45,219 nucleotides of DNA from Alcanivorax sp. S71-1-4. Lineage in GTDB: Bacteria > Pseudomonadota > Gammaproteobacteria > Pseudomonadales > Alcanivoracaceae. Shown piece by piece: positions 1-45,219 of this stretch (position 1 is the stretch's first letter; every line of letters begins with the position of its first letter). The notes below the pieces were generated by a model, which was given only the letters and a program-made list of their open reading frames with translations, did no database searches and had not been told where the DNA came from. The stretch covers positions 1 to 45,219 of the forward strand of contig NZ_AQOR01000032.1 of the NCBI RefSeq assembly GCF_009846755.1, given 5' to 3'. The position numbers and the translations under genes were made by a program.

Positions 1-54
1 GGTGCGTTTGCAGACTCAACAGGACCGGTGGATTTAGTGTGAACAGGCCCTGGC

Positions 55-82
55 GTCAGACGTCCGACGTCAGACGTCCGAC
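55..82. repeat. 14-bp tandem direct repeat (2 copies)
   Basis: GTCAGACGTCCGAC occurs twice back to back (55-68 and 69-82). It lies just beyond the terminator of the neighbouring minus-strand operon. The unit contains GACGTC-like half-sites, but no function can be assigned from the sequence. Confidence 0.8.
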
Positions 83-84
83 GC

Positions 85-124
85 TTCTAAAAAAAGGGGG
101 CGCCCCGAGGGGGGAGGCGCCCCA
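85..124 (-). terminator. Rho-independent terminator of the ompA-Ig lipoprotein operon
   Basis: On the minus strand the GC-rich stem GGGGCGCC (123-116) pairs with GGCGCCCC and is followed immediately by a run of seven T (95-89). It lies about 25 bp after the stop of the Ig-like lipoprotein gene and is its obvious transcription end. Confidence 0.85.
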
Positions 125-147
125 AGCCGCATTATGCGGGAGTCAAA

Positions 148-1755
148 TCAACGCCGCAGGCACAGCAGCGGAATAGTGTTGCAGAGCAGTTCATTGACGG
201 GGTCAAGGACCGGGTCCAGTGCATCCAGTACCGGGTCCAGTACGTCGTCCAGCAGCCCGCCGCCGATGTTCAGCAGGGCGCCAGTGCTCGGATCGAGGAG
301 TTGCAGGTCCAGCAGGCGATCTTCCTGGTCGCCCACACCCAGTGACAGCAGCGAGCCGGACAGCAGGCCCAGATCCACCACGCTGCCTTCACCGAACAGA
401 CCGAGCTGGTCGATCAGGTCGTTCAGCATCGGCACCTGTGACAGGCCGTCTTCCAGCGAGCCGACCACCATGTCGAGTGCGTCGCCCAACCCTGGCACGG
501 TATCCAGCAGTTGCGTGACACCCGGCAGGCCATCTTCCAGCAGGCTCAGGTCCACGGACAGCGCGCCGTCTTCGGACACCAGGGCGTTGGTCAGTGCATC
601 CAGCACCGCTTGCGGATCACCCGAGGCAAGTTCGTCGGCGAGGGTTTGCAGCGAGGCCGGGTCCAGGCCGACGTTCAGTTTCAGTGCGCAATCCTGTGCC
701 GGGTTTTCCGGGTCACAGACCGCCACCAGCAGATCGTCGAACTCGGTCGGATTGTTGATATCCGTCGGCAGTGGCAGCGTGATGATGGCCAGGTTGTCGA
801 GGTTACCGACGCCGCCGCCTTCATCCGGTACCAGACCGATCTGTGTGAGCAGATCGGCCAGCGGGCCGTTGATCAGATCGCTCAGGCCGGGAATCTGGCT
901 GACCAGGGTGTCGTTCAATGCGACCACCACACCCCCGGTGCGGAAGCTGCTGGCGCCGGCGTCCTGCAGTGCGTTATCTGCCAGGTCACGAATGTTGGTG
1001 GACACGCTCACCGAGTAGTTCTGCTGCATTTGCAGCGGCGAGCTGGGCGTGAATACCACGATCTCGTTCTTCACATCGAAGTTGCCGGCAATCTCTGCGC
1101 CCGAGCTGTCCTGCGTCATGCTGATGGTGCTGGCGCTGACAGTGGAGGCTTTGACCGGCTCGCTGAAGACGATGGTGACACTGGCGTCTTGCGGGACCAG
1201 CGTGGCGCCGTCAGCGGGCGTGATGGAGACGATAGTCGGCTGTTCACTGTCCGGCTGGGTGCCGGTGGTGAAAGTGGTATCGCCCACGTCATCGCTGCTG
1301 ATGAATTTCGGCGTCTTCGGTGGCAGACACAGCGCGGTGGCGATGTCGGCACCGACATTGATGGTGTATTCGGTGTTGCCCACCAGCGGGGATTGTGGTG
1401 TCAGGGTCACGTTACGGCCGTTGACCTGATAGTTCACCGGCACCACGGTGCCGCCGTTGGTGATGAACAGCGTGGTTTCATTCACCGATGCTGCATCCAC
1501 ATTGTGGGTGAAGCGCAGGTTGATGACGCTGTTCAGTGCCACGTCGGTAGCGCCGTCAGCCGGCAGGATGCCGTTGCTGTCGATGCCGAAGGTCTGCTCC
1601 GGATCGTCACAGAATTCCGGTGTGCGCGGGTCTTCGCCGCCAGGGACGTCGATACGGCTCGAGTTCGGGCCGCCGCCACCGCCGCAGGCCGTGACCAGCA
1701 GCGCTGCGAGCAGCAGTGAGGTGCCGGTGATCCAGGGTTTCTTGATCTCGTTCAT
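148..1755 (-). CDS. Secreted lipoprotein with two SbsA-type Ig-like domains
   Basis: This is a 535-residue predicted lipoprotein. I chose the ATG at 1755 because GGAGAAGG lies just upstream and because it puts a signal peptide with lipobox LVTAC (Cys24) at the N-terminus; an in-frame start 13 codons earlier has no such support. Two bacterial Ig-like (Big_5/SbsA) repeats are visible at about residues 62-140 and 175-275, each opening with PADGAT. The C-terminal half is rich in Leu, Asp and Gly with recurring D-x-LDPVLD-like heptads and ends in a Cys pair. It starts 44 bp after the stop of the upstream OmpA-family gene, so the two are probably co-transcribed and share one terminator. Ig-like lipoproteins of this kind are usually surface or periplasmic structural proteins. 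The exact role is unknown. Confidence 0.85.
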   Translation of the reverse strand: MNEIKKPWITGTSLLLAALLVTACGGGGGPNSSRIDVPGGEDPRTPEFCDDPEQTFGIDSNGILPADGATDVALNSVINLRFTHNVDAASVNETTLFITNGGTVVPVNYQVNGRNVTLTPQSPLVGNTEYTINVGADIATALCLPPKTPKFISSDDVGDTTFTTGTQPDSEQPTIVSITPADGATLVPQDASVTIVFSEPVKASTVSASTISMTQDSSGAEIAGNFDVKNEIVVFTPSSPLQMQQNYSVSVSTNIRDLADNALQDAGASSFRTGGVVVALNDTLVSQIPGLSDLINGPLADLLTQIGLVPDEGGGVGNLDNLAIITLPLPTDINNPTEFDDLLVAVCDPENPAQDCALKLNVGLDPASLQTLADELASGDPQAVLDALTNALVSEDGALSVDLSLLEDGLPGVTQLLDTVPGLGDALDMVVGSLEDGLSQVPMLNDLIDQLGLFGEGSVVDLGLLSGSLLSLGVGDQEDRLLDLQLLDPSTGALLNIGGGLLDDVLDPVLDALDPVLDPVNELLCNTIPLLCLRR

Positions 1756-1799
1756 GTTCCTTCTCCCGCATGCCATGCATGCCTGTTCGTTCAATTCGG

Positions 1800-2876
1800 T
1801 TAGCGCATCTGGATTTCTTCACGGCTCGCCTGGATGACGGCCTCGACACGACGGTTCTGTGCGCGGCCTTCGGCGGTGCCGTTGTCGGCGATCGGCTGGG
1901 ACTCGCCCATGCCCGAGGTGCGGATGCGCTCGGCGCCAATGCCGAATTCAGAGATCAGGACACGCATGACCGCGTTGGCGCGGGCGACAGACAGGTTCTG
2001 GTTGTACGTGGCGGAGCCGGTGGAGTCGGTATGCCCTTCCAGCAGCACTTCCGCGCCGGGGTACTGGGTCAGCACCTGGGCCACTTCCTGGATTTCCGGC
2101 AGGTAGCCCTGCTTCACGGTGGTGCTGTCGTGGTCGAACTCCACATGCAGCGTGATGTTTACGGTTTCGGTCAGCACCAGGTGGCAACCCACATCGTCCA
2201 CCAGCGCGCCCGCCGGGGTATCCGGGCATTGATCCAGATGGTCCGGTACACCGTCGCCATCGCTGTCGATCCACAGCGGCTCTTCATTGCGTGGCGCGGG
2301 TTTCGGTGCCGGCGCTTCGGCGTAGCGCTTGCCGAACAGCCAGTTCAGGCCGATGTAGGGCTGTGAATCGAAGAAGCGGTCATCGGTTTCCAGCAGGCCA
2401 CGCACGCCAAGGTCCAGCATGAAAGAGCGGCTCAGCAGGCGCTGCAGGCCCAGTTCGCCCACCACCATGTCTTCTTTCTTGGTGTCGAGCACTTCCGGGT
2501 CGAGTTCATTGCGGCCGTAACCGAGGCCGGCATACGGCTGGAAGCCGATCACTGACCACTCCGGAAAGTGCAGGCGGCCGACGATGCTGGCCAGTTCGGC
2601 GTCGACGTCGAGATTGATGTTCTTGGCACTGGTTTCCGCCTTGCCGTACTGCAACTGGGCGGAAAAACGCGGGTTGAAGCGGTAACCGAGGTTCACCGCC
2701 GGTTGCCAGTAGTTTTCGACATCACCGATGGCATCGCGGCCGTCTTCGATATCGTAGTAAGACCCCTGTACACCCAGATAGCCGAAGGATTCCGGCCACT
2801 GTTGCTCGGCAAAGGCAGGGGTGCCGAGGATGAGGCCCAGCGTGCCCGCTGCAAGCCCGATTCTGGAAAAGTTCAT
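1800..2876 (-). CDS. OmpA-family outer-membrane protein (one TSP3 linker repeat)
   Basis: A 358-residue protein with a signal peptide ending near AFA (residue 23), an outer-membrane beta-barrel domain (about 25-182) closing in an aromatic strand, a Pro/Ala linker, one calcium-binding thrombospondin type 3 repeat (DSDGDGVPD, 204-212), and a C-terminal OmpA peptidoglycan-binding domain (about 240-350). The last carries GHTD (281-284), LSxxRA with Arg299, and NRRVE, the residues that grip diaminopimelate in the family. The start at 2876 is preferred over an ATG two codons earlier, because AGAGGGA is correctly spaced only for the downstream one. It heads an operon with the Ig-like lipoprotein. 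Its expected role is to link the outer membrane to the cell wall. Confidence 0.92.
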   Translation of the reverse strand: MNFSRIGLAAGTLGLILGTPAFAEQQWPESFGYLGVQGSYYDIEDGRDAIGDVENYWQPAVNLGYRFNPRFSAQLQYGKAETSAKNINLDVDAELASIVGRLHFPEWSVIGFQPYAGLGYGRNELDPEVLDTKKEDMVVGELGLQRLLSRSFMLDLGVRGLLETDDRFFDSQPYIGLNWLFGKRYAEAPAPKPAPRNEEPLWIDSDGDGVPDHLDQCPDTPAGALVDDVGCHLVLTETVNITLHVEFDHDSTTVKQGYLPEIQEVAQVLTQYPGAEVLLEGHTDSTGSATYNQNLSVARANAVMRVLISEFGIGAERIRTSGMGESQPIADNGTAEGRAQNRRVEAVIQASREEIQMR

Positions 2877-2913
2877 GTGCATTCCCTCTTGCTGACTCCC
2901 AAAGAAAACAGTC

Positions 2914-2936
2914 GGCACCGGGGCAGGGCCGGTGCC
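2914..2936 (-). promoter_or_regulatory. Leader hairpin before the first OmpA gene
   Basis: GGCACCGG (2914-2921) pairs with CCGGTGCC (2929-2936) around a 7-base loop. On the minus strand it is followed by GACTGTTTTCTTT, 38 bp before the start codon. It could act as an attenuator or an mRNA-stabilising 5' structure; no upstream gene would need it as a terminator. Confidence 0.45.
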
Positions 2937-3286
2937 GCAGCGCGAATGATCGCGGATCGCGAGGTGTCTTCGGGGCCTGCTTCCGGGCAAAGGCCATGGA
3001 ATGGCGCAGAAGATGACGAATCTGCCATCCCGGGTGAGAGGTGAAACGTTATATATATCAGCCAGTTGGGGGTTGCCGAGCAGGAGGCGGCGTGGCGGTC
3101 GGGCTGGCACGCCAGTGTTGTATTTATGTCATCAAATGTATGTGAGCCGGGTCCTTGCTGAGAAGAAAGTACTGAACGTTTACGTCCGGTGAGGTGTGGA
3201 TGAGGGGAAAGGGGGTCTGCAGGGCAGGGAACGGCGGTCTGTCTGTATCCATGTGTAACTGATTGATAACTATCGAAACAATCGTC

Positions 3287-3308
3287 TTGTAAGAAAATGC
3301 TTACAAGA
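3287..3308. promoter_or_regulatory. 8-bp perfect dyad CTTGTAAG/CTTACAAG
   Basis: CTTGTAAG (3287-3294) and CTTACAAG (3301-3308) are separated by AAAATG in an AT-rich intergenic region. It may be an operator or a small hairpin. The bound factor is unknown. Confidence 0.4.
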
Positions 3309-3431
3309 AAAAGAGGTTATATCGTACAAAAAGAATGGCAAAAACGGCTATCTGTTCCGTGCTCTGTTGTGATGTCTATTTGATATATATGGCATTTGCG
3401 GGTTCCCCGTGAAGGCGGCAAGGCCGGCCTC

Positions 3432-3466
3432 CAAAAGAAAACGCCGCCCATTAAAGGCGGCGTCTT
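3432..3466 (-). terminator. Rho-independent terminator after the second OmpA gene
   Basis: Read on the minus strand, ACGCCGCC (3463-3456) pairs with GGCGGCGT (3448-3441) and is followed by TTTCTTTTGG. A second GC-rich hairpin (GCCCCGCC/GGCGGGGC, about 3478-3498) lies between it and the stop codon at 3507. Confidence 0.8.
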
Positions 3467-3506
3467 GTGGACCGAGTGCCCCGCCGGGAAGGCGGGGCGG
3501 CGGCCA

Positions 3507-4670
3507 TTACTCTTCGTACAGGGCTTCACGCTTGGTCGCGCGCAGGATCGCCTCAACGCGGCGGTTCTGGGCACGGCCTTCGGCGGTGGTGTTGTCCGCG
3601 ATCGGCTGTTCTTCGCCCCGGCCCACGGTGTCGATGCGGTCCGGGCTGATGCCGAAGCTGTTGACCAGCGAGTTCTTCACTGACGCGGCGCGTTCACCCG
3701 AGAGGCGCATGTTGTAGGCGGCGGCACCGGTGCTGTCGGTGTGGCCTTCCAGCAGCAGACGCGCGGACGGGTATTGCTTCATCATTTCCGCCAGTTGAGC
3801 CAGCTCACCGATGTACTCCTGGCGAATCTCGGCCTTGTTCAGCTCGAACTCGACGTACAGGGTTTCACGCACATCGCTTTCCAGGTATTTCTGGCAGCCT
3901 TGTTCGTCCACCAGCGCACCGGCCGGGGTGTTGGGGCACTGATCCAGGTAGTCCGGCACGCCGTCACCGTCGGTGTCCAGCGGGCAGCCATTGGCATCCA
4001 CGGTCACACCGGCCGGGGTGTTCGGGCAGTTGTCGCGCTCATCCGGCACGCCGTCGTTGTCCTGGTCATACACGGCCGGCACGACCGGCTCCGGTGCGGG
4101 CTCGGCCTTGCGGGTGGCGCCGAACACCAGGTTCAGGCCGGCGTACACCTCGCCTTCAAAGCGATCGTGCCACTCGGCCCACAGCGGACGGGCGCCGATA
4201 TCGAAAATCCAGTGTTCAGCCAGCCGTGCCTGCATGCCGAATTCGGCGCCGGCCACGGTTTCCTTGTCTTCTTCATCGCCGCGGCGATCAAAACGCAGCT
4301 CGCCGGCCGTCAGGCCCGCGTAGGGTTCGAACGGGCCCCAGGAGGTGTCGTGGAAGTGATAACGCAGGGAAGCCAGCGATACGTTGGCGTAGCTCTTGTC
4401 GTTGGTCACCTCGGTGCGCACCGCATTGCGCTCCCACCACAACTGGGCCGACCAGTTCGGTGCGAAACGCGCGCCAGCCTGCAGGCCGGGCAGTGTGACC
4501 GTGTCATAGCCGTTCGGGCCGAGTTCGTCCTTATCGAACCAGTACTGGCTGACGTGGCCACCGAGGTAAATGTATTTTTCCGGAATATCGTGTGCCTGGG
4601 CGGAAACGCCGATCAGCGAGGCGCCTGCAAGGCCCAGCAGGGAAACGTATTTGCGAGTCGTGGCTTTCAT
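3507..4670 (-). CDS. OmpA-family outer-membrane protein (two TSP3 linker repeats)
   Basis: A 387-residue paralogue of the preceding OmpA protein. It has a signal peptide (cleavage near AQA, residue 26), a beta-barrel domain (about 28-185), a Pro-rich linker, two tandem thrombospondin type 3 repeats (about 201-229 and 231-260, each D-x-DxDGVPD ... CPNTPAG), and an OmpA C-terminal domain with GHTD (309-312), Arg327 in LSGERA, and NRRVE (369-373). The start at 4670 has AGGACGG upstream. It has its own terminator and a ~210-bp upstream region, so it is probably a separate transcription unit. Function is inferred from the family: outer-membrane to peptidoglycan anchoring, with a calcium-stiffened spacer longer than in its neighbour. 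Confidence 0.92.
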   Translation of the reverse strand: MKATTRKYVSLLGLAGASLIGVSAQAHDIPEKYIYLGGHVSQYWFDKDELGPNGYDTVTLPGLQAGARFAPNWSAQLWWERNAVRTEVTNDKSYANVSLASLRYHFHDTSWGPFEPYAGLTAGELRFDRRGDEEDKETVAGAEFGMQARLAEHWIFDIGARPLWAEWHDRFEGEVYAGLNLVFGATRKAEPAPEPVVPAVYDQDNDGVPDERDNCPNTPAGVTVDANGCPLDTDGDGVPDYLDQCPNTPAGALVDEQGCQKYLESDVRETLYVEFELNKAEIRQEYIGELAQLAEMMKQYPSARLLLEGHTDSTGAAAYNMRLSGERAASVKNSLVNSFGISPDRIDTVGRGEEQPIADNTTAEGRAQNRRVEAILRATKREALYEE

Positions 4671-4881
4671 CTTGGTCCGTCCTGGATGAGGGGGGAATGA
4701 ATAACGCCGTTATTTTCTGTTACATACGTGCGGCAGGTAAACCGGAACTGCGGACAGTCAATAAAAATTAACATACTGCGGCTGAACGGCAGCACGCAGA
4801 AAAATGCGCTGAATCAATGCAGATTTTGCCCCGTCGTGCATCACCGGCGTGGCGTGCACCATGGTACGCAAGCGCGGGAGA

Positions 4882-5664
4882 TCAACTGTCGACGACAGCG
4901 CCGCTCTGCTTGCGCGCGTTGTACAGCGCGTAATCGGCGTCGTTGAGCAGGTTTTGCAGCGTGCGGCTGCTGTGCTCGGTGGACGCGACACCAAAACAGG
5001 TGAGCAGGCTGATGGCCGCGCTGTCGGTGTTGATGTCCTGGCGATTGAGCAGGCGGCACAGGTTGTCGCTGATGCGCAGTGCATCGCGCAGCCCGGTGTG
5101 CGGCAATACCAGCATGAACTGTGCGCCTTCTACACGGCCGAACAGGTCGCTTTCGCGGATTTGCGTGCGCACTTCCCGCGCTACCCGCTGCAGCGCCTTG
5201 TCAGAGGCGTGGCGGCCGAGGCGGTCAATGATGTCGCGGTTGTTCTGGATATCGATCAGCATCAGCGACACGGGGTAATCGTGGCGGCTGGACAGTGCCA
5301 GCTCGCGTTCCAGCATGTTGAGCATGTAAGGACGATTGAACAGCCCGGTGAGGTGATCATGGCGGGCCAGTTGCTGCAGGTGGCGATTGCTGCGGATAAG
5401 CGCCGCGTTGCGGCAACTGATCGGGTAGACCACCAGCGGTGTCACGAGCAGCGGGATCAGGATTGCCAGGCCCAGTGCAAACACCCAGTTGCGTTCGCCG
5501 GTGGCCAGCACGCAGACGGCCGTGATCGTCACGGCCAGCAGTAACATCAACAGTGTCAGCCATGCGGCCTTGCTGACCGCACGCAGTCGGTCCTGGCTGG
5601 TGATGCCCGGTTCATTGTCCTGGCTGGGCAATGATTGCACCGCACCCTGATTCCAGAAGCCCAT
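4882..5664 (-). CDS. Membrane GGDEF-domain protein with degenerate active site
   Basis: 260 residues from the ATG at 5664, which has GGGGGA six bases upstream; an in-frame ATG 11 codons earlier lacks a clear ribosome site. Two membrane segments (about 33-54 and 61-82) precede a GGDEF domain (about 95-255) recognised by HDHLTGLFNR and the usual family spacing. The signature is EGAQF (179-183) instead of GGDEF, and the metal-binding DID motif reads DIQ (138-140), so diguanylate cyclase activity is unlikely. The inhibitory-site motif RxxD is present as RESD (170-173), exactly five residues before the signature, so c-di-GMP binding remains possible. It is probably an inner-membrane c-di-GMP receptor or a vestigial cyclase. 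No sensory domain is visible beyond the membrane segments. Confidence 0.85.
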   Translation of the reverse strand: MGFWNQGAVQSLPSQDNEPGITSQDRLRAVSKAAWLTLLMLLLAVTITAVCVLATGERNWVFALGLAILIPLLVTPLVVYPISCRNAALIRSNRHLQQLARHDHLTGLFNRPYMLNMLERELALSSRHDYPVSLMLIDIQNNRDIIDRLGRHASDKALQRVAREVRTQIRESDLFGRVEGAQFMLVLPHTGLRDALRISDNLCRLLNRQDINTDSAAISLLTCFGVASTEHSSRTLQNLLNDADYALYNARKQSGAVVDS

Positions 5665-5767
5665 CCGTGTCCCCCGCGCCCGCTGCCGGCCTGCCATTGA
5701 CTGTTCCGGGGCAGTGTAGCGCAGCCCCCCGGCGGATATAAGACGGTGGTCCGGGCGCGGGCGCTGC

Positions 5768-6295
5768 TCAGTCCCCCAGCAGCGCCTGCTTGAGATCTGC
5801 GGAATAGGGGCGTTCGCCGAACCAGATCTTCAGGTAGGCGCGGGCAAAATCATCGCCTTGTTCCATCACCAGCGGTTGATCGTTGAGGCTCAGCAGCAGC
5901 CGCCCGTCGGCGTCGTAATCAAGCTGATAGACATCGCCGGCACCAATATCGCGGTAGTGGCTGTTGAAGGCCTGCAGCCGGGGCTTGAGTTGCTGGAAGG
6001 CGTCGTCGGTCATGTTGCGGCCGATCATGGCCTCGGCAGCCTTGCCGAAGGCGTCGCCGGGCACCTCGCGGCGATAACGGAAGACCAGCCGCAGCGGCGG
6101 GTTGAGATCGCCGTCGCAGCGGGCGCTGGCCAGCGTGGCCTGCCCGACGCGAAAAAAGCGCAGTGCCCGCACTTCGCCGGTACCGCATTCGGTGAGCGAC
6201 ACGTCCTCAGCAAAAAAGTGCGCTGGTGCAGGGGGGGCGGCATGAACGGTCAGCGGCAGCAAGGCCACCAGCAGTGTGAGCACTGAGCGCTGCAT
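5768..6295 (-). CDS. Secreted chalcone-isomerase-like protein (copy 1)
   Basis: 175 residues with a clear signal peptide (about 1-19, ending VHA). The mature part resembles bacterial chalcone-isomerase-like proteins: strand-rich start with FFRVGQATLAS, then LRLVFRYRREVPG, a helical middle, and the C-terminal KIWFGERPYSADLKQALLG that matches the family pattern WFGxxPxxxxLKxxLLG. These proteins keep the fold but usually not the flavonoid chemistry; several members bind fatty acids. GGAGA lies seven bases before the ATG. It follows an NTF2-like lipoprotein by 40 bp on the same strand and is divergent from the DUF2878-DUF1295-CFA operon, the setting in which such proteins often occur. The substrate is unknown. 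Confidence 0.75.
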   Translation of the reverse strand: MQRSVLTLLVALLPLTVHAAPPAPAHFFAEDVSLTECGTGEVRALRFFRVGQATLASARCDGDLNPPLRLVFRYRREVPGDAFGKAAEAMIGRNMTDDAFQQLKPRLQAFNSHYRDIGAGDVYQLDYDADGRLLLSLNDQPLVMEQGDDFARAYLKIWFGERPYSADLKQALLGD

Positions 6296-6335
6296 GGCAT
6301 GTCTCCGGTGGGGGCCACGTGCGTGGGTGGCCGTG

Positions 6336-6911
6336 TCACAGTTGTCCGCGCACCCAGCGGATCATGCCGCCGAGCACGGGGATATGTTCGAAGAAGCCCT
6401 GGCTGCTGTCCCAGAAATCCTGATGCAGCACCACCTGGCCGGCATCATTGAAGCGCAGGTGTGTCATGCCGGTGGTGCGGGTGTCCACATCGCGCCCGGC
6501 CATCGAAAACTGCGTGTGCATCAGCCACCGCACGTAGACCTCTCCGTCTTCCGCCGTCCAGCCGAGAATCTCCACCTGCATGGCGTCCATCGCGTTGCCG
6601 GTGCTGGCCAGGTGGTCGGCCAGTGCGTCCCGATGGGTGGCGGTATACAGGGTGTCATTGAAAAACAGATCGGGTGCATAGGCGTTGGCGACGCGCTGCC
6701 GTATGTCCGCCGCCGTCATGTGAGTGAACACCTCGACAAAGCGAGGCATGGCGGTATCCAGATCGGCCGTGGTGCTGGCGGGGAACCGTTCCAGCGCAGC
6801 CAGATACTGGGCGGCGAAATCCTGCGGCGGGCGATGGGCACAACCGGCCAGTGCCAGCAGGCACAGCAACAGCGGTAACAGCAGACGGGCAGATCGGTAA
6901 TGTGGGTTCAT
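6336..6911 (-). CDS. NTF2-like (SnoaL-type) lipoprotein
   Basis: 191 residues from the ATG at 6911. A signal peptide with lipobox LALAGC is followed by an NTF2/SnoaL-like fold: an N-terminal helix with LERFPASTTADLDTAMPRFVEVF, a Trp-containing strand (VEILGWTAEDGEVYVRWLM), and the terminal strands MTHLRFNDAGQVVLHQDFWD. Upstream in-frame starts would bury the signal peptide and are rejected. The ribosome site is weak. It is the first gene of a short minus-strand operon with the chalcone-isomerase-like protein and is transcribed away from DUF2878. Its function is unknown; NTF2-like folds typically bind small hydrophobic ligands. Confidence 0.75.
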   Translation of the reverse strand: MNPHYRSARLLLPLLLCLLALAGCAHRPPQDFAAQYLAALERFPASTTADLDTAMPRFVEVFTHMTAADIRQRVANAYAPDLFFNDTLYTATHRDALADHLASTGNAMDAMQVEILGWTAEDGEVYVRWLMHTQFSMAGRDVDTRTTGMTHLRFNDAGQVVLHQDFWDSSQGFFEHIPVLGGMIRWVRGQL

Positions 6912-7004
6912 GATCGAAGTGTCCGGCCTGTGCGGTGAACCCGTTGTGAATCGGTGCGTGGATGTTTCACGGTGGCTTGACCGTGTGCCGGCTAGCGTTG
7001 GCTG

Positions 7005-7589
7005 ATGCAACTCATGAAGCGTTTACGACAGATTCCTCCGGCCATTCTGGGCAACGCGGTGTTGTTCCAGGGGTTGTGGCTGGCAGCCGTGCTGGGGGCG
7101 TCACTGGGGCGGCAATGGCCAGCGCTGGTGATGCTGCTTGCACTGGTGGCGCTGGCCGTCGGCAGTGGCGCATCGTGGCGTGCGGAAGGGCGGATGGCGT
7201 TGGCCGGTCTGCTCGCGGGGATGCTGGCGGAACGTGTCTGGTTGTCGCTTGGCCTGATCGAATATCGTCTGGCCTGGTCCCCGGTGTGGCCGCCGGTCTG
7301 GATCATGGTGCTCTGGGTGGGGTTTGCCATGAGTCTGAATCACAGCCTCGCCTGGTTGCAGGGGCGCGTGTGGCTGGCGGCGGTGTTCGGTGCGATCGGC
7401 AGCGTTGGCTCGGTGCTGGCCGGTGTGCGATGGGGCGCGGCCAGTGCGCCAGCGGGGTGGCTGCCGCTGGCGGTATGGTATGGCCTGGTGTGGGCACTGC
7501 TGGTGCCGGCGCTGGCCTGGTGGGCCGCACGCGGCGCCGGGCCTGGCGGCCAGGCAATGTGGCCCAGGGAGGGCAGAACAGGATGCTGA
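7005..7589 (+). CDS. DUF2878 multi-pass membrane protein
   Basis: 194 residues, very hydrophobic, with about five to six membrane segments. The stretch PVWIMVLWVGFAMSLNHSL (about residues 100-118) is the family hallmark of DUF2878, whose members commonly lie next to CFA-synthase-like methyltransferases. No good ribosome site precedes the ATG at 7005, and an ATG three codons later is equally possible. The 3' end overlaps the next gene by 7 bp, which indicates translational coupling. Biochemical function is unknown; by context it takes part in acyl-chain modification in the inner membrane. Confidence 0.8.
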   Translation: MQLMKRLRQIPPAILGNAVLFQGLWLAAVLGASLGRQWPALVMLLALVALAVGSGASWRAEGRMALAGLLAGMLAERVWLSLGLIEYRLAWSPVWPPVWIMVLWVGFAMSLNHSLAWLQGRVWLAAVFGAIGSVGSVLAGVRWGAASAPAGWLPLAVWYGLVWALLVPALAWWAARGAGPGGQAMWPREGRTGC

Positions 7590-8353
7590 TATATGGCGCT
7601 GTATTGTTGCTGATCTGGAGCCTGCTGGGCTGGTGGGTTCAACAGCGCACGGCGAATGGCGGCTACGCCGACGTGGTGTGGGCCTACGGTGTGGGCGCGG
7701 TGTCGCTGATGTACCTGTGGATGGGCGACGGTGTCTGGCTGGTGCGTCTTGTGGCGGCGGTGTTGCTGGGTTTCTGGTCGTGGCGGCTGGGTACACACAT
7801 CCTGACGCGGGTGCTGGGCGATGCCGAGGAAGGTCGTTATCGCGCCATGCGTGAGGCACTGGGTGAGCGCATCGGCCTGTTTCATTTCTTTTTCTTTCTT
7901 GGCCAGGGGCTGCTGGCATGGCTGTTTGCACTGCCGGCGTTCGTGATCAGCGGCCATCCGGGCCCGGTGCAACCATTGTGGCTGTTGCTCGGCGGCGTCC
8001 TGGGCGTGGTCGCGCTGATTGGCGAGAGCGCCGCCGACCGCCAGCTCGCGCAATTTCGTGAAGACCCGGCGCACCGCGGCAAAACTTGCCGCGAGGGGCT
8101 GTGGCGTTATTCGCGCCATCCGAATTATTTCTTCGAATGGCTGCACTGGTTCAGTTACCCGGTGCTCGCCATCGGTGCGCCCGGCGCGCCGTGGCTGTGG
8201 CTGGCACCGCTGATGATGTGGCTGTTCCTGTGGTTCGTCACAGGCATTCCCTATACCGAACGACAGGCGCTGAAAAGCCGGGGTGAGGATTACCGGCGTT
8301 ATCAGCGCACGACCAGTGCCTTTTTCCCATGGAGACCGCGACATGATGGTTGA
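7583..8353 (+). CDS. DUF1295 family membrane protein (steroid 5-alpha-reductase-like)
   Basis: 256 residues with several membrane helices. The C-terminal half shows the DUF1295/steroid 5-alpha-reductase-like signature: [16 protein letters not shown] followed by a [19 protein letters not shown] tail and FFPW. Family members are thought to reduce lipid double bonds with a nicotinamide or flavin donor; for DUF1295 itself this is inference. The ATG at 7583 lies inside the end of DUF2878 (7-bp overlap) with GGAGGG upstream, and the 3' end overlaps the CFA-like gene by 11 bp, so the three genes form one tightly coupled operon. A reductase beside a methylene-transferring enzyme fits a two-step methylation-reduction of unsaturated acyl chains. 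Confidence 0.82.
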
Positions 8354-9380
8354 TCTCGCCGAGCGCCGCTGGGTGCCGGACAGTCTGATCCGTTTTGGCA
8401 TTCGCCGTTTGCTTGACCAGCGTTTGCGCCAGGAACATGCCGACGAGCCGGGTGCGGTGGAGGCACGCAAGCAGGCGCTGATGGCGCAACTTGCCGATGG
8501 CCCGGTAGCGGAACAGCAGCAGGCCGCCAATGACCAGCATTATGAAGTGCCGGCAGCGTTCTATGGGCGCGTGCTGGGGCCGTACCTGAAATATTCCTCC
8601 TGCCTGTGGGGGGAGGGTGTTCGCACCCTGGCGGAGGCCGAAGAAGCCATGCTGACGCTGACCTGTCAGCGCGCTGGCCTGGAGGATGGCCAGCGGGTGC
8701 TGGAACTGGGCTGTGGCTGGGGTTCGCTGTCCCTGTGGATGGCGCAGCAGTATCCAAACAGCGAAATCATTGCAGTCTCCAACTCTGCGTCGCAGAAAGC
8801 CTGGATCGATGACCAGGCGCAGCAGCGTAACCTGCGAAACGTGCGGGTGATCACGGCGGATGTCACCACCTTTAATCCCGACGGCGATTTTGATCGCGTG
8901 GTCTCCGTGGAAATGTTCGAGCATGTGCGCAATCACCGTGTGTTGATGCACCGCATCCATGACTGGCTGCGGCCCGGCGGCAAGCTGTTCGTGCATATCT
9001 TTTGCCACGACAAGGTGTTCTATCCGTTCGAGACCGAAGGCGAGGAAAACTGGATGGGGCGCATGTTCTTCAGCGGCGGGGTGATGCCTTCGTTCGATCT
9101 GCTTGAGCGTTGCCAGGACCGGCTGGTGCTGCAGGATGCCTGGCGTGTGAATGGCCGCCACTATGCGCGCACGCTCGAAGCCTGGCTGGATAACGCAGAC
9201 CAGCGGCGCGATACCCTGATGCCGGTGCTTGTGGCCACCTACGGTCGCGAGGATGCGCGCCGCTGGTTGCAACGCTGGCGCATGTTTTTCATGGCCTGTG
9301 CGGAGCTTTTCGCCTATCGTGACGGCAACGAGTGGTTTGTCGGCCACTATTGTTTTGTTCGCCCGGAAGCACTGCATTGA
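8343..9380 (+). CDS. CFA-synthase-like S-adenosylmethionine-dependent methyltransferase
   Basis: 345 residues, start chosen at 8343 with GGAGA seven bases upstream. The protein lacks the long N-terminal domain of E. coli CFA synthase but has the whole catalytic core: SAM-binding LELGCGWGS (120-128), VEMFEHV (189-195, acidic residue of the active site), VHIFCH (217-222), HYARTLEAW (273-281, with the conserved Tyr) and a C-terminal Cys (319). It therefore very probably transfers a methyl or methylene group to cis double bonds of phospholipid acyl chains. It may not make a cyclopropane, because relatives in clusters with reductases or desaturases make mid-chain methyl or furan-precursor fatty acids. 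It overlaps the DUF1295 gene upstream, and the kinase gene follows. Confidence 0.88.
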
Positions 9381-9457
9381 CGCAGCAGGCTGCGCCGCAG
9401 CCGTCGCTGCTGGAGAGGCTGAAACGCGTTGCCGGGCGCTCTGGGCGAGGGGATGCC

Positions 9458-10789
9458 ATGGCCAGCCGTCGACGTTCCGGCGTGCAACACCGGCTTGCCC
9501 GGTTTTACCTGACACAGGTGGTGCTGATCAGCCTGACTACCGTGCTCGGTGTGATGGCGACGGCCAAGATCATCGAGCACGTGCTGGTCAAGCAGGCGTT
9601 GATGCTGGAGGCACAGCATTTCTGGCAGCTTTACGACCAGCAACCGGGCTTCCCCCGACCGAACACCCGCCACCTGCTCGGGTTGCTGGATGATCCGGCG
9701 CACGCGCATGACCGCATTCCCGATGCGTTCCAGAAGCTCGAGCCTGGCTTTCATCGGGTGCCGTTGGGCGGCGACCAGCCGATTGTCTACCTGGAGCAGC
9801 GGGGTGACCTGACGCTGTATCTCATCTTTGATGAACGGCGGGTGTCGGCGCTGGCACTGGTATTCGGTGTGGCACCGTTGGCCGGTGTATTGCTGGTCAT
9901 TTACCTGATGTCGTTTCTGACCTGGCGCAAGTCGCGTCAATTGATGTCGCCGCTGGTGCACCTGGCGGAAATGCTTCGGGACGTGCCGCTGCGCGAAACC
10001 GGCACCGCGCGGCCGGATTTCGCCAGCATTGAAACCGAAGCGGATTCGGAAGTGGCCGTGCTGGTCTCGGCGCTGGAAGCCTATTCCGACCGGCTGCTGG
10101 ATTTCGTAGTGCGCGAGCGGCAGTTTTCGCGCGATGCCAGCCACGAATTGCGCACGCCTCTGGCGGTGATCCGCGCCAATCTTGAATTGCTGGCCGAACG
10201 CTTCCCCGGCACCCCTTCGGTACGCCGCATCGAGGACACGGTCGGTGACATGGAGGCGCTGATTGAAACCTTGCTGCTGCTGGCGCGCAGTGAATACAAG
10301 GCGCTGCCCTCGGACCATCTGATCGTCAATGACCTGGTGCTGAACCTGGTGGAGCGCCTGCAACCGCTGGCGCAACGCAAGGCGGTGACGCTCGGCTGCA
10401 CGCAGCGGGCCATGCTGATCCTCGAGGTGCCGGAGCAGGTATTGTCGATCGTCCTGACCAACCTGGTGCGCAACGCCATCAATTACACCAACTCCGGTTC
10501 CGTCGAAGTGATCATCGGCGAACAGGAGGTGCTGGTACGCGACACCGGGCCAGGGATTGATCCGGAAGAGCTGGAACGCCTGTTGCGTCCGTTTGAGCGT
10601 GGGCAAGGCAACGCGGAAGGGGGGCACGGCCTGGGGCTGGCGATTGTGCAACGTCTGTGCGAGCACTGCCGGTGGGAACTGGAGGTGGCGAGCCAGCCGG
10701 GACAGGGTACGCAGGTGCGCATTGTGTTCCCTCACTGGCAGAAGAGTAGGGTGGGTAGAGCGAACGCGAAACCCACCGGGTCCATGTAG
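9458..10789 (+). CDS. Membrane sensor histidine kinase
   Basis: 443 residues from the ATG at 9458 (GAGGGG upstream); a TTG at 9377 overlapping the previous stop would add 27 residues. Membrane segments at about 17-36 and 130-152 flank a ~90-residue periplasmic sensor region. A HAMP-like linker follows, then the H-box RDASHELRTPL with phospho-acceptor His229, N-box LVRNAINYT, and ATP-lid motifs DTGPGID and GGHGLGLAIV. It lies directly behind the CFA-like operon and ends tail to tail with an OmpR-type regulator gene, so the pair is probably cognate. The final ~14 codons (after FPHWQK) are read out of a palindromic repeat (10746-10912), so the natural end was probably close to 10,745. Confidence 0.9.
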   Translation: MASRRRSGVQHRLARFYLTQVVLISLTTVLGVMATAKIIEHVLVKQALMLEAQHFWQLYDQQPGFPRPNTRHLLGLLDDPAHAHDRIPDAFQKLEPGFHRVPLGGDQPIVYLEQRGDLTLYLIFDERRVSALALVFGVAPLAGVLLVIYLMSFLTWRKSRQLMSPLVHLAEMLRDVPLRETGTARPDFASIETEADSEVAVLVSALEAYSDRLLDFVVRERQFSRDASHELRTPLAVIRANLELLAERFPGTPSVRRIEDTVGDMEALIETLLLLARSEYKALPSDHLIVNDLVLNLVERLQPLAQRKAVTLGCTQRAMLILEVPEQVLSIVLTNLVRNAINYTNSGSVEVIIGEQEVLVRDTGPGIDPEELERLLRPFERGQGNAEGGHGLGLAIVQRLCEHCRWELEVASQPGQGTQVRIVFPHWQKSRVGRANAKPTGSM

Positions 10790-10912
10790 CGTACTGCTCG
10801 CACAAAACCAGCGAAACTACCTGCTACCCAAACCAGATGCTTTCGATGATTTTGTGGGAGTGATTACCGGGCATGGACCCGGTGGGTTTCGCGTTCGCTC
10901 TACCCACCCTAC
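10746..10912. repeat. Palindromic repeat family, copy A
   Basis: A 167-bp element bounded by a perfect 32-bp inverted repeat: the left arm begins GTAGGGTGGGTAGAGCGAAC (10746-10777) and the right arm ends CTCTACCCACCCTAC (10881-10912). Between the arms lie motifs shared with copies B-D (GCTCGCA, CGAAACTACC, TTCGATGATTTTG, GGGAGTG). The variant arm core CGAACGCG replaces CCAAAGGCG of the other copies, symmetrically in both arms. It sits between the convergent kinase and regulator genes and overlaps the end of the kinase gene. No target-site duplication is evident. Confidence 0.9.
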
Positions 10913-10942
10913 TGGACATCGGGAATATTTGACCGTTATCCG

Positions 10943-11644
10943 TCACGCTGCGGGATTGCGAATCGAAAAGCCCACGCCTGGCAAGGTTTCCAGCAAGGCC
11001 ACATCAAACGGCTTGTCGATCACTTTGCGCAGATTATAGAGGTGGCTGCGCAGGGCATCGGAGTCGGGCACCAGGTCACCCCAGAGTTCATGCTCAAGCT
11101 GCTCACGGCTGACGACCTTCGGTGTTTCGCGCATCAGGATACGCAGGATGCGGAACGCAGTGGGGGAGAGCTTCAGCACCTTGCCGTCCCGGCGCACTTC
11201 CTGGCGTGCCGGGTCCAGCTCCAGATCAGCCACGGACAACACATGCGGGGCCACCTCGCGGCGCTCACGGCGTACCAGGGCCTGGATGCGCGCAGACAGC
11301 TCCGGCAGCGCGAACGGTTTCACCAGGTAGTCGTCGGCACCCTTGGAGAAGCCTTCGAGCTTGTCATCCAGGTGATCGCGGGCCGTCAGAAAGATGACGG
11401 GGGTGTCCAGTGTGAGGTCATGGCGCAGGTAACGGCACAGTGAATAGCCGTCTTCGCCGGGCAGCATCACATCGAGCAGGATCAGGTCGTAGTGATGTTC
11501 GCGCAGCAGTTCGCGTGCCAGGGAAGCATCGCCGGCATAGTCGGCGGTGGCGCCCAGTTCTTCCAGGTATTCGACAACGGTCTGCGCCAGCTGGCGGTGG
11601 TCTTCCACCAGCAGGATGGCGAGTTTTTCCAGAGAACGACTCAT
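10943..11644 (-). CDS. OmpR-family response regulator
   Basis: 233 residues from the ATG at 11644 (AAGGGG upstream; a longer in-frame start adds 20 unsupported residues). The receiver domain (about 8-120) carries the acidic pair Glu14/Asp15, phospho-acceptor Asp58 in LILLDVMLPG, Thr87 and Lys109 in YLVKPF. The C-terminal winged-helix DNA-binding domain (about 130-230) ends in the typical LRSHLYNLRKVID ... GVGFSI. It is convergent with the histidine kinase gene with 153 bp between stops. Plausible targets are the neighbouring acyl-modification operon and other envelope genes. Confidence 0.92.
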   Translation of the reverse strand: MSRSLEKLAILLVEDHRQLAQTVVEYLEELGATADYAGDASLARELLREHHYDLILLDVMLPGEDGYSLCRYLRHDLTLDTPVIFLTARDHLDDKLEGFSKGADDYLVKPFALPELSARIQALVRRERREVAPHVLSVADLELDPARQEVRRDGKVLKLSPTAFRILRILMRETPKVVSREQLEHELWGDLVPDSDALRSHLYNLRKVIDKPFDVALLETLPGVGFSIRNPAA

Positions 11645-11731
11645 GATCGGGGCCCCTTGCAGCGTGACGCCGGTCGTCCTGACCGGCCTTGGAATAATGA
11701 TCATGCTGCCCGGCAGCGCGTCAAGGGCGCA

Positions 11732-12190
11732 TCAACGTGAAGGCGTCCGGCGGGCAGTGAGCCAGCGGTCCAGGGCATTGGCGAAGACCTGCTTGTCGCG
11801 TTCGGTCATCGGTGGCGGGCCGCCCTGGGCCAGGCCGGCGCCCCGCATCTCTTCCATGAAGTTGCGCATCGTCAGCCGCTGGCTGATGTTGTCCGGGGTA
11901 AACAGCTCGCCCCGCGGGTGCAGGGCGGTGGCGCCGGCTTCGATAGCGCGGGCAGCCAGCGGGATGTCTGCGGTGATCACCAGCTCGCCGGGCTGGATCT
12001 GCGTGGCGATGTAGTCGTCTGCCTCGTCGAAGCCGCCGGGCACCTGGATGGCGCGAATCAGCTGGCCTGGCGGGGTGCGCACCGGCTGGTTGGCGACCAG
12101 CACCATGGGCGTGTGGGTACGCTGCGCGGCGCGGAACAGCACGTCGCGGATCATGTTCGGGCAGGCGTCGGCGTCGACCCAGATGGTCAT
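11732..12190 (-). CDS. yaiI: YaiI/YqxD family protein (UPF0178)
   Basis: 152 residues, normal length for UPF0178. The N-terminus [16 protein letters not shown] is the family signature; [25 protein letters not shown] follows in the middle, and the C-terminal region has the [15 protein letters not shown] motif. It resembles PIN-like nuclease folds with clustered Asp residues, but no activity is established. GGAG precedes the ATG by seven bases. It runs divergently from the DEAD-box gene. Confidence 0.93.
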
Positions 12191-12510
12191 GGCGGGCTCC
12201 GGTCAGGTTGGCGGCGCTATTGTGGCACAACCCTCGTGCCGCTGGCGCTCGCGATTGCAATTCGCTATACTCCGCGCCGCTTTGATGCAGCATCCCGACG
12301 CAGCCGCGTTGGGCTCAGCAAGCTGCCACGTCCGCACATTGCGGCGTTGAGTCCCGTTTTCGGCCCCTCCCCCTATCTACGCGATACGGCCGGGCTTCTC
12401 GCGGGAAGCCTCGTAACCGGTGAGCGAAACCCAGGACCTGTCGGTCCCGGGGTATCCGGTATTATTCCATCCACGTCCACGGCGGCTGCTGTGGCGATGC
12501 AAGGTGATTC
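12191..12510 (+). promoter_or_regulatory. Promoter and long structured 5' leader of the DEAD-box gene
   Basis: A TATACT hexamer at 12266-12271 is the best -10 box, with only a weak -35. That gives a leader of roughly 235 bases. Two hairpins are visible in it: GGCTTC/GAAGCC (12393-12410) and GGACC/GGTCC (12434-12447), in a region otherwise devoid of genes. Long leaders of this kind are known for cold-inducible DEAD-box and cold-shock mRNAs, where they act as thermosensors or autoregulatory sites. The application here is inference. Confidence 0.5.
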
Positions 12511-14271
12511 ATGTCCGAACAGTTGACCGCCCAGCCCGGTTTTGATGCGCTGGAGCTTTCCCCTACCGTCAAGCAGGCCATTCGTGCGCTCGGTTACCAG
12601 ACACCGTCCGCGATCCAGCAGGCGATTATTCCCCATATTCTTGAAGGCCGTGACGTGATCGGCCAGGCACAGACCGGAACCGGCAAGACCGCCGCGTTCG
12701 CGTTGCCGCTGATTTCCCGTTTCGGCGATGCGCCGGTCGGTGCCGTGCAGGTGCTGGTGCTGGCGCCGACCCGCGAACTGGCGTTGCAGGTCACCGAGTC
12801 GTTCGAAAAATACGGCCAGCAAACCCCGTCACTGCGTGTGGTCACGCTGTGCGGTGGCATGGACTACCGTCCGCAGACCCGCGCCCTGCGTGAAGGTGTG
12901 CAAGTGGTGATCGGTACGCCGGGCCGGGTGGTTGATCACCTCAAGCGTGGCACGCTGAAGCTGGACGCATTGCGGTGCCTGGTGCTGGATGAAGCCGACG
13001 AAATGCTGCGCATGGGCTTCATCGATGACGTCGAGTGGGTCATGGAGCAGACGCCGGCATCCTGCCAGGTGGCACTGCTCTCGGCGACCATGCCGCCGCC
13101 GATTCGCAAGCTGGCACAGCGTTTTCTGAAATCCCCGCAGGAAATCACCGTGGCTACCAAGACGGCGACCGTAGCGGCGATCCGTCAGCGCTACCTGTTC
13201 ATCAACCAGCGCGACAAACTGGACGCGCTGGTGCGCGTACTGGAAACCGAGACCTTCGATGGCGTGATCCTGTTCGCCCGCACCAAGGAAAGCACCGTTG
13301 AGCTGGCCGATTTCCTCCAGCGCGCCGGCTTCCGGGCGACGGCGCTCAACGGTGACATGGCGCAGCCGCAGCGCGAGCAGGTCGTCGAGCAGATCAAGGG
13401 CGGCCGCATCGACATCCTGGTGGCCACCGATGTGGTAGCGCGCGGCCTGGACGTGCCGCGCATCTCCATGGTGCTCAATTACGATATTCCGTTTGACGGC
13501 GAGACCTACGTGCACCGTATCGGCCGTACCGGCCGCGCGGGGCGTGAGGGGGATGCCATCCTGTTCGTGACACCGCGTGAAAAGCGCATGTTGCAGAACA
13601 TTGAGCGGCTGACACGCCAGAAAGTGGAAGAAATGGCGCTGCCGACGTCGGCGCAGATCAATGTCGTCCGCAAGACGCGTTTCAAGGCGCGCATTCAGGC
13701 GACCCTGGAGGCCGGCAAGCTGGATCTGTACCGTGAAGTGCTGGAAGAATTCCTGCAGGAAAGCGGTGCCGAGCCACTGGCCGTTGCCGCGGCGCTGGCG
13801 CGTCTGGCCCAGGGCGATTCCTCGCTGTATATGGAAGATCGTCCGGCACCGGTGGTACGTGCGCGTCAGGAGCGCCCGGAGCGTGAGTCGCGCCGTGCGG
13901 AAGGCGGACATCGTGAACGTGGTGCGCCGCGCAAGGCGACCGCGCCGGAAGCAGGCATGACCCGCTACCGTATCGAAGTGGGCCGCACCCATGGTGTGAA
14001 GCCGTCGAACATCGTCGGCGCGATTGCCAACGAAGTGAAACTCAACAGCAGCCACATCGGCCGCATCGACATCTTCCCGCAGTTCAGCATCGTCGATCTG
14101 CCGGACAGCCTGTCGGAGTCTGCCATCAAGCACCTGCGCACCGTCTGGGTGGCAGGCCAGCAGATGAATATCGTGGTAGATGGTGGTGTTGCACCGGCGG
14201 CGGCCCGTCGTCCCGGCAAGAGTGCTCCGCGCCGCGAGGCCAATGCCCCGCGCCGTCGCGCCAATGGCTGA
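12511..14271 (+). CDS. deaD: DEAD-box RNA helicase, CsdA/DeaD type
   Basis: 586 residues. Helicase motifs are in order: Q-motif (about 29-36), Walker A AQTGTGKT (53-60), PTREL, TPGR, DEAD (160-163), SAT (191-193), ARGLD, and HRIGRTGR (335-342). A basic Arg/Glu-rich linker (about 450-482) leads to a DbpA/CsdA RNA-binding domain (about 484-558) and an Arg/Ala-rich tail. This layout is that of cold-shock helicase DeaD (CsdA), which unwinds structured mRNA and assists 50S ribosome assembly. AAGG precedes the ATG by seven bases, after a long structured leader. Palindromic repeat copy B begins 9 bp after the stop, between this gene and convergent cti. Confidence 0.94.
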   Translation: MSEQLTAQPGFDALELSPTVKQAIRALGYQTPSAIQQAIIPHILEGRDVIGQAQTGTGKTAAFALPLISRFGDAPVGAVQVLVLAPTRELALQVTESFEKYGQQTPSLRVVTLCGGMDYRPQTRALREGVQVVIGTPGRVVDHLKRGTLKLDALRCLVLDEADEMLRMGFIDDVEWVMEQTPASCQVALLSATMPPPIRKLAQRFLKSPQEITVATKTATVAAIRQRYLFINQRDKLDALVRVLETETFDGVILFARTKESTVELADFLQRAGFRATALNGDMAQPQREQVVEQIKGGRIDILVATDVVARGLDVPRISMVLNYDIPFDGETYVHRIGRTGRAGREGDAILFVTPREKRMLQNIERLTRQKVEEMALPTSAQINVVRKTRFKARIQATLEAGKLDLYREVLEEFLQESGAEPLAVAAALARLAQGDSSLYMEDRPAPVVRARQERPERESRRAEGGHRERGAPRKATAPEAGMTRYRIEVGRTHGVKPSNIVGAIANEVKLNSSHIGRIDIFPQFSIVDLPDSLSESAIKHLRTVWVAGQQMNIVVDGGVAPAAARRPGKSAPRREANAPRRRANG

Positions 14272-14280
14272 AGCTGGATA

Positions 14281-14450
14281 GTAGGGTGGGATGAGCCAAA
14301 GGCGAATCCCACCATGACCATGCTGCACACTGCTCCCACCAAACCATCGAAACTGCCTCGTCACCTGAACCAGGCAGCTTCGCTATTTTTGTGGGAGTGG
14401 ATAATGGGCATGGACGCGGTGGGATTCGCCTTTGGCTCATCCCACCCTAC
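14281..14450. repeat. Palindromic repeat family, copy B
   Basis: 170 bp with perfect 33-bp terminal inverted repeats (14281-14313 and 14418-14450). The left arm begins GTAGGGTGGGATGAGCCAAA; its two private substitutions (ATG for AAG/TAG, and AAT for AAA) are mirrored exactly in the right arm. It fills the gap between the convergent DEAD-box and cti genes and may serve as a bidirectional 3' hairpin. Confidence 0.9.
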
Positions 14451-14545
14451 GGGATTCGTCGCATTTTCGACCGACAGGGCTTCGCCTCCTTGTCGCGATG
14501 GGGGCGGTTCCAGGCCGTGAACACAGCACCTCGGGGTGTTGTTGT

Positions 14546-16903
14546 TCAGAGATTTTCGAACCTGTTTACGTCAAACACCCCGGCCTGCAGCGGCTGGTGC
14601 TCGCGCTGCCAGGCGGTGAAATCATGCAGCACCGCCCAGAACTGGGGATGCGTGCGGCGCACGCCCCAGCTGGTGACGATGCGTTCGAACTCCTCGTCTT
14701 CTTCGGCGCGGCCCAGCAGGGACACAAAGTGCTCGACCTGTGCGGTGGGGACGTCAAAGATGAAGTTCGGGTAACTGCCGATAATGCCGGGGACCACGGT
14801 GACGGTGTCCTTGTCCGGTTCATAGCGCAGCGATTCGCCCAGCATGAAGGCCACGTTGCTGTGCGCGCGGTTACGCAGCAGTGAATACACGGTGCGCTCG
14901 CCGTCAGTATGACGGACGCGCACGAAGACCACTTCCGGCAGATACTTGATGCCCGGCAGTTCCGCCGCCGGTGTGGAGGCGATCCGCGCCAGCGCCTGAT
15001 CGGCGCGCTGAATCCAGGCGGGCTGTTCGCGGCGGCCACAATTGGCCCCCTGGCAGCGGTTAAGTGCGTCATCCGGCATGGCGTTGATGGCGCGCAGGTC
15101 CTCCAGCAGGCGGATGGCAAATTCCTGCTGTGGTGCCTTGGAGACATAGGTTTCCGCGGAGGGTGCCGTGTCGTCGAGGTGGTGGTAGGAGATGTCCAGC
15201 CGCAGCTTGCCCAGGCCCTGGTACCAGCCGCGCTGGATCGCCTTGCGTGTGCCGGCAGGCATCAGACGCAGGAAATTCTGCTCTGCGCCGTTACGAATCA
15301 GATCGAAGTACAACCGCGTCTGTGCCTGGTGGGCCAGGGTGCCGAACACGTCGAAATTCACCACCAGTTCGTAATAGGTGCGTTCAAACAGCGGGTAGTC
15401 CATCAGCCACAGGGTGAGCGGCACCTCGCCGACCAGCCCGCGGGTGACCGAGGCGCTGTCGTGATGGCGAAAAATGGTCAGCAGGGCGTTGGTGTTGCGG
15501 CCGTCGCCGTCCCAGATGTCGCCGAGGGACGCGCCGTCGGGTTGCGCCTGTATGTACTGCTGCTGGCGTTGTGCGAGATAGTCATTGCGCTGGCCGCGAT
15601 AGTGCAGCCAGTTTTCGCCGGCATCCAGCAGGGAATAATCCTGCCCCGGCATGCCCAGCAGGGGAGACACTTTGGCCTGGTAGTCGGCATCAATGATGAA
15701 CTGATCGCTGTCCGGTGCCTGGAAAAAGGTCCAGAACTGGTCGCGAATCACGTCGGTGGCGATCTGGCCGCGGCATACCGGCCCGCGAATGAAGGTGCGG
15801 GTGAAATACTCGGCCTCGTCGAGCATGAACTGATAGCGTGCCCGGGCCGGCAGGTCGGCAAACGTAATGAATGGATTGGCCCGCGCCACGTAGTCGTAGC
15901 CGGGTAATCGGCTGACCTTCCAGTCAGTGCTGAAGAACAGCTCGCGTACACGCGCAAGGCGTGCTTCGCTCAGAGCAAAGGTGATGTGCCGCTTGTGTAC
16001 CAGTGTGCCTTCCACGGGCCGCAGCCGATAATGGAACGCCTGCCCCGGGGCGTCGTTCGGGCGCACGGTGGCGATGGGCGCTACCGGTTTGCCGGGCGGC
16101 GTGGAAGAACGCACCACTTCGAAGAAGCGGGTCTGGCCGTCGAGGTCCTCGAAATAAAGATGCGCCAGGAACAGGTGTTCGAACAGCCAGCGCGCCACCA
16201 GCCGGTGGCGATCATCCTCGCGATTGAGAAAACCTTCCCAGGTCTCGACGGCGCGCTGCTCGGCAGCGCTCAGGGGCACGGGCGCTGTATCAATGTGTGC
16301 GCCCTGATTCAGCCAGCCGCTCAGGGTGGCGAATTCATCGTCGGTCAGGCCGGTCACGGCCAGTGGCATGCCTTCCAGCGGATGCTCTTTCGCGTACTCG
16401 TCGAACGCCTCGCTGGTCACGCACTGATTCTGGCGCGTGATGCCCAACTCAATATCCTCCGGCAGCCGGCTGTTGGGTTGCGGCGGGTACTGCTTGCCCA
16501 GTGCCAGCATCTGGTACAGCACGGACTGGGTCTGTTCGCCGCCCTGCAGCACCGAGTGAAAGCCGCGTGATCGCCAGCCGGCTTCGGTCTGCTCATCCAT
16601 GCCCAGGCGGGTGGGTGACATGGCTTCCTGGCGGGTGCCGTCGTACACGGGTTCCGGATAGGCGCCGCGTACCAGCCCCTCGGCAGTCTCCAGTTTCAAC
16701 TGGCAGGGCGCATCGTAGCAGCCATGGCAGGCCAGGCATTTGGCATCGAGGATGGGTTTGACGTCCTGCTCGAAGGAGACTTCGCGGGCGGTTGGCTTCG
16801 GCAGCGGTACGTCGGCGCGGGCCATGTCATGGGTGTCGGTGCAGGCGCCGAGCAACAGGCCGAGGGCGCACAGGGCAAGCAAAGGCAGTGCGGGATAACG
16901 CAT
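14546..16903 (-). CDS. cti: Periplasmic fatty acid cis/trans isomerase
   Basis: 785 residues, the usual size of Cti. A signal sequence with a lipobox-like LLGAC (Cys21) is followed by the haem-c motif CLACH (56-60) inside the characteristic CLACHGCYDAPCQLKL stretch, and the long C-terminal domain has the family motifs around DLPARARYQFMLDEAEYF and GPVCRGQIATDVI. Cti converts cis-unsaturated acyl chains of membrane phospholipids to trans without shifting the bond, a fast response to solvents and heat in Pseudomonas and Vibrio. The ATG at 16903 has AAGGAG eight bases upstream; longer in-frame starts are rejected. It runs convergently to the helicase gene, and a 13-bp perfect hairpin lies just upstream. 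Confidence 0.95.
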   Translation of the reverse strand: MRYPALPLLALCALGLLLGACTDTHDMARADVPLPKPTAREVSFEQDVKPILDAKCLACHGCYDAPCQLKLETAEGLVRGAYPEPVYDGTRQEAMSPTRLGMDEQTEAGWRSRGFHSVLQGGEQTQSVLYQMLALGKQYPPQPNSRLPEDIELGITRQNQCVTSEAFDEYAKEHPLEGMPLAVTGLTDDEFATLSGWLNQGAHIDTAPVPLSAAEQRAVETWEGFLNREDDRHRLVARWLFEHLFLAHLYFEDLDGQTRFFEVVRSSTPPGKPVAPIATVRPNDAPGQAFHYRLRPVEGTLVHKRHITFALSEARLARVRELFFSTDWKVSRLPGYDYVARANPFITFADLPARARYQFMLDEAEYFTRTFIRGPVCRGQIATDVIRDQFWTFFQAPDSDQFIIDADYQAKVSPLLGMPGQDYSLLDAGENWLHYRGQRNDYLAQRQQQYIQAQPDGASLGDIWDGDGRNTNALLTIFRHHDSASVTRGLVGEVPLTLWLMDYPLFERTYYELVVNFDVFGTLAHQAQTRLYFDLIRNGAEQNFLRLMPAGTRKAIQRGWYQGLGKLRLDISYHHLDDTAPSAETYVSKAPQQEFAIRLLEDLRAINAMPDDALNRCQGANCGRREQPAWIQRADQALARIASTPAAELPGIKYLPEVVFVRVRHTDGERTVYSLLRNRAHSNVAFMLGESLRYEPDKDTVTVVPGIIGSYPNFIFDVPTAQVEHFVSLLGRAEEDEEFERIVTSWGVRRTHPQFWAVLHDFTAWQREHQPLQAGVFDVNRFENL

Positions 16904-16931
16904 TGACCGGCTCCTTGTCGTTTTTTCCGGG

Positions 16932-16962
16932 ACGTTGCCCCGCCGGCTGGGCGGGGCAACGT
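16932..16962. other. 13-bp perfect inverted repeat upstream of cti
   Basis: ACGTTGCCCCGCC (16932-16944) pairs with GGCGGGGCAACGT (16950-16962) around GGCTG. On the minus strand it is followed by an A-run rather than a T-run, so it is not a standard terminator for the upstream foldase-like gene. It could be a processed or stabilised boundary between that operon and cti. Confidence 0.6.
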
Positions 16963-17029
16963 GTCCGATGCTAGAGGCAGCCGGTGGCGAGCACCACCGC
17001 GACAAGGCATGCTTTTGATTGTTTTACTG

Positions 17030-18085
17030 TTACCGGTCGCTTTCCCCGGCACTGAAGTGCATGGCTCGCAAGGCGCTCAGGCGTGCCTGGTACTGGCTTT
17101 GCCATTGCGTCGCGGGCAGGGTCTCTTGTAACGCCCCGAATTCAGCGTCCAGGGCGGCGACCGCTGCCTGGTAGGCGGCCAGTTGCTCTGCCTGGGCTGC
17201 CAGTTGCTGGTCGCGCTGGTTCATCGCCTGGATCTGTTCATCGGTGAAATACTGTTGGCGCAGTGATTGTGTAATGCGTTGCCGTTCCGCTTCGCTGGTG
17301 ACCCCTGTGAGCTGCAGCGCCAGGGCATGTTCATAGGCACCACGCGAGCCTTCCACGTCACGCAGTGCCTCGGCGTACTCGCCGAAGTGTTGCTGGCGCA
17401 GATCGTTCAGTGCCTGCTGGCGTGTGTCAGGTGGCATCTGCCCGGCGCTGGCCATCAGCTCGCCGTAGCCCAGGCGATAACGTGCCCAGGCGGCCTCCTG
17501 GCCATACATCAGTTCCGCTTCTTCCCTGCCGAGCATTTGTTCACGCAGTGCCTGCAGTGTGTTGAAGCGCTGTGCCGGTGGTTCACTCATCGACATGACC
17601 GTGGATTGCATGGCCGCCTCGTAGGCCGGCATGCGTTCCTGGATCCGCGCGACCATTTCGGCGAACGCCGGGTCTGGATACCCGGCCAGCACCGCCGCCA
17701 GCAACGCCTGGCAACTTGTCGCGCTGTCGCAGTATTGCGCGAGCTGGCTGAAGAACGCCTGCAGGTTGCCGGGCGCGGCCTGCGCCTCGGCCAGCACATC
17801 ACGCAGATGCGTCAGGGTGTATTGATAGCGTTGTTGTGCGCCGAGCGTGGCTTCGTCGCTGGCCATGATGTCCTGTCGCGCCGGTTGCTGCGGCGGCGGG
17901 GGCGCTGCCGTGGCAAAGGGCGCGCCGGCATTGGCCGCACCCGATGGCCCTGCGGGCGTGGCGGCGGCGATCAGTTCTGCACTGATCGCTGCCGCGTCCT
18001 CCGCAGTGCTGTGCCACCACAGCCCGGTAGCGAGGCTGAGGATGACGGCGCAGGCCGCCGTCATCCACAAGGTCCGGGTCCGCAT
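17030..18085 (-). CDS. Lipase-foldase-like (Lif family-like) membrane-anchored helical protein
   Basis: 351 residues. One N-terminal membrane anchor (about 7-24) is followed by an Ala/Pro-rich linker (about 40-70) and an almost entirely helical remainder, the layout of steric lipase chaperones (Lif/LipB). Local matches include LREQMLGREEAELMYGQEAAWARYRL (about 180-205), comparable to the ALR..iF..EA..FF..EE..Y..F.LERL block of Lif, and late RQQYFTDEQ-like repeats. The N-terminal RxxFDY motif, important for foldase activity, is not recognisable. A Cys pair (119, 125) is present. It begins two bases after the stop of the sphingomyelinase gene, so it is co-transcribed with it and may help fold that secreted enzyme. 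Some other helical secretion accessory cannot be excluded. Confidence 0.6.
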   Translation of the reverse strand: MRTRTLWMTAACAVILSLATGLWWHSTAEDAAAISAELIAAATPAGPSGAANAGAPFATAAPPPPQQPARQDIMASDEATLGAQQRYQYTLTHLRDVLAEAQAAPGNLQAFFSQLAQYCDSATSCQALLAAVLAGYPDPAFAEMVARIQERMPAYEAAMQSTVMSMSEPPAQRFNTLQALREQMLGREEAELMYGQEAAWARYRLGYGELMASAGQMPPDTRQQALNDLRQQHFGEYAEALRDVEGSRGAYEHALALQLTGVTSEAERQRITQSLRQQYFTDEQIQAMNQRDQQLAAQAEQLAAYQAAVAALDAEFGALQETLPATQWQSQYQARLSALRAMHFSAGESDR

Positions 18086-18087
18086 GA

Positions 18088-19437
18088 TCAGGGCGCAGTG
18101 TTGAAGTCAAATTCGCCCATCACCGGGAAGTGATCGGACAGATCCCAGGTGCCCCAGACGGAGGACGCCACTGAACGCAGCACGCGTACATCGTTGCGCG
18201 AGGTGGTCGGCTGGCGGTGATCATTGGCGTAGACCACGTAATCCAGATATTCCACCGTGGTGCCGCCGGAGCCCGCTGCGCCGGCGTTTTCGTTCACGCG
18301 CGGATCGAAGGTGGCTTCGGTGTAGCCGGTGCTGACCGGATCAGTGGCGTTCAGGTTGGTCAGCATCTGTGCGTAGTCGGTGGGCCACAGCAGTTTGTTG
18401 ACGTTGAAATCGCCGCCCATCAGCACCGCGTCCGTGGACGGAATGCTCTGGTCATCCACGAGATCGCGGATCTGCAGGAACTGCTCCTGGCGCAGCGTGC
18501 GGGCTTCGGTGGTATCGAACGACGCGGTGTGGGTGGAAGTCAGGTGGTACGCCTTGCCGCCCTTGATGATCTCCGCATAGATAACGCCCTTGTCGGCGAA
18601 GCAGTCGGTGCCCGAGCAATCCGGGTAGATGAAATCGGCGGTGGCGACGATCGGGTAGCGGCTCAGGATGGCGACGCCGCTGTCGAAGATGTTGAAGGTG
18701 CCCAGCTCGAACGGAATGCGCGGGATGTGCGTCTGGTACGGATACTCGCTGGCCATCGCGAGCAGGAAATCATCGCGATCACTGGCAAAGGCTTCCTGCA
18801 GCAGGATGGCGTCGTAGCCGTCCAGGTGGTTGGGCAACTCGGCCAGGCGCGCGCCGATGTCGCTGGCGACCAGTGGCAGGGCCCAGATGTTGTAGGTGAG
18901 TACCTTCAATTGATCGGTACCGCTGACGGCTTCTGTCGGGGTGTTGTTGTGAATAGTGTAGTAGAAGTCGTCGTAGCCGCCGGTGAGCTGGGCCTTGAAG
19001 CTGTTCACCGAGGAACGGCCACCGTAGGTGGTCGAGAAGGTATGGATATTGCGATCACTGTACCAGGGGGAACTGAAGTCGCTGCCGCTGGCACCGTGGA
19101 CGATGTTGCTGCCACTCCAGGTGCCGACCATGCGCTGTTTCAGTGTGACCGACGAGGTGCCATTGCTGACAACCGTATCGAAGTAGAACGTCTCGCCGGA
19201 ATGCACACCCCAGTAACGGTTGTAGCGCAGTACACGGCGGGTACCGTAGGGCGGGATGGTGGTCTCTTCCTGCGCCCATTCATCGCCCGGCGTCATGGTG
19301 TCGGTGCCGTAATGGTTGACCGAAATGGTCACCGGGTCCGGTGTGCTGTTGGTGACAAAGATGTAGGTATCGGCGGTGGCGGCGGACGACGCGAGCAGCG
19401 TCAGCGCAGCCAGCCAGAGCAAAGAAACAGAGCGCAT
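18088..19437 (-). CDS. Secreted sphingomyelinase-C-like phosphodiesterase (EEP fold)
   Basis: 449 residues from the ATG at 19437 (GGGAGGGA upstream). Signal peptide about 1-22. An N-terminal beta domain (about 23-165) precedes an endonuclease/exonuclease/phosphatase-fold domain with all expected catalytic motifs: TYNIWALP (Asn183), LLQEAF (Glu215, metal ligand), STHTASF (His303), GGDFNVN (Asp343, Asn345) and SDHFPV (Asp435, His436). This order and the IWALP motif match neutral sphingomyelinases C, which release phosphocholine from sphingomyelin or related lipids. Substrate choice here is inference. The next gene is a lipase-foldase-like protein, an unusual partner for this fold. Confidence 0.85.
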   Translation of the reverse strand: MRSVSLLWLAALTLLASSAATADTYIFVTNSTPDPVTISVNHYGTDTMTPGDEWAQEETTIPPYGTRRVLRYNRYWGVHSGETFYFDTVVSNGTSSVTLKQRMVGTWSGSNIVHGASGSDFSSPWYSDRNIHTFSTTYGGRSSVNSFKAQLTGGYDDFYYTIHNNTPTEAVSGTDQLKVLTYNIWALPLVASDIGARLAELPNHLDGYDAILLQEAFASDRDDFLLAMASEYPYQTHIPRIPFELGTFNIFDSGVAILSRYPIVATADFIYPDCSGTDCFADKGVIYAEIIKGGKAYHLTSTHTASFDTTEARTLRQEQFLQIRDLVDDQSIPSTDAVLMGGDFNVNKLLWPTDYAQMLTNLNATDPVSTGYTEATFDPRVNENAGAAGSGGTTVEYLDYVVYANDHRQPTTSRNDVRVLRSVASSVWGTWDLSDHFPVMGEFDFNTAP

Positions 19438-19599
19438 GGTGGTCCCTCCCGGCTCAGATGATTGTTGTTGTTGACGGTGTATTCCCTGTGACACGCCAGG
19501 TTGGCGTGCCTACCCAAGAGTAGGCAGTCGGGGGGAGGGTGGATAGGAACAATCGTGCCAGCGACAGGAAAAATCGGGACAACCGATGGGCGGAGCAGG

Positions 19600-19630
19600 A
19601 CAAAAGGCCGGCACTTTGGGGGCCGGCCTG
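19600..19630 (-). terminator. Rho-independent terminator of the small lipoprotein gene
   Basis: On the minus strand AGGCCGGC (19629-19622) pairs with GCCGGCCT (19612-19605) and is followed by TTTTG. It lies 34 bp after the stop at 19664. Confidence 0.8.
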
Positions 19631-19663
19631 AAGTTTATTCGCAGTCTGTTGCAAAGCGGCCTG

Positions 19664-20236
19664 TTACAGCTCGGTAGTGCTGGCAGATTGCCTGCACTGG
19701 CTGCGGTCGTTGCTGATCAGCCAGCATCCTTCTACCTGTACGGTCGGGCCGCTCAGGCTGCCGTCCACCAGCTTGCGCATCTGCAGGCTGAACTCTGCAT
19801 CGCCGTAGCCGTTGAATTCGACGAAGCCGTCGACGGCACGGTAGGTGTCGCCTTTTTCTTCCGTGATGCTGCAGTTGCTACCGCTCTGTGTCGCCTCTGC
19901 GACGTACTCGGTGTACAGATGAAAATCCATCTCCGTGGCCTCGCGTACACCAGTGATATCCGGTTTGGCGCGGAACACCAGGCTCCATTCGGACGGGTCG
20001 AAACGATCACTGCCCGGGGTAACCACAGCGGCCTGATAGAGAAAGGTTTCGCGGTCACAGGTGCTGCTCAGAAAGGCATTGAGATCGTCATCAACAGCGA
20101 TCACGGCAGTATCGGCGGACTGGAGATAGCCATTGATATAGGTGCGCGAATCGTCCGAACTGTCGCCGCCACAGGCAGCAAGGGTGATGGCCAGGGTGCA
20201 GGAAAATGCGCAGGCCAGGGTGGTGCGGAGCATCAT
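19664..20236 (-). CDS. Small lipoprotein of unknown function
   Basis: 190 residues with a signal peptide and lipobox LAAC followed by GGDSSDD. The mature part is acidic with four further Cys (in STCDRE, SNCSI, EGCWL, SQCRQ), which suggests disulfides in a periplasmic or surface domain. I do not recognise a family. Two ATG codons in a row begin the gene, with AAGGAC about nine bases upstream. It is a single-gene unit with a good terminator, transcribed towards the sphingomyelinase operon. Confidence 0.75.
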   Translation of the reverse strand: MMLRTTLACAFSCTLAITLAACGGDSSDDSRTYINGYLQSADTAVIAVDDDLNAFLSSTCDRETFLYQAAVVTPGSDRFDPSEWSLVFRAKPDITGVREATEMDFHLYTEYVAEATQSGSNCSITEEKGDTYRAVDGFVEFNGYGDAEFSLQMRKLVDGSLSGPTVQVEGCWLISNDRSQCRQSASTTEL

Positions 20237-20429
20237 GCTGTTGTCCTTGTCGGGTCAGGGGAAAGGGCATTCTGGCTGGCTTAGTCTGGCACTGCTGTGC
20301 ACCGGTTCCGTGCTGCGGCGTGATGGCCGCCGTACCACGACAGACGCGCGTCCGCTGACGCTGAACGGTTTTCAGGATGCGCCAGCCGCACAGAGTATGA
20401 CTGTCAGGACGGCCTGTTAGGACGGCCTG

Positions 20430-20915
20430 TCAGGAAGGCCATGGGCGAGGTGTCAGCCGTGCGGGCAGGTACAGCGGATGGGCCGGTTCGCCGGAGGCGT
20501 TCAGGCGCAGTATCTGCAGATGTGGCAGCAGCTGCCGCACCTGCGCTGCCCGCGCCCGGTGCGCGCCATGATTGCCCCAGCCGGCCACCACGACGGCGGC
20601 GTCCGCCGCGGTCTTGCGCAGCCAGTGATCGTTGCGAGGGCCGACCGGTGCCTCGGCGGCCAGCAGGGCGGCGGGGCTGACCGTGCGCCAGGCGAACAGA
20701 TTGACCACGCATACACCGCTGTAGCCCCAGTCATGGGCAAAGCGGATACAGCGGCGCACCGTCGGGTTGTCGACATCGGGGTCATCGGTGGACGGGTTCA
20801 GGCCGACCATCAGAGCGTAGTCATCGCCGTCGCCCCAGCGGCGCCAGAGGGCGTAGCGATAATGACCGCAGCGGGAAAAACGCGCGCTCTTGTGGTGCAG
20901 GGTGATATGAGTCAT
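20430..20915 (-). CDS. DUF1643 family protein
   Basis: 161 residues from the ATG at 20915. The family pattern is clear: RYALWRRWGDGDDYALMVGLNPSTDDPDVDNPTVRRCIRFAHDWGYSGVCVVNLFAWR, followed by the second block VAGWGNHG. DUF1643 proteins are small soluble proteins of unknown activity found across Proteobacteria. There is no ribosome site; a promoter lies so close that the message may be leaderless (see the promoter entry). It is divergent from the nitroreductase gene. Confidence 0.85.
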   Translation of the reverse strand: MTHITLHHKSARFSRCGHYRYALWRRWGDGDDYALMVGLNPSTDDPDVDNPTVRRCIRFAHDWGYSGVCVVNLFAWRTVSPAALLAAEAPVGPRNDHWLRKTAADAAVVVAGWGNHGAHRARAAQVRQLLPHLQILRLNASGEPAHPLYLPARLTPRPWPS

Positions 20916-20923
20916 GGCGGCGC

Positions 20924-20951
20924 AGTATAGCCGCTGCCGCCGGTACGGCAA
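20924..20951 (-). promoter_or_regulatory. Promoter of the DUF1643 gene, predicted near-leaderless
   Basis: On the minus strand TTGCCG (20951-20946) and TATACT (20929-20924) are separated by 16 bp, close to the sigma-70 consensus. Standard spacing puts transcription start near 20917, two bases before the ATG at 20915. Confidence 0.55.
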
Positions 20952-21051
20952 AAAACGCCTGACCGGATCAAGCGTGGCTGTACGCTTTGGTCAGTGTCAG
21001 GCCGCCGGGAACGCCTTAGTGTGTGACAGGTTTCAACGTGGAGAATGTGCG

Positions 21052-21774
21052 ATGGAATTCCGGGATGTCTTGTACCAGCGGCGCAGTATTCGAGCCTTTG
21101 AGGCCACGCCTGTGCCACCGGCACTGGTGGACGAGGTGCTGGCGGATGCACTGGTGTCGCCGAGCTGGTCGAACACGCAGCCGTATAAAGTGGCGGTGGT
21201 CAGTGGTGCCGAGGTGGAAACGCTGCGGCAGGAATTCCGTGAACGCTTCCAGCGGCTGGCGGCGTTGCAACGGGCGCCTGTCTGGAAGAAGGCACTGGCT
21301 GTGGTGAAAGGCGGTGCCCTGCCTGATGGGGATTTTCGCCCCGTGCTGCGTTACCCGGAGGACCTGCAACCGCGCCGCGTCGCGACAGGGCTGGGCTTGT
21401 ACAAGCTGCTGGGCATTGGCCGGGAGGATCGCGCGGCGCGCGAGGAACAGATGGCCCGCAATTTCATTTTCTTCGATGCGCCGGTGGTGATGTTTGTGTT
21501 TGCTCACAAGGGCCTGGGCGTCTATTCGGCGCTGGATGCCGGCATCTTTCTGCAAAGCCTGATGTTGTCCGCCACGGACCGCGGGCTGGGCACCTGCGCC
21601 CAGGGGGCGCTGGCGTTGTGGCGCTCACCGATTGCGCAGCGTTTCGAGATTCCGGCGCCGTATCAACTGTTGTGCGGTGTCTCCCTGGGGTATCCGGCGG
21701 ATGCGCCGGTGAACCGTTTCAGGCCGGACCGGCAATCACTGGATGAATTGCGGCTGCCACCCCGGACACGGTAA
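21052..21774 (+). CDS. Nitroreductase-family flavoprotein
   Basis: 240 residues from the ATG at 21052 with GGAGA eight bases upstream. FMN-binding motifs of the nitroreductase fold are visible: QRRSIRAF (9-16), SPSWSNTQPYKVAVV and LGTCAQGALALW, plus the C-terminal GYPADAPVNRFRP. Members reduce nitro, quinone or enone substrates with NAD(P)H; the substrate here is not predictable. The stop is 8 bp from the stop of a convergent small membrane-protein gene. Confidence 0.92.
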   Translation: MEFRDVLYQRRSIRAFEATPVPPALVDEVLADALVSPSWSNTQPYKVAVVSGAEVETLRQEFRERFQRLAALQRAPVWKKALAVVKGGALPDGDFRPVLRYPEDLQPRRVATGLGLYKLLGIGREDRAAREEQMARNFIFFDAPVVMFVFAHKGLGVYSALDAGIFLQSLMLSATDRGLGTCAQGALALWRSPIAQRFEIPAPYQLLCGVSLGYPADAPVNRFRPDRQSLDELRLPPRTR

Positions 21775-21782
21775 GCGCTGAT

Positions 21783-22010
21783 TCATTCGGTGGCCTGGTC
21801 AATCTGCTGCTGGCGGCGGGCCGCCGCGTCGTCGGTAAACTGCTGCATCTGCTCATTAAAAGCCTCCACATCCTGCGGCCTCGTCGGCACCTGCGGTGGC
21901 GCCTCGCGCGTCGCTTCAGGCGGCGGGGTATCGGAGGGCGGTGTGTTGATGCGCTGAGTGACCAGCAGCCCGATGATGGCCAGGACAATCAGGAGGATAA
22001 CGATACGCAT
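21783..22010 (-). CDS. Small single-pass membrane protein
   Basis: 75 residues from the ATG at 22010 (GAGGAA eight bases upstream). One hydrophobic helix (MRIVILLIVLAIIGLLV) is followed by a Pro/Thr-rich stretch and a Gln/Ala-rich, probably helical tail. No family recognised. The longer in-frame reading begins in repeat copy C and is rejected. It is likely an inner-membrane protein with its C-terminus in the periplasm or cytosol; the topology is unresolved. Confidence 0.65.
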   Translation of the reverse strand: MRIVILLIVLAIIGLLVTQRINTPPSDTPPPEATREAPPQVPTRPQDVEAFNEQMQQFTDDAAARRQQQIDQATE

Positions 22011-22113
22011 GGCGGGTTCCTCGCCGGCCTGCTGGCGATGGTGGGACATGACAGGCAATTTGACACCCGGCGGAGGAAAATCGCAAGGCCGCCCCTTCAA
22101 CGCGCGGAGTGCC

Positions 22114-22281
22114 GTAGGGTGGGAAGAGCCAAAGGCGAAACCCACCATGTCCATGCCCGTTATTCACTCCCGCAAAAACATCGAAACTACCCTCCAAGAA
22201 GGTAGGCAGTTCCGCTGGTTTTGTGCGAGCAGTGCACAACATGGACACGGTGGGTTTCGCCTTTGGCTCTTCCCACCCTAC
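22114..22281. repeat. Palindromic repeat family, copy C (inverted)
   Basis: 168 bp with perfect 33-bp inverted ends (left arm begins GTAGGGTGGGAAGAGCCAAA; right arm ends CTTCCCACCCTAC). The asymmetric interior runs in the opposite orientation to copies A, B and D: CCGTTATTCACTCCCGCAAA stands at its left end instead of the complement at the right. It ends 2 bp before the stop codon of the UbiB-family gene. Confidence 0.9.
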
Positions 22282-22283
22282 CG

Positions 22284-23903
22284 TCACATCAATCGTCGCC
22301 AGAATCCCGTCGGTGCCGCTTTATTCACCGGCAGAATGTCCTCCCGCGTCAACAACGGCAGCAACCGCGCTGCCATGTCCAGCGGCGGCTGATAGTGCAG
22401 GAACAGCCCGCCCAGAGAACCAAACACCCGCGCCAGCATGATGAACTCTGCCGGCAGCTTGTCGACCGGGTCGGCTTCTGCCTGAGCCAGCAGGTCACGT
22501 GCCCGTGCCAGCATCTGCTCCGGGGTGGGCCAACTGAAGTGGCTGTCGCCCTGCAAGGCGGCTTCACGCAGTTGCGCCAGCATCGCATCGGCGAACGCAA
22601 GCAGGGTGTCGGGACGACCGCTGCGGGTGCCGAAACCCAGTTGCAGCAGGGTGTCGGCGATCAGGGTGCTGTCGCCGACAATGCTCGCCTGCAGCACACG
22701 GAAATACCCCTGGCGGAAATCCTCCGGCAAGTACGCAGTGCTGCCAAAATCCAGCAGCACCAGATCACCGTCATCAGCCAGCAGGATGTTGCCCGGGTGG
22801 GGATCAGCGTGGAAACAGCCGCCCACCAGTATCTGGTGCAACCAGGCGTCCAGCAGCCGGCTCAGGATGTCGGCGATGGCGACGTCGTAACCGGCGGCGC
22901 GGTGGCGGTCCAGCACGTGGGTGAATTTTTCACCGTGTACGAAGGTGGTGGTGAGCACACGTTGACTGCACAGCGCGTCGACGGTCGCCGGAACGCGCAC
23001 CCCGGCGACGTGTTGCAGTGTCTGGCTGACGTTGCGCATGGCGCGCGCTTCTGCGCGGTAATCCAGCTCGCTGCGTACCGAGCGCTCGATCTCGTCGAGG
23101 ATGGTCGGCAGATCGGTCGGCGGCAGCAGGTGGCTGATGCTGTCGACGAACAGCCGCATCAGCGTCATGTCCAGTTCAATGATATCCGGCAGGCCCGGCC
23201 GCTGGATTTTTACCGCGACCTCGCGGCCGTCCTCCAGCACGGCACGGTGCACCTGGCCAATACTGGCGGCGGCCAGTGGCGTGTCATCAAACTCGCGGAA
23301 CAGCACCTCGGCCGGCAGACCGAATTCCTGTTCCAGCACGGCGCGCATCTGTGCCGCAGGCTCGGGCCGTGCGTTGTCCTGCAGGGCGGTCAGTTCTTCC
23401 ACCCAGGGCGCAGGCAGCAGGTCCGGGCGAGTCGAGAGCAACTGGCCTATTTTCAGGAAGGCGCCGCCCTGTTCCAGTGATGTCTCCGCAAAACGACGTG
23501 CGTTACGCCGGTGCAGCGTCGCCAGGGCCTCGGCCTGCCGGTGTGCGGGCAGGAAGGCTGAACGGGTACCCCACAGGCGATAACTGGCAGTGAGGCGCGT
23601 CAGCATCCAGCCGGTTTTCGACAGGCGTTTCAGGCGCGCCGGCCAGCGCTTGGCCTCGGCAGACAGCAACTGGTATTCGGTGGCCAGGTCGCTGGCGCCG
23701 CTTTCCACCAGACGCCAGGCGTGCACCGCCTGGCTGGCCCGGCCCTGCCAGGCGGTGCGTTCCAGCGCGGCAATACTGGCGTCGAGCACATTGAGCCAGG
23801 CGCGCAGGCCGTTGTCCTGACCGTCACTGAAGGCTTTCAGGGCCTGCCAGCGGGTCGGGGCATGGCTGTCACGCGGCGCGGGGGTGGCGGTGTCTTGCGG
23901 CAT
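22284..23903 (-). CDS. UbiB/ABC1/AarF-family atypical kinase
   Basis: 539 residues from the ATG at 23903 with AAAGGAG seven bases upstream. All ADCK signatures are present: KIGQ (151-154), the Ala-rich loop AAASIGQ (211-217) replacing the usual glycine loop, VAVK Lys232, ELDYRAEA (279-286), HADPHPGNIL (365-374) and DFG (385-387). The family supports ubiquinone synthesis or other isoprenoid-lipid processes through ATPase activity. There is no obvious C-terminal membrane helix of the classic UbiB and no ubiE or ubiJ neighbour, so this is probably a paralogue rather than ubiB itself. It follows a ribbon-helix-helix/zinc-ribbon gene and has the same dyad in its upstream region. Repeat copy C abuts its stop. 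Confidence 0.85.
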   Translation of the reverse strand: MPQDTATPAPRDSHAPTRWQALKAFSDGQDNGLRAWLNVLDASIAALERTAWQGRASQAVHAWRLVESGASDLATEYQLLSAEAKRWPARLKRLSKTGWMLTRLTASYRLWGTRSAFLPAHRQAEALATLHRRNARRFAETSLEQGGAFLKIGQLLSTRPDLLPAPWVEELTALQDNARPEPAAQMRAVLEQEFGLPAEVLFREFDDTPLAAASIGQVHRAVLEDGREVAVKIQRPGLPDIIELDMTLMRLFVDSISHLLPPTDLPTILDEIERSVRSELDYRAEARAMRNVSQTLQHVAGVRVPATVDALCSQRVLTTTFVHGEKFTHVLDRHRAAGYDVAIADILSRLLDAWLHQILVGGCFHADPHPGNILLADDGDLVLLDFGSTAYLPEDFRQGYFRVLQASIVGDSTLIADTLLQLGFGTRSGRPDTLLAFADAMLAQLREAALQGDSHFSWPTPEQMLARARDLLAQAEADPVDKLPAEFIMLARVFGSLGGLFLHYQPPLDMAARLLPLLTREDILPVNKAAPTGFWRRLM

Positions 23904-23923
23904 GTCAGGCTCCTTTGTCATTT

Positions 23924-23936
23924 TTTGTAGTACAAA
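23924..23936. promoter_or_regulatory. Operator-like dyad TTTGTAGTACAAA upstream of the UbiB-family gene
   Basis: TTTGTA and TACAAA face each other around one base, 21-33 bp before the start codon at 23903. An 11-base identical core (TGTAGTACAAA) recurs in front of the neighbouring ribbon-helix-helix gene. Confidence 0.45.
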
Positions 23937-23978
23937 TAGGGTCAAAAAAAGGCCGTCACAGGGAGAGACGGCGTCAGG

Positions 23979-24518
23979 TCAGAGATTGTTCAGGCAGTTC
24001 CCGCACAGCCACACGGCGGGTGCGCCGGGCTGGTCGCTGAGGCCGCGAAAGGCATGTTGTCCGCGTGGCAGATCGGTGCCGCACTGGATGCAGTGGCCGG
24101 GCCGGTTGACGATCACGTCCTGCCAGGCGTCCACCGAGGCCAGTAACGCGCGGGCGGTATCGCCGCCTTCGGCTGCGGGCACCAGTGGCTTGTCAGTGGG
24201 GAGTTGTCCGCGAGCGCTGGCGGCCAGGCGCCGGGCATCACGGGTGACGTTGCCGACCAGGCTGGCGGAGTCGGCGACGATGTTGTCCACCAGATTAAAG
24301 GTGTCTTCCAGCACATGCCGGATCAGATGCGAGACGCTGACGCGCTCCCGTTCCGCGGCATCGCGCAGGGTGGTTTCAAGATCGCGCGGGACACGGGTCT
24401 GGATGACCCGGTCCTTGCGCTCGGTCTCGCTGGCGGGGCGGCGGCCGCGCCCCCGGCGTTCTGGTCTGTCAGGGCTCTTCTCAGGGCTCTTCTCAGGGCT
24501 CTTCTCAGGGCTCGTCAC
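23979..24518 (-). CDS. Ribbon-helix-helix-like protein with C-terminal zinc ribbon
   Basis: 179 residues if the GTG at 24518 (GAGAGG upstream) is the start. An ATG start up to 20 codons earlier is possible but would place coding sequence over a promoter-like dyad. The N-terminus carries SPEK repeats from a 12-bp tandem repeat, then an Arg-rich patch. A ribbon-helix-helix-like segment RVIQTRVPRDLETTLRDAAERERVSVSHLIRHVL (about 37-70) suggests DNA binding. A helical middle follows, and a C-terminal zinc ribbon with Cys143/Cys146 and Cys172/Cys175. The combination is not one I can name. The shared dyad before this gene and before UbiB makes autoregulation plus control of UbiB a plausible inference. 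Confidence 0.7.
   Translation of the reverse strand: MTSPEKSPEKSPEKSPDRPERRGRGRRPASETERKDRVIQTRVPRDLETTLRDAAERERVSVSHLIRHVLEDTFNLVDNIVADSASLVGNVTRDARRLAASARGQLPTDKPLVPAAEGGDTARALLASVDAWQDVIVNRPGHCIQCGTDLPRGQHAFRGLSDQPGAPAVWLCGNCLNNL
24469..24516. repeat. 12-bp tandem repeat, 4 units, within a coding region
   Basis: Three exact units of TCAGGGCTCTTC (from 24469, 24481 and 24493) are followed by a fourth with one change (TCAGGGCTCGTC, 24505-24516). On the minus strand each encodes Ser-Pro-Glu-Lys, so copy number changes add or remove four residues in frame at the N-terminus of the ribbon-helix-helix protein. Confidence 0.9.
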
Positions 24519-24534
24519 ACCTGCCTCTCGAATT

Positions 24535-24547
24535 GATGTAGTACAAA
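24535..24547. promoter_or_regulatory. Operator-like dyad GATGTAGTACAAA upstream of the ribbon-helix-helix gene
   Basis: Shares TGTAGTACAAA (24537-24547) exactly with the site at 23926-23936. It is also part of a larger dyad, with TACATC following at about 24552-24557. It lies 17-29 bp before the preferred GTG start. Confidence 0.45.
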
Positions 24548-24598
24548 ATAATACATCCATTCGAGGGGGGCGGGTCAAGCCTGCCGGTCAGCCGCTGG

Positions 24599-24880
24599 TC
24601 AGTGGCCGATGACAACGCCCTCGCCGAAGGCGATATAGCCTGAGATGGCCGCCACGTCGTCCACGGGGGCGGGGTAATACCAGGCCGCGTCGGTGACCTG
24701 ACGGTCTTCGGTTTGCAGGTGGAAGTAGCAGATCTCGCCGCGCCAGTCGTCCCGGGTGCGGCGTTCGCTCGGCACCAGGAAATTGCGGCGCACGCTCTCA
24801 GGCGGAAAGAAGTGCTGGCCGCCCATGAAAATCACGTGGTTACTTGCTGCGAGCACATGGCCCTGCCAAATCGCTTTCAT
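24599..24880 (-). CDS. DUF427 family protein
   Basis: 93 residues from the ATG at 24880, which gives the standard DUF427 N-terminus MKAIWQGHVLAAS; a longer start 12 codons upstream has no ribosome site. Family residues include PESVRRNFLVPS, the CYFHL strand, and DAAWYYPAPVDDVAAISGYIAF. This is the common single-domain DUF427 length. Function is unknown. It is encoded upstream of the ribbon-helix-helix gene on the same strand, but 80 bp away with a promoter-like dyad between. Confidence 0.92.
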   Translation of the reverse strand: MKAIWQGHVLAASNHVIFMGGQHFFPPESVRRNFLVPSERRTRDDWRGEICYFHLQTEDRQVTDAAWYYPAPVDDVAAISGYIAFGEGVVIGH

Positions 24881-25217
24881 CAGAACCCCCGGATCTCCAA
24901 AAAGGAAAAAAGGCATTACAGCCGGAAATTGAGACGTACGTGGCGTAAAAGCCCTGTTGCGGCACGGTCTGCTCCGGTGTAAGCGGGCGGCAGTTTAGGG
25001 ATTCCGGGCGAACAAAAAAACAACAATCCGGGACGAAGCGACGTGCGGTATAGGGTGATATTTTTGGCTGATATTCCATTTCATGCCAACGGGCCAGCAA
25101 TTTGGCTGTCATGAAATAGCCATTTTTTATCAATCGAACGGTCATGCCTCTGCGTTAGTTATTGCTGCGTTAGTTATTGCCACTTCAAATTCAAACGCTC
25201 TGATTTGGGGAAAACGC
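24881..25217. other. Intergenic region between divergent DUF427 and choice-of-anchor genes
   Basis: No gene is evident. The region holds the start regions of two divergent genes, AT-rich stretches near 25010-25075 and 25110-25135, and an exact tandem duplication of 15 bp at 25151-25180. Confidence 0.55.
25151..25180. repeat. 15-bp exact tandem duplication
   Basis: TGCGTTAGTTATTGC occurs twice without a gap, 38 bp before the start codon of the choice-of-anchor I gene. It is probably a recent slippage event that alters promoter or leader spacing. Confidence 0.85.
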
Positions 25218-27089
25218 ATGAAGCACTGGCTTGCCCTGTCCTTTTCGGCTGTTCTGGTCACCACACTGGCAGGCTGCGGTGGCAGCAGCTCGGACCGTAA
25301 CCCGCCGCCGGAGGAGCAGACACCCGCTTCGCTGTCGTTGAGCCTGCTGGGCCGCTATAGCACCAACCAGTTCGATGAAAGTGCCGCCGAGATCACCGCT
25401 TATGACGCGGCTGGTCAGCGCGTATTTGTGGTCAACGCCCAAAAAGGCGCGGTGGACGTGCTGGACGTGAGCCAACCCGGAGAGCCGGTGTTCCTGGAAG
25501 AATTGTCGGTCACCGACCTCGTGCCCGGCGCAACCGTGAACAGCGTAGCGCTGCGGGGCAACCTGATGGCGCTGGCGGTGCAGGCGGCCGTCAAGACGGA
25601 TAACGGCTATGTCGCACTGTACAGCCTGGATGACCTGACCCGTATCAGCCATGTGGGCGTGGGCGCACTGCCGGACATGCTGACCTTCACCCCGGACGGC
25701 CAGCATGTGCTGGTGGCCAACGAAGGTGAGCCGTCCGACGACTATCAGACGGACCCGGAGGGCTCGATCAGCATCATCAACGTGACTGATCCGGCCAACC
25801 TGACCGTAGAGACGGCCGACTTCACCGCATTCAATGGTCAGGAAGCTGCCCTGCGTGCCAGCGGTGTGCGCATTTATGGTCCGAACGCCAGTGCAGCCCA
25901 GGATTTCGAGCCGGAGTACATTGCCGTCTCCGCCGACAGCAGCACCGCCTGGGCGATCCTCCAAGAGAACAACGCGTTCGCGCGCATCGATATCGCCAGC
26001 GCCACCGTGACGGACATCCTGCCGCTGGGCTACAAGGACATCGGTGTGGAAGGCAACGGGATCGATGCGTCCGACGAAGACGACATCATCAATATCCGCA
26101 CCTTCGCCGGCGTGCGGGGCATGTACCTGCCGGACGCCATTGCCGCCTACGAAATGGACGGCGCGACCTACATCGTTTCCGCCAACGAAGGCGATGCCCG
26201 TGCCTGGGGTGAAGACAATGATGCCTACTGGGGCAGCACCGACGATTGCTCCGACGCGGACCCGAGCCAGGGTTTTGTCGAAGAACTGCGCGTGAAGCAT
26301 TTGGTGCACAGCAACGGCTTTGCGCGTCGCTGTGGCGATGACATGCCGCCGCAACTGTTCAGCCTGGCCGCTGGCGGCCTGCTGAACCCGGACGTGTTCG
26401 GCTACTGCGGCGCCACCGCCGGTGATGCCGGTGACTGCCGCGAAGACGACGTGCTTGGCCGCCTGAACATCAGCTGGGTGATGGGTTACCGCCAGCACGC
26501 CGACGGCACGCCGGTCATGTTCAATGCCGCAGGTGAAGAAGATGTTGCCGGTGACCGCATCATGTACGACGAACTCTACGCCTACGGCGGCCGCTCGTTT
26601 GCCATCTGGGATGCCGACGGCCAACTGGTGTGGGACTCCGGCGATGCCTTCGAGCAGTACCTGGCCAGCGATGAATGCATGGTGGGCCCGCAGCGCAGCA
26701 TCCCCTGCAAAGACTACTTCAACTCCGGCCACGATGAAGGCGACGCCTTCGACAGCCGCTCCGACGCGAAAGGCCCGGAACCGGAAGGTGTTGCACTGGG
26801 CGCCATCGGCGAGAAGACCTTTGCCTTTGTCGGCCTGGAGCGCATGGGTGGCGTGTTTGTCTACGACATTACCGACCCGCAGGCACCGGCGTTCGTGGAC
26901 TACTTCAACAGCCGCGAAAACTGGACCGCTGACCCGGAAACCTCTCTCTCCATCATGGGCGACCTGGGCCCGGAAGGCCTGACATTCGTGCCGGCCTCGC
27001 AATCACCGAACGGTGAAGCGCTGCTGATCATCGGAAACGAAGTCAGTGGTTCCACCTCGGTCTTCCAGGTGAACCGGATTTTCGATTGA
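25218..27089 (+). CDS. Choice-of-anchor I family lipoprotein (alkaline-phosphatase-associated beta-propeller type)
   Basis: 623 residues from the ATG at 25218 (GGGGA upstream). Signal peptide with lipobox TLAGC and a GGSSSD spacer. The body is a beta-propeller-like region with PDMLTFTPDGQHVLVANEGEPSDDYQTDPEGSISII, AYEMDGATYIVSANEGDARAW, KGPEPEGVALG and GPEGLTFVP, the hallmarks of the choice-of-anchor I family often annotated beside or within alkaline phosphatases. Paired Cys (DDCSD, RRCGD, GYCGA, DCRED, DECMV, IPCKD) suggest disulfides. It is probably a surface or periplasmic lipoprotein; phosphatase activity is not shown. A strong terminator follows, then repeat copy D. Confidence 0.85.
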   Translation: MKHWLALSFSAVLVTTLAGCGGSSSDRNPPPEEQTPASLSLSLLGRYSTNQFDESAAEITAYDAAGQRVFVVNAQKGAVDVLDVSQPGEPVFLEELSVTDLVPGATVNSVALRGNLMALAVQAAVKTDNGYVALYSLDDLTRISHVGVGALPDMLTFTPDGQHVLVANEGEPSDDYQTDPEGSISIINVTDPANLTVETADFTAFNGQEAALRASGVRIYGPNASAAQDFEPEYIAVSADSSTAWAILQENNAFARIDIASATVTDILPLGYKDIGVEGNGIDASDEDDIINIRTFAGVRGMYLPDAIAAYEMDGATYIVSANEGDARAWGEDNDAYWGSTDDCSDADPSQGFVEELRVKHLVHSNGFARRCGDDMPPQLFSLAAGGLLNPDVFGYCGATAGDAGDCREDDVLGRLNISWVMGYRQHADGTPVMFNAAGEEDVAGDRIMYDELYAYGGRSFAIWDADGQLVWDSGDAFEQYLASDECMVGPQRSIPCKDYFNSGHDEGDAFDSRSDAKGPEPEGVALGAIGEKTFAFVGLERMGGVFVYDITDPQAPAFVDYFNSRENWTADPETSLSIMGDLGPEGLTFVPASQSPNGEALLIIGNEVSGSTSVFQVNRIFD

Positions 27090-27130
27090 GGTTTTGATTC
27101 GTCACATTCTTGGTCCGGATGATGATGATC

Positions 27131-27157
27131 GGGCGGTCGGATGACCGCCCTTTTTTT
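27131..27157 (+). terminator. Rho-independent terminator of the choice-of-anchor I gene
   Basis: Perfect stem GGGCGGTC/GACCGCCC around GGAT, followed by seven T (27151-27157), 41 bp after the stop codon. Confidence 0.95.
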
Positions 27158-27186
27158 ACAGGAGCAGCTACAAGCCAAGGGTTCCG

Positions 27187-27355
27187 GTAGGGTGGGAAGA
27201 GCCAAAGGCGAAACCCCCCGTGTCCATGTCGCACACTGCTCGCATAAAACCATCGAAACTACCCACTACCCAAGCCGGGTGATTTCGATGATTTTGCGGG
27301 AGTGAATAACGGACATGGACATGGTGGGTTTCGCCTTTGGCTCTACCCACCCTAC
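27187..27355. repeat. Palindromic repeat family, copy D
   Basis: 169 bp; the ends match copies B and C, but the arms differ at two positions (AAG versus TAG, CCCCCC versus CCCACC), so this is the only copy with an imperfect stem. The interior has the same orientation as A and B. It lies between the convergent choice-of-anchor I and MgtC genes. Confidence 0.9.
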
Positions 27356-27410
27356 CGACCCTGACACAGAGAAGGGGCAAGTCAGGTGGGCTGCAGTTCG
27401 CAGCTCAACC

Positions 27411-28127
27411 TCAATCCCCTGTGGGATCGATCCTGAACGTCCTCACCGTCTCCCTCTTCGCCAACGTATCCGCCAGCCGGCGGATATTTGATGCCGTGCG
27501 CGTCCGGATCACCATGCGGTATTCCAGCCCCGGTGAATCCTCGCCGTAGCGGTAGCTCAGAGTGGAGAGATGGAAGCCGTGTTCGCGCAGCATGTCGCGA
27601 AGGGCTTCCTCTGTCATGCCGTGTCCAGGCTGGAAGGTCAGCCGATGGTGAGCATAGAAGTACGACGGCATGCGCGACTCGATCCAGCGAAACGCGGACA
27701 GTGTGCCGAGTGCCATCAGGGTGGCGAGGGTGGCTGGCAGGAAAAAGCCGACACCCAGCAAAATGCCGATGCCGGCCGTGATCCAGATCGAGGCGGCGGT
27801 GGTCAGGCCGCGTACCGACAGTCCCTCCTTGAAAATCACCCCGGCGCCGAGGAAACCGATACCGGTCATGATGCCCTGCGCCATGCGGGTGGGGTCGGTG
27901 CGTATGGTATCCAGCGGTACGTCGTTGCCGAGCCAGCGCCACTGCCAGGTGGTGACCATCATCAGCAGCGCGGAGGCCAGGCAGACCAGCGCATGTGTGC
28001 GAAAGCCCGCCGGGCGGCCATGGTAGCTGCGTTCCAGGCCGATCAGGCTGCCGGCCAGCCAGGCAGCCGTCAGATGGCCGAGAATAGACCAGGTGGCGGG
28101 GTCGGTAAGCAGGGTGGGCACGGTCAT
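27411..28127 (-). CDS. MgtC/SapB family membrane protein
   Basis: 238 residues. The N-terminal membrane domain carries the MgtC signature GSLIGLERSYHGRPAGFRTHALVCLASAL, GIGFLGAGVIFKEG and GLTTAASIW(I)TAGIG; four to five membrane helices end near residue 140. A soluble C-terminal domain (about 165-238) with an ACT-like feel follows. MgtC proteins aid growth in low magnesium and modulate ATP synthase or phosphate handling; the exact role here is inferred. The ribosome site is weak. The next upstream gene on the strand is a peroxiredoxin 57 bp away, so co-transcription is possible. Confidence 0.9.
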   Translation of the reverse strand: MTVPTLLTDPATWSILGHLTAAWLAGSLIGLERSYHGRPAGFRTHALVCLASALLMMVTTWQWRWLGNDVPLDTIRTDPTRMAQGIMTGIGFLGAGVIFKEGLSVRGLTTAASIWITAGIGILLGVGFFLPATLATLMALGTLSAFRWIESRMPSYFYAHHRLTFQPGHGMTEEALRDMLREHGFHLSTLSYRYGEDSPGLEYRMVIRTRTASNIRRLADTLAKRETVRTFRIDPTGD

Positions 28128-28184
28128 TCCGGCAGCCCGCGTGCGCCATCACGACGGCCCACGCGGGGTAACGCCACGCAGCGG

Positions 28185-28823
28185 TTATTTATTCGGCTGC
28201 GGCGTAATGCGGAGATAGGGCTTGATCGCCTTGTAGCCCTTCGGGAAGCGGCGCTTGATTTCCTCCTCGTCCTTGATGCTTGGCAGGATCACCACATCGT
28301 CACCGTCCTGCCAGTCCACCGGCGTGGCGACTTTGTGCGAGTCTGCCAGTTGCAGGGAATCAATCACCCGCAGGATCTCCGCGAAACTGCGCCCGGTGCT
28401 CGGTGGGTAGGTGATGGTGGCGCGCACCTTCTTGTTCGGATCGATAAAGAATACCGAACGGACCGTCACGGTTTCCGAGGCATTCGGGTGCAGCATGTCG
28501 TACTGCGTGGCGACGCTCTTGTCGGCATCCGCGATGATCGGGAAATCCACCTCGCACTGCTGGGTTTCGTTGATGTCCTCAATCCAGGTGCGGTGCGAAT
28601 CCGCCGGGTCCACGCTCAGGGCCAGGACCTTGACGCCACGCTTCTCGAACTCATCCTTCAGTTTTGCCGTGCGGCCCAGTTCCGTGGTGCACACGGGAGT
28701 AAAGTCGGCCGGGTGCGAATAGAACACGACCCAGCTATCGCCTGCCCATTCATGGAAATGGAGCTTGCCAATGGATGAATCCTGAGTGAAATCCGGCGCA
28801 GTATCGCCGATGCGCAGTGACAT
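28185..28823 (-). CDS. 1-Cys peroxiredoxin (Prx6 type)
   Basis: 212 residues with AAGGAG eight bases before the ATG. Peroxidatic Cys45 lies in HPADFTPVCTTELG, the Prx6 signature, with the conserved downstream Arg in VRSVFFIDP and the C-terminal extension (VDWQDGDDVVILPSIKDEE...FPKGY) that defines the 1-Cys group. It reduces hydrogen peroxide and lipid hydroperoxides in the cytoplasm. It is transcribed divergently from the hotdog thioesterase gene and towards mgtC. Confidence 0.95.
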   Translation of the reverse strand: MSLRIGDTAPDFTQDSSIGKLHFHEWAGDSWVVFYSHPADFTPVCTTELGRTAKLKDEFEKRGVKVLALSVDPADSHRTWIEDINETQQCEVDFPIIADADKSVATQYDMLHPNASETVTVRSVFFIDPNKKVRATITYPPSTGRSFAEILRVIDSLQLADSHKVATPVDWQDGDDVVILPSIKDEEEIKRRFPKGYKAIKPYLRITPQPNK

Positions 28824-29067
28824 GGTGCGTCTCCTTGGTCAGAACGGTCAGAACGGTTCAACGGCAGCGCGCAGGCATCAGCCTGCCTGCTCTGGTGTTC
28901 CGACGCTACTCCGTCGCCGAGTGCTTGTGAAGTGGTGAATATGTCTTTGCTCATTCCAGCCGGTTATAAGCGCGGACGCAGGCCGGTTGATCCGGACCCG
29001 GCAGTCACCAGAGAGCAGGCAGGGCGGCTATAATGCACCGCTGCTGTTCCCGACATCAGGATGCTGA

Positions 29068-29466
29068 ATGATCACGCACGAGATTTTTCCCCGCTTTTAC
29101 GAAACCGACGCCTTCGGCCACATCAACAACACCGTGGTGGCGGGCTGGTTTGAAACCGGCCGTGAGGCCATTTTCCGTATCTTTTCGCCAGACCTGGACC
29201 CGTCCCGGATGAATCTTATCCTGGCGCGTATCGAGATCGACTTCGTGGCGCAGATTTATTACGGCCATCCGGTGGAGATCCGTACCGGCGTGGAACGGCT
29301 GGGCAACAGCTCCTTTACCGTCTGTCAGGAAGCCTGGCAGCAGGGCGAGTGTGTGGCGCGTGGCCGGGCCGTGCAGGTATATTTCGATCACGGCAGCCAG
29401 CGTCCGCAGCCCTTGCCGGGCGTGTACCGCGACGCGCTGGCGGCCCTGATGGAAAACAAGCCCTGA
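29068..29466 (+). CDS. Hotdog-fold acyl-CoA thioesterase (4HBT/YbgC type)
   Basis: 132 residues, typical single hotdog domain. FYETDAFGHINNTVVAGWFETGRE contains the catalytic Asp and the family pattern D-x-x-GHxNN. The central strands ARIEIDFVAQIYYGHPVEIRT are also typical. AGGA lies upstream of the ATG. It probably hydrolyses short or aromatic acyl-CoAs. It is followed 39 bp later by the YbjQ operon and may be part of that transcript. Confidence 0.9.
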   Translation: MITHEIFPRFYETDAFGHINNTVVAGWFETGREAIFRIFSPDLDPSRMNLILARIEIDFVAQIYYGHPVEIRTGVERLGNSSFTVCQEAWQQGECVARGRAVQVYFDHGSQRPQPLPGVYRDALAALMENKP

Positions 29467-29505
29467 GCGGGCCTACAACAAACAGACAGTTCACTGGGGG
29501 ATGCA

Positions 29506-29832
29506 ATGCTGATCAGTAATATGGAAATCGTGCCGGGCCTGCGTATTGTCCGGCATCTGGGGCTGGTGCAAGGCAGCACTGTTCGGGCCAAGCATGTGGG
29601 GCGCGACATGATGGCCGGGTTGAAGAATATCTTCGGTGGTGAGTTGAAGGGGTACACCGAATTGCTGAACGAATCCCGCGACGCCGCCCTCGAGCGCATG
29701 AAAGAGCAGGCCAGGGCAGCGGGCGCCAATGCGGTGCTCAACGTACGTTTCGGTACTTCCACCATCGCACCGGGGGCCTCCGAGATTCTGGTGTACGGCA
29801 CGGCCGTCGTGGTGGAGAACCTGGCGCCATGA
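29506..29832 (+). CDS. YbjQ family protein (UPF0145)
   Basis: 108 residues, the full length of the family. N-terminal strand IVPGLRIVRHLGLVQGSTVRAKHVGRDMMAGLKNIFGGELKGYTELLNESRDAALERM is characteristic, as is the end GANAVLNVRFGTSTI ... EILVYGTAVVV. YbjQ proteins form pentameric rings; a metal-binding role has been proposed but is not established. The ATGA overlap with the next gene shows translational coupling to a second YbjQ-like protein and then an M48 peptidase. Confidence 0.93.
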   Translation: MLISNMEIVPGLRIVRHLGLVQGSTVRAKHVGRDMMAGLKNIFGGELKGYTELLNESRDAALERMKEQARAAGANAVLNVRFGTSTIAPGASEILVYGTAVVVENLAP

Positions 29833-30278
29833 TCGAGCTGGCCATCTTTCTTACCCTGCTGACACTGGGGTACGTGTTCGGCCGGCTCAACGAGCGGCGT
29901 CATTATGCGTCGATCCAGCAGCGCGAGGAGGCGTACCGCGCACTGCTGTTGCTGCCGGGGCGTTACGTGCCGGAACAATACATCCAGCACCACAGCACGC
30001 TTGTCTCCGGCAACGTGGTCGTCTCGGTGGATTACTTCAAGACCATCGCGGCCGGGCTGCGGGGGCTGGTCGGTGGCCGCATCGCGTCTTACGAAAGCCT
30101 GATCGACCGCGCCCGCCGCGAGGCGATTCTGCGCATGCAGGAAGAAGCGGCCGCACTGGGGGCCGAGGCCATCCTGAACATCAAGATGGAAACCAGCCGC
30201 GTGGCCGGCAACGACCGCAATGGCCTGGGTTCCGTTGAAGTGCTGGCCTATGGAACCGCGCTGTTTCCACGACGATGA
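29829..30278 (+). CDS. Membrane-anchored YbjQ-like protein
   Basis: 149 residues. An N-terminal membrane helix (about 1-18) and a short charged linker precede a YbjQ-like domain (about 50-148) with LVSGNVVVSVDYFKTIAAGLRGLVGGRIASYESLIDRARREAILRM, then GAEAILNIKMETSRV and EVLAYGTAL. It is a paralogue of its upstream neighbour, with added membrane tethering. It overlaps both neighbours by four bases (ATGA), so the three genes are one translational unit. Function is unknown; it may form a mixed ring with the soluble YbjQ at the membrane. Confidence 0.88.
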   Translation: MIELAIFLTLLTLGYVFGRLNERRHYASIQQREEAYRALLLLPGRYVPEQYIQHHSTLVSGNVVVSVDYFKTIAAGLRGLVGGRIASYESLIDRARREAILRMQEEAAALGAEAILNIKMETSRVAGNDRNGLGSVEVLAYGTALFPRR

Positions 30279-31090
30279 GACTGCCCGAAGGGAATCCGCG
30301 TCCGCCGGAGCATATCAACAACCCGCCCAGCAGCGCCCTGCTGGAGTTTGCCTGGCTGCTGGGCGCCGTGGCGCTGGCGGTGGTGACGGTCACCTTGTTG
30401 CTGTTGCTACTGGCCCGCCAACTGGCGCCGCATATTCCCTTTGCCTGGGAAGTGGCGGTCACAAAGGAACTGGCTGCCTCGTCGCCACCGGACGCGCGCA
30501 GCCAGGCCCTCGACAAGTTGGCTGCCGCGCTGGCTCAGGCGGGTGGCGTCAGCGACGATATCCGCATACAGGCGCATTACATGGATGCGGCGCTGCCGAA
30601 CGCCTTCGCCACGCTGGGTGGGCATGTCTTCGTGACGCGGGGCCTGCTGGAGAACGTGTCATCCGAGAACGCGCTGGCGATGGTGCTGGCCCATGAGATC
30701 GGCCATATCCATTATCGCGATCCCGCTGCCCTGCTAAGCCGCCAGGCCGTCCTGGCGGTGGTCTGGGCGGTGGCAACCGGCGACACCGGCGGTGGGGGGG
30801 TTCAACAGGCGCTGATGCAGGCCGGCATGTTGACGTCGCTGAGTTTCGATCGTGATATGGAGCGCCGGGCGGACCGTTTCGCGCTGGACACACTGAAAGC
30901 CCATTATGGCCACGCTGCGGGTGCCGAAGAGTTCTTCCGGCATATCCATGACCATTACGACGAATCAGAATGGGAAACGTTGTTTCGTTCACACCCGTTG
31001 ACGCAGGAACGCCTGGACTGGCTTGCCGGCGAAGTGCCGGCGGAGTCAGTGACACTGGTCCCTCTGCCCGAGGCCTTGCGGGTTGAATGA
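30275..31090 (+). CDS. M48-family membrane metallopeptidase
   Basis: 271 residues. One N-terminal membrane helix (about 22-48) is followed by the peptidase domain with HEIGH (140-144, zinc ligands and catalytic Glu) and the third ligand Glu196 in MERRAD (195-200). It ends with SHPLTQERLDWL, which matches the M48 pattern shHP...eRi. It resembles BepA/LoiP/HtpX-type quality-control proteases acting at the envelope. Its translational coupling to two YbjQ proteins suggests they regulate or scaffold it. Confidence 0.93.
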   Translation: MRLPEGNPRPPEHINNPPSSALLEFAWLLGAVALAVVTVTLLLLLLARQLAPHIPFAWEVAVTKELAASSPPDARSQALDKLAAALAQAGGVSDDIRIQAHYMDAALPNAFATLGGHVFVTRGLLENVSSENALAMVLAHEIGHIHYRDPAALLSRQAVLAVVWAVATGDTGGGGVQQALMQAGMLTSLSFDRDMERRADRFALDTLKAHYGHAAGAEEFFRHIHDHYDESEWETLFRSHPLTQERLDWLAGEVPAESVTLVPLPEALRVE

Positions 31091-31192
31091 CGCCCTCGCC
31101 TTTACCGCTTTTTACGTCGTCGCTCGCTGTGCCCCAGGGACGAAATGGTAAGCTTTCGGCACTGAAGCAATGCCGGCACGGGAGAATGTGCA

Positions 31193-31762
31193 ATGAAGAG
31201 ACTGAACTGGAGTGCCATGTTGCTGCTCTGCGGTGCCCTCGGCACTGCACAGGCTACGGAAGTGAACGGGGTGACATTGCCGGAAACACTGGAGGTGGAT
31301 AATACCAATCTGACGCTTAACGGCGCCGGCGTGCGCAATAAGTACTTCATGAAGGTCTATGTCGCCGGGCTGTATGTACCGCAACAGTCGGCCGATGCGG
31401 CCACCATCATGAATGCGGATGAAGTGCAGGCCATGCGGGTCGAAATTACGTCTTCCATGATCACGCGCAACCGTTTCCAGGAAACAGTCCAGGACGGGTT
31501 GAAGCAGTCCGCCGGGGATGAGTATCCGAAGTACGAGCACATGCTGGATGAGCTGTGGGCGGACAAAAACCTCGAAGTGGAAAAGGGCGACGTGTTCGAG
31601 TATCGCTACGTGCCGGGCGAAGGCACCCGGTTCCTGCGCAACGGGACGAGCCTGAAAGTCGTCGAAGGGCTGGATTTCAAACGGGTGTTGTTCGGTATTT
31701 ATCTTGGTGAGAACCCGGTTCAGGATTCGTTGAAGGCGGAGCTGCTGGGGCGTGCCCAGTAG
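31193..31762 (+). CDS. Secreted chalcone-isomerase-like protein (copy 2)
   Basis: 189 residues with a signal peptide (about 1-21, ending AQA) and GGGAGA seven bases before the ATG. It is a standard chalcone-isomerase-like protein: GVTLPETLEVDNTNLTLNGAGVRNKYFMKVYVAGLYVP, a middle region RVEITSSMITRNRFQETVQDGL, and the terminal VLFGIYLGENPVQDSLKAELLG. It is much closer to the family consensus than copy 1. Its own promoter region separates it from the M48 operon by about 100 bp. It probably binds a fatty acid or another amphipathic ligand in the periplasm; isomerase activity is not implied. Confidence 0.92.
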   Translation: MKRLNWSAMLLLCGALGTAQATEVNGVTLPETLEVDNTNLTLNGAGVRNKYFMKVYVAGLYVPQQSADAATIMNADEVQAMRVEITSSMITRNRFQETVQDGLKQSAGDEYPKYEHMLDELWADKNLEVEKGDVFEYRYVPGEGTRFLRNGTSLKVVEGLDFKRVLFGIYLGENPVQDSLKAELLGRAQ

Positions 31763-31977
31763 CGGTATCTGGCGCGGTCTTTCGAAGGCGGTTTGCGAAG
31801 GCGGAGAGCGAATGCTGAGCGAGCCGCTTGTCCCTGGTTTGCCAGAGGGCGGGGTAAGTCTCTGCGCAACAAAGGCTTCAGCAAGGCGCCATTGCACGAA
31901 AATCTGCCGGCCTTCGATGGCATCACGATATTGCTTCTATTGAAAACGCCGCCATTGTCAGACGCGACGCCCGCGCC

Positions 31978-32322
31978 TCAATGCAAACGCTCCTCCGGTG
32001 CTTCCGAAACAAACCGGTGCGGCGGTAACTCAATGCGCAATACCCTCGGCCCCAGCATCTCCGTATGCCCGGTATACCGCTCGCCACCCGTTACCGTAAA
32101 TTCAAACTGATACAATCGCCAAAGCCGCAGGCGCTGTGATGCATCCCGCCGTAGCCAGACTTTCTTCAGTGCCACCGTCTGGTCCAGCAGGTCCACCGCT
32201 TCGCGCTGGCAGTGTTGCCGTGTCGCCCGCAGCGCGTGCTCGCGCGCTTCTTGTGCGCGCCAGAACCAGATGCCGGCCAGGGCAAACAATGTGAGCAGCA
32301 GCAGGTCGAAAAGGGTAAGCAT
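31978..32322 (-). CDS. DUF3301 family small membrane protein
   Basis: 114 residues with one N-terminal membrane helix (about 3-21) and a basic soluble domain containing CQREAVDLLDQTVALKKVWLRRD and RLWRLYQFEFTVTGGERYTGHTEMLGPRVLRIELPPHR, the DUF3301 hallmark. AGGGA precedes the ATG by seven bases. Function is unknown. It is convergent with the chalcone-isomerase-like gene. Confidence 0.92.
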   Translation of the reverse strand: MLTLFDLLLLTLFALAGIWFWRAQEAREHALRATRQHCQREAVDLLDQTVALKKVWLRRDASQRLRLWRLYQFEFTVTGGERYTGHTEMLGPRVLRIELPPHRFVSEAPEERLH

Positions 32323-32477
32323 GTCATGTCCCTGGCTGGGAGTTATTCAGAGGTTCCCAAGCCGTTGTGGCTTGTTCCGGTCATCTTCGTCTGGCGCTGG
32401 CCCTCGACGTGGACGAGCACATCCACCTTCCGATGTGTGCTGCCGGTGACAGGATCAAGGCGCCAACGCAGGCCAGT

Positions 32478-33344
32478 CTAGCAGAAGGCTGCGCCCGCTT
32501 GACCAGGCGGCTTTTCCAGAATCTGAATGCAGATATCCAGTGTCAGATCCAGCTGGGCCAGCGCTGCGGCAGCGGCCTTGCCCTCGGCGGTGGCGCGATA
32601 CAAATGCGGGGTCATCACGAGCAGTTGCGCAAGACGCTTCGGGTTGAGGGCGATGTGATACTGCTTTCGCTCCGAGGATATCAGACGCAACCCCGCCGCC
32701 TGCGCGGCGTCACTGCGTGGCAGGGATTTTTCCTTGATCTGCGGATAAATGATTTCCCGCAGTTCACGCAAATGATCCGGCCCCGCTTCCACCAGCACCA
32801 GATGGCCCCCTTCTCCCAGCACGTTGCTGAAACCGGGATAACTCTGGAAACCGAACATGCACAGCAGGATATCCACGCTACCCGAGGCCAGTGGCGGGTG
32901 CCGGTTGCTGGCGACCAGCCAGTTGACGTCGCTCCGGCGGCGTGCTGCGCGCTGTATGGCCCATTTGGAGATATCCAGGCCATAGCAGTGCTCGGGTGAC
33001 AGAGGCAGTGCGCCAAGCAGCTCATTGAGGTAATAGCCCTCGCCACATCCGGCGTCGAGCAGCACGGTGCCTGGATGGCTGATGGGTGCCAGCGCCTGGC
33101 CGACCAATCCGGCCACCGGTGCATAGAGCCCGGAGGAAAGAAAATCGTGCCGCGCGGCCACCATCTCTTTCGAATCGCCCGGTGCCCGTGACCGCTTGTG
33201 CTGCACGGGCAGCAGATTGACATACCCTGGCCGGCCGATGTCAAAGCTGTGCCCCTGCTCGCAGCGCAGTTGTGGCCCTTCGGCGTGGAGAGGGGAGTGA
33301 TCCAGAGGACAGGTAAGGCGGGTAAAACGGGCCATGACAGACAT
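32478..33344 (-). CDS. rlmA: 23S rRNA guanine-N1 methyltransferase, RlmA type
   Basis: 288 residues if the ATG at 33344 is used (285 from the ATG at 33335; neither has a good ribosome site). The N-terminal zinc finger region reads CPLD ... CEQGHSFDIGRPGYVNLL. Family members have Cys-x2-Cys-x12-Cys-x3-His, but here the second ligand is Asp15 (others: Cys12, Cys28, His32). SAM-binding LLDAGCGEGYY (95-105), the middle DILLCMFGF and the late MTPHLYR motif (244-250) are typical of RlmA, which methylates G745 (or G748) of 23S rRNA. It lies downstream of the first LysR gene, separated by ~95 bp. Confidence 0.88.
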   Translation of the reverse strand: MSVMARFTRLTCPLDHSPLHAEGPQLRCEQGHSFDIGRPGYVNLLPVQHKRSRAPGDSKEMVAARHDFLSSGLYAPVAGLVGQALAPISHPGTVLLDAGCGEGYYLNELLGALPLSPEHCYGLDISKWAIQRAARRRSDVNWLVASNRHPPLASGSVDILLCMFGFQSYPGFSNVLGEGGHLVLVEAGPDHLRELREIIYPQIKEKSLPRSDAAQAAGLRLISSERKQYHIALNPKRLAQLLVMTPHLYRATAEGKAAAAALAQLDLTLDICIQILEKPPGQAGAAFC

Positions 33345-33439
33345 ACCGGCGGCGGTTAGCGGCGGCAAGTGTAGGCCATCGACGGCCAACGGCAAATGAG
33401 CCGGCCCCGGGTAGTCTGTGGAAGGGCCTTCAGCAGGTC

Positions 33440-34330
33440 TCAGGCGCCCATGATGTGTTGTTCGATGAATTCGACGAAGATGCGTGTGCGCGACGGCAGG
33501 TTCTTGCGCCCGGCATAGATGATGTAGAGGTCCATGTTGGGTAACCGGTAATCTTCCATCACCGGCACCAGGCGGCCGCTCTGCAGGTCCTGGCGTATCT
33601 CCAGATCGCTGCAGATTGCCACCCCGAGACCAGCTATCACCCATTGGTGCAGTACCTCGCTATCGTCCGTGATCATGCTGGGCTGCACCTTGATGATCTC
33701 CTGGCGCCCGTCCCCACGCAGCGGCCAGCTTTCCCGAAACGAGCCGTGGCAGTCCAGCACCAGGCAGGCGTGGTCCTTCAGGTCAGCGGGGGAGTTCAGC
33801 GGTGGCCTGTCGCGCAGATAATCCGGTGAGGCCACCAGGTACGAACGGTTCGCGACCAGCCGCTTGGCCACCATGGTGGAATCCGACGGTTGCCCGATGG
33901 TCACGGCCACGTCGTAGCCGTCGCGAATAAAGTCCACCTGCTTATCTTCCATGTGGAACTGGATCACCATCTGCGGATGTTCGTAGGAAAAACGCAGCAC
34001 CAGAGATTCCACCTGCCGTTTGCCGATGGACAGGCTGGAGACCACTTTCAGCGAGCCATGGATGTCGTCACCCGTTCCGGCTGCGGACGCAATGGCTTTC
34101 TCCAGGTCGTCAAAAATCACGAGCAGCCGGTGGTAAAGCTCCTTGCCCGGCTCGGTCAGGCCCAGCTCGCGGTTGACACGTTGTACCAGGTTCACCCCCA
34201 TGACGGATTCCAGGCGCAGCAGGCGTTTCTTCACAGAAACAGGCGCCAACTGCAGTTCACGGGCTGCACCGGCGATGGTGCCCGCCTTGACGACTGCCAT
34301 GAAGATGTCCAGATCCACCATCGGGTTCAT
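33440..34330 (-). CDS. LysR-family transcriptional regulator (paralogue 1)
   Basis: 296 residues from the ATG at 34330 (AGGA seven bases upstream). N-terminal winged helix with FMAVVKAGTIAGAARELQLAPVSVKKRLLRLE; the recognition helix has the unusual APVSVKKRL in place of the common SQPAVSRxI. The effector domain (about 90-290) carries the typical DGYDVAVTIG and AGLGVAICSDLEIRQDLQSGRLVPVMEDY. It is clearly paralogous to the second LysR gene 660 bp upstream on the same strand. Effector and targets are unknown; the FadL-like gene beyond the second regulator is one candidate. Confidence 0.93.
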   Translation of the reverse strand: MNPMVDLDIFMAVVKAGTIAGAARELQLAPVSVKKRLLRLESVMGVNLVQRVNRELGLTEPGKELYHRLLVIFDDLEKAIASAAGTGDDIHGSLKVVSSLSIGKRQVESLVLRFSYEHPQMVIQFHMEDKQVDFIRDGYDVAVTIGQPSDSTMVAKRLVANRSYLVASPDYLRDRPPLNSPADLKDHACLVLDCHGSFRESWPLRGDGRQEIIKVQPSMITDDSEVLHQWVIAGLGVAICSDLEIRQDLQSGRLVPVMEDYRLPNMDLYIIYAGRKNLPSRTRIFVEFIEQHIMGA

Positions 34331-34994
34331 GCGTTTTCCTAAGAAGAAAACCAACTTTTCTCAATGTTCGCTTCGTTCATGCCGCCCGAACCCCGTAGAA
34401 TCATTCAGAGGTCAAAAAATATCGGGATAATGATCGTCTTGATGGGTTAGGGCTGATCCACTGCGTTGTCAAACACTACGCAGCACAGCACCAGGGGGGC
34501 CTGGATGCGCCTTCTGAATTCTTCCCCAACAAACCACTCATCCGGAATCCGGAAAATCCTCAATACGCGGCAAAGTAAGTGTTACCAAAATCTCCGGCCA
34601 TGGAGGTGATACATTCCGTGTACAGCGGATGTAATAATCCTGTCTTCACTCATATTGAGATACGTAGACCCCTTTATTTCAACGGTCCATTTTCGAAAGA
34701 TAACTTTTCGCTATATTCCATTTCGGCGTTCTCGGAAAATCATTAATCTTCGCGATTGATTGCGAATGCGCCACCGCGATATCTCGATATTTCCCCTATA
34801 TATGAACAACCTGGAAGGCACCCCGGCGAGTCTGCCGCGCAAGGTGGCCATCAGCCGCCGGCGAGGTGCGGAGAAGATACTGCGGTGGCGAAAAAGCGAG
34901 GGGATACGGTATACAGGGTCTCCGGGCGTGACCCGTTGAAGCAGGGGGAGGCCGGCTTTCTCAGAGGGGCGTGATGGTTGCCGGCCAGGGCGAA
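34331..34994. other. 664-bp intergenic region between the two LysR genes
   Basis: No gene is supported. Several short dyads are visible in the AT-rich part: CGAAA/TTTCG near 34692-34708, TTCGC/GCGAA near 34748-34765 and ATATC/GATAT near 34780-34791. It contains the promoter of the first regulator and perhaps LysR binding sites. Confidence 0.5.
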
Positions 34995-35912
34995 TCAGCC
35001 GGCTATCGACAATCCCCCGTTGCTGCCCGCCACGCTCTGCACCAGATATTCCTTGAAGTACTGCGTCCGGGCGGGCAGGTTCCGGAGGCGGTCATACGCC
35101 ATATAGAAGCGGATCTCGGGCATCTGATAGTCAGGCAGTACCTGTACCAGCTTGCCTTCCCGAATCTCGTCCCGGACCTCCATCTCGCAGAAGGCCGCCA
35201 GGCCCATGCCGGCGAGCAGCCATTCCCGCAGCACTCTGGCATCGTCCGTCACCATGCTGCCGGTGATCTGCACGGCCTCATTGTGCGTGGTGCCAAAGAA
35301 TGTCCAGTTGTCCCCGAGCGTGCCGGGCGAGTCCAGCAACAGGCATTCATGTTCGCGCAGGTCAGAAGGCACGCGGACAGGCGGGTGGCTTTCCAGGTAC
35401 TCGGGTGTGGCGCACACGCACCAGTGGCTGAACAGGGGCCGCACCACCAGCCCGGCCGGGTTCTCCGGTGGCGAGTGGGTGATCGCGATATCGTAGCCGC
35501 CATAAACGACATTGATCTCGGTGTCGGTCAGGTCCAGATCCACATCGATCTGCGGGTGCTGCTCGCTGAAACGCGTCACCAGCCGGGCGACATGCTGCCG
35601 CGCGGATTGGGGCAGGTTCGAGGCGACCCGCAGTTTGCCGCTGCTGCCGTCGTCGCCCCGGGACACCATCGCCAGGGCATGGTCCAGCCCGTCGAACACC
35701 CCGATCAGGTGGTTATACAGCAGCTTGCCGTCGTCCGTGAGGCCCATGTTGCGGTGGTAGCGGCTGATCAGCGTTATGCCCAGATGCGCCTCCAGCCGTT
35801 CCAGGCGCTTGCGAACAGAAATGGGGGCCAGGTCGAGCTGGCGCGCCGCCGCGGCGATGGTGCCGTGCCTGACGATACAGAAAAACGCCTCGACATCCGA
35901 TATATGACTCAT
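34995..35912 (-). CDS. LysR-family transcriptional regulator (paralogue 2)
   Basis: 305 residues with AAGGA eight bases before the ATG. Winged helix FFCIVRHGTIAAAARQLDLAPISVRKRLERLE shares the unusual LAP(V/I)SV(K/R)KRL recognition segment with paralogue 1. The effector domain includes YGGYDIAITHSPPENP and AGMGLAAFCEMEVRDEIREGKLVQVLPDY, aligned block for block with the paralogue. The two genes are probably an old tandem duplication. A strong AT-rich dyad lies ~125 bp upstream of its start. It is divergent from the FadL-like gene, though over 1.2 kb away. Confidence 0.93.
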   Translation of the reverse strand: MSHISDVEAFFCIVRHGTIAAAARQLDLAPISVRKRLERLEAHLGITLISRYHRNMGLTDDGKLLYNHLIGVFDGLDHALAMVSRGDDGSSGKLRVASNLPQSARQHVARLVTRFSEQHPQIDVDLDLTDTEINVVYGGYDIAITHSPPENPAGLVVRPLFSHWCVCATPEYLESHPPVRVPSDLREHECLLLDSPGTLGDNWTFFGTTHNEAVQITGSMVTDDARVLREWLLAGMGLAAFCEMEVRDEIREGKLVQVLPDYQMPEIRFYMAYDRLRNLPARTQYFKEYLVQSVAGSNGGLSIAG

Positions 35913-36037
35913 AGCATCATCCTTTATGCCTGCTTGTTGGCAAGGTTCAATCCCACGTGGGTCATAGAAGGTGCGCTGGTACTCCTGCTGGTGTTCATGA
36001 CATGGGCAGGACGGCGAAAGGAAAAGGGCAGGATGAA

Positions 36038-36065
36038 ATATCAGAAATATATAATTTCCTGATAT
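36038..36065. promoter_or_regulatory. AT-rich dyad ATATCAG...CTGATAT
   Basis: ATATCAG (36038-36044) and CTGATAT (36059-36065) flank an AAATATATAATTT core. Partial symmetry and T-N11-A spacing are compatible with a LysR-type binding site, about 125 bp upstream of the second LysR gene. Confidence 0.35.
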
Positions 36066-36574
36066 TAATGGTTCACCTGAATAAAACTCCCTGAGCCTTT
36101 TTCATCGTTCTGGTTGTTGTTCTGATTGTTTCTTTTCTACACATCTCGACAGTGTGGAAGGTAACGTGCCGAGCGCTCGGTCTGGCGTGCAAGCCGAGGC
36201 CCATAGTAGTAGCCGTTCACCTTCACGGGCAAGTTTACGTCATGAATCAGCGCCAGGTCTGGCGACAGGGAAGTTCTGTATGTCCCTGTAATGCTTTCAA
36301 ATTGCCATCACTGCCCTGTCGAAGAACCGCCAGCAATGTCCAGAAGCAAAAAGCTACACACCTGCAATTGAATGAAATCCACCTTCCCGGGCCATTTCAT
36401 TCACCTCTCATTAGGGTGTCCGTGAAGACCAATATCAACGGAATATCACGAAATCTAATATTTCCTGAGGTTCCGTTTTCGTTTGTGCACTGAGTGACTA
36501 CCCTCGATTCAATCATGGGATTCATGGCGTATACGTCGTGCGGCTCGCGGATTTTATGCACTGCATCAGAGCAG

Positions 36575-36655
36575 GTTGCGCAGCGCAGAGCGCAGAGCAA
36601 AGGAAGAGCGCAGGAAGAGCCCCGAGAAAAGTCAGAGCAAAGAGAGCAAAGACAG
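36575..36655. repeat. Purine-rich low-complexity tract
   Basis: A run dominated by A and G with recurring GCAGAGC and GAGCAAAG motifs, in a region without a gene. No function is evident. Confidence 0.5.
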
Positions 36656-37141
36656 GCACGCCATGAGCCCACCTATTTTTTATTCCATGCGCTACATGGA
36701 TAAACAACCGACGCAAAAAGGACGTTGCAACACCAGATGAAAGGTACGTGATGTGAGCAGGGTGCTCAGACACCCAGGCCGGCTATCGCCGGTTGCTGTG
36801 CTGTTTATGCCTTCATCACCGGTGAGTGAAACGACCAGGCAACGATCAACACAGGTTATGCCAGGGCGGTACGCGCACACAGGGATGTGATCTTTTTTCG
36901 CCCAGGGCATTGCGCATGGGCGCCTTGATTTTCCGGGGATCAGGTGGTTGGCAAGGCCCGCCATCTCGCGTCACACAACAAGTGCCTGGGCACACCGGGC
37001 CGGCGGCTGGCGTTGCGACTGCTTGCTATAGCCTGCCACCTGGGGGCTCTCCAGGTGGTGCATTGTAAAAAGAACGGATCAATAAACTGATCACTCAATT
37101 TATTAAAAGTATCCATATAAATAAAAATGGAGATGTAAAGC

Positions 37142-38449
37142 ATGAAGCTCAGATCATTCGGCTCCCTTGCCCTGACCAGCTGTGCGCTACTCACACTGGG
37201 GACATCCGTATCCGCCAACATGGGGAACTCGCCCTCCACCTACGGTTTGCTGCCCGGCGATATCGCCTCGGCCCAGGCGCTGTCGATCTTCAACTCCCAG
37301 ATTTCGGCGGTGTACTACAACCCGGCCAACCTGGCGAAAGACCCGCGCGGCGAATTGACTGGCGGCATCTTCCACGCCGATCATGACCTGCAGGCGAACG
37401 GTTCCACCATCATGGACGAGCCGTCCCAGCAACTGCAGCTGGGTTTGAAGACCGACCTCAGCTCGATCTCCACCCTGGAGCACCCGCTGTACTTCGGCCT
37501 GATGGTGGGCGTCGAGAAGTTTGCCCAGGAGATGATGGCCTTCTCCTCCGAGACGTCGGACTACGGCCAGTATTTCACCTATGGCCGTCAGCCGCTGTTC
37601 CTGACCGCCGGCGCCGGCACCAGCGTCTGGCGCGGTATTGATGTGGGCTTCGCCCTGCGTGTGACCCTGCACGCTGACGCCACCCTGAACACCCGCTCCA
37701 CCCTGGGCGGCGTGACCAGCCAGGAATCCCTGAATGTGTCCGCTGCACCCAAGTTCCGCCCCATCCTGGGCGTGAACATCAACTGGGGCGAAACCTTCTG
37801 CAGCCGTGCCAACTGCTGGATGGACAACCTGGAAACCGCAATCTCCTATCGCGCCTATTCCAATACACGCACCAAAGTACGCTCCAACGTCATCGTGCCC
37901 GGCACCATCCCGGCGCCCGGCCTCGACCTGGCCATCAAGACCCTGGATTCCTTCCAGCCGGCCATCACGGCCGTGGGCGTGAAGTACGATTTCGGCACCT
38001 GGCGCCTGGGTGTGACGGGTGAATACCAGGCATGGTCTCGCCTTGAGCGCGAGTTCCGCGACGACACCATCAAGGATCAGGCCAACGCCAACTTCAAGGA
38101 CATCTTCATTCCCCGTATCGGCATCGAGGTACCCGCAGGTGATCACTTCACCTTCACCGGCGGTATCGCTTGGGAAGAAACCCCGATCGAAGGCAAGCGC
38201 AGCCTGGACGTGAACTACCTGGATGCCGACCGCTGGGTCGTGGGCCTGGGCATGAGCGCCATCATTCCGAAAATGCCGCTGCTGGCTTACCCGGTACGTA
38301 TGGACCTGGGCTACCAGTATCAGCAACTGGATAACAAAACCTACGAGCTGACCTCCACCAACCCGCTGACCCCGCCGGGCGTCTATGGTGAAGTGGAAAC
38401 CGATGGCGAAGTGCATGTCTTCGCTGCGTCAGTGACGTTGAAATTCTAA
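37142..38449 (+). CDS. FadL/TodX-like outer-membrane hydrophobic substrate channel
   Basis: 435 residues. Signal peptide about 1-25 (VSA). The plug region has SAQALSIFNSQISAVYYNPANLAKD, matching the FadL pattern in which asymmetric NPA follows an Ala-rich strand. The rest is alternating amphipathic strands of a 14-stranded barrel, ending VFAASVTLKF with C-terminal Phe. FadL proteins carry long-chain fatty acids, alkanes or aromatics across the outer membrane. GGAG lies nine bases before the ATG. A giant lipoprotein gene starts 62 bp after the stop and is probably co-transcribed. The Cys pair (SRANC) in a predicted loop is unusual for a FadL protein. Confidence 0.82.
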   Translation: MKLRSFGSLALTSCALLTLGTSVSANMGNSPSTYGLLPGDIASAQALSIFNSQISAVYYNPANLAKDPRGELTGGIFHADHDLQANGSTIMDEPSQQLQLGLKTDLSSISTLEHPLYFGLMVGVEKFAQEMMAFSSETSDYGQYFTYGRQPLFLTAGAGTSVWRGIDVGFALRVTLHADATLNTRSTLGGVTSQESLNVSAAPKFRPILGVNINWGETFCSRANCWMDNLETAISYRAYSNTRTKVRSNVIVPGTIPAPGLDLAIKTLDSFQPAITAVGVKYDFGTWRLGVTGEYQAWSRLEREFRDDTIKDQANANFKDIFIPRIGIEVPAGDHFTFTGGIAWEETPIEGKRSLDVNYLDADRWVVGLGMSAIIPKMPLLAYPVRMDLGYQYQQLDNKTYELTSTNPLTPPGVYGEVETDGEVHVFAASVTLKF

Positions 38450-38511
38450 GCCGGGCGTTCTGTATGCATATCGACAAAGAGCGTTTAAGTAGAGGTTTAT
38501 CAGGAGGCAAC

Positions 38512-41500
38512 ATGAAAAGAATAATCATGGCAGCCATGATTGTGTCCCTGGCCGCGTGTGGTGGGGATAAGGATGATGTGGCGACGGAGCAGCAGCAGGA
38601 GTGGGAAAGCCAGAAGCAAAGCCTGGTGTACTCGTTCCCGGACGACAACCAGCAGCAGGTGCCGGTGCCCTCGCCGGTGGTGCTGCGTTTTTCCAGTCCG
38701 GTCATGGAAACATCGCCGGCGGTTGTTCTGCGTGAAGTGGGCGGGCCGGTTGTCTCGGACTTCGAGATGGAATGGGTGGACGGCAAGCGTGGGCTGATTA
38801 TTACGCCGGACAGCAAGCTGAAGCCGATGACGGACTATGTGGTACAGGTTCCTGCCATTGAACTTGAGAAGGGCGTGGCACCGGCGAAGAACATCCGGTT
38901 CAGCACACGTGCCCTGTTTGAAGGGCCGAAAAGCCTGGTGGCCAGCGACACCTTTGAAGTAACGCGGATGATTCCGGATGGTGAGAATTATCAGGTGATG
39001 GATTTCTCCAGCTTCCGGGTTCAGTTCAGCCAGCCGCTGGACCAGACCACTGTGAAGTATGGTGACAGTGCGGATGCCACGGTGCAGTTAACGGGGCCGG
39101 AAGGCGTGGTGGATGCGCATCTGCTGGTCAGTGGGCATTACATGACGGTGGATCCGAAAGAGGATCTGACGCCTGGGGTGGAGTATTCGCTGAATATGAC
39201 AACCGGGATTACCAGTACCTACGGCGAAACCTTGCCGGGTGGGAGCTTTGGGAATCCGGGGGACACGTTGGCGGTGAGTGTGAAAGTGTCACCGCAGGAT
39301 ACTAAGGCGCCGGGTACAGGGCTTCGGGTGTCTATGGTGCAGGATGTGGCGGATACGGGGGAGCTTTCTCCGTTGACGGGGCAGCCGATTAATCTGGTGC
39401 CGATGGCTTCTGTTTTGCTTGGTGAGGATACAGCTACTCAAGCGAGTGGGACAATTTCGGCTGAGCTGGCGTTTGTGCCTAATTTTCCGGATGCGACGCC
39501 GTTTCGGGTTAAGCGGGGGTCCTTGATTGAAGGGGCTTCGATTGAGGTGTTGATTGGTGGGGAAGTGCCGGCTGGGTTTGAGTCTGGCAAGGTGAGGATG
39601 GATTTCTTGTCGGATGCGACGGGGTATTTGTTGCCGAATCCCTATAGCAATTCGGATGAGGCGCCGCGGCAGGTGCGGTTGTTTATGGATGTGGCGGTGT
39701 CTACGGAGACGCCGAGTGCTAATGGGGCGATTACGCAGGATTTGTTGCATATTGAGTTGGTGGGGACGTCGATTGTTGAAGATGGAGTGATGGTGATTAA
39801 TGCGGTGGGGGTTGTGGAGCCGGATGTGTTGGGTTCGGAAAGAGCAAAAGGAATCTTAAGTTTCTACATGAAGGCGTTTGAAGATCAAGATAGAGCGCCG
39901 CAGCCAACAAACGATTCTTCTCCACTTACAGTTCAGTCATGGACTCCAACTGGTGATAACGAAGAAAGAATAAAGTTAGACGACCCGATTGTTGTAAATT
40001 TCAACAGTCCTATAAGTATAGAAAATAAAAATGAAATAAAGCTGTACAAAAACGGGGAAATTATTGAAGTAAATGTGACAGTCGACGGTGCAGCAATGGT
40101 TGTCCGGCCTATTCAAGGTCTTGATTATAGTGAAGACGAAGATGCTACAATATATAGGCTAGCATTTGGTGATTCAGTAAAAAGTATAAATGGCGGCGGT
40201 TACGATGGAGAAGATGAAATAGAATTTGAAATGCCGGGAATGGTTACTCAGGGAGATTGGTATCCATATGGTCAGGCAGAGCCCAATCTCGCTGCTACTC
40301 CAGTACCATACTCGGTTCCGCTTCGATCAGCGATAGTTCTCTCTTTGTACCCAGGATATCCATGTGTTATTGACGAAAGCACAATAGATCTCGTATCAGG
40401 AACCTCAGGAAAATGCCTCGGGTCGGCCGCTGGAGTTTATGAAGGCGACGGGGATAGAATCTTTCCTGAAGACGATGCAATTCCACTATCTACAATACAT
40501 TCAAATTTCCCGATAGTGATTCAATTCTCTAAAGAATTGAGAAAGGATAGTGTTGTTCTTGGGAGTACGTTAAAGGTGGAAGAAATAAATGTGGATAATG
40601 AGTATGTAAGGAGCATAAATGGCAGGGTTGATGTCGAATCAAAAAGAATAACATTCTGGCCAGAATCGCCTTGGGAAAATGGAAGTTATTATCGATATAC
40701 CATTTCATCAAATGGAAACAGAAACTCAGAATCTGCTGTATGCGATGGAAGCCAATCAGTATGTGACAAAGATAACTTTCCTATACAAACTCAACTATAT
40801 GTTGTACTAAAAGAACCCTCTAGACCCTGCGCGCCTGGAAATCCTTGTGATCGTGATTGGAGGGTATACCACTCGCCTTCAATGGAGCGAGGAGGCGGAC
40901 TTGATATGACTCAATATTTCCAAGGTGGAGAGTCGAGTGCGAACGTAATGCAGGCATTAGTAGCCCCCTCATATGATGTAAATGCCAATTTCATCCATGA
41001 GAAAGCTGAGAATATTACTGATAGTGTTAATGGTGCTCTAGCCACCACATCGGGAAACGCGTCTTTAGGCGTGAAACATATTGAGTACGCAAAGGAAGAG
41101 AAAGGAGCTGAGGATCAGCCACTTGACCCGTATGCCTGTACTGATCCATTGGAACCTTGTTATGACCCTGATGGAGTAATCCCACCCCCCAACTCTGCAA
41201 AGATTCTCTCGAGAAAGGCAGATGATCCCGAAGATCAGCTTGCATCGGTTCCTGTCGTTGGAGCTACAATTGGCTGTGGTTACTCCCATGTAGAACCTTA
41301 TCCTGGGCTCCCTGTAGGAGTTGGCTTCCCATTAACTTGCCCGAAGCAGAAATTTACTTATTTGAATAGCTCTTTGATTACAGAGGTCACTGACGAGTAT
41401 GTTCCTGGAAAGGGACTGAAAGTTTTAATTCATCCGGGGCAAATATCTGGAACTAGTATTAATGTGAGATCAAGAATATTCTCAGGACAGTTTGTAATGC

Positions 41501-41934
41501 GTATCGATTCAGGTCCGCAGATGATGAGAATGAGATATGCTAAAAATGATCCTTTGTGTGAAGATAGTGGACTTGAAAAATGCGCTAGAAGTAAACCAAT
41601 TGAAGCTTGGATAACATATGGAGATTCTGGTCCAGCCTTGGATGCTGAAGTTGATTTGTATATTGATGCTCCGGAGTTGGTTTCTGGGTTCCAAAATGGA
41701 CCTGGCTTAATATTTGGTTCGCATGAGCTTGTAAGTTTTCCTGTTTCAATGCACCTAACCGGAAGGATTAGCTTTTCTGAAGATGGTAGGATGATAATAG
41801 AACAGTACAATATTAATGATGTCGATCTTCAGTTTGATGTAATTCAGGATGGGTATGCGTTTACAATAATGGATCTTTTCATTCCAGCATATGGTAGTAG
41901 GCTCGAATATTTATCTGATGTGATCAAGAAATGA
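38512..41934 (+). CDS. Giant Ig-like-domain lipoprotein with mosaic codon usage
   Basis: 1140 residues from the ATG at 38512, with AGGAGG upstream. Lipobox SLAAC (Cys16), then an acidic Gln/Glu segment, then repeated Ig-like (Big_5/SbsA-type) modules: one about residues 35-130 (SFPDDNQQQVPVPSPVVLRFSSPVM), one about 150-265, and others in the second half (VQSWTPTGDNEERIKLDDPIVVNFNSPI near 475; FPIVIQFSKELRKDS near 665). It follows the FadL-like gene by 62 bp and is a plausible surface partner of it. The reading frame is uninterrupted, but codon use changes: balanced up to ~39,250, then almost only G- or T-ending codons up to ~39,838 (residue ~442), then AT-rich to the end. This suggests replacement of its 3' part by foreign DNA. 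Confidence 0.85.
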   Translation: MKRIIMAAMIVSLAACGGDKDDVATEQQQEWESQKQSLVYSFPDDNQQQVPVPSPVVLRFSSPVMETSPAVVLREVGGPVVSDFEMEWVDGKRGLIITPDSKLKPMTDYVVQVPAIELEKGVAPAKNIRFSTRALFEGPKSLVASDTFEVTRMIPDGENYQVMDFSSFRVQFSQPLDQTTVKYGDSADATVQLTGPEGVVDAHLLVSGHYMTVDPKEDLTPGVEYSLNMTTGITSTYGETLPGGSFGNPGDTLAVSVKVSPQDTKAPGTGLRVSMVQDVADTGELSPLTGQPINLVPMASVLLGEDTATQASGTISAELAFVPNFPDATPFRVKRGSLIEGASIEVLIGGEVPAGFESGKVRMDFLSDATGYLLPNPYSNSDEAPRQVRLFMDVAVSTETPSANGAITQDLLHIELVGTSIVEDGVMVINAVGVVEPDVLGSERAKGILSFYMKAFEDQDRAPQPTNDSSPLTVQSWTPTGDNEERIKLDDPIVVNFNSPISIENKNEIKLYKNGEIIEVNVTVDGAAMVVRPIQGLDYSEDEDATIYRLAFGDSVKSINGGGYDGEDEIEFEMPGMVTQGDWYPYGQAEPNLAATPVPYSVPLRSAIVLSLYPGYPCVIDESTIDLVSGTSGKCLGSAAGVYEGDGDRIFPEDDAIPLSTIHSNFPIVIQFSKELRKDSVVLGSTLKVEEINVDNEYVRSINGRVDVESKRITFWPESPWENGSYYRYTISSNGNRNSESAVCDGSQSVCDKDNFPIQTQLYVVLKEPSRPCAPGNPCDRDWRVYHSPSMERGGGLDMTQYFQGGESSANVMQALVAPSYDVNANFIHEKAENITDSVNGALATTSGNASLGVKHIEYAKEEKGAEDQPLDPYACTDPLEPCYDPDGVIPPPNSAKILSRKADDPEDQLASVPVVGATIGCGYSHVEPYPGLPVGVGFPLTCPKQKFTYLNSSLITEVTDEYVPGKGLKVLIHPGQISGTSINVRSRIFSGQFVMRIDSGPQMMRMRYAKNDPLCEDSGLEKCARSKPIEAWITYGDSGPALDAEVDLYIDAPELVSGFQNGPGLIFGSHELVSFPVSMHLTGRISFSEDGRMIIEQYNINDVDLQFDVIQDGYAFTIMDLFIPAYGSRLEYLSDVIKK

Positions 41935-41999
41935 TCTTGAAACGATGCTATTTCTCCTAAGGAAAAATCAGGAAAACATTACTCAACTATTATGACATA

Positions 42000-42059
42000 A
42001 ATCCTGAACCTTGTACCTTTGCAAGGTTCAGGATTGTAGTTGTAGGGATATACCTACAA
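42000..42059 (+). terminator. Pair of hairpins after the giant lipoprotein gene
   Basis: A 14-bp perfect stem (AATCCTGAACCTTG, 42000-42013, with its complement 42022-42035) and then TTGTAGG/CCTACAA (42040-42059). There is no clear T-run, so termination may be weak or Rho-assisted; RNA stabilisation is an alternative. Confidence 0.45.
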
Positions 42060-42121
42060 TATGAGGTGGAGAAATGTTAATTAGTGAAGATTTGCTATCG
42101 TGACCACCCTTAACTTTCTGA

Positions 42122-42193
42122 TTCTATCTTGCCATTTTGATAAATATCAAAGCTTTAAAGAAAGCGATTGCGCGCCTTTCTTCTATCTTGCCA
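42122..42193. repeat. 13-bp direct repeat TTCTATCTTGCCA
   Basis: Identical copies at 42122-42134 and 42181-42193 in AT-rich non-coding DNA. They could be recombination scars or regulator sites. Confidence 0.6.
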
Positions 42194-42508
42194 AGAACCC
42201 TAGGCATTCGTCTTTCTCTCTCAATAGTATTTTACCATCTGCATAGGAAGAATTTATTCTTGGATCTATCAAAAGAAGAAAAAGAAAAGTAGTTTTAATC
42301 ATTGCTTGTGTATGTCTTAGGATGAGGAATTATTTGTTTTACTCGTATTGTGTTTATTGATTTTCTGTTTTCTGGAATAGTCCCTACTGTCCATGGAGAA
42401 CATGGAGATAGCCAAATAGAGAAATCTAAAAAATCAACCGATGTTGGAGTTTCTCTGTGCTCTTAGGACTCAAAATAACTCTTAACGCTTTAAGTAAGGA
42501 GACAGAAT

Positions 42509-43207
42509 ATGAAAAGCCTAACCGGTACTATTTATCTTGGAGCTATAAGCGCTTGTTTGCTTTTGGCAGGTAATGCAAATGCAGCAATATTTGCTTCTAT
42601 TAACGGTGGATCGGCAGTGAGTTTGCCAACGGAAGCTGATCCGGACTTTTATTTTATCTTTAAGGGGGACGATGTAGAACTGAATCGCATACTCACGGTA
42701 ACTTGTGACGGGGTCACCGTTGGTGGCTTTCTTATGGAAGACCCGTCTGGAACGGTTCATATTGATGTCGTCCATGGCATGATTCAGGATACCTCAGGTT
42801 TCTTGTGCGATGAAATATTCATGGAATTTGATAATGGCTATCATGATGCACTCTACCCTGATCCGACTGTGTATGTAGATGGTGCTTGGTTCGCAGATAT
42901 AGGTGAGGGCCAATTACCAACATCTGCCACTTCAACAGCTGTCGTAACAGATACTATTAATAATGTTCAAGTTCTAGCGCCAGGAATATTTGGACCATCA
43001 TACTGCGATACTGCAACGGGTGGGTCAGGTGGTCCATTGTCTGTGGATTATAGTAATAACGGTACATCTGCTTCCTACTTCGATTTTGCGTCTTCCTTAG
43101 GGGGCTGTAGTCTGACCGGCACCTTATATGCTGTCCCAGCTAATTCTATGAAGATCTTTGATCCTAATCTCCCGCCCCAAGGAGATATTGATATTTGGAC
43201 TCAGTAA
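42509..43207 (+). CDS. Secreted protein resembling PraB-type alkane oxidation activators
   Basis: 232 residues; signal peptide about 1-25 (ANA). The mature part is strand-rich with paired Cys (VTCDG, FLCDE, SYCDT, GGCSL). The C-terminal block INNVQVLAP ... GGCSLTGTLYAVPANSMKI resembles the end of Pseudomonas PraA/PraB proteins, small secreted activators of alkane emulsification; the match is by pattern only. A strong ribosome site (AAGGAG) and a perfect terminator bound it as a single-gene unit. It lies in the AT-rich tract that begins inside the preceding gene, so it may be acquired. Confidence 0.6.
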   Translation: MKSLTGTIYLGAISACLLLAGNANAAIFASINGGSAVSLPTEADPDFYFIFKGDDVELNRILTVTCDGVTVGGFLMEDPSGTVHIDVVHGMIQDTSGFLCDEIFMEFDNGYHDALYPDPTVYVDGAWFADIGEGQLPTSATSTAVVTDTINNVQVLAPGIFGPSYCDTATGGSGGPLSVDYSNNGTSASYFDFASSLGGCSLTGTLYAVPANSMKIFDPNLPPQGDIDIWTQ

Positions 43208-43222
43208 GATAGTAGTGTGAAG

Positions 43223-43250
43223 AATAAAGGGCCCCGCTGGGCCCTTTATT
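43223..43250. terminator. 12-bp perfect terminator hairpin, bidirectional type
   Basis: AATAAAGGGCCC (43223-43234) pairs with GGGCCCTTTATT (43239-43250) around CGCT, 15 bp after the PraB-like gene. The A/T flanks on both sides allow termination in either direction. Confidence 0.9.
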
Positions 43251-43295
43251 CATAAATAGCTTCAATTTTATAGTTGACATTCTGGAGTCTCGGAT

Positions 43296-44009
43296 ATGGC
43301 TTATAGATCATTTGTTTTTTTTTCTATTGTATTTTTTCTTTCCGCTTGTTCGAAATTTCAAGACGCAGAAGTTGATCATGCTGATAACTATAAGTCATCG
43401 TATGCTGTTGGATATAAAACAGGCGCCTCTCTTAGTCGAAATTTTAATCAAGGGTATCAAATTGATATAGATGTATTCCTTGCTGCAATGAAAGACGGGA
43501 TACAAGGCCTAGAAGAAGGCTTACCCATGACTTATTCTGAGATGGATGAAGAACTACTGAGGTTCAACGAGGCTAGGCTTAAATTTTCTTTGGATAAAAA
43601 GAACGAATTAATAGAAAAAAACAGAATTCTAGGAGAAAAATACGCATCGGAGAACTCTTTGGATGCTGGGGTCGTGACATTAGGTAGTGGTATTCAGTAC
43701 AAAGTTATCGCATCGGGAACAGGAGATCGTTTGGCAGGTGACAATGATATCGTGTCTGTAAATTACGAGGCGGCTTATGTTGACGGGAGAGTATTTGACG
43801 ATTCTTTGGACAGGGAGGAGACACCAACTTTCAAAGTTAAGGATAGCATTCCAGGTTGGCGGGAAGTGCTAAAAATGATGAAAGAGGGAGACATATGGGA
43901 GGTTATGATCCCAGCAACCATGGCCTATGGGGAAAAAGGATATGGAGATACAATTGAGCCTGGGATGACATTGATATATAGAATGAGCCTTGAAAGCATC
44001 GAGGAATAA
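43296..44009 (+). CDS. FKBP-type peptidyl-prolyl isomerase lipoprotein (FkpA/Mip-like)
   Basis: 237 residues. Lipobox FLSAC, then a helical dimerisation domain (about 35-125) starting SYAVGYKTGASLSRNF, as in FkpA/Mip, and an FKBP domain (about 128-235) with GIQYKVIASGTGD, VSVNYEAAYVDGRVFDDS, SIPGWREVLKMMKEGD and PATMAYGEKG. It assists folding of periplasmic proteins. GGAG lies eight bases upstream. Codon use is AT-rich compared with the rest of the window. The gene is the last before IS debris, so horizontal origin is likely. Confidence 0.93.
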   Translation: MAYRSFVFFSIVFFLSACSKFQDAEVDHADNYKSSYAVGYKTGASLSRNFNQGYQIDIDVFLAAMKDGIQGLEEGLPMTYSEMDEELLRFNEARLKFSLDKKNELIEKNRILGEKYASENSLDAGVVTLGSGIQYKVIASGTGDRLAGDNDIVSVNYEAAYVDGRVFDDSLDREETPTFKVKDSIPGWREVLKMMKEGDIWEVMIPATMAYGEKGYGDTIEPGMTLIYRMSLESIEE

Positions 44010-44205
44010 ACGGGGTCAGACACTCACAACAATCAGGGGCGAGCCTGTAAATCAAATTGTGTAACTGTCCATGCCTCCGTACCCTGCAAAGGAGGATGCC
44101 CATGAGCAGCACAATAATAATCAGGGACAGCCACCGATTAGCGAATGTCCTACACAGGAATCAGAACGTAAACGGGGACAGGCGACGTCCCCCCGCTTTT
44201 GAGTA
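44010..44205. mobile_element. Mobile-element debris next to the IS3 element
   Basis: Short stretches such as CGGGGTCAGACACTCA and AACGGGGACAGGCGAC look like insertion-sequence termini. GGGGAC/GTCCCC form a hairpin near 44175-44193, possibly the terminal repeat of the IS3 element. No gene is intact here. Confidence 0.35.
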
Positions 44206-45064
44206 TCACAGCGCTTTAGAGCCAAGGGTTAATGTAACCGGATTGCGTGCCAACTGTCTCGCATAGGCGGATGGCGTCAATCCACCCAGCCCACGCTTTG
44301 GCCGTTCATCGTTATATTCTCGACGCCATTGCTCCACAATCACCTGGGCATGCGCCAGGCTAGTGAACCAATGCTCGTTGAGACATTCATCCCGGAAGCG
44401 CCCATTGAACGATTCAACATAGGCGTTCTGGTTGGGTTTGCCTGGCTGGATGAGGAACAGCTGCACGCCAGCCTCATGGGCCCAGGTCAGCATATCCTTG
44501 CCGCAGAATTCCTTACCGTTATCGGTACGGATGGCCTGAGGCAGCCCACGAGCCAGTGCCAGCCTGTCCAGCATGCGTATCACACCCATGCCGTTGATGC
44601 CGCGCTCAACAGCAATGGCAACCGCTTCATGAGTGGCGTCATCCACAATCGTCAGACACTTCAGCACGCGGCTATCGGCCGTGCGGTCGAAGACAAAATC
44701 CATGGACCAGACCCGGTTCGCCTCTGCTGGACGCACCAAGGGACAGCGATCCGAGATAGGGATTTTCTTGCGCTTTCGGCGCCGTACCTGAAGCCCTTCC
44801 AGCGCATACAGCCGATCAACACGCTTGTGGTTCACCAGGAGACCCGCCTGCCGTAGCTTCAGGTAGATCATTTCAGCCCCGTATCGGCGGTGACGGTGCA
44901 GCCAATGCAACTATCCGCTCGCGCAGCACCCCATTACGGTCTGGCGCAGGCTGATACCGGAAAGCGCTGGCGCTCATGCGAACCACGCGCAGTGCCCGCC
45001 GCTCAGACAAGCCCCTGCTCGTCATGAAACGCACCAGTTCACGTCTGGCTGGCGCGCTCACCAC
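44206..45064 (-). pseudogene. IS3-family transposase orfB, frameshifted
   Basis: The N-terminal part (45064 downwards) encodes ARRELVRFMTSRGLSERRALRVVRMSASAFRYQP, the usual start of an IS3/IS407-group OrfB, and runs into a stop at 44873. The rest, in another frame, has [14 protein letters not shown], the integrase core with WSMDFVFD (first Asp), RTDNGKEF (second Asp) and [19 protein letters not shown] (Glu). One extra base at about 44899 separates the two; removing it restores [13 protein letters not shown]. The gene is therefore probably inactive unless the copy is rescued by frameshifting. Confidence 0.85.
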
Positions 45065-45219
45065 TTTTTTCGCAGGGCTTCCTTGGTGATCTCGTTCTCA
45101 AGCAGCGTTTCGGCCAGCAATTTCTTCAGGCGGGCATTCTCGGATTCCAGCTCCTTGAGCCGCTTAGCATCCGAGACGCTCATGCCGCCAAACTTGCTCT
45201 TCCAGAGGTAATAGCTGGC
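45058..45219 (-). CDS. IS3-family transposase orfA, partial
   Basis: The last 53 codons of OrfA: YYLWKSKFGGMSVSDAKRLK followed by a leucine-zipper-like ELESENARLKKLLAETLLENEI and EALRKKW, ending at 45058. The beginning lies outside the window. The heptanucleotide AAAAAAG (45070-45064) just before the stop is the classical -1 slippery site that fuses OrfA to OrfB in IS3 elements. Confidence 0.88.
   Translation of the reverse strand, partial: ASYYLWKSKFGGMSVSDAKRLKELESENARLKKLLAETLLENEITKEALRKKW

What the first reader, a model, noticed from the sequence alone, without database searches (positions are those of the whole stretch)
38512..41934. One open gene with three codon-usage regimes and a sharp junction near 39,838
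The Ig-like lipoprotein gene is uninterrupted but compositionally mosaic. Up to ~39,250 third codon positions look normal for the window (in 38,881-38,940: 9 G, 6 C, 3 A, 2 T). In the 180 codons from 39,301 to 39,840 I count only 5 C-ending codons. In the last 80 of these the third base is 49 G, 25 T, 3 C and 3 A, and the 60 bases 39,781-39,840 contain 29 G and 4 C. Immediately after, codons become A/T-ending (39,841-39,900: 8 A, 4 T, 5 G, 3 C) and remain so to the stop. Either the 3' part was replaced by recombination with a foreign homologue, or the C-depleted middle reflects a local mutational process such as coding-strand cytosine deamination or very biased conversion.
Basis: seen in the sequence. 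Interest (0 to 1): 0.78.

Follow-up and report, generated by a model that had tools for sequence, protein, structure and literature searches.

The report
Alkane-uptake gene with swappable half
In oil-eating marine bacteria related to Alcanivorax, the second half of a large alkane-uptake-type lipoprotein is repeatedly replaced by foreign versions, apparently together with most of a small secreted neighbour protein, and the window shows one such mosaic copy.

Summary
The gene follows an AupA-like gene and is AupB-like. The step near 39,838 is one case of a family-wide pattern. Of 15 aupB pairs with N-half DNA identity of at least 94%, 14 have C halves only 48-58% identical. In such pairs DNA is alike up to the break and alike again beyond it, and N-half and C-half trees conflict. 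So the 3' half has been replaced by recombination.

The replaced unit exceeds the gene. In six pairs similarity resumes 70-93 bp inside a convergent gene for a small secreted protein remotely like the alkane-oxidation activators PraA/PraB. A member of this family lies beside 31 of 34 island-type aupB genes (three lack downstream sequence) and none of 8 core-type genes; held-out, 9 of 9 against 0 of 15 rows. C half and partner co-vary independently of the N half.

The middle regime (39,265-39,838) is an extreme outlier with directional C-to-T and A-to-G change; its cause is unresolved. Function is inferred: the C half and the secreted protein probably form a matched pair. My six literature searches showed no report of this swapping.

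The parts
37142..38449 (+). aupA-like gene (FadL/OmpP1-type outer-membrane channel, 435 aa)
   Evidence: Pfam Toluene_X 35.8 bits; NCBIfam AupA 530.7 bits, below the equivalog cut-off of 840
38512..41934 (+). aupB-like lipoprotein gene, 1140 aa, mosaic
   Evidence: Open frame, lipobox LAAC read by eye; Big_5 domains
38512..39838 (+). Stable 5' half: signal, Big_5 domains at residues 37-116 and 148-242, then a segment without a Pfam family
   Evidence: 83% and 81% DNA identity to L041 and L043 over a stretch that starts in aupA and ends near codon 460; domains
39265..39838 (+). G/T-ending, C- and A-depleted tract (codons 252-442)
39838..39892 (+). Junction: composition steps after 39,837; DNA similarity to relatives ends near codon 460, inside a conserved amino-acid block just before the third Big_5 domain (residues 468-572)
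39839..41934 (+). Exchanged AT-rich 3' half: Big_5 at residues 468-572, a weak Big_5 at 663-734 (22.6 bits, cut-off 23.6), about 370 residues without a family
   Evidence: GC3 0.31; no longer DNA match in 46 family genomes; domains
42509..43207 (+). Partner gene, small secreted protein of the SSP family, 232 aa; same strand as aupB here, usually convergent elsewhere
   Evidence: Own profile E 2.1e-8, not one of its seeds; no PraA/PraB hit of its own
43296..44009 (+). FKBP-type prolyl isomerase, lipoprotein-like; FKBP-like lipoprotein genes also lie downstream in related loci
   Evidence: Pfam FKBP_C 74 bits and FKBP_N; neighbours listed

Best explanation
The gene is a mosaic allele of an aupB-like gene. 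Shown: in Alcanivorax and its sister genera the 5' half (with aupA) is stable, while the 3' half is replaced by divergent, usually AT-richer versions. Breaks lie at codons of about 460-565, just before or within the third Ig-like domain. Shown in six locus pairs: the second break lies 70-93 bp inside a convergent gene for a small secreted protein, so the aupB 3' half and the mature part of the secreted protein change together. Inferred: homologous recombination with incoming DNA in the two conserved arms. Inferred: the AupB C half and the secreted protein are a matched pair in hydrocarbon capture at the cell surface, which would explain why they stay together. In the window the donor is unknown and the partner gene is on the same strand. 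The G/T-ending tract next to the junction is a separate, unexplained bias of a segment that paralogues appear to exchange.
For: 14 of 15 pairs with N-half DNA identity of at least 94% have C halves at 48-58%; the fifteenth is 98.9%. Conserved flanks on both sides of the replaced stretch. Sharp break in 15-codon windows. AU tests: C-half data reject three of four groups tested (p 4e-49, 2e-7, 0.0075); N-half data reject all three C clusters tested (p 3e-30, 1e-8, 2e-4). GC3 lower in C than N in 31 of 31 loci. Partner beside 31 of 34 island-type and 0 of 8 core-type genes; held-out 9 of 9 and 0 of 15 rows. Partial Mantel C half vs partner given N half 0.299, reached by 0 of 2000 permutations; N half vs partner given C half -0.048, reached by 1477 of 2000. 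Without two near-duplicate cassettes: 0.288 (1 of 2000). C-half GC3 tracks partner GC3, rho 0.49, p 0.005. AupA goes with the N half, not with the C half.
Against: One group (L073, L039, L048, L052) is not rejected as a clade by the C half (p 0.19). In L061/L050 the second break is about 235 bp inside the partner gene, and in L073/L048 and L052/L048 similarity resumes only beyond it. L058 and L059_1 have a partner but no GC3 step. L067, a broken copy left out of the counts, has no partner found. The island/core classes of the first set were assigned after seeing the data. C half and partner are adjacent, so linkage alone could give the co-variation. No binding or function was tested. For the window itself no relative with the same downstream flank was found, so its second break is not mapped.
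Confidence: 0.85

Rival explanations
1. Linkage only: a block carrying the aupB 3' half and its neighbour is exchanged because the two lie side by side, with no functional match.
For: The genes are adjacent (nearest edge up to 3.9 kb). Transposase-like genes also lie between or beside them in some loci.
Against: Breaks in six pairs fall inside both coding regions, near the end of the apparent signal peptide. The partner is beside every island-type gene with enough downstream sequence and beside no core-type one. None of this excludes linkage.
Confidence: 0.4
2. The halves diverge in place: the 3' half evolves fast under relaxed or diversifying selection and drifts to AT-ending codons, without exchange.
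For: Both halves are recognisably homologous along their length.
Against: DNA identity drops from above 90% to 30-60% within one or two 15-codon windows. C clusters join different genera against the N tree. L072 and L054 share a C half (88%), while L072 and L069 share an N half (88%) with C halves at 43%.
Confidence: 0.04
3. Diversifying selection on surface parts by phages, predators or competitors drives the exchange, rather than substrate or partner matching.
For: Variable domains joined to a constant part are typical of surface proteins under such pressure (general knowledge).
Against: Not tested. AupB of Marinobacter fractionated mainly with the inner membrane (PMC5989066, passages), which does not suggest surface exposure.
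Confidence: 0.3
4. Assembly or binning artefact: two organisms joined in one contig.
For: The window is a whole contig of a 77-contig genome.
Against: The same architecture recurs in many genomes, including single-contig ones (G006, G019, G065). The reading frame is open across the junction.
Confidence: 0.02
5. For the middle tract only: long-lasting coding-strand (single-strand) deamination in a recombining or R-loop-forming segment.
For: C to T 12 of 15, A to G 10 of 12, G to A 2 of 28 at polarised third positions, and first-position C to T 10 of 40, matching Leu as TTG in 13 of 18. The tract ends at the junction. L042 shares a milder G bias at 301-480 and is the nearest sequence at 351-400.
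Against: T to G 8 of 22 is not deamination. Synonymous divergence is not raised. The milder G/T zone at other junctions (20 of 23 genes) is not specific: core genes show a similar skew at 441-480.
Confidence: 0.2

Closest known systems
AupA/AupB alkane-uptake operon (Mounier et al. 2018, PMC5989066)
   Same: aupA-like channel gene directly followed by the large gene on the same strand; multi-copy in Alcanivorax, as that paper reports (sections seen).
   Different: The sections and passages seen do not mention half-gene exchange or a PraA/B-like neighbour, and 'recombination' occurs 0 times in that paper. AupB of that paper (MARHY0477) was not compared by sequence here.
PraA/PraB alkane-oxidation activators (NCBIfam NF041561, NF041562)
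   Same: Small secreted proteins. Of five partner proteins tested, PraA is hit at E 4.6e-12, 6.6e-7, 1.2e-4 and 0.013. Reported as alkane-solubilising, with a praA mutant slow on hexadecane (PMC4542665, passages).
   Different: All scores are far below the equivalog cut-offs (45.7 bits at best against 150); the window's own protein has no hit. They evolve as a highly diverse family tied to aupB.
Polymorphic toxin and CDI loci (PMC3482391, PMC11630599; search listing only)
   Same: Constant N-terminal part, C-terminal part exchanged by recombination together with a neighbouring small gene.
   Different: No toxin domain was found in the C half by Pfam; the neighbour has a signal peptide and is usually convergent; both halves of AupB remain homologous along their length.

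Membership tests
AupA/AupB operon | Upstream gene is AupA | tested here: inconclusive
   NCBIfam AupA 530.7 bits over 14-435, but below the equivalog cut-off of 840
AupA/AupB operon | Gene is an orthologue of MARHY0477 (AupB) | not tested
   No AupB model hit and the sequence was not fetched; a Marinobacter adhaerens plasmid gene in the same position is 36-37% identical
AupA/AupB operon | Needed for growth on alkanes | not testable with these tools
   Needs mutants
PraA/PraB family (for the partner) | Score above the equivalog cut-off | tested here: not met
   Best 45.7 bits against 150 (PraA) and 41.4 against 120 (PraB); window protein no hit
PraA/PraB family (for the partner) | Secreted protein that helps alkane dispersal | not testable with these tools
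   Signal-like N termini by eye; activity needs experiments
Polymorphic toxin / CDI system | C-terminal toxin domain | tested here: not met
   Only Big_5 domains found in the exchanged half (Pfam); an unknown toxin fold is not excluded
Polymorphic toxin / CDI system | Exchange of C-terminal part with a neighbouring gene | tested here: met
Diversity-generating retroelement | Adenine-specific mutation to any base at variable codons | tested here: not met
   Changes are mainly synonymous and directional, C to T and A to G; no reverse transcriptase was searched for

The most novel reading that the evidence does not exclude
AupB and its secreted PraA/B-like neighbour are a receptor-ligand type pair whose specificities are exchanged as one two-gene cassette: recombination in the stable 5' arms of two convergent genes replaces both variable 3' parts at once, so each strain acquires a matched variant for hydrocarbon capture or self-recognition in oil-surface biofilms.
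Probability: 0.4. Interest if true: 0.85.

Novelty: new variant of a known kind. Interest (0 to 1): 0.7.

Why it matters
Modular exchange of C-terminal parts is known for toxins and surface antigens. Here it appears in a nutrient-uptake system of the bacteria that dominate oil spills, and it seems to exchange the ends of two convergent genes in one step. That gives a natural set of cognate and non-cognate pairs with which to ask what the secreted partner does and how alkane uptake becomes specific. It also gives a simple sequence signature (GC3 step plus PraA/B-like neighbour) to find more. The 190-codon G/T-ending tract is a rare strand-asymmetric anomaly that deserves its own study.

Tried and rejected
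Marinobacter adhaerens plasmid pHP-187 has the same order (channel gene, Ig-like gene, 232-aa gene) and looked like a possible donor. The 232-aa gene is unrelated (21% over a forced alignment, negative score), and both AupB halves are only 36-37% identical: rejected.

Chi-like sites as recombination signals: GCTGGTGG occurs 0 times in either half of the gene: no support.

Structure of the whole protein: mean pLDDT 44.5, unusable. Model of a partner protein (row L037): mean pLDDT 80.3, mostly strands; no solved structure with E of 0.001 or less, so fold naming was dropped.

A G/T-ending zone as a general footprint of the junction: 20 of 23 other sharp genes show it around their own change point, but core genes show a similar skew at 441-480, so I do not claim it.

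Closest DNA for the window's exchanged part: none beyond pieces of about 160 bases in 46 family genomes; donor not found. Partner search with the five-row alignment A2 found matches in 12 of 17 genomes; it missed G001, where the neighbour listing shows one, so it is not used as an absence test.

Rows dropped before counting: L037, L038, L040 (duplicates of L045, L073, L048); L053 (copy split into two frames; it has a partner) and L067 (broken copy; no partner found). In the held-out set the GC3 test of L087 is spoiled by masked bases at its 5' end, so the drop is seen in 8 of 9. Two of the 15 held-out core rows repeat a gene seen in an overlapping region, and one has only 238 bases downstream.

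Full report
Observation. Every count in the finding reproduces. The gene is open from 38,512 to 41,934 and encodes a 1140-residue protein with a lipobox (by eye) and Big_5 Ig-like domains. GC3 steps from 0.67 to 0.31 after codon 442, base 39,837 (likelihood ratio 143). C-ending codons already fall after codon 251 (39,265) from 22.3% to 2.6%; 0 of 1000 shuffles of codon order match this.

What the gene is. The preceding gene is AupA-like (NCBIfam AupA 530.7 bits, below its cut-off of 840). AupA and AupB of Marinobacter hydrocarbonoclasticus are envelope proteins required for growth on alkanes that co-immunoprecipitate, and aupAB occurs in up to six copies in Alcanivorax (PMC5989066; passages and one section seen). 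I call the gene AupB-like from position and architecture; the sequence of MARHY0477 was not compared. Homologues occur in 34 of 57 genomes searched, all 34 in the window's own family and none in the 21 genomes of other families. In 293 genomes of the order, six match at E of 1e-150 or less, all in that family.

The step is a family pattern. Of 34 island-type genes compared, 24 have a GC3 step with a likelihood ratio above 60, typically 0.80-0.89 to 0.41-0.61; 10 have a weaker one or none. Eight core-locus paralogues have at most 19. GC3 of the C half is below that of the N half in 31 of 31 loci with a partner gene.

Replacement is shown by comparison. Among 861 pairs of 42 genes, 15 have N-half DNA identity of at least 94%. 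In 14 of them the C halves are 48-58% identical; the last pair is 98.9%. Identity falls within one or two 15-codon windows near P0001 residue 475, 550 or 565 in three groups, and near 460 in L069/L072 and in the window against L041 and L043. The third Big_5 domain spans residues 468-572, so the breaks lie just before it or near its end. For L049/L055, DNA is 93-94% identical from 5.9 kb upstream to codon 509, has no match for over 3 kb, and is 92-97% identical again further on. The C half rejects the N-defined groups {L049, L055, L046, L051} (p 4e-49), {L069, L072, L054} (2e-7) and {L061, L050, L047} (0.0075), but not {L073, L039, L048, L052} (0.19). The N half rejects all three C-defined clusters tested.

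The unit is larger than the gene. One search compared 19 locus pairs. In six of them (L049/L055, L046/L051, L046/L055, L052/L073, L061/L047, L047/L050) similarity resumes 70-93 bp inside a convergent gene, near the end of its signal-like segment. In L061/L050 it resumes about 235 bp inside; in L073/L048 and L052/L048 only beyond that gene. The other pairs either share the cassette, lack a matching downstream flank, or could not be read this way. The encoded proteins are 153-270 residues, cysteine-containing and highly diverse. Of the four non-window partners tested, three hit PraA at E 1e-4 or better and one at 0.013, all below the equivalog cut-off; the window's protein has no hit but matches a profile built from twelve others at E 2.1e-8. 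PraA/PraB are described as alkane-solubilising activators (PMC4542665, passages).

Association and co-variation. A partner lies within 3.9 kb downstream of 31 of 34 island-type genes; the other three have 1, 389 and 797 bases of downstream sequence; 29 of 31 are convergent, the window and L058 being same-strand. None of 8 core-type genes has one. These classes were assigned after seeing the data, so I repeated the test on genes chosen by score alone: 9 of 9 high-scoring genes from five genomes not used before have a partner within 2.2 kb (8 convergent), and 0 of 15 core rows (13 distinct genes) do; GC3 drops in 8 of the 9, the ninth being spoiled by masked bases. C-half distance predicts partner distance given the N half (partial Mantel 0.299, 0 of 2000 permutations), and the N half does not given the C half (-0.048, 1477 of 2000). 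The nearest C-half relative is also the nearest partner relative in 15 of 31 loci, against 7 of 31 for the N half. AupA follows the N half (0.26, 5 of 1000), not the C half (-0.105; 20 loci).

How it most likely works. Incoming DNA with another allele recombines in two conserved arms, the aupB 5' half and the 5' end of the partner gene (inferred). Both variable 3' parts change at once (shown in six pairs). I infer that the AupB C half and the secreted partner work together in capture of hydrocarbons; nearby DsbC- and FKBP-like genes would suit folding of a cysteine-containing exported protein. Linkage without matching is not excluded.

The window's own case. The exchanged part, 39,839-43,400, has no DNA match longer than about 160 bases in the other 45 family genomes. 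The partner gene 42,509-43,207 has GC3 like the C half (0.36 mature part and 0.31). The own genome has a second aupB copy (56% identical) with a convergent partner and three further partner-like genes about 8-12 kb upstream of that copy.

The middle regime. 39,265-39,838 has 176 of 191 third positions G or T. Where L041 and L043 agree, C changed to T in 12 of 15 and to G in 3, A to G in 10 of 12, T to G in 8 of 22, T to C in 1 of 22, G to A in 2 of 28; first-position C to T is 10 of 40 and 13 of 18 leucines are TTG. Synonymous divergence is no higher than between the two relatives, so this is a bias of direction, not a burst. The tract matches the segment between the second Big_5 domain and the junction. 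L042, a second copy in G006, is nearest to it at codons 351-400 (83% DNA) and shares a milder G bias at 301-480, which suggests an exchanged ancestral segment. The cause is open.

Literature. Searches for AupB, PraA/PraB, Alcanivorax with recombination or allelic terms, and variable C-terminal cassettes listed no paper on this swapping. Only ranked lists were seen, capped at 10 or 20 where more papers matched, and the library holds open-licence papers only.

Noticed in passing
window 44206-44910 (-): IS3-family transposase fragment (NCBIfam 202 bits, cut-off 160, profile positions 144-368) just beyond the AT-rich stretch; transposase-like genes also sit near aupB in related loci.
   Followed up: no
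L084:8186-8743(-), 9274-9816(-), 11019-11564(+): Three extra partner-family genes in the own genome on the contig of the second aupB copy, possibly a reservoir of variants.
   Followed up: partly
L068, L060, L066, L045, L059, L065: Two to four tandem partner-family genes downstream of one aupB.
   Followed up: no
L053:7204-10792: aupB copy in G019 split into two overlapping frames close to the usual junction (residues 455/457), with a partner gene downstream; described only.
   Followed up: no
window 39289-39750 (-): A 153-aa antisense ORF lies over the G/T-ending tract; its openness follows from the lack of A-ending codons on the plus strand, as its first codon positions fall on those third positions (own reading).
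   Followed up: partly
L061, L047, L050 downstream of the partner gene: Repeated gene copies of about 310-400 aa starting MTDHDTSYKFLFAHAEM, apparently mobile, make the downstream flank repetitive.
   Followed up: no
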